The translations under genes and the position numbers were made by a program. Positions 1 to 64,000 of a stretch of 64,000 bases of DNA are shown here, piece after piece. The notes beneath the pieces are model-generated. The model worked only from the letters and a program-made list of their open reading frames with translations. It did no database searches and was not told where the DNA came from. The stretch covers positions 10,610,001 to 10,674,000 of the forward strand of contig NC_090705.1 in the NCBI RefSeq assembly GCF_040954835.1. The letters are read 5' to 3'. Each line of letters opens with the position of its first letter. Positions within the stretch are counted from its first letter, which is position 1. Origin of the DNA: Lepisosteus oculatus (Eukaryota > Chordata > Actinopteri > Semionotiformes > Lepisosteidae).

Positions 1-526
1 CAGAAACAGTGCTTGGCTAAGATTGTGTATTATGACATCAGGGCCTAGCAAACATAAAAAGGGTCCGCTCAGCAGATGATGTATGACAGTGAGGCTTCAG
101 AAGCTCAAGACTGAAAATACAGATTTCAATAATCCTCAGTAGAGTCCACTTGCTTTTTGCTAAGAAAATAAATGCACAGTCTATTAACGGTATGAACAGT
201 CCAGCATATTTTACAGGCGTAACTAGGTGTAGCAGTGTGACAGCACACACTGCCAAACTGTTCAAGAGATGTTGTTTTTCCTGTTACGTGTTATTTTAGA
301 TGAAAATGCTATGAAGCATGTTAATCTGTACCACATACACCTTCCCTGGTTTGAATGCATTAATGTTTTCAAGACAAGGCTGTTGTTAGCTAGCTGGTTT
401 TGATTATAGTTTCGCTCCAAGACCTTTTCTATTGCTGGTATACTTAGGTGAGTTGAGTTGAAACCTGTCTCTAATCAATGGGTCATAAAATCTTTCAAAA
501 TCATTTACTCAGAACAGCACTGTTTT
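1..526. other. AT-rich sequence, probably intron of the RNF144-like gene
   Basis: No exon, RNA gene or clear repeat was recognised. The stretch lies downstream of the minus-strand RNF144-like exon, so it is most likely intronic. Confidence 0.4.
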
Positions 527-602
527 TCCCATCCATCCATTTTTTTACCGGTTATCCAGTTCAGGGCTGCGGGGCAGCCAGAGCCTGTTCTGGCAGGCAA
601 TG

Positions 603-604
603 AG

Positions 605-658
<54 letters not shown>

Positions 659-1154
659 TCTCTACACTTATATATCACTTTTCTGGGCACTCCCCTCCAC
701 CACCACCAATGTGCAGCTCCACCTGGATGATGCGATGGCAGCCATAGTGTGCGAGTACACTCACCACACACCAGCTATCAGTGGGGAGGAGAACAGTGAT
801 GAAGCCAGTTTATAGATGGGGATTATTAGGAGGAAATGATTGGTAAAGGCCAACAAGAAATTGAGGTAGCACCCCTACTTTTTTCAGGAAAGTCCCGAGA
901 TTTTGAATGACCACAGAGAGTCAGAACCTCGGGTTTACGTCTCATCCGAAGGACAGCACATCTCTGTCAATATACTGGGGCATTAGGACCCACACAGACC
1001 GCAGGGTGAGCGCCCCCTACTGGCCACACTAACACCTCTTCCAGCAGCAACCTTAGTTTTTCCCAAGAGGTCTCCCATCCAGGTACTGACCAGGCTCACA
1101 CCTGCTTAGCTTCAGTGGGTTGCCAGTTGTGAGCTGCAGGGTGATATGGCTGCT
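603..1154 (-). mobile_element. 5S rRNA-derived SINE with (ATT)n tail
   Basis: Read on the minus strand, positions 1154 to about 1065 resemble the first part of 5S rRNA: GCCATATCACCCTGCAGCTC, then GAAGCTAAGCAGGTGTGAGC and CCTGGTCAGTACCTGGATGG, close to the 5S internal promoter boxes. A body of about 400 bp follows, then a tail ending in (ATT)n at 609-658. A second copy is at 44097-44640, with tail-end fragments at 11905-12035 and 12400-12770. A 5S head with a LINE-like tail is the plan of SINE3-type elements. Confidence 0.75.
609..658. repeat. (TAA)n microsatellite, tail of the 5S-type SINE
   Basis: About 16 uninterrupted TAA units form the 3' tail of the minus-strand SINE. The apparent poly-Asn, poly-Ile and poly-Leu reading frames here are products of this repeat. 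Confidence 0.95.
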
Positions 1155-1558
1155 GGCAGGATACACCCTGGACTGGACGCCAGTCTATCACAGGACAGAT
1201 ACCCAGACACAAACATCAAATAACCTAGCACTAGGACTTTGGACAGTGGGAAGACACTGAAGAGTCTGCAGGAAACATGGGGAGAACATACAAACACCAC
1301 TCAGACAGCTGCCCAGGAACTGAACCCAGGGCTGCAGCTCTGTGAGCTATAAATACTAACCACCCTGCCACCACGCTACCCAATTTTTCAAACCTTATTA
1401 TTAAGTTAACTTTCTAAAATGAGTCTAGAAGCAGCCTACATTATAACACAATAGGCAGGCCATGTGATTTATTGAATGAAACACACCAAACTGTTAGAAA
1501 GCCCTTGGACGTACGCTCAGTGCTGACTCATTCCAGCAGACTAGCTGTCCAGACTTAC

Positions 1559-1693
1559 CGGAGTACAGAAGATGCAGTCGCACATGTGAAGCCTGCTCAT
1601 CTCAGTGGAAGGATACATGCTAAGGCACAGTTTGCAGGTGGTCAGGATCCGAAGTGCCACATCCTCTTGCTCATCAGGACTCATGGCGGACAT
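1559..1693 (-). CDS. RNF144-like RBR E3 ubiquitin ligase, first coding exon (partial gene)
   Basis: The exon runs from 1765 (acceptor TCTGTCTCGCAG on the minus strand) to 1559 (donor GTAAGT). The only in-frame ATGs are at 1693 and 1684, so coding probably starts at 1693 and gives about 45 residues before the splice. The translation ends with CKLC, a 13-residue spacer, then CDCIFCTP. This matches the start of RING1 in RNF144A/RNF144B (CKLC...QCQCIFCT, followed by CLKQY). RNF144 proteins are membrane-anchored RING-between-RING ligases that pass ubiquitin through a catalytic cysteine in RING2. The remaining RING1, IBR, RING2 and transmembrane exons are not visible between 1 and 1558, so they must lie beyond the left edge. 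The paralog cannot be settled from one exon. The family is fairly sure; the exact start is inferred. Confidence 0.72.
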
Positions 1694-1865
1694 GCTGAAT
1701 TCTTGCCTGGTTCCTCTCGGCAAGCCCAGCAACTCGAGAAATTCTGAAACACTACCTCGGCATTCCTGCGAGACAGAAATACGGACCACACGAGCAGCGT
1801 GTGAAAGCCTGCCCCCAAGGAGATATCATAATGCTACGCGTAATCGTCTATCTAAGCTAAAGTAA

Positions 1866-4800
1866 GACTATAAAAGAGGATTAAAGATGCACAGAGCTCC
1901 CTTTTGGAATGAACCAGGATAAAGATTTTTTAAATATAACACAGCAGCTTATTTTCCTCAACTAGAATAGAGAATTTTAATGCCTCCCAGGATTGATATT
2001 GTGATAATTCTATGCTTAACTTTGTACCTACAGAAGATACTAAAAACACACACAAAACGAACTGTGTAGACATATTGTAGTACCTAAGGAACAGGTCATG
2101 GTGAATTCCACACTGAAAAGTTGAGCCCTCAGGTGTAAGTACCAGGTGAGTTTCTTCTTTCCACTTTTCAGTATGAAATTAACCTTTACTTGTTTCTTTG
2201 CAGCCAATGCACACTTATACAGCACCCCACTGAAACTTCTACTGAGTACCTGCACAGTGCAAACGAAACAGTACAGAGACAGCAAAATGAATACAAACAG
2301 TAAAGATCCTGGGCCAGTAGCATGGAGCTTTCTTCTTAGAAATGAGAGACACACCTGTAGATTGCCCTGCAGTAAACGTCAGTTTTTTGTGGAAACATGG
2401 AATTCTGATCTTTCAGCCAGTATTCTGGATTTTTATTCATTTTGTAGGCATCATTTCAATTTTCATCAGTATGATCAAGAAATGTGTTTTTAAACTTTAC
2501 CACTCTGCCTAAACTGTAAGAGAAACCCATGCAGGCTAAAATAGTATTTTAAAATACAACCCATATGAAAGTGAAAATGCAGATTTCCTTAGACAACCAT
2601 CACCCAAGGCTAAAGAAAAATGCTGTCAATTAACTTTTTTTTTACTGGTGAGACCTGTAAAAATGTCCCGTTTTATTATCCCTAGAAGGGTCCCTGTGGC
2701 ACCCCACGCAACAGTAACACATGGTGAACTGTCTCACTTGAGTCATTTGCTTAGTTTAATGTCTGTTTCAGCCACAATGAGAGGAATAAAACAGCTGAAT
2801 ATAACAGCCACATGTCAGTGGAGTATGAAAGGATAAACCAAGAGACAATATTAATTTATCCTAATCCCTGCGAGCATGGTGAATAAAATCATAATCCAGA
2901 CTATGAAATTCACAGAATGATTACTTAGAAAAGTGGTCCTCAATCTGTCATGTCCTTACAGAGCCATGGATAATTTGTGAATAAAGAATAAAAAGACCAA
3001 AACTTTCCTACTGATTGTGTAGCACAACAGTGCAGGCCATGTTCTAAGAATGTCAGGCTCTTAGAATCATTTTGCCCCTTTTATTCTGTCTTTCATTTCC
3101 AGCCTGTGCCCTGCTCTATGCCTGTAGTAACCTGACAGCACCAGACACGAAATCCTAAAGTTCACTGGTTGACTCATCAAGGCGTTGTTGCCTGTTTTCT
3201 CACATTCCCGATCCAGGGAAAGCTCAGGCTCAAACAGGCACAGTGATAGGCAGTCTTAACCAGTAAGGGCGAGCTGCCCAGTCTTTGGATACTAGTGTTT
3301 ACCCTTGATCAGCATTTCTCAAAAGATGTGTCGTGGCACAGCGGTGTATCTTCAGACATTAACGGGTGTGCTGTGGAATTTGGAAAGCTCACACATGAGA
3401 AATATTTTAAATGTCTAAGTCAAATATCGTTTCTATTTACTTTAGGTTTGTGTTGAGTAACCAAAGTGTCGTGTTGCACTATCGGTATATGCACAGGACA
3501 GAGGCCACATTGCAAGACCGGATGCGCCAGACAACTATGTATTTTGCTGCAAACTCAGGTTAAACAGTGAAATAAATTGTGTTTATAGTATTAATAATAA
3601 TGTGCTTGGGCTAGTGACCAGCATGCAGGCGTGTGCCTTAAAAAAATTAAATTCATATACGTGTGCTCTAGGTTAGATAAGGTTGAAAAATACTGCCCTG
3701 GATCAAGAGAGTCCAGTCCTGACTCTGGAGACCTACAAAGTGTGTCTGTGGGTTCTAACTCCAACTCAGCTGTTAATGAGCAAGGCCAGCTGATTACTGG
3801 TTTAACTGGTCCCCTTCAACAGCTTCTGTCAGCTCTTCATGTGCCTGTGCTTTAAAGAGACCTTGAAAATCTGCAGAGACCACAGCTCTCCAGTACCAGA
3901 AAAATTGCAAACCCCTGTTCTAGGAGAATAAAAAAAGGCATTGTGTAATTTGATGAATGATGCTGTAATCACCATAGATTCGAAAGATCATTGCCATAAA
4001 CCACATTAAAGACATTTTTTAAAACAATCCTTTTAAAAGTGTGTTTTTAACATATATCAATGTTAAACATTTCTAAGTCTAAACATTTGCAATAAACACA
4101 CATAAAGAAAACTCTTGTGGAAGCATGTGGAGACTTTCATACTGTATATTCTCATATATTTATGGACAGTATATACTGTAGTAAAAATGTTTAATGTGCA
4201 CCTGAAAAGATGGTGCAATACTACAAAGAAAGACATCTTAAATGTAGATGTATATACTCATTATAAAATGTATTATATGCACGAGAACGATACCATATAT
4301 TAGTGACTAAACTATATTTAAAACCAGAAGTATTTTTAAAATAAATGCCATTATATAAATATTAATACTATAGTTTTATACAGTTCTTGTGATCCCATGG
4401 GATCTCAAAGCCACTTCAGAGATAGATAGAGCAGTAGAGTGCCCACATCCCCTACTGAATTGCTAAAATATTATTGTTGTACTAGTGCACTTTCCCCTTA
4501 CAGAAAATGCATTTGTTCCCCTCATTTTTTTAAATAATGCTCATGTAGACCTCACCTTCAAAATACTTTTCTTTTTTTATTTGCCTTCTAAATAAGCTAC
4601 ACTCTTCGGGAGACCCAATAAACAACAATACCAGTAAGAAAATAAGATACATCTTGGTCACAAAAGAGAAGATCAGTCAGCCCATTCAATTCGTTTGACT
4701 CATAGTTGCTACTGCAAACCATTTCCTGTTGTGACTAAGTGCCATTCAGCTAGATTGATAGGTTATTAGGAAAATACTCATGTCTTGAGATTGGAATAAC

Positions 4801-5417
4801 AGCAAAGATGCCACAAGGAAAAAAAAATGTCAGTTTATCATCTTACAAGCAGCAGCCATTAGAAATGTTAAATCCACATACTCAGTCAACAGCCACAGGC
4901 AAGAGTGAGCTGGTCAGCTCACAGTTTATGGCACAGAACAGAGAGACTGTTGTGCAATGAAGTCTTTTGCTGGAAACGTTTATTTTGTAACATTAACTCA
5001 TTAGCTGATGAATCACTAAAACCTATGTTTAAGGTGTGTTACGTGCACTGTTTTGTTTTTCCAAGGAGAAATAAAGTGTTTCCCCCTTTTCACTGCAGGA
5101 CAGTAACAAAAACAAAAAGCAGGTATCTAATCAGTTTCTGGAAAATCCCACATTTATCTTGTGAATGGACTTCATTCCTCCCAATGGAGATGAGTATATT
5201 TGTAACAAACAGGAGGTCTCAAGTCTAATAGACGTAAACAGAGAAACAGCAAAATGTCAAGCAATTACTGCAGGAGGCACCAATAACTAACGTCCGATTG
5301 AACACACCCCTAGTAGGGGTAGCTGCTGGCTGAGTAGTCTCACTTCTGTGCTCTCGGGCACCACTCTGCACCTATTTTCAGCAGCGTTTTGTATCCATCG
5401 AAAGCAGTAATAAACTG
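1866..5417. other. Probable intron of the RNF144-like gene; mostly unremarkable AT-rich DNA
   Basis: No coding exon was recognised. Two repeat-like pieces stand out: 2098-2210, which shares the AATTCCACACTGAAAAG and CTTTTCAGTATGAAATTAACC ends of the palindromic family described at 21115-21277, and 3690-3930, which resembles the repeat with inverted ends at 22845-23020. Confidence 0.4.
3690..3930. repeat. Short dispersed repeat with inverted ends, diverged copy
   Basis: The left end holds AGTCCAGTCCTGACTCTGGAG and the right end CAGTACCAGAAAAATTGC with CCCTGTTCT. The interior has CTTTAAAGAGACCTTGAAAATC. The same order is seen at 22845-23020, where the inverted ends are clearer. It looks like a small non-autonomous element; no coding capacity is seen. 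Confidence 0.45.
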
Positions 5418-5575
5418 TCTGAGCAGGGAGCTGCGTCAGCTTGCCTTGGCTGCTAAGCAGAAAGTAAAGGTGAATTTGACACTGAAAGGTGAAATAAAGG
5501 CTCAGCGGCTGAAACTTGGGGCGTCTCGTTTCTACTCTCCATTGTGGAGTTAAACCTTTGCTTGTTCCTTAGCAA
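5418..5575. repeat. Diverged copy of the palindromic hammerhead-like repeat
   Basis: The segment keeps GGGAGCTGCGTCAGC, AGTAAAGGTGAATT and the far-end GAGTTAAACCTTTGCTTGTTCC, the two termini of the family represented by 21115-21277. The centre is too altered to show the GAAAC core. Confidence 0.45.
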
Positions 5576-6250
5576 CACACAGCTACTACTATTCTTATTA
5601 CTAAATGTGTTGAGGTGACTGACTCCCTTGTCCATTAAGGCCTTTGCAGGCTGAAACACAAGACACCAGTTCCTAAATCAGAACAACCAATAACATGAGA
5701 ATTATCAATTCTCCTAAATGTGTCCTAAAATGTACCTGTCCTTCATACCGTGTATAAAAATATTATTTTATGTTTCCACGTAGTTAGAATTTTTTTTTTT
5801 TTAGATTTGTATGATCACGCTGACGATCCCCGTCTTAAAAACCTTAAAGCTTTCCAGAACTGGTGCCCCTGATGTCAAAACCGAGGGGGTACGGGGACGT
5901 ACAGTATGCGACAGCAGTGGTCCACTAAACCACCTCTAACCGCAAAGATGAACTGATAGAGCCTGCCCCCCATGTATTATCCAGAACTGTCTGTATTTTA
6001 TGCGAGTGGCTAATCCCATATGTTTGTCCCGGAAAAAAAAAACCCAACAACGTCCATTTCAGGAAGTAGTTCTATTAATAATTGATCACATCTAAAAAAA
6101 AAAGTAGGCAAGGCAAATTTACAAGATCGTACGTACTCACTATCACGTCCCCTTTTTCACCGTATTAAAGCTGTAACGTGATTTTATGTCCCCCCCAACG
6201 AAAAAAAAATAATAATAATGAGGGATTTGCAGACAAACACGAGCTCTTAC

Positions 6251-6610
6251 CTGTACCAGCAATCGGGCTACTTGTTCGGCGTCACCTCTCCTGCCCAGAA
6301 ACCGCGGTGCTTTGGTTTTAATCGCAACCGAGAGCCGAGGATATGAGACAGGCTGCGCCGATGCAGTAAGTACACGGGTAGACTCCCAAACCACCTACAG
6401 AGCACCTCCGACTACCTATCTTTTGGCAAGAACCGCCCATGAGCCTGACAACCTGCGTAAATAAGCCCTTCCTGCTATTTAGAAGCGAGGTGTCGCGTCC
6501 GCAGAGGTGTCTCACGGTTAGCCGGGCTGTAAACTGGGGACACTTCCCGTTTCTCGGTGTATTAAGGAGGACAAGGACTGGACTCTTCGCGGAAATCTGA
6601 ATTTTGGCCA
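6251..6610 (-). other. Probable non-coding 5' exon and CpG-rich promoter of the RNF144-like gene
   Basis: On the minus strand the sequence ends in a strong donor, CAG|GTAAGAG, with the last exon base at 6251. The frame that would join the 1559-1765 exon has a stop just upstream and no ATG, which fits a 5' untranslated exon. The segment from about 6240 to 6680 is richer in CG than its surroundings. The left limit is set by the splice donor; the transcription start is a guess. The assignment to the RNF144-like gene rests on strand, order and distance only. Confidence 0.45.
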
Positions 6611-6611
6611 T

Positions 6612-7783
6612 TTACTCCACGGAGATGACGCAGCCTATTTCACCGGCGTCATACCACAGGCTATCGGGAAGTGCAACCTTTCAGAAGTAAATTCCGAAAC
6701 CGCAGTAATATGACAGAATGTATTCAGTTTATTTAATAGTCTTTGGACACTGGCCCTTCCGATTTATTTCAAACAAGTACTCCCAGAAGAGTAAACGAAT
6801 TGCAAAATGTAACATTTTTTTTGCATCATTAATAGATTAAATAACTTTCCCCACCCTTCGCCTTTTTTTTTACTTTCACCACCTTCTCCAGCAATATTTT
6901 CGTGGGCTGTCAGGTGATTTCCAATACAGGAGCGATTCGCGCAGAATACAGTCTCTGTCGAGTTAATAATTCTACAGTCGTTGCAGTAAATTTGAATTAT
7001 TGGTGTTAGGAATCTGACATTTTTGGCACGCACGTAAAGATCATTTTACTCCAGAGGTTAGGTGTAAAATGCGTGCACGCAGCAGTTTTGTGTTGATTTC
7101 ATTAACCCCATCACCGCCGACACGAAACTGTACAACGTCTGTGTTCCTTTCAACACAAATCAAATTACTATACCTGAACAGCAATGTAAGACAACACCAT
7201 GACAAACAAACGGGGTTCACGGTTCTCTGCTTAGCGCTGGATTTAGAAGCGCAGATGGAAATCTGGATCATACGAATCAGTTCACTTGGCGGGGTAGTAA
7301 GAATTTAAGTGCGAGTGAAAAAGGGGTTACAACACAATTTGGGTCGAATCGGCTTCGGACTTTTCATGCGTCCCCTTTTTTTAAAACGCACGGAACCATT
7401 CGGAACAAAATACCAGCTTTCAAGCAAACGAAAATCGTTGACGATGCATTTCTTGACAAAAACAAAAGGTGAAACGAATCAAAAATTAAAATCCCTTTGT
7501 GGGAAACGTTCCCTTTTGATTCAGAAGTCTTACCAAGACTTCCTACCAAAATTAGCGCAACAGCACCGTTGCTACGTCTCGCCAACAAGGGCTGCCCCCT
7601 ACCCTAACCTTCAGCAGATTTGTGCAGTACTCACTGTAAAGATTTATTACTGGAGCTGTCGGATCAGCTCCCGAGCCACAATGTCACCGAAGAACGGCAT
7701 GAGCTCGCTGTACTTCAGTACGCTAGTAACAGTCACAGCGCCACCCAGCGGAAAGAGGTAATAACACCACCATATAATCACTT
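6612..7783. other. Intergenic sequence with no recognised gene
   Basis: Several short open frames on both strands cross this stretch, but none has a recognisable domain, a convincing splice pattern or consistent codon use. The sequence is mixed in composition with some CG dinucleotides. I see no exon or repeat that I can name. Confidence 0.4.
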
Positions 7784-7850
7784 TTCAATTCAATTCAAGC
7801 TTTATTGTCCCCTAGGGGAAATTTGTTTTACAGCACAGTCAAACACAACA
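7784..7850 (-). repeat. Retroelement 3' tail with GAATTGAATTG terminus
   Basis: The plus strand reads CAATTCAATTCAAGCTTTAT and then TGTCCCCTAGGGGAAATTTG. On the minus strand this is a short AAGCTTGAATTGAATTG terminus, a tail common on fish non-LTR elements and their SINEs. Only the end of the element is recognisable. Confidence 0.5.
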
Positions 7851-7923
7851 CGATGGCAAATAAACATCACCAAAAGGGGAGAGAATACAGTAGTGTTAAA
7901 GGAGATAAGAAACAAGAGACGAG

Positions 7924-8035
7924 GTAGTTCAGGTGGGTAGCTGCGTCAGCATGCGTCGTCGGTGGAGCCTTCTAAACGTTGTGTTTTTTTTCTTCTCTTT
8001 TCAGCATGGAATAAACTAGGTAGTTACTTTGCATT
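7924..8035 (+). repeat. Palindromic hammerhead-like repeat, internally shortened copy
   Basis: It begins CAGGTGGGTAGCTGCGTCAG, has a shortened middle with GGAGCCTTCTAAACGTTGTG, and ends CTTTTCAGCATGGAATAAAC. The left arm that would pair with the right end is deleted. It belongs to the same family as 9012-9168, 21115-21277 and 25691-25790. Confidence 0.6.
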
Positions 8036-8329
8036 GTAATTGCAGTGTGAATGAAATATTTCCTGAGTCTGTTGGTTTTACACCTGGGGGCACAGAGGCG
8101 TCTCCCAGTTGGGAGAAGTGTGAATTCGCAATGGAGGGGGTGAGACACACACTCCCTGATGCTTTTGGCTTTCTTAGTCACCCTCTGTTTGTAAAGGATG
8201 CTCAAGTTGATTTGATTATTCCTGATTGTTTTGCCACTTATATTTACTAATTTAACCAACCTATTACAATGACCGGTACTTTTGTTGCCAAACCAGCAAG
8301 TGAAGCAGTATGATAAGACACTTTCAATG

Positions 8330-8520
8330 AGCTAAAGGAGTGATTTGTGGAAAAGTGTAAGAAAAGTTTTATCTACCTTCAAGTAGCTGAGTTTCCTAAG
8401 AAAGAAGAGTTTCTGTTGGCCTTCTTTATCGAAAGTGCCACAACATTTGTCCCATATTATGTTTTTGTCAATGACCAGTCCCAAGTACTTATAGTCATCG
8501 TAAATTTCAACAGGCAATTT
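8330..8520 (-). pseudogene. LINE reverse-transcriptase C-terminal fragment
   Basis: A minus-strand open frame of about 60 codons contains YKYLGLVIDK, then KEGQQKLFFLRKL and KVDKTFLTLFHKSLL. This is the pattern found after the catalytic region of fish non-LTR reverse transcriptases (YLG near the start, then QQR/KLFFLRKL). The rest of the element is absent. Its clade is not determined. Confidence 0.65.
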
Positions 8521-8599
8521 TCTTTAGTAATGAAAAATTTCTTGCAAGGTGCTATTAAACCCGAGGTAAAGAAGAAAATGCACAGCGCAGCCATGTAAT

Positions 8600-9000
8600 A
8601 TAGTGCTGGAAGTTATCTCCGCCTTATCTGCATGTCATCGGCAAACAAGGAAGCAGGATTATACATTTAACTCAAATAATTCACCGTACATTTTTTTAAT
8701 AGTCTTTTATTAACGGAGATGGTTTTCTCTTTCCATGCGTCTGGCAAGCAGGGATGTGTCCTTCATCAGCATGTGTTTCTTCACAAGCAGGTGAATGTCG
8801 CTCCACTTGACAGTTCATATGCGAACAGCGCTCGTTTTTGCATCAAATAGTTCATCATCTATGCTCAACTTGGATTGTCCCCTTTTCTATATCCCGGGTT
8901 TCTTGACTCCAAGCAAAAGATAAGGGCTCGAAACTGACCTCTTTGCTCCTCGCTGCCTGTATATGCTTTGCATGTGTCCTGCTGTTACGTTTAAGCATAT
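8600..9000. other. Intergenic sequence, nothing recognised
   Basis: No reading frame of interest and no repeat that I can name. It lies between a LINE fragment and a palindromic repeat and may be unrecognised retroelement debris. Confidence 0.35.
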
Positions 9001-9011
9001 CATGTTTCTGT

Positions 9012-9168
9012 CTTAGTAGTTCGTGTAGGTAGCTGCGTCAGCATGCGTAGGCTGCAAAGGAACAAGTAAAGGTTTACTGCTTGCCACAACACCGTGTCAC
9101 ACCTGAAGAAGGCTCCACAGCCAAAACGTTGTTTTTGTTCTCTTTTCAGCATGGAATAAACCTTTACT
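9012..9168 (+). mobile_element. Palindromic hammerhead-like short retroelement, copy with core motif
   Basis: The left end reads AGGTAGCTGCGTCAGCATGC and AACAAGTAAAGGTTTA. The right end reads CTTTTCAGCATGGAATAAAC plus the complementary CCTTTACTTG. Between them is CTGAAGA, a GGCT-CCAC-AGCC hairpin, AAAACGTTG. This is one base from the hammerhead pattern CUGANGA / stem II / GAAAC. The element is flanked by an imperfect direct repeat of TGTTTCTGT (9003-9011 and 9169-9177). It abuts a gypsy fragment on the right. Ribozyme activity is inferred, not shown. Confidence 0.55.
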
Positions 9169-9182
9169 TGTTTCTGTTTTGT

Positions 9183-9650
9183 CTTCAAGTCTGCAATGTT
9201 GTGAAGTGTACATTTGTTAACATGAAGCAATTCTGTAAAACTCTGTAGTGAAAGTTTTCCACCTTCCAGGAAAGCTGTAGTTTTTGTTTTCTGACTTCTA
9301 TCAATTCGTTCGATTTCTCCGTTGGCTTGTGGATAGCACATTGGAGACTTTCTATGCGCAATATTTCTTTCACACCAAAAATGTTCAGACTCTACTAAAA
9401 CGAGAGCCATAGCGGATTCAATCTGACTTGCAATTGTAATAGCTTTTGCTAGTGTCAGGTCAGTTTCTAGAAGCAGCCGTTTTCCGATTCCAGACAAACT
9501 AGTTTTTCCTACCAGCTGATCCCGGATCATATGATCTGCGAAATCTCCATACTCGCATGTTACCATCACCTCTCTCAATGTTGTTACACACCCTGCTCCG
9601 TGGATGCACCACGGATTCTCTCTCCGCCTTTTAAAACATTTTAAAGACAA
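9183..9650 (-). pseudogene. Ty3/gypsy retroelement fragment, gag joined to integrase end by an internal deletion
   Basis: On the minus strand, residues near 9560-9400 read like a fish gypsy gag segment (FADHMIRDQLVGKT, LLLETDLTLAKAITIASQIE). Residues near 9340-9200 carry the integrase signature YPQANGEIER followed by a LEGGKLSLQSF type segment. Protease, reverse transcriptase and most of integrase are missing between them, so the copy is internally deleted and not functional. No LTRs were found beside it. Confidence 0.72.
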
Positions 9651-9834
9651 TCAATATCCATTAACATATGAGCCTCCTTAGATGTGAATAATACGAAGAC
9701 ATGACGCATGCCAACAAGTTAACCATCTATCACATAAACCTGTGGTTGTAATGTATGTAAAATCACCGTGATTGTAAGATCTATGGTTTTTATTTTGTAA
9801 GGCACGTTTTCCTATTCCTTCTCTACGCTGTTGC

Positions 9835-10660
9835 CAAATGCGCAACTGTGGGATACCATCGCGACAAGACCTCCGCAGCATGTCATGATAGGGACCCCAT
9901 TTATATTGCATGTCTATCGCGGCAGTGTATATCACGACTGGCGCCTTGCTTCCATGCCACCCTGGCACCGCTGTCGCAACAAAGGTCTATATCAGGACAT
10001 GATATACCCAGATAGGATGTATTGCAATATATGGACTTTGTGTCGCGACATGGGGTCAGTATGTCCTGTCAGGGTATGTCTTATCGCAACAGACGGACTC
10101 CATGTCGCGACATGGGGGCGGGGCTTTTGGTCGGGTATGTCATATCGCGATATAGGGCCTTTCATGTCGCGACATGGGGCGGGGCATTTTTGTTGGGGGT
10201 ATGTCATATCGCGATATGCGGGCTTCATGTCGCGACATTGGGGATGAGCGTTTTGGTTGGGCATGTCATATCGCGATATAGAGCCTTTCATGTCGCGACA
10301 TAGGGGAGGGCGTTTTGGTGGGGGTATGTCATATCGCGATATGCGGGTTTCATGTCGCGACATGGGGTGGTCGTTTTATCGGCGGTACGCCATATCGCGA
10401 TATGCGGGCTTCATGTCGCGACATGGGGGTGGTCGTTTTATCGGCGGTACGCCATATCGCGATATGCGGGCTCCATGTCGCGACATGGGGGTGGGGGCAT
10501 TTTGTCGGGGTATGTCATATCCTGATATTTGGACTTAACGTCGCGATTGTGGCGCCATGACAGTGGTGTGCCGGTCGCAGTAGGTATCGCGATGTGATCG
10601 TGGTCCGCGCACTCCTGTCGTGACATGCTATCGGAGTCGTGAATGCGCTGTAGATGGCAT
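9835..10660. repeat. Tandem array of about 62-63 bp units carrying paired CG palindromes
   Basis: The palindrome CATATCGCGATAT recurs at 10141, 10205, 10267, 10330, 10391 and 10453, with a decayed copy at 10516, giving spacings of 61-64 bp. Each unit also holds a second palindrome, ATGTCGCGACAT, about 25 bp later, then a G-rich run of GGGG type. Units to the left (from about 9980) and right of this core are progressively diverged. Reading frames on both strands here are by-products of the repeat. No known satellite was recognised. Confidence 0.9.
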
Positions 10661-10689
10661 GACATTCTTTCTCTGTTATTCAGTTTTGA

Positions 10690-11760
10690 CCTCAGTGCGA
10701 CTTTGTGCGAGATTGATCAGTAATTGAAATCCAATGGATCTGTTATAGTATATCATGCGTGCTCAAACAGCACACACGATTAACCGGTTCTACAGTATTT
10801 GGACCAAGAAGAATGTCCATCTACAGCTGTGGCGCTTTACCCAATCAGAGTGTCGATTCTCACTCTTCACCCAACCGCGACCCGACCTGTTCGGGGGTTT
10901 AGCCAATCACGGGTCTGAGAGCTGTGCAAGCTAGCAGCGCCAGGCGGATCGGCTTGGTTACTGTCAATGATTCAGTCTGCGTTCCTATGCTCATATGCGG
11001 GTTGTTCGAACGAACCCGTATTGAGCAGTATTTCTTGCATTGTGAACGTATGTACACAACGGTCCAGCAGTGTTCCAGTTAGTGCGTAATTACGCATCCA
11101 TTAAAAACCTGAGGTTTGCAAAAAGAAAATTAGCTCACTGATAGTTTTATGTAGAGGTTGTGAACATTTTTGCAAGTCGAGGTCTTTAAAATGCGTTTGG
11201 TTTGAAGGCTTTATGTGTTTCCCTTGCGAAGTTATGGACAAAGAATATTTGTGCGTGGTCAAAAAAAATGGCGTAAAAACGACAAAGTGAAGGCTGTGAA
11301 AACATTCACAATGTACTTTAGACACACAGCAAGATGTTTCGTAACTCTAGGAGGTTTCGTGAAAACGCTACTGGCGTTCCCCAAAGGTTCAAGCTAACGT
11401 TACCGGGGTGTTCACTTTCGGCTCGAAAAAAAGCTCTTAAACGCAATCAGAGGAGTTGCGTACTTTTCATCGACTAGCGGGAGGGTGTAGAAAACACGCC
11501 GTGTCTCATCTCCGGGGCAGTGAAGAAGCAAAGCCTGCGCTGTCGGTTCAAGTAGCGGCCGGTACTGTAGCTCACCCTGGCGAGCAGCGCTGAGGTGCCG
11601 GTGTTGTCAAAAATAACTCGGAGCCAAGCGGTAAAAACCGCCGCAGGCCGTCCCTTTTGTGGGAGAGCAAGGGTGTGGGATGAAGCAGGGAAAGTAAGAC
11701 ATCGTCGTCGCCAATATGTAGCGTGCTGAGGCAGGGAAAGGCAGTAACTAACTTTCAAAA
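10690..11760. promoter_or_regulatory. CpG-rich segment with CCAAT motifs, possible promoter of an unassigned transcript
   Basis: CG dinucleotides are much more frequent than in the flanking AT-rich DNA. Two CCAAT motifs, ACCCAATCAG near 10838 and AGCCAATCAC near 10903, lie 65 bp apart. From 11474 to 11758 a 94-codon minus-strand frame is open but matches no family I know. The sequence looks like a CpG island; there is no proof of a transcript. It may instead be part of the nearby palindromic array's CG-rich domain. Confidence 0.35.
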
Positions 11761-11904
11761 TACAACACAGGCCTCACGATCACATACAGTAGCACTTTGT
11801 ACCCACTGATAATTACATTTAATTCGTTAACTCACTGCCCTCCATTACGACAGTAGCGACTCCTAGCGGCATGGGGTTACTGGGTAACTAAATTATTGCA
11901 TTTT

Positions 11905-12035
11905 CCGTATGAAAAATAATAATCGTCATCATCATCATCATCATCATCATCATCTTACACTACTATTGCGCTTTTCAGGACACTCCACTCAAAGCTCTTT
12001 ACAAGTAATGGGGATCCCCTCGACCACGCATAATG
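11905..12035 (-). repeat. Tail fragment of the 5S-type SINE with (CAT)n run
   Basis: The plus strand shows (CAT)n at 11927-11953, then TTGCGCTTTTCAGGACACTCCACTCAAAGC and a TTTACAAGTAATGGGGATCC segment. This is the complement of the SINE tail seen at 12610-12770. The 5S head is missing. Confidence 0.65.
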
Positions 12036-12399
12036 CGTAGCCACAGGCTGGATGATTAAAAGCAAACATAAGCGTGATGGTTAATATTAGGGGCTCCGGT
12101 ATATCACTACAGAATACCGATATACAAAGACCTGCAACTAAAAATGGGCTGACAAACGTTTTTGAAATGTAATCATTTATATTGTCAAAACAACTTTCGG
12201 CACATAAAAAAAAGTTCTTCAACACAGTAAAGGCAGTTTCATGTATAATTCATGTGTTTTTCTGGCACATATTCGTATGTTGGCAGCGTAATAAAGCTAC
12301 AAAGACTCATTGGCTATGATCCAATACTACAGTTTGATTTTGAGAACAGAACCAGTAAAGATAAAATCCGCTTCTCCACTTTTTAACCGTGGCGAAACA

Positions 12400-12700
12400 T
12401 GAAACTATGTAGATCTGTTCTCCTCCCAAATGACAGCTGGTGTGTGGGGGTCGTTCTGGTGCACTATGGCTGCTGTCACATCATCCAGGTGGGGCTACAC
12501 ATTGGCGGTGGGAGGGAGTCTCCATTACCTGTAAAGCGCTTTAAAAGCGAAAGGAATTATTAATACAATTAAAGTTAGATGTAATTACATTAACTAATTT
12601 AATGTTGGATGCTGCACATTGTTGGTGGTAGAGGGGATCCCCATTACCTGTAAAGCGCTTTGAGTGGAGTGTCCAGAAAAGCGCTATATAAGTGTAAACA

Positions 12701-12770
<70 letters not shown>
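12400..12770 (+). repeat. Two partial 5S-type SINE copies in tandem, ending in (ATT)n
   Basis: The first piece (about 12405-12565) has CAGCTGGTGTGTGGGGGTCG, TGGCTGCTGTCACATCATCC and ACCTGTAAAGCGCTTT. The second (about 12610-12770) repeats GGATCCCCATTACCTGTAAAG and continues with GAGTGGAGTGTCCAGAAAAGCGCTATATAAGTG into (ATT)n at 12701-12768. Neither keeps the 5S head. Confidence 0.7.
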
Positions 12771-12771
<1 letters not shown>

Positions 12772-12890
12772 TGCTTTACTGGTGTGATGCAGTAACATTG
12801 GTATATTATTAACTACTTCTCAAGGTTTCACAGATCGTTTCAATACTAACATTATCGATGTCTAACATCTACCGATATATTTAATCTACC

Positions 12891-12931
12891 AATAGTTAAG
12901 GGAGATGGGCAATTTATCTCCCTTAACTATT
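12891..12931. repeat. Perfect 16-bp inverted repeat (hairpin)
   Basis: AATAGTTAAGGGAGAT at 12891-12906 is followed by a 9-base loop and its exact complement ATCTCCCTTAACTATT at 12916-12931. It lies in AT-rich DNA with no gene. Confidence 0.9.
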
Positions 12932-13479
12932 AAATGACTTAAATGGCGGATGATGCAATTTATTATTTGTAATTCCAGGATCCGTCATTTAATGCTGTAG
13001 GCGTTGTAAGCGCTAGATGGCGCTATTAAGGTTTGACTGAGATTGTTCATCATCCAACAAGTTTGTTTGGATGTGTCTGGTTGAACTCTGGAATTATTTC
13101 ATATTACGTGGTGGCCAAAATTGTACACAATATTCTATATTACTAGTGCATTATACAATTATAACACAATAATCTTTCATTTACTTTCTACTCTTTAAAA
13201 CGATATACCCTAACATTCTGGTTTCCTCTTTAATTTCCTACTTTGTCTAGTGTACACATTTATTATGTGTCAACATAAATACAGTCTTTTTCATAGGCAG
13301 CCCCTTCTATCTCAGTGTTTCCTATTTTGTATTTATAATGTATTTATGTTTTTACCACCTTCTTGTTGGTAGAGCGTATACTATACTTCCAGATATTTTC
13401 TTTAATACTTGAGTGAATTATTCCACATCAGCCTCTGCTTCGGTCTTTGTATTTAAGCAAAGGTACTACACCCTGCACT

Positions 13480-13695
13480 TACCTACTGTACATTAAACAT
13501 CATCTGACAGGTGTTTGCCCAGCCTTGAACTTTATCTGAGTCTTTTAGAGTTTCTGTTGCTTCTACAATATATGTTAATCCTCTTAATTTGGTATCCCCT
13601 GCAAACGTGACTAGTTTACTAAGAGTACCAATGAAGAAGAGCAGTGGCCCTAATACAGATTCCTGTCATACTCTACTAATTACATCCCAAACACG
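13480..13695 (-). pseudogene. Degenerate LINE reverse-transcriptase fragment
   Basis: Translated on the minus strand from about 13690, the sequence reads ESVLGPLLFF, where active LINEs have QGSVLGPLLFL, then a shortened spacer and TFAGDTKL in place of TFADDTKL. It continues with a segment like the following helix (KDSDKVQGWANT). Stops interrupt it and the catalytic aspartate pair is altered. It is a dead non-LTR remnant. Confidence 0.65.
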
Positions 13696-14159
13696 TTCAT
13701 GCAAATGCTTCTATTTAATGTTGTTATTCTGAATAGTATATGGCATCTCCTGTTCAGAAATACATTACAAATACAGAAACTATTGCTCCAAACATCTTTC
13801 CTTATAATTTCCCCCATATGTCATCCAAACACAAAGTTGAAAATAAATGAGGCAGTCATATCTTATTGTATAATAGATGAACATTTTTTGTAACATCGGT
13901 TACGGATGAGAGGTGATTACCCTTCTGCCCATGTAGCTTGTTTGGTTGCTAGCAGCTGCTTATACAAGAATCTCCTTTGGCTGATGTCTTGTTAGGCTGG
14001 GTGGCTTGTACCAGACCCCACAACCCTAGGCTCAAAAAGAGTTGCTTGAGACTAATGGTTGGTTCTGAAGAAGTCTATTGGGCTGTCAATGCCCCTTGGC
14101 CATCTGAGGGTTGTGGATATAAATTCTTGAAGAGTAAGAGAAGATTTAGTGGTCTACAG

Positions 14160-14345
14160 CACCCACCTACCCTTGGACTGGACGCCAGTCCATCACAGGG
14201 CAGACAGACACGCAGACGATCACACCAGGGACACCAGTTTTCCCAGAAGCCAAATGACCTAGCAGCATGTGTCTGGACTGTGAGGAGCTGGAGGAAACCC
14301 ACTCTTGAGCTAACTGAAAGGTGAATGGGCCATTGCCTGGACATT
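14160..14345 (-). repeat. tRNA-derived SINE (family 1), partial
   Basis: It holds TTGGACTGGACGCCAGTCCA, CACAGGGCAGACAGACACGC, CCAGAAGCCAAATGACCT and TGGAGGAAACCCACTC, in the reverse order of the whole copy at 20163-20515. Both ends are missing. Confidence 0.65.
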
Positions 14346-14349
14346 TCAC

Positions 14350-17300
14350 AGTGCTGCACATTTACAACACCCCCTTCACACAATAACAAATGCAGAAGTA
14401 ATGTAATTACTTGATTACATAGAAGTATGACCCACACTTTCTAAAACTAATATTTAAAGCAGAAAGTCAGTAAACAGTTTTCCCCACAGCTCAGGAAAAA
14501 AGAGGTTGCTCAATTGCTTGGGCAAAAGCAAAGCAACAGAGTCCAGCTATTTTCCCCACAATTTATAAAATGCATCATGTAAAAGTGAATGAATAAAAAT
14601 TAATTAATGCTTTTCCCAGTATCCTGATGAAATCGGCAATGCTGAAGCAAAGTACACATTTCACACAGAGCAGCAGTTCTCTTCTTCCGCAGTCTGTTGC
14701 CCTTATCCGAGAGAGAACTGAGAATGCATTTTGAAAATAAAAGGCAAGGCGCCTACTGTACGTGCAAATCATTTCAGCAGCTTTTGAGCCACTGTTATGA
14801 CTGCTGCTTTAGGAGGAATCAAAAACACTCAATACAGCTGTACCTCAGAGCTACAGTGGTGCCATGACCAAATCAAGTACTGTCAGACAAATCATTAGCA
14901 AGGGAAATGTAGATTATGCAACCACCAGAGCTGTCTAACAGAACATCGAGACATCAGATGCCACAGTAGGGTTTCAAATGACTAGAGGCCATATTTCCCA
15001 TCTTGCAGTTTGGTGCAAATCTGAAGCCTTCTGCTGTATATATTCTGCTGGATGTTACAGTAACTGCCAGGAATAAAAGGTTCAACTGAAATTAGTGTAG
15101 AGATTTTAGTCAGGGATGTACAATGAAAAATGTGCAAACTGCTCAGATTTGCTTGTGAATAACAAGGTGCTAGCAATCAGCTATCTGAGAGTGCGCTGGG
15201 ATTGTCCTCAGTTCAAAGAGCAGAGGAGCTGGTATAAAGCCCTGCAATGAGCCTACTTTGCTCTGCCTCAAGCTGTCAACTGGTGTTTTGAAGAAATCAG
15301 ATGCCTGTTTCTTAGGGATTCATCTGAAGTCCAGTTAGATGATGCTTGCTCACTTCATTGTCACCTGTCAAGCTTAGGAGGTCCCACAAGGCTCAAGCCT
15401 GGGCCATGCTCATCTTTTCCCCAGTGCATCTTCTGGGACACAAGACTTCTATTTCTGGTGTTAATTACAAGCGCTCTGTGGGGTGTGCTGAGGGGAATGG
15501 AGACACAGAGTCTGGGTATGTTTTCCTGGATGTGTACAAAGTGTTTCTGTTTCAGAGCCCCACAGCTCTGAGCCAGCCTAAAGGAAGACAGCCTATGTGT
15601 TGACTTGCAGTGATTTTGTTTGGTTTCGATTTTATTTTAAAAAGTGTTTCGGGTGTTTTCATAAGCATTAGTATTACTAGAAAATAATAAGATCTAGCAA
15701 AATGTTATTATTGCATCTCCATAAAATAGTTATGTACATCTGATTACAGTATTTACTGTATTTCAAATAGGGTGTTCAGCTCCCAGATTCTATTCTTGTA
15801 AGTATTCTTGTGTAATTAACTTTTGTATTTTCTTAAATCACTTATTTTCATTTTGCTTTTCCAAAGTAAGAGAATGAGCTTTTTTCCTAGGAAAACATAG
15901 AATAGGAAATAACTGTCTTCAGGGAACCAACAGAAAATGAATGGGATCAGAAAACACAAGAAGTAAAAGAAATATAGTCACTAATATATATCTGCTTGTA
16001 TGAAGAGTTACTCGCATCTACGGAAGAAAAAGTTTGAAACCTCTGACATGGTTATTAGCACTATTACTTTCTTGCTTTGTGAAAACAGCCTTGATTATGT
16101 GTCCCGCTTATTAAACATGCACCACTTTTGAAGGACTTTTATAAGTTACTGAAATCATTAGGACGGGCTGTTCTTGTTGGACACCATTCAGAGTGGATTC
16201 ACTGCCAAAGCTTGGCTTACTCATGTTCTGCTTCACTGCTGCAAAATGTAATGAAACCATATCCAGGGCAGGAGACAGCTTACCCATTCTCCGCGGGGAG
16301 TACTGATGTGTTTGCACGGAAAAGTGAATATGGCAAAATGCCTGAAGCATTAGATTGCATTTGTCAAGCAGTGGCACAGGTGGCACAGTGACAGGGTATA
16401 TATCAAAAGTCTTAAATTCAAATTAATACAGTGACTAGATTATCAGTCTGCTATGGACCCATACACTGCAACCAAGCTGAATTTACAGCTGGCTGGTTGA
16501 GATTGATAAACTTGCCAAACTGCAGCCTATTCTTGGCAGACCAAAGCTAAAAGGTGGTGTCACAGACCATGGACCACATCAATTTCAGCTCTGTGCTTGG
16601 CTCTAGAAAGTATAGCCACTCATTCAAAACACCCAGACCTATTTACTTGCAACTGATCTCTGTAATCCTTTTGTACTAACACACTTCTGCTTTAAAAGGT
16701 AAAGCCCATACCTGGGCCTACAGGCGTAGATTATTCCAGTTTTTGTAGCATTAAGCAGGCAGTATTCAATTCACGCCTTCATGGTCCGTGACGGAGTTAC
16801 CCCGTGCAATACTGTTTAACCAAATACACAGCGGGATGGACTGATTAACTGGGGGTAAATCACTGGAATCAGTGTCTATGTGGGAACCCAACACTTCTAT
16901 TTAAGAATCCAGAGACCTAACACAGCCCTTCACAACCCGGTCACCACAGTATAACTGGTTTTGTAAACAGGTCACTGCATACAGTAAGTAAAAGGGCACA
17001 GATAGGATTCTAAGATTCCTTTGACAGGCTCTAGGTGAGAAAAGTCTGTTACCGTAAAACTAAAAGGAACACTCCTTTCTTTTAAAACTGGTTCATAACA
17101 TTCTTTTCAACAAGAAAAATGTCCTTTCTTACTTCAGGAATGAAGATTGGCTTTCAGTCTGATGAACAGTCCCCCAGAATGGCCGTCGCTGTGTGTAACA
17201 TATCTTCCACATCACATTATTCACTGGTCAGGAAAAAAGAGGTTGTTAAAAGCTTCAGCAATTGACAGGGTGTCCATTTCAGAAGCTCTGTTGATTTGGC

Positions 17301-19020
17301 CTTGACTGTCTGTAATATGACACCCAAGTGTGTTGAATGATGCAAAAGAATTTCCTGGCCTGACATTGCATTCTTTGGCCTTAAAGAGATACATTTGTAA
17401 TCTCTCTTTACTACTCAATCAAGCTCTTCCTTTGTGTGTACTGTAGTCTGTTACACATGATTCCCCCCCACCCCAAACACCTAATGTTGCATCTTAATTT
17501 TTAAATTTCATACTAAGAAAGCAAAACATATGCAAGGCCTTCTTAAAGCTGACTTTAACAAAAAAAAACATGGTGGTGAGTATTTTAAGTGTTGCTCAGA
17601 TGCCCGTTCTTGAAGTAATGCAGTTAAATGTATTTTTAAAAAGTCTTTAATTGTTTGAAATTGGACTGACAAAGGATTTGCTTTTGCATTTTTTCAGGAG
17701 CACCTTAGGAAATAAAGCTTAAAAGTATTAATATTGTAATATTTTGAATATTTAGAGAGTCTCCTGTTCGGAATGATTTGTTAAATTTATTTAGCATACA
17801 GTGGGAGAATTATAGAAATCTCTTGACCGCAATTAGACTTATCCTGGCAATATAGCACATATTGTGTTTCTTTTTTGTCTTTTTTAGATACTGTAGACCA
17901 CTTCTTAGAAGATTTTCATGTTAGTTTTTCACACGTGAAAATAGAGTAGCTGACAAAACCAATAGACACTTCTCTTCAAATTCTTCATCTGCTTAACCCT
18001 CATTCTGGCTCCAGCCTTTCTGTCTATTAAAGGTCTTAAAGGAGCATATGTATACAAAAATGAATAAGGAAACCATAATTGTAATTGTACAGTTGTAACC
18101 TTTTTGTCCTGGAATAGCCAGCCCAGTCAAAGGCATTATCAGCTTTGAATAACAGGAACAGAAAAAATGCAGAGTACAAAACCATAGACAAGGGTATTTT
18201 GATCATCAGGTTAAAATGAAATAAGATCATTCAGTGGGAAAATGCTGCCCAACTCCCACTCGTATTCAAACCCCTTAATTGGTTTATCTCGTGCTTATCT
18301 GGTTACGGATTTTTCACTTACCACAAAAACTTGGCCAATTAATTCTGGTGTGCTATCCATTCCTCACTCAAAACTTTGAGAACATCCATTCGTTCTCTTG
18401 CTGTTCTCAAATATTGTAATGTTCTCTCATCGTGGACAAAGGTCTATTTTTATACACCAGCTTTTCCTTCTGTTTGATCTGAATAGTGTGGCTGCATTTA
18501 GTAAACTTGGTTTATGTTTTCTTTTCATCTGTACACCTTGTAACATACATCATCTTACACCAAAGATTGTGGGTGTCTGAAACAAGTAACAGCCATACTG
18601 TTGAAGCCAGTACCCTTGCATATTTCAGGATATGCCAGGATGAGATCCACAAATCAATTAGCTACCAGCAACCAAATGAGCTAAATGGGCTCGATGATCT
18701 TTCTTCCAGTCCTACAAAAGGATTATGTTTGTTACACCTTCATGACCAATGTTGTAGTAGATACAAGCACAGAAAATATGCCTACACTTTTCCTTCATTG
18801 TTTACCATTAACATTTCTGAAATATTTAAAGCTGTGTTCAGTGGCAGTAAATAAAAAGGCATCATGTGTCAGTCAGTGGCACACGTGACCTCTGGCCTCT
18901 TCTGTGTAATGAATATCATTACATGGATGTGGGATTAGTCAGTCTCTTTTCCCACTGGTCACACAAGATATTTTGGCACCTGACATGATGAACACATTTG
19001 CAGTGATGCACTGCAACTAA
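14350..19020. other. Long intergenic stretch without recognised genes
   Basis: AT-rich, with scattered short open frames on both strands that have no family resemblance or splice support. Near 18600-18720 there is a dispersed-repeat-like piece (AGCTACCAGCAACCAAATGA, GCTAAATGGGCTCGATGATC) similar to 3' ends of fish LINE elements. Nothing else could be named. Confidence 0.4.
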
Positions 19021-19145
19021 AATAGAGACCAAACATTATTTAAGAGGCCCGTGACCGTGCCGAGAAAACTGTCATTTAACAGAAGCAAACACGCAGCCTG
19101 CATAAAACAGTTATCCATAACATCTGAGAAGCCTGCTTTCCCAAC

Positions 19146-20977
19146 ATGCCTTCCCATGCTGCAAAGGATATCCCTTATCTCTTCAACGCCTATTGTGATG
19201 TGAAGGAAGACAATGTCAGGAAGAAGGAATTTTATCAATCAACATGGCTGGACCTGGATATGGAAACAAGACCTCAGGAAAAGTATGTACCAGACCTAAC
19301 CCTAGCCAAAAAGGTTTAATATGTAATGAGTAGAAAATATGTGTATCAGGGTACCTGGGGAGCTCTTTTGTGTTTGCATATTATCGTGACCTTAAAGTTT
19401 GTATTTTGTTACAAAAGAAGCTTTTTTAAAACCTGATTAAGAACTGTTAGGAACTGTGAGTGAAATAAAGAACAGAGAGATGGGTGATAATGATGATGGT
19501 GACACAGACAAAAAAAACAATGAATCCCAACTTGTTTGTAAGACAGTTCTAAGTTAAAATAAGAAAAGAAAATTGGAGTTATGTATCAGATCGCTAACAT
19601 CAAAGCTGAAATGATCTGCAGTTGAAAAATGCTGTTTCCTTTGGATAGTTGTTTTTTTTACATAGCTCATATAGTTGTTCAGAGCCTTGTACAGTAACAG
19701 TGCTACACACTCACACTCCAGCTCGTACTGTAAGCTTACATATATCCTGCTAACTTAACAACCTTAGACCACCACAGGAATCGCAATCAGTATGTCATTG
19801 GGCGGAGCAGTGGCTCTGTGGCTAAGGATCTGTGCCTGTGGCTGGAAGGTTGCCGGTTCAAATCCCACAGCCGGCAGAGGAATCCTACTCCGTTGGGCCC
19901 CTGAGCTAGGCCCTTAACCCTAACTGCTCCAGGGGCGCCGTACAATGGCTGACCCTGCGCTCTGACTTCAAGCTTCTCTCCCGGTCTGTGTCTCATGGAG
20001 AACAAGCTGGGGTATGTGAAAAGATTAATTCCTAAAGCAAGAAATTGTATAGGGCTAATAAAGAAACATTATCATTATTATTATCATTTTCAGGACTTCA
20101 ATGTAACATTTGTATTTCACCCATAACCCCTAAATTCAATACATTTTGCCCATAACAGGCTCAAACAAGGACTGCATGATGGCGCAGTGGTTAACAATGT
20201 TGCCTTGCAGTGCTGGGGCCCTGGGTTCGATTCTGGACCTGGGGTGCTATCTGCATGGAGTTTGTATGTTCTCCCCATTTGCAGCGGTTTTTGCTGGGTG
20301 CTCTAGTTTCCTCCCGCAGTCCAAACACATACTGGTAGGTTGATTGGTTTCTGGGGAAAACGAAATTCCTGGTGTCAGTGTGTGTGCAGCCTGTGATGGA
20401 CTGGAATCCTGTCCAGGGTGTATCCTGCCTTACTCCCGTTGCTTGCTGGGATAGGCTCCAGCTCCTCAGTGACCCTATAGTGGATGGAGCGGTTTCGAAA
20501 ATGGATGGATGAGCTCAAATAAAACAAGCTAATTTTTTTTTTTTACGTGCTTCTAACAAACTGTTGTAACCCACTCTCAGGACAACGCTGTTCGAGCAAA
20601 ACACTTCGCGAAAGGAGAGCTATGAGAAGAAGCAAGTGGCTCATTTTCTGGTGCAGAGATCCCCCAACCAGAAGATAAAGTTGGGCATACTGGGGGAGAA
20701 AATGAAGGAATACCAGCTTCCCTACAAGAACGTCCTCCCTGTTCCCATGTTTGTGCCCAGCAAGGCTAAGAAAGAGCACCACCGCACTCCAACCCCAGAA
20801 GAACTCAAAGCCATCATGGAGTTCGAGAAGGCGTTGTCGAGCGGCCTCAGTACCAAACGAAGAGAGATTTCTGAGATTAAGAAAGACATGCCCAAAATGA
20901 TCCAGCCTACGCAGTTAGACTTTAGAGCCTCAAATCTAATTTCTCCTCAAAATGTGCAGGCTGTGCAGAGAAGCTAA
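19146..20977 (+). CDS. Unrecognised two-exon gene, lysine-rich protein of about 177 residues
   Basis: Exon A (19146-19282) starts MPSHAAKDIPYLFN, follows an in-frame TGA, and ends at a GTATGT donor in phase 2. Exon B (20581-20974, then TAA) begins after a CCACTCTCAG acceptor and restores the frame exactly: ...RPQEK|TTLFEQN.... The product has no signal peptide, no membrane segment and no zinc or nucleotide-binding motif. It is basic, with KKEFY, SKAKKEHHR and TKRREISEIKKDM, and has proline-flanked short blocks (QLPYKNVLPVPMFVP) that recall axonemal microtubule inner proteins, though that is only an impression. AATAAA follows at 20993. The intron has absorbed two tRNA-derived SINEs. I do not recognise the family. 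A further 5' exon cannot be excluded. Confidence 0.68.
19797..20085 (+). mobile_element. tRNA-derived SINE (family 2)
   Basis: The head reads GGGCGGAGCAGTGGCTCTGTGGCTAAGG, a box A-like segment, and about 40 bases later GCCGGTTCAAATCCCAC, a box B. The body includes GCCGTACAATGGCTGACCC. The tail has AATTGTATAGGGCTAATAAAG and ends near TTATCATTATTATTATC. It is a SINE, not a tRNA gene, since the acceptor stem cannot close. It lies in the intron of the unrecognised gene. Confidence 0.75.
20163..20515 (+). mobile_element. tRNA-derived SINE (family 1), nearly complete copy
   Basis: The head has ATGGCGCAGTGGTTAACA (box A) and GGGTTCGATTCTGGACC (box B). The body includes GGAGTTTGTATGTTCTCCCC, TCCTCCCGCAGTCCAAACAC, TGTGATGGACTGGAATCCTG and GGGATAGGCTCCAGCTCC, ending GAAAATGGATGGATGAG. 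At least eight other copies or fragments are in the window. The GGATGGAT end and these boxes are common in fish genomes. Confidence 0.8.
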
Positions 20978-20992
20978 GGGTTTAACTGTAAA

Positions 20993-20998
20993 AATAAA
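20993..20998 (+). terminator. Polyadenylation signal AATAAA of the two-exon gene
   Basis: AATAAA lies 16 bases after the TAA stop codon at 20975, and another AATAAA lies about 12 bases on (21005). Confidence 0.6.
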
Positions 20999-21114
20999 AC
21001 ACTAAAATAAACTTTCACCCTGGAGTCATGGAGGTAAAGGATAAAAGGGTTAAAAAGCACGTGCTAGTGAGATGTATTGATTCTGTAGATCTTAGCGAAC
21101 ATGTTTACAAGAGT

Positions 21115-21277
21115 AGTTCAAGTAGGGAGCTGCGTCAGCATGCGTAGGCTGCAAAGGAACAAGTAAAGGTTTATTTCATGCTGAAAAGAGAAGAAAGGAA
21201 TCACTCTTTGGGTGTGAGCCGAAGTGCTCACACCCGAAACGTTGTTTCCTTTCTTTTCTTTTCAGCATGGAATAAAA
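21115..21277 (+). mobile_element. Short palindromic hammerhead-like element with 12-bp target duplication
   Basis: The element of 163 bp is flanked by the perfect direct repeat GTTTACAAGAGT (21103-21114 and 21278-21289). Its interior forms a long stem: CATGCTGAAAAGAGAAGAAA pairs with TTTCTTTTCTTTTCAGCATG, allowing one or two bulges. Inside this is a second hairpin, GGGTGTGAGC-CGAAGT-GCTCACACCC, followed directly by GAAACGTTGTTT. Long stem I, stem II, GAAAC and a minimal ACGTTGT stem III is the layout of a type I hammerhead; the CUGANGA strand is lost here but present in the copy at 9012-9168. It has no coding capacity. Small non-autonomous retrozymes of Penelope-like elements have this plan. 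Confidence 0.6.
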
Positions 21278-21289
21278 GTTTACAAGAGT

Positions 21290-24140
21290 GCATTTACATG
21301 ACAAACATATTCTCTAACTTAACTCAGTTGTATAATGTTTCTGCTTACATAACTGTCGCAGTATAAATAGATTCGGAAAATATTTCTCAAAGCTCCTTGC
21401 AGTGCTGCGACACTCACTTGTAACATTAACTTGTACATTTCCACCACAATTCACATTTTTGCATCGGGAAATGTGTTTAAAAGCTTTTACTTCTGGGTGA
21501 ACTAAAGAGCAAAATAACAACATAAAGTAGATAAAAACACAAACTCACACGATAAGAACACGGACACAACAGAGAACAGAACTCATTCTAATAATATCTA
21601 GTGTATAATGTCTTAACATGTCTTAATGTCTTAACATGGGACAAAAAATGTGATCATGTTTTTGTATATTTGTCCTAGGAAAGGAGTTGAGTTAAAGAAA
21701 ATTAGAAAATGTTAAGGACATTAGACCCTTGTCTCTACAAATCAATTACAGAGAATGTTAACACTGTAAACATTTCACTGTATTAATCTCTCAGCAAGCA
21801 GGCTAATTAAAATGCTTATTTATGTACAGTAGTACTACACTCTGTACTTCAGATGAAAGGGTAAAACTGAGATCTGAACTTCTTGGCCATTAATGATCCC
21901 GAGGCACTATTCAAAGCAGTGGGGTGTTAATCCTGGATAAATTCCACTCTGGGCTTGCGGATCTTTTCTGACACATCTGCCTTAATTCAACAGGTGAAGC
22001 AGTTTCTCAGAGATCTGCCTGATCTGCTGGGCAGTGGAGCTGCTGCTGTAGCATGTCTGCCTTGTGTCACACAGGTGGGGGCTGCTGTTCAGTGGTGGGT
22101 GTAGTGAATCCATCCCCTCTGAACTTAACTAGCAGTCCCATTGCTGAATGAACTTGGACAATGTTAGATGGTATCATGTTCACTGACATAATCTGATTCC
22201 AAATATAGCGTAGGCATAACTGAATATCTTCAAAAACTATCCCAAAATATATTAATACATGTAGAGGGTGTTGCGCAAGTGTTCCGAAAGAGTTTTCGAG
22301 GATGAAGTGTGTGCAATCCAGTGTATTCATTTCACATAATGATGGATGTACTGGACAGAGTAGGCCTTTCTGAAGTCAAAAACAAAATATGACAATGTTG
22401 TGCCACATTGAAGGAAAAAAATGGGTTTGATGAAGTACTTCTGGTACATTAGTTATGATACACTGTATGCGAGACAGTGACAGACTTTCACTAGACTGGA
22501 GTCTCGTGTGGTGACGATCTGTACTGGGCTAATTAGCTGATTAAGGGGTATGAAAAGATGAAGAATGCCTGACAATTGATTAATTAATTAATTGGCCAAT
22601 TTGGGCAGTCACCACATCATTCAAAAGAGTACTTTCAGTTGTGTTCAGTAACGAATCATGACTGAGTCTGTAGCTAATCTCTGTTGGTGTTGGCCTTAGT
22701 AGCCCACATTAATTTTGATTAATGTTTATTTTTCAGTTGAATTTAATAAAATCAATTTCAACAGACCATATATACACGCGTCTGCTGTGCTTTTCTGGTC
22801 CTACACACTCAGCATGTTCAGTACCTGCCAGTTTCTAGCCTCTGGTCTAGGTCCTGGTCCTGGAGGGCCAGTGTGTCAGGAAACTTTCAGTCGAACTGAG
22901 CACTTAACATAAGTTAGCTCATTAAAAGCTTCTCACATCTCTTAACATGCTGCTGCTTTAAAGAGATCTGGAAATCCCACAGACACACTGGCCCTCTAGT
23001 ACCAGGATTGGAGACTTCAACCTCAGAGCATTAGGAATTGTGTGTTTAAAACAAGTGGTTATACAACACAGAAAATCCTCATTGATAAGATGAGGATATT
23101 AGCATTAGCATGAGTATTCACTGTACAAGTGCATCAGATACAGTTGACATGTCCCTGAGCCACATATACCTTGTTAGATTACCTATAATCTTGAAAAATA
23201 CAGGCATGGCAACTGTGCCCTCTTATTTTTAAATAATATCCCTATTATTTTCCTAAATCCCTCCTCCTTATTCGACACCCTCATCACGGACATCACTGAC
23301 TATGATTGTTCACAATTGCATGACAAGGATTTACTGTATATATTACATCTGAAAAAAGACAGGATAGTTTTACAGTGCTGTACATTGAGGGTGTGCAGCA
23401 GGTTCAACGACTATCATGCATCTGCTGATTTCCATACAAGTCCAATGCAAAGGCCATTACACTTTCAGAAGTTATGTCTACCAGATAATCTACCACTTTT
23501 AAAATTGCTTCTTTCCCCATTTTACCTTTATTCAGACTAGCAAGTCACCATGTGTATTGTACAAGCCAAAGTATATGCATACGTACATGTCATCACAACA
23601 CAAGGAGAATAGTGCATCCTGAGGATATTTTATCACACACTGGAAAAAGAAGATCAAAAAACAAGTATCCTCATAAGTCACAAAACACAGAACAGTACAA
23701 CTGAAACAAAGCAGGAACATCTTAAAAGTTAATGGAACCAGATCTATGAAGAATCTCTCCAATATACTCTGTTTAACTGAAGATAGGTTCTAGCACTTTG
23801 CACACTGGATAAATTAAAACAGTTGACCTTGCAAAAGGTGCAGGAATACAATTAGTTCAGAGTTCATTTTTTCCACTTTTCAAAGCGTTACTGTACAAGC
23901 TTTACATTAAAAAAGCATTACATAGTACAGAAGGAGCTGCCCTATGCAATACAGGTACCCTGGTTAAACCAGTGAAAATGGGAACATCAAATTATAGTAG
24001 AATATCCCAGCCGACTTCAAATATGGTAATGAAACGTCACTTTATACTGACACCCAGTGGTCGAAATCGTGAATTGAAGAAGGTGCTGCAGGACAAGAGT
24101 TCCTTTTCTGAGGTTTCTTCGGAATTGATCATTACAGGTG
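21290..24140. other. Intergenic sequence between the two-exon gene and CCDC127
   Basis: Apart from the inverted-end repeat at 22845-23020, no gene or named repeat was found. The part nearest CCDC127 may hold its 3' untranslated region; possible minus-strand poly(A) signals are near 24143 and 23528. Confidence 0.4.
22845..23020. mobile_element. Short element with inverted terminal repeats (MITE-like)
   Basis: CCTGGAGGGCCAGTGTGTC near the left end is matched by GACACACTGGCCCTCTAGTACCAGG in inverted orientation near the right end. Interior sequence includes TTTAAAGAGATCTGGAAATC. There is no reading frame. Related partial copies are at 3690-3930 and in SDHA intron 3 (about 31205-31505). Confidence 0.55.
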
Positions 24141-24674
24141 CATTTATTTCACGGCTTCCAGCCTGTCAGGAATTGCCTTCTTAATTATTATAGCTTAGTT
24201 TCAGCCATGCACACCAAAGCCCAACTTTTTAAACGTAGTTCAAGCAGTTCAATTTGATAAAAAAACATTTGCGATACTAGGGATGGTATTGCAACAAACG
24301 TTGTCTGGCAGCTAAGGTCCTGCCAGCATAAAACAACAGTTAACAGAGGTGTTATTATGAGAGTGATCTAATTGGAACTGGCTTTACTTGCAGTTATAAT
24401 CTTTATCTGACCTCAAATTCGTTCATTTCATTTGGGTTCTGTTTTTAACTTAACCACGCATGAATAAAACAATTATTTCCGTGATTTCTAGGCAAGTACA
24501 AAGCATTGCTCTTTCACGAGATTTGACCTTCTGTCTCTGTGACAGTGGCAGACTGTGACACCAAACCTCCCCCCAAGAGATCTTTTTCAAGACTTTACAG
24601 TAGTGCAAAGGAAAACGGTGATCTACAGTACGTGCCTATCAGTGTTTCTCCCTTCTCATCGCATCGCTGCAAGG

Positions 24675-27627
24675 TCACTCGAGGTTAGACTGCGATCCCA
24701 ACAGAGAATCCTCCACTTTCTTGAACTTCTGGAGCTGGACCTGCAGTTCCCAGTACTTCAGGTAAAGCCACATCAACCTGCCGTTCCTGCGCTTATCCGT
24801 ATTCAGCCAGTCCGCACAGTGCCTGTCGTGCCTGAAAATGTCTCGGAGACCGGCTTCCAGTTGCAGCTCGGCGGCGATCGGGTCCGTGGCGGCTTTGACG
24901 AGCAGGTTCTTCTCCACCTCCAGCCGCCGGTCGCGGGGCAGCAGGACGCTGCAGTACGCGTCCTGCCTCTCGACCAGCGCCGCCTCCAGCTCCTCCAGCA
25001 GCAGGGCGGCCCTGCCCTGCCACTCCCTCTCCCTCTCCAGCGCCGCGCGGTACTGCACCCCCGCGGCGCCCGCGCGGGCGAGCCGCCTCCTCTCGGCCTC
25101 CAGGCCCTCGCGCTCCCGCCGCAGCCGCCCCCTCTCCTCCAGCAGCTGCTGGCTCTGGGACACCAGGGCTCGCCTGTAGCCCTGCACCCGGTGGCGCTCC
25201 TTCTCCAGCTCCACCTCCAGGAGAGCCGCCGACCGCCGGCTCTCCCCGAGCGCGTCCTTGTACTTCATCTCCAGATTGGCCGCGGCGGACTTCAGGGCCT
25301 CGTCGTGTCTCTCTTTCGCCTCTCCGATCTCCCTCTGGGACTCTCGGGTCCAGATCCACCCTGGGAGAGAACGCGACTGGCACGTCTTTACAGGAACAGC
25401 ACCTGAACTTTCACAAGCTTTGACAAAACCCATTCGTCTCTTGATCAGGTTGGCCCCAGGCAAGAAAATGTGGGGCTACCTACCACATAGACACCCCCCA
25501 CTGTCACGGCGAACAGGAAAGCTTATAAATACAGTGCAATCACTAACGATTCATACTAATAATAAATCATTTATTAAACCGGACAAACCAGTTGAGGTAC
25601 AATGGCCTTTTTTGCTGTACAATGGCAACCTCGAATCAATGCTGAACAAAACAGTAAGAATAATAATTAACAATAATAATAATAATATTAGTTCAAGTAG
25701 GTGCGTCAGCATGCGTAGGCTGCAAAGGAACAAGTAAAGGTTTATTCCACGTTTAAAAGAGAGAAAAGAAACAACATTTCGGGTGTGGAGATAATATTAT
25801 CATGTACTGTTTAAAGGCAGCGTTAACAAGCGCATGTTGTGAGGATTTGATATTCTGAGGAGCAGCACAGTGGTGATTCAGCACAGAAGTGAATCAATCT
25901 GAATGAATCAATCATTCAGATTGATTCACTTCTAGGAAAACTGGCCCTGGGGCGTTTGTATTGGTGTCTGCCTCGAGATGGACTGGCGTCCCGCCCAGAG
26001 CGTATCCTGCCTTGTGCCCGTTGTATGCTGGGAACGGCTCCCCCACCCCGCGACCCTGAACTGGTTCATGTGGTGTTAGAACAATGGCTGGATGGATGAT
26101 TCGCTCATACAAAGCTGGAAAGGTTACAGTCGAAGGCAAAGGCAAAGTAAAATGTCTGCAGCTCCCATAATGATGAGTGGTATTTTACTAGAAAGAATTG
26201 AATGTCAATTACTGCATGCACATGAAGAATAATCTGTGACAGGAAAATTCCTAGAAAGTTAAAGTGCAAAATGTACAAGACTGTGATTAGACCTGTACTA
26301 CTATATGGAGCTGAATGCTTGGCAGTTGGAAAGAGGGAAGAGAACTTGATGAGAAGTACTGAAATGAGGATGTTGAGATGGATTCTGCAGATTTCAATGA
26401 AGGATAAGATCAGAAATGTAGAAATCCGTAGACGATGTAGGGTGGTGGATGTGGTTGAGAAGATGCGAGAGGCGAGGTTACGGTGGTATGGACATATCAT
26501 GAGGAGGGACGTTGAGGAAGTAACAAAGAGGGTAATGGAATTTGAGGTGGAAGGTAACAGAGGAAGAGGCAGGCCTAGAAAGAGATGGATGGATTGTGTG
26601 AGAAAAGATATGGAGGTATGTGAAGTGAGTGAGGAAGATGTGCTCGACAGAGACAAGTGGAGTAGAGCAACCAAAGCAGCTGACCCCAGGACAGTCTGGG
26701 ACTAAGGCTGTGAAAAAGAAGAAGAAGACATGAAGAAGACTCCAGCCCAGACAGGGTTTGTTTCAGCCAATGTGTCCATCTCTTTCATCTGCTACAGGGC
26801 GGCACGAGACCGGGCGCTTTCGGTCAGGAGGACGAACTCAGAGCTGTTACCGGCTCGCGCTCCTCGTTTAAATAAACGGGGATAAGGAAACCACTAAGAC
26901 TAACCATCTCCTCCCAATATTCTTTATTTACAGGTTGGTTTGCTGTAAATAATATTTAATTCTTGTAAAATCCCCAGAAGTCATTACTCTATAACATACA
27001 TTATATGTAGTGTTCGAGTTTCTTAAAATGATGTAGGAATATGTGTAGAATTCGTCTTATGTAGCGGCACAACCGGTAGTTTAAATGATCATTAATGTAC
27101 TTAAACTTTGTTACAAATAAGATGTATTAGAAGAGGTTATTTAATTTTGTTTCTAATACTAAGTCAATTCTTCTTTGTTTAAATAAATGGAGGTAACGAG
27201 AAAGCACTGAAATAATTCGCAGGTACAGCGATCCCATGTTTGTATTCGCTATCTGAAACCCCCTATTTTCAATAATGCATTCCCCTGCTATAAGAGGCAT
27301 CTATGGAATACAGCTGATCCTGGACATTTAGAAACTGTTCACCACGAAGTCAGTTTTTCAAGTCAGTAATACATCGACAATGCGTAATAAGGCTGTCAAA
27401 GCAAACTGTGTGAAAAAACTGTAGACAAACCTGAAATTCACAGCAATGAACTTTATTGCATCCTGCAATGTTTTTGGCATTCTCTTTCACACAAGTACTG
27501 AATACTTACTAAAGGCAGCCAGGCCAAGCATTGGCACCAGAAGGGCATAATTCCACTTGTTCCCACCCCCGTCCCCCCTCTGGTCTGGTTGGATATTCCA
27601 TCCCGGAGGGTCATTCAGATTGTTCAT
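24675..27627 (-). CDS. CCDC127: Coiled-coil domain-containing protein 127 (complete)
   Basis: Two coding exons on the minus strand: 27627-27510 (39 codons plus one base) and 25360-24675, joined GT-AG in phase 1 to give 267 residues (human 260). The N-terminus MNNLNDPPGWN and KWNYALLVPMLGLAAF, a membrane-type segment at about residues 25-41, matches human CCDC127. A long arginine- and glutamate-rich coiled coil follows (about 45-180), then a conserved C-terminus with DRRLEVEKNLLVKA, DIFRHDRHC and NGRLMWLYLKYWEL. The second exon is extremely GC-rich, which opens long false frames on the other strand. It is head-to-head with SDHA, as in human. A molecular function is not established here. Confidence 0.95.
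25691..25790 (+). mobile_element. Palindromic hammerhead-like element, truncated copy
   Basis: It begins GTTCAAGTAGGTGCGTCAGC, then GCATGCGTAGGCTGCAAAGG, GTAAAGGTTTATTCCACG, and stops after ACAACATTTCGGGTGTGGAG. ATAATATTA occurs on both sides (25682-25690 and 25791-25799); because the site is an AAT-rich run this duplication is only suggestive. The right half of the element is missing. It is in the CCDC127 intron. Confidence 0.55.
25885..25933. repeat. Perfect 22-bp inverted repeat (hairpin)
   Basis: The left arm 25885-25906 (AGAAGTGAATCAATCTGAAT, then GA) is exactly complementary to 25912-25933, with a 5-base loop. It abuts a SINE fragment in the CCDC127 intron. Confidence 0.9.
25934..26100 (+). 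repeat. tRNA-derived SINE (family 1), 3' part only
   Basis: It contains CTGGCCCTGGGGCGTTTGTA, GATGGACTGGCGTCCCGCCC, TATCCTGCCTTGTGCCCGTT, TGCTGGGAACGGCTCC and ends ATGGCTGGATGGATGATTC. The tRNA-like head is absent, and a 22-bp hairpin borders it on the left. Confidence 0.65.
26240..26707 (+). pseudogene. Non-LTR retrotransposon ORF2 C-terminal fragment, open for 144 codons
   Basis: The frame 26271-26705 starts MYKTVIRPVLLYGAECLAVG and continues with STEMRMLRWILQISMKDKIR, a WYGHIMRRD segment and GRGRPRKRWMDCVRKDM. This is the C-terminal part of the reverse-transcriptase region of an RTE-like non-LTR element, a frequent false protein in animal genomes. Its frame is intact, which suggests a fairly young insertion. 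The catalytic core and endonuclease are absent. It lies in the CCDC127 intron on the opposite strand. Confidence 0.7.
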
Positions 27628-27636
27628 GGAGACGAG
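27510..27636 (-). CDS. CCDC127: CCDC127 first coding exon, with spliced 5' untranslated leader
   Basis: This exon holds the start codon (27627-27625), preceded on the minus strand by the acceptor GCTCTTGTCTCTAG and only nine untranslated bases. So there must be an upstream non-coding exon. A good donor, GTTCCAAG|GTGAGTGG, ends at 28373 and could close such an exon starting in the GC-rich region near 28.65 kb; that exon is inferred. Confidence 0.8.
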
Positions 27637-28372
27637 CTAGAGACAAGAGCACAGAGGCACTGAATAGTACAGAGGAGGACATGAGGTCTCTGTAGCCCAG
27701 AAATCCCATCCTACCAGAATTGATCTGGACTGGGTCACTAGAGAACGCCGAGGACTTCGGCATCCTGCGTGTACCCTGTAACTGCGGTTTGCCACTCTAT
27801 AATAATATTAATTTATCAGTCATCATCGAGGAAACTTTAGCTTCCTTGCGGTCCTGTGTTTACGCACGACAAGATCTGTCATTTGGATGCGAGGAGTGTT
27901 CAGTTCGCTTCCTGAAATACTGCTAGCGGCGGTACGTGTTGCACCCAAGTGCAGTTCACACTCTTCTACAGGTTAAGCAGATGTAACCGCACCAAATTAA
28001 TCTGATGACATTGGTATCAACATTGTGAAAAGCTACTTTCCACAAGAGCTCTTATTTGCCATGCATACGAAATCCACAGCGTGCTGTATGTACATGAAGT
28101 CACACAAACATATACTTTATTAAGTCACTAGCTATGAAAACGTGCAAACGTGAAAGTTGAAAATAATGTTCATTTCACTGTACCAGGACAGTACGGCACT
28201 ATCAAACACGTATACCCTCTGTGAGGACATATGCAGAGAACGTGTGTGGCTTCTGTGCATTTTAAAATAATGTTGTCAATCTGACTATATAGCTGCATTC
28301 ATCAATAATTCATATCTGATGTACAGCAAATGTATCCGTTCACGTGCAAAAGCTTAAAGAAAGACCACTCAC

Positions 28373-28741
28373 CTTGGAACTGAACTCACTCTGGAGTGCT
28401 TCCACTTTATACTGCTTGCAAACATTACACAACACTTTTTCTCTACGGACGCAGTTAGAAAAACATAGGGAGGTAACATATGACTACATGCCGTATCTTC
28501 AAGTAAAACATACATTATTACCTTATTAAGTAAAGCAGTTTTGTTATTAAAACATAGTCAATTTCAGATGTAAGAAAGACTCATTTCATGGTAAGAATCT
28601 TTTCGTTAAGTAATTTTGGTTCAATGCGGGTACCCCCTCCGGCGTGCTCTAATTTTGGTACGTCCCAATGCGAGGCGGAAATCTTCCGCGTAGTGCCTAC
28701 TTGCGCATGCGTAATTAGCACTTGATCCTGTCTGGACTGCC
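28373..28741. promoter_or_regulatory. Putative bidirectional promoter region of CCDC127 and SDHA
   Basis: The CCDC127 and SDHA start codons are 1.1 kb apart in opposite orientation. The right half, from about 28.62 kb, is GC-rich with TGCGCATGCG at 28702-28711, an excellent NRF-1 site, and an ETS-type GGCGGAAAT near 28674 with TTCCG just after it. NRF-1 and ETS/NRF-2 sites are typical of nuclear genes for respiratory-chain proteins. There is no TATA box. The left half could contain the first non-coding exon of CCDC127, ending at 28373. Confidence 0.6.
28702..28711. promoter_or_regulatory. NRF-1 binding site
   Basis: TGCGCATGCG matches the NRF-1 consensus YGCGCAYGCG. It is 31 bp upstream of the SDHA start codon at 28742, in the expected core-promoter area. 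Confidence 0.6.
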
Positions 28742-41927
<13,186 letters not shown>

Positions 41928-42325
41928 GCTGCCGGAATGACATGTTACATGCCTACATTTAAATTATAATAGGCTTTTGGCAATATTCATGTGAACACAG
42001 TTCTTTTGTGTACTATACTGGATAATACTACCTGGTATTTGTGTTCTTGGCTAAAAGGTTTTTTGTATTTTGTTCAAACACAATGGCTAAATGTCTGTTT
42101 TTGATTTCTAAATCATTCTTGTTCTTGGAGGAATATTCAGGTTTTGCTGACTTTCAAGGAACATTTAGAGCAGGCTTGGTTTAAAAAGATAATGGTGTCA
42201 AGCTCATCTTTAGTTGTAAATAACATTTTTCACTCATTTGTATGTTCAAGTGGCCTTAATAGCACAAAATGCGTTTAAAGTTCTGTATTGCATGTTTAAA
42301 GCTGGCACGATTTATTTAAAATCTT

Positions 42326-42331
42326 AATAAA
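42326..42331 (+). terminator. SDHA polyadenylation signal AATAAA
   Basis: AATAAA about 400 bases downstream of the TAG stop at 41925-41927; a usual position for the SDHA 3' end. Confidence 0.7.
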
Positions 42332-42719
42332 GGGCACCCGGAAGAACTTCTTAGTGTCATGTTCTTTAAGAGTGTAATTGGAATGTCTGTCAACTGGGGG
42401 AGAGACTAAGCGTTTCTGCAGCCAAAACAAGGAAGAATTAGCGACCAATCAGTTAATCATGTCGACCTGAGTCCCAACCAAGGATCCAGGCCTGGATGTT
42501 GAGGTCCAGCCAGTCCTGCTGAATTGAAGTGCCAATCTGACAGCGACCTCCCTGCGACATTGAAGCGAATAGCCGCAGCGCGCACCGTAGCTGAGATGCG
42601 AGAGAGAGAGCTGAGATCCTACAACCGTCTGACAGTCTGTGGAAGTCGTCAGCAGTGCTGTTTGCAAAGAAAGACAGCAGATGGAGACTCTGCGTGGACT
42701 ATTAAAAGATGAATGCTCT

Positions 42720-42960
42720 GACCCAGAAAGATTCCTACCGCTGCATCGGATGAGTTCTTGGATCTGCTCTCTGGGTTGTCTTGGTTCTCATCCTTGGATC
42801 TGGAAAGTGGCTTCTGGCAGGTTGAGCGGATGCCGGCCGTGTGGCCCAAGACGGCTTTCTCAACAGGCCAGGGGCTGTGGTGATTCAAGGTCATGCATTT
42901 CGGCCTTTGCAATGAACCTTTGATGGACTGGGGTCCTGACGTCGATACCTCCCTCCATCC
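42720..42960 (+). pseudogene. Decayed Ty3/gypsy reverse-transcriptase fragment
   Basis: One frame reads LSWFSSLDLESGFWQVE and PKTAFSTGQGLW, then a stop, then FKVMHFGLCNEPL. These are the canonical gypsy landmarks WFSTLDLASGYWQV, KTAF and the region before the FGLCNAP motif. The in-frame TGA and several changes show a dead copy. No LTRs are recognised. The preceding 42.4-42.7 kb may be further remains of the element. Confidence 0.7.
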
Positions 42961-43257
42961 TACTTCCTACTTAACATCCTATCCTCCTACTTCCATTATC
43001 TTTAATAAGGTTTGCCCATAACTACTTCATCACATTGCTGCTAAACTCTCAGTGGAACAGCAATCCATTGCAAGGCATGCAAACATCAAGACAATTTAGC
43101 GACACCTTTTAGACCGACACGTCTTTGAAAACAGCTACCCCCCCAAAATCAAAACATGAACCCAAGAACTGTGAAGCAGCATCAACTGTTGCCACACTGC
43201 CTTCTCATTATGCATAGAAAGAAATCCTATTCATCTATTTACGAACAGCTTCTCCTT

Positions 43258-43560
43258 ATTCAGAGTTGCGGGGGAGCTGGAGCTGGTCCCAGCCAGCAAT
43301 GGGTGCAAGGTGGAGTACACCCTGGATGGGGCACCGGTCCACCACGGGGATCATGCAAGCAAAACACTGCACACAACCATGTCAGGGCCGGTTTTTCCAG
43401 AAGCCAATAAATGTCTCTGGGTTGCGGGAGCACCTGGAGAAAACCCACATGAATCCAAGGAGAACATACAAACTCCACACAGATAGTACCCCAGGTCCAG
43501 AATTGAACCCAGGGCCCCAGTGCTGCAAGGCAGCTATGCTAACTACTAATCATAACTCAT
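43258..43560 (-). repeat. tRNA-derived SINE (family 1)
   Basis: Minus orientation: CAGAGTTGCGGGGGAGCTGG, AATGGGTGCAAGGTGGAGTAC, GAACATACAAACTCCACACA and CAGAATTGAACCCAGGGCCC (box B complement), ending TGCTAACTACTAATC. Confidence 0.7.
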
Positions 43561-43674
43561 GATTAATAAATTTTGAGAGATTTTCAGTGATACAGTATCA
43601 TGTACAGTTTTCAACACACAGGAAGAAGAAAAAACTACATATAGATAGCAACATAGTTTTACTTACACATACTG

Positions 43675-43770
43675 TAAGATCAATCACTTTTGTCTTTTCT
43701 ATCAATGGATTAATTTTAGGTCACTTTTGTCTTTTCTGTCAAGGGATTAATTTTGCAATTTTTCAAACAA
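43675..43770. repeat. Tandem duplication of about 40 bp
   Basis: TCACTTTTGTCTTTTCTATCAATGGATTAATTTTAG is followed by TCACTTTTGTCTTTTCTGTCAAGGGATTAATTTTG, two units with three or four differences. Confidence 0.7.
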
Positions 43771-44096
43771 ATATATTCCGTTTTGCAGCTCATCTGACAT
43801 ACAGATAAATGTACTGCATTGCATGATACACGTATAGTGTGAAATGTTGAGCCATATATCCAGAGCACGTAGGGGTTATAGATGTTTGACCCCCAACTGT
43901 CAGTTCTAAAGAGGTGTGTTCTACAGTCAATAGTGAATTTTATTTTTGTATACTCAATTACAAGCACATATAACTTTCTGAAAGTGCTTAACAATTACTT
44001 TGCCCAGTTATGCATCTCTTTTACTTGGAAGCTTCTGTAAATCTCTGCCATGTGGCACCTCTGAGCTGACCAAACCGTCCATGCCCTGAAGTAGTA

Positions 44097-44640
44097 GTAA
44101 TAATAATTCCTTATGCTTATATAGCGCTTTTCTGGACTCTCCACTCAAAGTGCTTTACAGGTAATGGGGACTCCCCTCCACCACCACCAATGTGCAGCCC
44201 CACCTGGATGGTGCGACAGCAGCCATAGTGCGCCAGAACGCTCACCACACACCAGCTATCAGTGGGGAGGAGAGCAGAGTGATGAAGCCAGTTCATAGAT
44301 GGGGATTATTAGGAGGCCATGATTGGTAAAGGCCAACACACCAGGGTAACACCCCTACTCTTTTAGAGAAACACCCTGGGATGTTTTAAAGACCACAGAG
44401 AGTCAAGATTTCAGTTTTACATCTCATTCGAAGGAAAGCACCTTTTTACATTATTGTGTCCCCGTCACTACACTGGGGCATTAGGACCCACACAGACCAC
44501 AAGGTGAGCGCCTCCTACTGGCCCCACTAACACCTCTTCCAGCAGCAACCTTAGTTTTTCCCAGGAGGTCTCCCAACTGGGTACTGGTTGTCAGTTGTGA
44601 GCTGCAGGATGATAAAGAATGTTGTTTGTAAAACTGATAT
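44097..44640 (-). mobile_element. 5S rRNA-derived SINE, second copy
   Basis: The left end is (TAATAA)-type tail and TATATAGCGCTTTTCTGGACTCTCC. The body matches 605-1060 almost colinearly (CACCACCACCAATGTGCAGC, CACACCAGCTATCAGTGGGG). The 5S end is shortened: AGGTCTCCCAACTGGGTACTGG, then TTGTCAGTTGTGAGCTGCAGG. This part of 5S has an internal deletion against the copy at 603-1154. Confidence 0.75.
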
Positions 44641-46445
44641 TATTAAAGCAAAACCAGCTTTAAGAGTAAACTATTGAATGGAGCATCCCGTAAATGTCTA
44701 AAGCATGCAGTGACCATTTCTAAATCCCTTTATAATACTCCAGGAGTGCCAACACCAAGTGTCAATCAAAGGTGTTTTTAAAAAAAAAACACTTTATTTA
44801 GTAATAGAAGTATTTTTCAGTTTCTTAAGAAACCTTAGAATCCTATATATATCTAAGAAATTAATGAATTCTTTAAATGATGACTCAGGTTAGAAACACA
44901 ATTAGAAAACATTAGAATTCCCTCCAGGAATTCACTATCCATTAATAGTCATTTGATTTCTTACTTTGGGATGAGAATTTGAGCCACATTTTATCTGATT
45001 ACTTGTATCAAATGCTCACATCTTATCAGTTTATCATTTATCTTGAAATGTACCCACCCATTCACTGTTAGAAAGTAGCTTATTCCTGTCAACAATTAAT
45101 TACATAAATAAGCAATGTTTTTCTTTCATGGTGACAACCAAATAAATGTACAATGATGAATATAGCATGTGTATCGAGAAATGAGTTTTAAGGATTGACC
45201 AGAATGTGATGTCCAGCAGTAGAACACATGTTCTACGTGCAGTAGGACAAATGGCCATTTGGATTCGTTTGGATTTCTGATCCTGATACCCAACAGGCCC
45301 TGACAAGTCAAGTTAACATACCACTGCTTTCTTGCTTTGAGTGGTAGTAGGTGTGGAGACAGCATTGGATCATTTCATATATGCCTGCTCATTTGAAACT
45401 CTCTTGCTGTGGGTAAGTGAGAACATTTTTCTTTACGTTGCATGTTTAAGGCTTGTTACTTTAAAGAAAAAAAGGAGTGCAAATCGAGATGAGGTTTTTC
45501 TGGGAATCGCCCAAGAAAGTGTACTTCATTTTCCTTCACTACTCTTTTTATAATCTTTTTTTTTAAGGTGGGGATAAAAAATGTAATGTTCTGCTTTATT
45601 TTTTACCAGCTGATTGTGCTGCTCAAGCTGCATCCTAGCAGAGCTTTAATATATTCACATGTATTTTATTGGATTCACAGGGGTGTTAGATTTTCACTGA
45701 ACTTTGTTTGAGAATGAAAACCCACTTTTCATTCACTAAATGTCAGTGACGTTAGGAAACAATGATTAGTTGATTATGTGCACTTTTCTGCTTTTCTTTT
45801 CTATATCAAATGGAAATTTTTAAAACCCGCTGCCTTCATTTGGCAAAAACGGATTTTAAAGTTTCTTGAACGTGTGTTTTGATGCAGTTTGCTGGAGCGT
45901 AACTCTTTAGTGATGTTTAACTGTGTCACATTGGTGCCTTTTTCTGCATTTTCAAGGGTCTAGCAATGTATCTTTTTTTCTCTAAACTTTGAAGCTTTTA
46001 AAGAGTAGAAACTATACTCCAACTCTGTCGATGTACCTATGAACAGCCTCAGGTATTACAAAAATAAAGACACACCCTCCAGTTTGCAGCAACAGATCAG
46101 GTTTTTTTTTAGTTTCATATCAGGATAAAATGTAGGTTCTGAAGATTGAATTACATAAAGCACAGGATGCCTAATTTTCTCATGAATGAATCAAGGGAAC
46201 AGGTATTTTTAGTACCCTGTAATTTTTTATTAGAATCATAACCATGCTAAATCTATCTTTGGTGAAAAAATAAAAAAATGCATATATAAAGCACTCTTTG
46301 TAAATGGAAACCACATTTTATTTCTTATTTTTTTAAAAATTATAAATGTCTCATATTAACGGAGCTTAAATTTCTAAATATTTGGTTTCTTTATCATTTT
46401 TCATAATTCCCATTTTATTTTCTTGTTTATGATCACCCCTTGCTG
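44641..46445. other. Intergenic sequence, nothing recognised
   Basis: AT-rich DNA between SDHA and the collagen VI gene, with no exon, RNA gene or repeat that I can name. Confidence 0.4.
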
Positions 46446-46790
46446 ATCATGGTGGCACAGTAGTTAGTATTGCTACCTTGCAGCACCTGGGCCCTAGGTT
46501 CAATTCCAGATCTGGGGTGCTGTCTGTGTGGAGTTTGCATGTTCTCCCTGTGTTCTTGTGGTTTTCCTCCAGGTGCTCCAGTTTCCTCCCACAGTCCAAA
46601 GACATACTGGTAGGTTAATTGGTTTCGGGTAAATTAGGCCCTCGCGTTTGCCTGTGTGTCTGCCCTGTAATAAACTGACATATTGTCTAGGGTACCCCAC
46701 CTTGAACCCCTTGCTTGCTGGGATAGACTCCAGATCCCCCACAACCCTGAATTGGAAGAAGTGGTTAGGAAACAGCAGGAAGTGGATGGA
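46446..46790 (+). mobile_element. tRNA-derived SINE (family 1), nearly complete
   Basis: Box A-like ATGGTGGCACAGTAGTTAGT and box B-like CTAGGTTCAATTCCAGATC are followed by GCTGTCTGTGTGGAGTTTGC, CAGTTTCCTCCCACAGTCCA and GGGATAGACTCCAGATCC, ending GAAGTGGATGGATAAT. Confidence 0.75.
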
Positions 46791-47320
46791 TAATGTCTTA
46801 TTTACTTTGCAGTTGAAGACTGTTGAAGTTGAAGAAGGCTTTTTTCAAGTCTGATGTCATAATTCCATTTGTCTTCTTCTCATTTCTCTTTTCATGTCAA
46901 TTGTCAATGTACCCTTGATGAATGGATTTTAAAATATAAATTTAGAACTTTAAAATAACATTTTAAAACAGCGATGCACTGTTAAACACTGGGTACATTT
47001 AAATGCAAAAAGTGCAGCATTATCTTAGTAATCAAAAAAACATTTCCCAGGGCTGAAAAACAATTTTATTTAAAAAAAATCTTTGTTTCGTGCAATGTCA
47101 AGCTCTGTTAGTCATGCGATACATAAAACACGCTGTAAGGAGCTTAGCTTCGGGTCATCAAGCAGTAATGAGGTGCTGAATAGTTTAAGCTAACCATGAT
47201 AGATCATGAACAATGAACGATGTCAACATTTTTTAGAAAAAAATCCAGTATATTTATGTGCAGTAACTATTGTCAGGTCAGTACAGTGTTTCTCACAGTT
47301 CAAAACATCCTTTTCCGCAG

Positions 47321-47498
47321 CCTGGATTAGGCCACTGGTAAAGGATACATCACGCCAGGGACAACAGAGATACCAGCTCTGTCTGTATGTTCATCATGAA
47401 AGACCTTCTCAAGACTGCCTTCCTGCTGTGGACACTGCAATTGTCCGTGCAAGATCCAGCTGCTGAAAACCTGGTCTTAAGACCAGGAAATGTCAATG
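47321..47498 (+). other. 5' exon of the collagen VI gene: leader and signal-peptide exon
   Basis: A possible acceptor, CCTTTTCCGCAG, ends at 47320. The start codon is at 47396. The donor GTGAGG follows 47498. The coding part begins [18 protein letters not shown], a basic start followed by a hydrophobic core, that is a secretory signal peptide, with cleavage expected a little after. The exon ends in phase 1, which fits the next exon exactly (G|GA). An upstream non-coding exon is inferred from the acceptor. Confidence 0.65.
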
Positions 47499-50400
47499 GT
47501 GAGGAATTATTAACCACAGGAGCATGTAGAACCTCTTAAAATCGAAGGCACCAATCCAGTATTTCTAAAAATGAAAAGTAGAGTAGAGAATAGAGAAGCC
47601 TTTCTCTCCCCCAGTCAATTTTAAAACACAATAGTGCATGAAGTATGCACTGTTGATAAGCTGTTTTCTGCACTGACATAATGCACAGTTAATAAATCTG
47701 ATTGCCCCTTTGAAATTTGAATATTTTCACTGACCATAATATGTTTCTGCTGTTCTACTGATGTTATCCTAATTATTTGTGTACAGTAATGTGCAAGTGG
47801 ATTAAAATCTGTGATTTTTGATAAGTGATCCATAAAACTTCAAAACCCTGTAGTTGAAAACCCTGTAAAATGAAAAAATGAGCTAATTCCCATGTTTCCT
47901 GTAGGGCAATACAAAACCAGAGGTAAAGAGCATGGGATTTCTTTTTAGATAAATTGTTTTTAGGAAAAATAACTCTTATTTGTTTTGCCCAAGCGAGCTA
48001 GAGCTTGCAGTCCTGGTCTTCAGTTTCCTCAGAAAATGAGCGTATTCCCACAAGGAAATGCATTCCTTCTGGGGCTGTTTGGACTCGCTTGGCCCAGTTC
48101 TCCCAGCCTCCCCCTATGAACTAACGGGTGTTTTATTCCTTAGGCCACACTACTTAAACCCTGCTCTGCACTGAGACAGAGTTCTGTCATTGAGCTACCT
48201 TCTGTACCGGGTACTGCACTCAGCATTACTAACCTGCCTCCCCGAAGTACACTCGGCCTGATCCTGCCCAGAGGATTCCCAGTCTGTCCTGACCCTCTTC
48301 TGTTCATCAGCACTGGACCAGTGGCACGGTTCCCTGCCAGTATTTCTGTACAGCGGTGCAGCCACCTGTCTCCATCTGCCCTGCCAGCTGCGTTTGCCTT
48401 CCCCTTCCCTCCGAACCCCGTCTCCATTCAGCTTCCACGTTCTCTGCCAGCTTCTGTCCACCAGCCCAGTTCGGCTATCTCCGCCTGCCTCCGACTCCCT
48501 CCGAGCCCTCACTAGGCTATTGCACTTGGGTCATCAGCTAGCCACGTGGCAACACTGTTGGGTCACTTTAATGTTATTTTACTCCCTTATCCTATTAGAT
48601 TAAAAATGTACCAGTTTCGTTACCTTACAATATGTCTTATGTAATTTTTAATTAGCTGTAAAATGAATTGCAGGGTTGGATCGTGCCTGAAATGAATGCT
48701 TTTCTGCGTGTGCTCGAATGTTGTTGAATTCTGGCCCTTTTGCTCCCTTTTGTGCTCCCTGCCGTCAGTCTCATGCCAGTGTCCCTGCCCCTCGCTCTCC
48801 TGCAGGAATGCAGGACTGCCCCATCAACGTGTACTTCACCATCGACACTTCGGAGAGCGTCGCCCTCAAAGAGTACCCATGGGGCAGCCAGGTCGAGGAG
48901 CTGAAGGTCTTCCTGAGGATGTTTGTGCAGAAGCTGCAGTCCACCACCCTGCTAGCCAAGCAGGTCCAGTGGTCCTATGGCGGGCTGCACTTCTCTGACC
49001 GGGTGGAAGTCTTCAGTCAGGTCACCAGCGAAGCTTCCATCTTCCTGGCCAGGGTGAACGCTATTAGCTACATCGGCAGGGGGACCTTCATCGACTGCGC
49101 CTTGAGGAACATGACCGAGCAGGTGCAGAGAGGAATGCTGGGAAGCAGGCATCGCCTGCAGTTTGCCGTGGTCCTGACGGACGGCCACATCACAGGAAGC
49201 CCCTGTGGAGGGGTCCAGCAAGCCGCGGAGGCCGCCAAGGCTGCTGGGATCAAGATCTTCGTCGTGGCGACCAGCTCTGACACGATGGAGAACGAGCTCA
49301 AGCACATCGCGAGTTCTCCTGTCGAGCTTTACCGCAAGGACTACTTAGCCTTCCCAAGTACCTCCCGGGAGTCTGCAGTCAACAGGATCACTGATGCAAT
49401 GGCAAGTAATGTGTGTCCAGGAACAGGAGGGTGAGAGCATGCACACACATGCAAAGCACACAGATTCAAATTTACAGATTCATGCTTCATTATCCTGAAC
49501 GGTGAGCTACAGTGTTACCAAAGCAGATACAATTAACACAACATTTTCAGTACAAACAGTACATACATCACATGAAACATACTGTACAACTTTATTAAGA
49601 GACATACAGCCATCCGTTCCTCAGGCTGTGACAGTTAAATGTATTTGGCTGCTTCAAATTGCACTTACAGACTGTTGTGGCAGCCAGGCGACATTAGAAA
49701 TACGTGTTTTTGCAATGTGAAGGAGAGATCAGATGTGCTCCAGTTTTCAGTTTCTCTTTCAATTCAGAAATCCTCAGTGTCTGAATGTGACACTGCACGG
49801 CACAGATTCTGTTCTCCCATCCCTCCATTTTCTAACTGCTTCCTCCAGTTCAGGGTCACAGGGGAGCCAGAGCCTATCCCAGCAAGCACCGGGCTCAAGG
49901 CAGGATACACCCTGGACAGGATGCCAGTCCAATGGAGGGTACACACAGATACAAACACACACACACTCACACCAGGGACAATTACTCAGAAGTCAATGAA
50001 CCCACCAGTATGTCCACCAGCATGGACTGGGCGAGGAAACCAAAGACAGGGAGAATATTATTGCTTCCTTCTGGTGCTCTAACTGGAATAATGTCTTTTT
50101 GTCCCCCACTTTAGGTGAAAGAAGGTGAATATGAGGTGAGAAAATGTTCTTATACCCTGAGACCTACAGTACCAACCCTTTACAACAGTATTGTGTATTT
50201 GCATCCTGGGAGGCAATGCTAGCAGGACAAGCAGTTTCTCTCTCTGTGTTGTAGCCCTTGCCGCTGAGGTAGTTTGCCCCAACAATTAAAACAAATTGCT
50301 CTTTATAAGAAAGGTATCTCCTTTGTTAAAAACTAACTGGAATTGCCAAGAATCCTTGTAAGGAAATCGAATCTAACAGATCATTTCTATGTCATGCAGC

Positions 50401-53400
50401 TCAATTGTATAATCAGCCCCTATTGCTTTCGCTTGAACACAGACTCATTTATTGGTACTTTTCATGTTTATTCTTAGTGTGTAGAACAAGGGTGCCTGAG
50501 AAGTGAAGGACCACATGGCCCTAAAGGATCGAAGGGTGTAAAGGTGAGAATAAGAATAATAAACTTGTTTTTTTATTTCTATTTTGCAGTTTCATTTGAG
50601 CTGTCAATTGATATATATATATATGTTTTCTGATTAATTTTTCCAGGGTGCTAAAGGAAGCATTGGTCCTGTGGGTGATGCAGGGGCCCTAGGACACAGG
50701 GTGAGATCAATTGTACCTTTTTGAGTAGAGCACTGTGTTGTCATGAGCTGCTGGGCTGCTGCCTTGATTCACTGATGTGATAGAGTCGGTAGAGGGACGG
50801 ACCCGTTACCTCTTAAGAATCTGCAGCAACCTGTGATTCAAAATGTAAGAGAATTAAACTGGAAAGGAAAGCTGTTTTGAAAATGAGAAAGATTTAAAAA
50901 AAATAAAATGTTCGCACTTTTTGCACTTTTTGTACTCAGTTTCAAAGGATTCAGATATTAAACCATGCTGTCAATTGAAAACTTTCCATTTAAACTTAAA
51001 CTTAATAACAAACTTATTATATTTAGTTTTACTAAATATCTTAAAAGCTGCATTAATGATTTTCATCAATTTTGTTTCAGGGAGATCCTGGAGTAGAAGG
51101 TCCTATAGGTTTGCCTGGGCCTAAGGTATGTATGACTTATATGGCTTAGAAAATGGATATAATACAACAATTATAGACTGGTTAAATTAATTTGTTTTTG
51201 ACTCTTTCACCATTCAATTTTCAGGGGAATCCTGGCCTTAAAGGAGAAAAGGTAAGGTATAAATTTTATTGTATAATATTTCATAATATTAAACCGTTTG
51301 AAATGTAACCTATATATTGTTTCTTTATTTATTTTCACAGGGAGATATTGGTACTCCAGGCTTGAAGGTAAGTTTGTTTTAATACATATAACATTTCCTT
51401 AAAACTATAGGAAAGCGCATCCTAAACTCTCTTTGCAAATGTAGAATTGTATGAGTGGTGAAATATGGTATTAGTGACAGGCAGGAGAGACGGAGAGCAT
51501 TTATACAATAGTTTATTTGCTCCATTAATGGATAGTCTCACAAACGTATATGACTATACTGTGCTCTTTGAAACAAAACGATACAAGTAATAAAAACACC
51601 TTGAAAATTCTGCAAGGCACTGATAGTATTAAGTACCCAATTTGAAATAAAAATGTATCTTTTGTGCTAAAACGCTCTCCTATGCAGCGAAACTGGCAAG
51701 AGTAAAAATAATTTTGTAGTGTCGTTTGGCATTTATCCTGCTGAAGATGTTACTGGAACAAGATATGTTCTCTGTAGTACATTTTTCAGTCTTATTAGTT
51801 AAGTGTCCAAAGCCCTGCACGTTATGATACACTGCTGTCTCGTTTTTAAAATCGCAACTACCAGTATTGTATTTGAAAAGTATGTTTTTCGTATTGCTAT
51901 CTTTTGTGCAAGCAACGAAAAGAAAACAATACCCTGGATTCCTTGTTCTGTAGCGTCCATCTTATTGTTCGAACGAGTTTTAAGTTCGTTTAATCTTTTC
52001 AAGGGACAACCTGGAGCACCTGGGTACAACGGTGTTGACGGTGTGAAGGTAATAAATATTTTATTAATCATTGTTCGTATTTTAAAAACATATTATCGCC
52101 ATTTTTATGTTTTCCTATTCTCCTATGCTGAAGCATTCAAAAACACTGCTAATTGTTTTTCTTTGTTCTGTTCAAAGGGGAAGCTCGGTACAATTGGTAC
52201 TCCTGGATGCAAAGGAGACCCTGGTATGCAGGTAAAATTGAAATTCGTTAGATTAATGACTAATCTCATTGGATGTCCCCAGACAAATCAGTCCTATCCT
52301 GCTGATATTGAGCTATTGCAAATTACTGCATCTAATTCTTCAGAATATCAGACCAAGAAATCAGTTGATTTAGAGAAATTCTGAGATATTTGTCCATAGC
52401 TAAATCTGACACCTTCTAACAAACTGTATATTGATGTTTAGATACTGTACAAAGTTCCTGTGTCCGTTGAGTGTGCAGTGTAGTGGGTAAATATGTAATG
52501 TGCATTATACAAAACCACTTTAACAATACTCTGCGCCAAAAATATTAGTTTACTGGTCACTCTCCTCAGGTTCAAGAAGCTTTTTGTGGAACTGTGGCTG
52601 TGGGTATATTAGGAGGCTGAAGTCAATAACAATGGGGACAAAAACAGTAACAGTATACAATTAGATATGTAATAAAGAAATTAAAAGACCAAAAAACTAT
52701 TATCTGTTCCATGGACATACAAAATTGGCTTGCATTTGTCTGAACCAAATCCACTCCTTCAGCATAGGGCAAGAAAAATGTTTCAGTGCCTAAGTTCACT
52801 TTTTATGACTTTTTTAACCTTCTGCTCCTGACAGGGAGATATTGGGCCACAAGGTGACTTTGGAATAAAGGGTGAGGCAGGAGAACCTGGAGAAAAGGTA
52901 CACCAGAGACCATTCAGATCGAGCTGTTGACTCTTTCTGCTGTCTGGAATGGCCTTGGCAGTTGTTTTACTGAAGTTATTCCTGAGAGAAATGTCAGTAG
53001 TGATGTTCATCTACTATTTTGCCACCTTTCTGAAGAAAATCTAATACCCGCATCTGTCGATGGATATTTTGCTCCCTTCCAGCAACTATTTTGACAAAGA
53101 AGAAGATTACCTCATTTTGAATATCTTCAAGCCTGGTAACATTACAAAATCAATCTCTAACCGACCTGCTGTATTCATTTTCTGACCACTTCATCCAATT
53201 CAGGAGCCTTGTTAAGCAATGGGTATAAGGCAAAATACACCCTGGGCATTACGCCCGTCCATCACAGGGCACACAGACACTCACACACTCACACCACGGC
53301 CAACTTTACCAGAAACCAATTAACCTACCAGTCTCTGCGAGAGGAAATTACAGCACCCAAAGGAAACAAACATGGGGAGACCATACAAACTCCATACAGA

Positions 53401-56400
53401 TGGCACAACAGCTCCGAAATTGAACCCAGGGCCTCAGCTCTCACTCTTTTATATAAATATAGACTTTAACTAGAAATGCAATGTAATTAAAGCTGACAAG
53501 TCACCAGAAACAAATGCACCTTGTTTTGGAAAGTATTAATGCCTACAGTATATCTATTTCAGCCACTCATATGTAAGTACTGCTCTAGTTCTCTTCGCTT
53601 TGCTCGTCGTGTGAATTTTGGTGATAAAATCCCAGAAGCATTTCCGTGTCAGAGTCACCAGTCAGAGCACCGGCAGTGGAGCTGGTAGGTGCTTCGCCCT
53701 TCGTCAGTTAATAATCTAGAATTATCTTTTCAAATATTTTCATCTCAGGGTGTCGCTGGACAGAGTGGCAGACCGGGACCCCAGGGCAGTAAGGGAGACA
53801 GTGGAGGAAAGGTAGAATTCGGCGTGTGCCTCAGTGTCACCCCTTCACACGAGATAATAATCCCCCAACAGTGCTGAGGAGATAAAGACTTCTGTCTGTT
53901 ACACAGGGCCTCGTCGGTTACGTGGGAAATCCAGGTGTGCCGGGGCAAAAGGGACAAAAGGTAACTTTCATTATGAGGTCTATGTTTAGAATTAAACATT
54001 TTCTGTCAGTCAAAATAAATATACTTTACTACCATCAATCCTTATTTTCATTATCAGGGAACGCTGGGGCTTCCTGGTGATTCAGGCGATATTGTAAGTA
54101 ATCTTTTACTTTCATTTACTTTCTTTTTCCCATGGGGGGTACAAAACTCGAAACCTATAACGATTATCGGTAAATAGGTCAATAGCAATGTCTGTGCTCT
54201 AGAATGTCTAACTATCTTGCATCCTTCACCTTCAGAAGGTCACTGTTATGAAATATACAATACTCCCTCACAATTGTTGGAGACCTAAATCCTGTAGCAC
54301 ACTATGCACAGCCAAATTATTTATATATACTCCTACTTTATTTAGAATCAAGCTTCTTTGTGTAATGAGATCTCCCTTGTCAAGTAAATCAAGTACTATT
54401 TTAGCCATATCTGAAAACCAAGACATAACGAACTGAGACTCATTATGTTGACTCAAAGTCACATCTTCTACTGTCCTAACGATATCTTCCTAGTAACTAG
54501 ATTTTAGATCCTCAAGTCCTTGGTGCACCAGTCCAGAACATTCTGTAGGTCACCATTAAATTACCAGTTTCTAAAGTAATTGACAATTAAATGGGTGTTT
54601 TGGTAAATCAAGTAATTTAGAGATTATCTATGACTAAATGCACTTCATCCATCAAGGACAGTGAATATTTTAACTTTTAATTGCTTGATTCATCAACATC
54701 TTAAAAGTGTTATCTCTCCTTAGCGACAGGTGACCTGTGGCTCTGTCCTACCGGACCATCATTGCTGACCAAATGCTTCTTTTATGATTACTAGGAGGAA
54801 ACTGTTGAAAGGAAAGAAATATCACTCACCCTGTCCTGATATGAGAAAAGAGACACTATAGGGATAATATGGGAATCTTTGAAATGTAATGCACAGGTTT
54901 AAAGCTTTCCCAGAGGTTCAAACATTTATTTTGTGTAAGAGGGTATGATGTTTTGTAAAATACAGCAGAAAAAAAGCATACAGTTTAACCTCTAAGCTTT
55001 TAGCTTTAGCACTTCTCTTCAAAAGTCCATCTTTTTTATCCAGTTTTGCAATCTATTTAATGCAAAGTTAAGCCCTTACTATCTCGATGAAGTCCAGAAG
55101 TAATAGAAACTACCTGCTCATTGATTCCTGGTGTACAAATACAGAACTACGAATTATAGTAGTTGGCTGAACTCTGTCCTAGATAAAAGCTCAAATAACC
55201 TGTTTCCAAGAAAGCACATGAGAGAAATCAGTTTGTATTCTCTGGAGAGAACTGTTGCGGTTAAAGTTTGTTTTTGTTAACTATCACTGAATCTGTCTTT
55301 CTTTGATAACATGACAAGATAAGAACACTTACAAATGAGTTGGAGACATTCAGCTCATCAGGGTCTTTTGCTTTTTTTCAGAAGCTAATTTATTCCTATA
55401 TTATCTAGTGGACTCTTGATAGAAGTCAGGGTATGCAATTCAGCAACACGGAGCATAGGTTACAAGTGGAAATTATTCTAAACCTGAGACCTGGAGGCAT
55501 GTCTTTACACACAGGGTGGTTGGGGATATGAAACAAGGTAGTCAGCCATGTTGCTGAATCTGGTGCTCTGTTTTACTACCAGAAATGACTGGATGAGTTC
55601 CTTGGATCAATGAACTACAAACTACTAAACAATCAAGATAGGCCAAACGACCATCTGTATTTTTGTAACTGCTCTTATGTTGTTACAGTTAAATAAGCTC
55701 TGGGCCGAAGTGCCTGTTGCTCTGCTAAAACGCCTTTTAGAGGCACTGTTGTTGACCTGCTGAACTTGAATTCTCAGGGCACGAGAGGTGACAGTGGAGC
55801 AACTGGACCACGGGGTACAACCGGAGGCAAAGGAGATAAGGTACAGTACATAATTTTGAAAGTGGTTGCAGGCTGATTTCTCTTTGCTTGTTTGAAATCG
55901 TAAAGACTAAAAGCCTTTGATTATGTCATGTGTTTTAGGGAGAATTAGGCCCTGAGGGTGAGAGGGGACTACCTGGTAAACTAGGAGATAAGGGAGTCTC
56001 GGTGAGTGAGTTTGGATTCCAACCATAATCGACCACAGTGAGGTAAATTAATATTGACCCTCCCAGTGTCATTTGCCAGCTTGTTGACGTGAAATACACA
56101 ATGCAGCCCACAGGTTTTGATTCTTTCCTTATCAACACAGAAACTGTGCTGGAACATTTAAAGTTAACTTACTGTAAGATCTTTGAAAAGAAAAAAACAA
56201 AAATACTCATGCATGAAATATCGCCACTCTGGAACTAGGCCATGCCATCAGTCCACTGTAACCAGAATTCCTCAAAAAGACCGAAGATGCAAAAGGGTTT
56301 GCGCAAGTGCTGCTGGTGCGACAAGAGTAACTTTCCCTGCCCCTGCTGGGTCTTGGTCACTCATGGGCTCCACGCAAACCCCAGAGCCTCCTCCTGGACA

Positions 56401-59400
56401 GTGGGGGATTGAAATCACTGCTCCTCTGTAACAGCAGTTTTACACTGCCTAGATTTCGGAGGCAGGTCTCATCACCTCTGTTCCCCCTCAGCGTGCTGAG
56501 CCCTGTTGCGCTGGATTTGGCCGGGCTTAGGACAGCAGGGGGAGTTTCCATAGCAACAGCAACCCTTGTGACCTTTCGCCGCGACCTGCCAGGCACCTGT
56601 GAGCTTCTGAACCGAATTCTGTGGGCTTACAGTGAAATTGTAAGAGACAGATGCATTACTTACCTCTCCCAGGCTGTTGGTATTCAAGAGTGGTAAAACT
56701 GAGTTGATAGGAATGGTTCCAAACAAGAGGAGGCCCATTTGGCCCACCCAGAACAATTGGGTTTTAGTAAACCTCAGAACTGTCAAGCACTGTCCACAAC
56801 CCTTATAACAATCAGCACTTCTGGACTGGAGCGGGGAACAAAGCAAAAAATAATCATTGGCCCCACATTTGAAAACAATAAGCTGGGATGAAAAAAACAT
56901 CTGGCGGTTGTTAGTTTAAAGGCGTTGATATCAGTGATGACGTCGGGAGGCTCAAACACTAATTTAATTATTACTCTATCAATTTTCCCAGGGGCCTCCG
57001 GGTTTCCCAGGAGTTAGAGGTATAGCTGGAGAAAGTGGTGCTCCAGGACAGCGTGTGAGTAGTGAAAACCTCTTCTGTAAGTAAGGGTGTCGTTTCAATT
57101 CCAGCAGTTATACAAAAGAATGAAATGTTTGACTCACTGCACAGGTGTATTCTTACTGCTCTATGAGAAGGACTTTCCTAAACTTGCCGTCTTTCTGTAC
57201 CTTAGCAGATGTACCTTAATTAGAGATCTTGCACACTTGACTTCAGGGAAAAACCCACAAACACTGATATACCAATAGCAGTGCAAATTCAGTGTGTTAA
57301 GACATGGAAGACCTTCAAATTGATCTGCTGTATCTCATTTTCTGTCAGTAGCACTTCTGGAGGAGGTTGTATGTTTTAAGACATTAAAATGCAAAGTTAT
57401 AACATAGCACAGAAGTCATTTTTTAATGCAGTCGTGTGTCATACGTTCTACATCTCATTCAAGTGATCAAATCGTGATATTGCACTATACTGGACTCAGA
57501 ATTCAAGTCAGTTTCACCTTCATGTTTTTCTTCTGATGGACAAATATACAGTAAGCTTCTCTTTGAGCTGTTTGAAGGATTTTATTAAACGCTGAATATC
57601 TGTCTTTGCTAGGGATCTCCTGGGGAGGAAGGTAATATAGGACCCAGAGGAGACACGGGGGCACCAGGCGCAAAGGTGAGTTCTGCGTGTTTCCACTGAC
57701 TCCCCACACAGAGCGTGCAGTGGCAAGCCTGAGCCTTGCAGCCTTACATGCCCAAATCGCTTACAGAGCAAACACAATGGAAATAATGGGTTTCCTGTTG
57801 CGGGAAACCTCAGTAGCTTTCCCAGAGAGGCCACACACACAAAGAGAAATAAACGGGCAGAAAGAGATGGTCTTTTTCACTAAGTTCATTTGGATTTGCT
57901 ATTCTGTTGTGATTTATAGTTATATTTATAGCTTAGGCTTCTGCATTGTGCAAGGCCTGAGGTGAAGTCATGCAGGTAAAGCAGCTGTCTGGGGATGCTC
58001 ATTTTAATAGCCCAGTCCTCTGCTGTAGATTTTCTGCAATTTGAAATAACAGAGTCAACAGGACGCTTGCAAAGCCACGCACAGCATTAATAAAGCTGGG
58101 ATTCCGCCTTTGTGTGTTTCAGGGGGATCAAGGAAAAGATGGGTACAATTTTGTGGGTCCCAGAGGAATACAGGTATGTTGAAATGGAAGTGTGAGATGT
58201 AAAATTGGTGATGTTTTGATGATGTTTTCTGCAGCTGAATAAGCCTCCTTTTCTGATTATTGTCAGGGAGACAGAGGGGATCCAGGCTCACCAGGACTGC
58301 AGGTGAGATGACAGAAAGAAATGTGCACCCATATTTCTAATTATCAAGCGGGAGTACCTGTCCTGTTCACAAAACACCTCTTCTGAAGTCTTCTCTGGTT
58401 CACATGAGCGGGTTTAGCTCCGAGGTGATTCACTGTTGAGCGGTAAGAGGCTAATTGAACTGACTGTTTCATTGTTCCCCAGAGGCTCTTAGGAGACACA
58501 GTGCCCTATTTCCTGCTTAGCACAGAGCTGGACATTTGCTCCCTGACAGTGCTGTCATTCCACCCTGGGCTTCTCGGGGCAGTGTGAGTGTGTTTGGTGA
58601 GGTGGGGGTGAGGGGTAGTACATTGCGACCTTTATTATTTTACCTTCATTCATAGAAATGGAACAAATCCCATGACAGAAACTACAACATGTAGTTTACT
58701 TTGAGCCTGAACTCTCCTGTTTGCAGGTGTGTGGAGAGAAAAACATGCCCGTCCAGCGGGTGTGTCATTCCTGCTCAAAGGCTGATGTAAATCAATCTGT
58801 GTTCCAGGGCTCCAGAGGGTACTATGGAGACAAGGGAGCCCAAGGACCCAAAGGAGCCCAGGGAGAGCCAGTAAGTGACAGGCTGGTGCTGGAGGGGCGG
58901 AGCAGACACACCGATTGACGGTTCTGTTCACAATGTCTCCTGTTACGCTACGATGCACATCCCCCGGAAGACATTGACATCACCTGCTGCATTCTTAGTT
59001 TCTTATTGTTGTTTGAAGCTGTGAAGAGTTTATTAACCTTTGTAATATGCAAAGAAACACACACCTGCTGAACACTGGGATTTATAGGCTTAAGCTTATT
59101 GCATAAATTACCTTTTTATATTTATTTGATGGGTAATTGCTTTCACATATTTCATATCCTATAAGAAGCAAAACATACTTTTTGGATCAGCTCAGTTATT
59201 TCAAATGCCGGGGCATGCTGTGAGTGCATCTCAAAGGGTAAAAGTCTGGGTTTGGCTGCGTATACCTTTGATGAAATAATCGCATGTTGTCAGTGACGCA
59301 CCATCAGATTCTCTGTGCAGTCATCTGAGCCCTTGTTGCAGCTGCTTTCAGGGCTGTTCTGAGTTCACATTTGTTTCAGTGTAACATGCCTGTTTGTTCT

Positions 59401-62400
59401 GGAGGGTGACATGGCTAGACGAAGATTTTTTACCTTTTTCTCCTATTTAACTCCTTGGTGGCATGAGGTGTATGTTTTGGGTCACTGCCATTCTACATGG
59501 TGCAGTGCCACCCAATAGGTGTGGAAGCATTTTCTTCTACGTCAGCAGACTAACTGCTTCTATAAACATCAGATGTCATTCGGCTGCTGTCATCATTAGT
59601 TACATCAACATTAAAGATCAGTGATCTAGTTCCAGAGGTGACCATATATACCAAAGGAAAGACATCAGCTCCACCAGGCTTCACAGAATAGTCTGTCTGT
59701 AAAACATTTAAAAATTCTGCTGGTTTATCTCCACACTTCCAACCAATTATAAACTGGGAAATTCCGATCAGTTCATGGTGCTGATGGGAGGTTTACATCC
59801 TGCGGTGTAGACTGTAAATTCTGCTTCAACGCAAGGTTGTTTAGGGTTTTCTTTGACTTGTTATTTCTTTTACTTGATGTTTTGTGCAGTTCTGCACTCA
59901 TGTTAAACAGGTTATTTTAAATCCAGCCCTTTGAACCGGCTAGAGCCCAGAACAATATACCGCAGTGGTTGAGGTACAGCCAAACCACAGCTGGCTCATC
60001 ACTGAGTCGCAGAGAATTGCCAGTGAGCTTATGGTCAATTTGTTTCTTGGTTTTTCCAAGGAAAAGAAAGAATATTGTGTGGTACCACGTACAATAATGA
60101 ACAAACAATAACCATCATCATGGCATGAAAGACGTGGTACCTAAACAAACTGTATTAATCCAAAAATAATATAAAAACAGGAATAAAGGAGTAGAAAAAA
60201 GGAAACCAGAGATTTGGGAGAGATAAGCAAAGGAAAAAGAGAAAAGAAAGAAAAAAGTAGTGAAAAGACAGAAGAGGGAAGCCACAGTCTTCAAGGTCTT
60301 TCTGTCTGGGCCGAGCTGCAAGCTCTTAAAGCAGTTTAAAAATGGCCGCCAGGCAGAATACGGTTTTGCAGTTGAGTCACAGAGGGAAAACCTCATTCTT
60401 TCTTGGCCACAGGGGGAGCCAGGGCCTGAAGGCGAGCCGGGAGACAGAGGTGTGCGGGGTCAACCCGGGCCACCGGTGAGTCTCCTCTCCGAAACACAGC
60501 AGAGGACCCCCTTCCAAAGGGGCCAGCAATGTAGCAGAGTTGTCATTATAAATTAGGTCCGGTTTTACTGAATGGATCGAACCCATGAATGAAAAGTTAT
60601 TCTGAGTTGTGCGTGAGTTTTTCTGAGGCGATGAGTGAGACGTTGCCGTTGAGCATCTATGATTAGACTCTTAGCCGTTACAGCTTTCCATGTGGCGTTA
60701 TCTACAAATGTTTCCTATCATTAACAGCGCCATTTTGATTTGCAGAAAATGCAGTCCAGTCTGGATGTTGTATGTGTTCCTGAAAGTATTTTCGATCCGT
60801 CTGTCACAACTAATAATTGCAGCACCAACCAGTCCTTATAGCTTAGAGTGCTTAATTATTCACGACAAAGCACGCCATGTATGTTTAAATCTTTGTGTAC
60901 CCAATAAACTTTTTGATCGTGTTCGATGTATCCTAGGGTGTGCCGGGCACTCGGGGACACTCTGGTTTAACGGTGAGTTTCACTTCTTGCAAATACCATC
61001 CTGTTCAAAGACGCATTGTATCGAGCTTCACCCATGTGACCCCTCTGCATTCTCTCACCAGGACTGTGAAATAATGGGTTATGTCAGGGAGACATGCGGC
61101 TGTTGCGGTGAGACTTTTTTTCCCCTCGTCTTCACAGACTGGCCCCATCTTAAAAGTAATCTATCGTGTTATTTTTAAAGCTTTTGTCTTACAAATAATA
61201 CAAGAATTCTCATTTTTGTTAGTGTATCTGTTAGATACTGTGTGAAAGTTTGCAGAAATACAGTCCAGAAACACGGAGCTTGTTACAGGTTATATAATAC
61301 GCTGTGGGAGCCTGGTGTTAGTGATGAAAACCTGAACTGGTAATGATAAAAGGGATACATTATTTATGTTGAAGGTAAAAGTTGTACACTCCTTTTTTTT
61401 CCTCCAACAGACTGTGAAAAACTATGCCGGCCTCTGGATCTTGTGTTTGTTATTGACAGCTCTGAAAGCATTGGGAAAACGAACTTCAGCCTTGCTAAAA
61501 ACTTTGTCATCAGTGTTGCCAACCGACTAGGAAAAATGTCTAAGAATGTTTCTGACATTTCAGGTAAGGAGGTGGTCAGTTTCTTGTAAAATGTTGGGTT
61601 TATGCATGTTTGTCTTTTTATGCCCATGCTGGCAATTTTGTCAGCTGTGATCCGCTGTGTGGGGAACCCAACTGAACTTTGACGTGTACTGTCAAGGAGC
61701 TGTTACTACATCATATGTTTCAGTAAACATCTAAAACCTTGATTGAGCTGCACCTTACACAATGTTTTCATCAAAAACAAAGTCCTTCCTCATCCATTAA
61801 TAAGAAACTAATTTTACGCTTACATTCCTTCAGAGAGTTTTTTCTATGAAGTTTCTGAGAAATTATATTCTCCATTCCTCATTATCCATTCATAAAATCC
61901 ATTATAGAGTTTCCACAAAGTATCTCCTGTCATATTCTCAGACACTGGAAAGAAACTGAATTATTTTTAAACCTGTACGGTATTAAGTCAAAAGAAGAGA
62001 ATGTGTGCAGTGTTTTTCTTATAGTATTAATAGTATTTCACAGCAATGAGAGAGGCATCCAACCACACATGTTTAATGAGAAACAGTCTAGGAATACCCT
62101 GGCCAACTCAACCCTACCCACCAAGCTCTGGCAGTGTGCAACCAGGTGGGAAATGCAGTTATGAGTCTCAGTGGGCTAATAACCTGGATCTGAACTGGTG
62201 AATCCTGGACTACAGGACTCGACAGAGTCTGAAAAATGTCTTTAATGTAGAAACTAAAAGTAGCTATAGAGCTCTGACAGAAAAAGGGCATTTCTGGTGA
62301 CCAGAATTTTAAAATGCTAATGAAGGTGTTTGACAGTGGAATCAAAAGCACAGACAATTCTGGATTATTTGCACTGCTGTGGCGAAGCGTCACCTGTCAC

Positions 62401-64000
62401 AGCACTAACCCGCCACTCTGACCTCTGCCCCATGCACTCAGGTTCCCGGCTGGGCGTGGTGCAGTACAGCCACCAGGGGGCCGTGCAGGCCATCCGGATG
62501 GACGACCCGGAAGTGACCTCGGTCGCCTCGTTCAAAGCCAAGGTCAAGGCGATGGAGTGGATCGCGGGCGGGACCTGGACTCCCTCGGCCCTGAAGTTCA
62601 CGTACGAGCGGCTGATCGTGCCAGGGCGGCGGCCCGGCACCAAGGTGGTCGCTATCGTCATCACGGACGGCCGGTACGACCCGAAGGACGTGGACAACCT
62701 GGGAGCCCTCTGCGGGGGCGTGGAGGTGTACGCCATCGCCATCGGCGACATGTTCGACACCAGCGCCGAACGGCAGTCCTTGGAGAAAATCGCCTGCAAC
62801 ACAAGTGACAGAGTGAAGACTCTCAGCGTGTACGCCGAGCTGACCGCTGAAGAGTTTCTGGAGGAAATTGAACAAATCCTTTGCCCGGGTAAGTTCTTTC
62901 CTTCCTCTTCCATTGACTGGTTTTGTGTACATCCCGTGTTTTGACAGCTGTGTAACCACGCCTCATTTACAATATTTCAGAGCCGGATCATATCTGCCCA
63001 GACCTGAAGTGTGCCTCGGGTAAGAAACAGTGGAATTTCTCATGGCTTTTGGACATTTTCATTTTTTAATTGAGTCCGAAGAAATGTGACATTCTTGGAA
63101 ATTGACTTGTCATGATTAATGTTCATTTTCATTTTGATGCTGAGATGTGGTGCAAAATTCATACTGTAAATCCATAAGTCTAAAACTTCACTTTTTTTCT
63201 TATGCTATAAGAATGATTTTTAAGTACACTTCTTGAAAAGTGTCCATTTTATTGATTTCATGTGCAGAGTTTTATAAAATCATGCAGGAACTGTAACATT
63301 TGGTGTTCCTGTTTCTTTAGACTTACTAAACTTTAGAAGTACTTTAGAATGTACCGCAGTTTTAACTTGGTTTTCAGAGGAATTGGTTCATGTCTTAAAT
63401 TTGTCTTTATATCTAAGCTCATTGATCCATTACTCGTATATCCAATTCACTCACTTCAGTGAAAGATGCTTGAAATTTAAATGTGGATTTTTTTTTTTCA
63501 TTGAAAGACTTCTCCACTCATTACCATCACGACTAATCTTCATTGCTCTCATTAGAGAACCCCGGGGGAATTCAAGGGTGTTTTGAAAACGACGGTAACC
63601 AGTCACGAACTACAGAAAAGTAAAACCAGCTGTTTTAAAACTGATGCTCCATCTGATGGAAGAAGAGATATTAAAAACACAACAAAGGAGTATTGGCTGT
63701 GATTTGATCTCTCTCGCCGTATTAAGTAATTGGAACGGCACTTAGTCATCAGAAAACATGCCCTAAAAGGATATTTTTTTCCAGCAAACATTCAAGCTGC
63801 GTTTGCACATTTCATACAATAGGCTGGTGTCATGCTCGTTGTCGTTGCAGGACTCAGCGTGGCTCCTCTCATCCAGCGGCCCGTGGACATCCTGTTCTTC
63901 GTCGACGGCTCGGAGCGAATGGGAGCCGACAACTTCGTGACCGCCCTGCGCTTCGTCGAGCAGATCTCCCAGGCGCTCCGGCTGGCGCCGAGGGAAACGG
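47396..64000 (+). CDS. Collagen VI alpha-2-type chain, COL6A2-like (3' end cut by the window)
   Basis: Twenty-eight exons: 47396-47498, 48806-49401, 50115-50135, 50478-50543, 50647-50700, 51081-51125, 51225-51251, 51341-51367, 52004-52048, 52178-52231, 52835-52897, 53749-53811, 53907-53960, 54058-54093, 55778-55840, 55939-56001, 56992-57054, 57613-57675, 58123-58173, 58267-58302, 58808-58870, 60413-60475, 60937-60972, 61062-61107, 61411-61563, 62442-62888, 62981-63019, 63851-64000. About 863 codons are present; human COL6A2 has 1019 residues. Order: signal peptide, N1 von Willebrand A, 335-residue triple helix, C1 A domain, start of C2 A. Every part is closer to COL6A2 than to COL6A1 or COL6A3. 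It is an extracellular microfibril chain. The position beside SDHA rather than COL6A1 suggests a paralog. Confidence 0.94.
48806..49401 (+). CDS. COL6A2-like N1 von Willebrand factor A domain exon
   Basis: One large exon encodes the whole N1 A domain. The MIDAS residues are visible: IDTSES, the threonine of [10 protein letters not shown], and the aspartate of [13 protein letters not shown]. Human-like landmarks include [15 protein letters not shown] and [11 protein letters not shown]. In the fold these residues bind a divalent ion. The exon ends after ATG at a GC dinucleotide, GCAAGT, rather than GT. Confidence 0.95.
49402..49407 (+). promoter_or_regulatory. Non-canonical GC splice donor
   Basis: The junction reads CAATG|GCAAGT. 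Splicing here in phase 0 to the 21-base exon at 50115 (VKEGEYE) reproduces the small exon KHEAYGE of human COL6A2. The nearest GT downstream (49432) would place the next exon out of frame at a TGA. GC-AG introns with a strong remaining consensus are known. Confidence 0.75.
49822..50010 (-). repeat. tRNA-derived SINE (family 1), partial, in collagen intron 2
   Basis: CCATCCCTCCATTTTCTAAC, CAGGGTCACAGGGGAGCCAG, CAAGGCAGGATACACCCTGG and ACACACACACTCACACCAGGG identify the 3' half in minus orientation. Confidence 0.7.
50508..60972 (+). CDS. COL6A2-like triple-helical domain, exons 4-23
   Basis: From [10 protein letters not shown] in exon 4 to [12 protein letters not shown] in exon 23, Gly-X-Y repeats sum to 335 residues, the length of a collagen VI helix. 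Exon sizes are 27, 36, 45, 54 or 63 bases, all starting with a Gly codon; one exon is 51 bases. That exon carries the interruption GYNFVGP, which matches human GFSYPGP. Three RGD sites occur: GTRGDSG (exon 15), GPRGDTG (exon 18) and GDRGDPG (exon 20). The helix cysteine in GCKGDPG (exon 10), used in dimer formation, is kept. The cysteines CVEQGC lie just before. Confidence 0.93.
53182..53450 (-). repeat. tRNA-derived SINE (family 1) in collagen intron 11
   Basis: CACTTCATCCAATTCAGGAG, AAAATACACCCTGGGCATT, CATCACAGGGCACACAGACA, CATGGGGAGACCATACAAAC and GAACCCAGGGCCTCAGCTC mark a minus-strand copy lacking only short ends. Confidence 0.7.
55480..55695. repeat. Dispersed repeat resembling a fish LINE 3' end
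   Basis: The segment with CTTTACACACAGGGTGGTTG, GACTGGATGAGTTCCTTGG, CAAACTACTAAACAATCAAG and AGGCCAAACGACCATCTG recalls the 3' ends of fish non-LTR elements. Family not named. It sits in collagen intron 14. Confidence 0.4.
60195..60285 (+). repeat. Polypurine tract of about 90 bases in collagen intron 21
   Basis: GGAGTAGAAAAAAGGAAACC to AAGACAGAAGAGGGAAG is almost pure A and G, with only a few pyrimidines. It is 130 bases upstream of exon 22. Confidence 0.6.
61062..63019 (+). CDS. COL6A2-like C1 von Willebrand A domain with cysteine linker
   Basis: Exon 24 has YVRETCGCC, the junction after the helix, as in human. Exon 25 has [11 protein letters not shown] (MIDAS) and exon 26 has [32 protein letters not shown] and ALCGG, ending ILCPG. 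The C1-C2 linker exon 62981-63019 reads CPDLKCAS, with both cysteines of human CPDLPC. The MIDAS residues D, S, S, T and D are present. Confidence 0.92.
63851..64000 (+). CDS. COL6A2-like C2 von Willebrand A domain, first 50 residues only
   Basis: The last exon in the window opens with [24 protein letters not shown]. Human COL6A2 has RPVDIVFLLDGSERLG. The MIDAS-like motif is DGSER rather than DxSxS, exactly as in human, so this loss is ancestral. The window ends inside this exon; about 155 more residues are expected. Confidence 0.9.

Follow-up and report, generated by a model that had tools for sequence, protein, structure and literature searches.

In an account of a Penelope-like element (PLE) from Anolis (PMC11167929), the open reading frame is described as beginning at stem II of a hammerhead, reverse transcription as starting 111-118 bp into that frame, and a 30-40 bp tail as lying between two start sites. 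The encoded protein is reported to cut and extend the two strands alike, their start sites showing no apparent difference, and the same account regards the integration steps after first-strand synthesis as yet to be validated. PLEs of Adineta, as described in PMC3846280, feature inverted pseudo-LTRs (pLTRs) that meet at head-to-head palindromic junctions, and one of the pLTRs may carry a 31-bp tail; their target duplications measure 8-10 bp and are absent from some copies, and solo pLTRs occur as well. Similarly, a curation guide (PMC8969392) names truncation at the 5′ end, inversion of pLTRs and short extensions at the 3′ end as PLE features. Hammerheads found in PLEs are reported to be minimal variants in which helix III or the loop-loop interactions are missing (PMC7761336). 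The repeats of animal retrozymes are reported to be arranged in tandem and to carry canonical type I hammerheads, and their RNAs to be circular (PMC7229834).

We analysed a 64,000-nucleotide stretch of Lepisosteus oculatus DNA (the window), in which 163 bp are enclosed between exact 12-bp repeats of GTTTACAAGAGT; this element is called c5 herein. A repeat score equal to that of c5 was reached by only 2 of 1500 (0.13%) random flank pairs of similar spacing. The enclosed unit folds as a long hairpin of -81.5 kcal/mol, as compared to -39.8 kcal/mol (sd 3.9) for shuffled sequences (z = -10.8), and none of 200 shuffles reached its fold energy. The palindrome and its flanking duplication are real, chance being excluded as their source, and a preliminary description of this locus was correct in proposing that the element had inserted as a unit and that it contains a long stem. 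An arm alignment places the sense strand of c5 on the minus strand and divides the element as follows:

21103..21114, no strand: left copy of the target site duplication, GTTTACAAGAGT (exact-repeat and random-flank comparison)
21115..21220, minus strand (sense): tailed arm, 5′-truncated, from approximately hammerhead stem II to the terminus ..CTACTTGAACT (arm alignment, profile match)
21115..21153, minus strand: 39-nt tail, present in the tailed arm and absent from the inverted arm (arm alignment)
21210..21235, no strand: inversion junction hairpin, GGGTGTGAGC-CGAAGT-GCTCACACCC (inspection, folding)
21219..21277, plus strand: inverted (head-to-head) arm, tail-less, with the end ..GGAATAAAA (arm alignment, profile)
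21278..21289, no strand: right copy of the target site duplication, GTTTACAAGAGT (exact-repeat and random-flank comparison)

The best explanation of this arrangement is that c5 consists of two 5′-truncated pLTR pieces fused head to head, which contain a hammerhead motif along with what would be the start of a coding region. Short head-to-head pLTR fragments of PLEs are an insertion type that is already known and whose main value lies in recording how PLEs copy themselves into DNA, and we consider c5 very probably to be a dead PLE insertion with this structure.

The preliminary description missed that c5 belongs to a family with further members in the window. A self-search with c5 as the query revealed six dispersed related copies in the window, comprising 11 arms in total. 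A profile search of the window returned 11 arm matches at E <= 6.3e-6, including the c5 tailed arm at E 1.8e-31 (with a profile trained on that arm), and one further match at E 0.4 (37926-37955), while a reversed-sequence control of the window gave no match to the arm profile at E <= 5. Since the profile was built from the same 11 arms that it recovers, this result mainly shows that the window holds no further clear copy. The copies are approximately 90-165 bp in length and consist of arms alone. Those other than c5 are:

2086..2244, plus strand (sense): copy c1, head-to-head, flanked by AGGTACT on both sides (self-search, profile; limits counted by hand)
5415..5579, minus strand: copy c2, head-to-head (self-search, profile)
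7926..8016, minus strand: copy c3, head-to-head, with a tailed arm of just 31 nt (arm alignment, profile; limits counted by hand)
9015..9168, minus strand: copy c4, head-to-head (profile)
25690..25790, minus strand: copy c6, a single tailed arm without an inverted partner (profile)

Several hallmarks of PLEs are apparent in this family. The first, found in five of the six copies, is 5′ truncation combined with pLTR pieces in inverted, head-to-head order; each of these copies is made of two 5′-truncated pieces of the same element end, and the junction of c3 additionally carries a short inverted scrap. The second is a fixed 3′ terminus with an optional tail of 30-40 bp. When the copies are written opposite to the direction of the preliminary description, a common terminus, ..CTCCCTACTTGAACT, adjoins the target duplication, and its terminal GAACT is exact in c3, c4, c5 and c6 (4/6), whereas c1 and c2 have degraded versions of it. 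The copies agree on this side only, the opposite side and the centre being variable, which corresponds to a fixed 3′ end and a variable 5′ end. The tail measures 39 nt in c5 and 35 nt in c6. These last 39 nt are missing from four of the five inverted arms (c1, c3, c4 and c5), the case of c2 being ambiguous. The inverted arms of c1 and c4 end at or within GTTCCTT, which precedes the tail, that of c2 ends at GTTCCTT or slightly past it, and those of c5 and c3 end approximately 10 nt before the tail boundary.

The third hallmark, a short target duplication (approximately 8-10 bp in published elements and absent in some copies), is likewise present, with duplications of 7-12 bp flanking five of the six copies, two of them weak. 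For c5 the duplication is exact over 12 bp (null fraction 0.0013). The sequence TGTTTCTGTYTT flanks c4 at 9003-9014 and 9169-9180, with 11 of 12 positions matching when counted by hand and 9 exact as computed (null fraction 0.0027). Copy c6 is flanked on both sides by ATAATATT, a duplication of 8-9 bp with a null fraction of 0.0027 at an AT-rich repeat site, where chance matches are likelier than the null assumes. The two weak cases are c3, flanked twice by the 8-bp AGGTAGTT overlapping its terminus (null fraction 0.012), and c1, with 7 bp (null fraction 0.044); no duplication was found in the flanks of c2 (null fraction 1.0).

The distance from the start of stem II to the terminus amounts to approximately 110 majority alignment columns, which compares with the 111-118 bp at which reverse transcription starts within the frame of the Anolis PLE. 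A reading frame through KPLLVPLQPTHADA can be followed into the tail in c4, c5 and c6; it is broken just upstream of KPLLVPLQPTHADA in c5 and c6 and elsewhere in several copies, and is therefore weak evidence. A Pfam search of eight chosen open reading frames of the window identified no reverse transcriptase, GIY-YIG or retroelement domain. The connection to Penelope-like elements drawn in the preliminary description is thus supported by anatomy, namely the tail length, the distance from stem II to the terminus and the inverted pieces, and not by a coding region behind it. We conclude that this connection between PLEs and hammerheads was probably right.

The window contains a number of features besides this family. 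A tandem array at 10072-10528 repeats a 62-bp unit 7.3 times with 81% matches, and within it are short palindromes, for example ATATCGCGATAT and CATGTCGCGACATG. On the minus strand at 1039-1157, a 5S rRNA-like sequence matches the full 120-position model (55.4 bits, E 7.1e-9) and represents either a 5S gene that has diverged or the 5S-derived head of a SINE. An open reading frame at 30436-30813 (plus strand) contains an exon for a succinate dehydrogenase flavoprotein (E 2.5e-29), with an SDHA-like FAD domain in Pfam. Another, at 24675-25463 (minus strand), has no Pfam match; it presumably resembles CCDC127, which together with the SDHA-like exon would fit a vertebrate gene order. Two plus-strand reading frames with VWA domains, at 48718-49434 (E 6.9e-25) and 62330-62944 (E 1.1e-15), possibly belong to a collagen VI-type gene.

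The hammerhead-related sequences are located in c4 and c5 as follows, where the assignment of their core strands to the hammerhead motif is our own presumption:

9103..9127, plus strand: candidate minimal hammerhead in the c4 inverted arm, CTGAAGA-A-GGCT(CCAC)AGCC-AAAAC
21236..21245, plus strand: GAAACGTTGT, taken to be the hammerhead 3′ core strand with a minimal stem III, in the c5 inverted arm
21219..21225, plus strand: CCGAAGT, a probable degraded CUGANGA box in the hairpin loop of the c5 inverted arm (hand alignment with CTGAAGA of c4)
21201..21209, minus strand: degraded counterpart of the GAAACGTTGT strand in the c5 tailed arm (arm alignment)

From position 9103, c4 reads CTGAAGA-A-GGCT(CCAC)AGCC-AAAACGTTGT on the plus strand, which is the sense of its inverted arm. 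Both hammerhead core strands are therefore found in c4, but AAAAC replaces GAAAC and one extra A follows CTGAAGA. Only half-motifs are present in c5 and in c6, which carries CCCGAAATGTTGT. In c5, the strand with GAAAC and ACGTTGT that had been pointed out as hammerhead-related is indeed present in one arm as GAAACGTTGT, which has no other exact match in the window, both strands considered. Other elements of that hammerhead drawing have to be reassigned. What was taken for a degenerate CUGANGA strand is apparently TCACTCTTT (21201-21209), which aligns with the complement of the GAAAC-bearing GAAACGTTGT in the opposite arm. Similarly, the inner hairpin (GGGTGTGAGC/GCTCACACCC with a 6-nt loop) is the inversion junction and not stem II, which is represented in c4 by GGCT(CCAC)AGCC. 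A hairpin that resembles a hammerhead by eye can therefore be an inversion junction.

Rfam searches identified no hammerhead family, either across the whole window at the gathering threshold or, with permissive E-values, in three stretches including positions 1-30000, where all six copies reside; in both cases the models were applied to single copies. Matches to miRNA, snoRNA and sRNA families scored far under their gathering scores, and those over the copies are probably driven by the palindromes. The missing hammerhead match may be explicable by the minimal form of PLE hammerheads. A loose hammerhead descriptor found one site in the window, that of c4. In 200 Markov-random windows the descriptor matched a mean of 0.315 sites per window, and 25.5% of these windows held one or more; the motif alone is therefore not significant, and it is its position within the family that carries weight. 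Minimum-energy folding of the c4 stretch did not return a hammerhead fold (z -0.83). The preliminary description proposed activity. The two core strands are not both intact in any of the six copies, and for this reason we do not assign activity to c5, whose hammerhead was presumably carried in with the element end and is not expected to work.

The hammerhead region may also coincide with the inner limits of the arms. In the arm alignment CTGAAGA occupies columns 26-32 and GAAAC columns 46-51, and 8 of the 11 arm 5′ ends, from c1, c2, c3, c5 and c6, appear to fall between these motifs at columns 29-48, several arm limits having been placed by eye. For the tailed arm of c5 the start was set by eye at column 35, the computed value of column 0 being due to four stray letters at the left edge. 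This clustering within the hammerhead core looks as if reverse transcription had stalled there, which we offer as a lead only. The 5′ ends lie upstream of the expected cleavage site, and thus self-cleavage of the RNA would not account for them.

These observations can be accommodated by a model of two-sided target priming. A PLE enzyme would make a staggered cut at the target, and reverse transcription would then be primed on both cut strands at internal start sites of the PLE. Each cDNA would end prematurely, in many cases within the hammerhead or close to it, and joining of the two cDNA ends would yield a palindrome that is bounded by the start sites and flanked by duplicated target. Such priming would account in one step for outer ends at or near start sites, a duplication around the pair, junctions that differ among copies, and arms that repeat the same stretch. 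Both arms cover the same stretch in c1, c2 and c5, whereas in c4 they share 18 columns and in c3 they do not overlap. The inverted ends of c5 and c3, which fall short of the tail boundary, are awkward for this model. The two arms of c5 are identical at 44 of 52 positions, as compared to 37/41 between the inverted arms of c5 and c3, 83/101 between the tailed arms of c5 and c6, and 37/51 between the inverted arm of c5 and the tailed arm of c6. The c5 arms thus resemble each other about as closely as do arms taken from separate copies, while the duplication around them is perfect, as if they had been copied from different templates. This combination favours separate templates only weakly. We put forward tentatively, at somewhat below even chances, that two-sided target priming produced inserts of the c5 type. 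With the same reserve, PLE enzymes might routinely finish insertion by priming on both strands from two separate RNAs. If so, minipalindromes would mark this mode of priming in genomes, and self-priming would not be needed to explain why PLEs have inverted pLTRs. Among the papers listed in our literature search, which lay largely outside subscription journals, no title or opening of an abstract proposed two-sided priming for PLEs, and we claim no priority.

A serious rival to two-sided priming is that a single PLE cDNA, or an antisense RNA, snapped back and was extended to form the palindrome, which would leave the PLE origin unchanged. This type of self-priming was suggested for Adineta PLEs in view of palindromes at their inverted junctions (PMC3846280), and the c5 junction does form such a palindrome, with 10 perfectly paired bp around a 6-nt loop. 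On the other hand, arm lengths and break points are unequal (c3 and c4), and 8 of the 52 sites aligned between the two c5 arms are different, next to a perfect duplication. Had the c5 arms been identical at birth, approximately 2 changes would be expected in the 12 bp of the duplication, and finding none has a P of ~0.1, a weak argument. Taken together, we regard self-priming as possible and rather improbable. A genome with short two-arm copies provides a direct test between it and two-sided priming.

Twin priming as known for LINE-1, in which both pieces derive from one RNA and the 5′ piece is inverted, would likewise produce the inverted 5′ piece and the target duplication seen here. Twin priming on one monomeric RNA yields adjoining rather than repeated segments, whereas the arms repeat the same stretch in c1, c2, c5 and 18 columns of c4. 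A tandem PLE RNA could rescue this explanation, and the arms of c3 do not overlap, but we consider it unlikely.

The preliminary description labelled c5 a retrozyme, that is, a short non-autonomous hammerhead retroelement that propagates itself. Animal retrozyme RNAs are reported to measure ~170-400 nt and to co-occur with PLEs (PMC7229834, PMC7761336), which would suit this label. The family speaks differently, with arms arranged head-to-head, junctions that vary among copies, no canonical hammerhead by Rfam and none of the six copies covered by a tandem array, the tandem or dimeric arrangement having been suggested as a check; a tandem-repeat match at 25650-25686 corresponds to the AT-rich flank of c6 and not to an array of copies. 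The label therefore appears very unlikely to apply. A foldback or MITE-type DNA transposon, which the length of the inverted arms and the direct repeat around them might bring to mind, is highly improbable given duplications that vary from 7 to 12 bp, two outer sides that differ, arms of unequal length, and a copy (c6) that has one arm with a duplication of its own.

A tRNA-type SINE was also considered and rejected using the pol III A- and B-box consensus, as none of the six copies contains a B box (<=1 mismatch); A-box matches (<=2 mismatches) occur in two of the six, and the window is without a tRNA. Two scans of viral_contigs for exact patterns yielded 0 loci, which is unsurprising for an animal element.

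In comparison with described systems, the copies share with animal retrozymes (PMC7229834) that they are short, non-autonomous and associated with a hammerhead-like motif. They resemble Poseidon of Anolis carolinensis (PAc) as described in PMC11167929, with a candidate hammerhead at what would be the coding start, a terminus that lies approximately 110 nt beyond stem II, like the internal reverse-transcription start of PAc, and a tail. This is a likeness of anatomy; no coding region was seen in the window copies. The inverted PLE copies reported from Adineta are mostly long and include pieces of open reading frames (PMC3846280), unlike the window copies of approximately 90-165 bp that are made of arms only. 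Nevertheless, an inverted pLTR, a palindromic junction, a one-sided tail and a short target duplication are all features that the window copies have in common with Pen2a of Adineta vaga and others described in the same report (PMC3846280).
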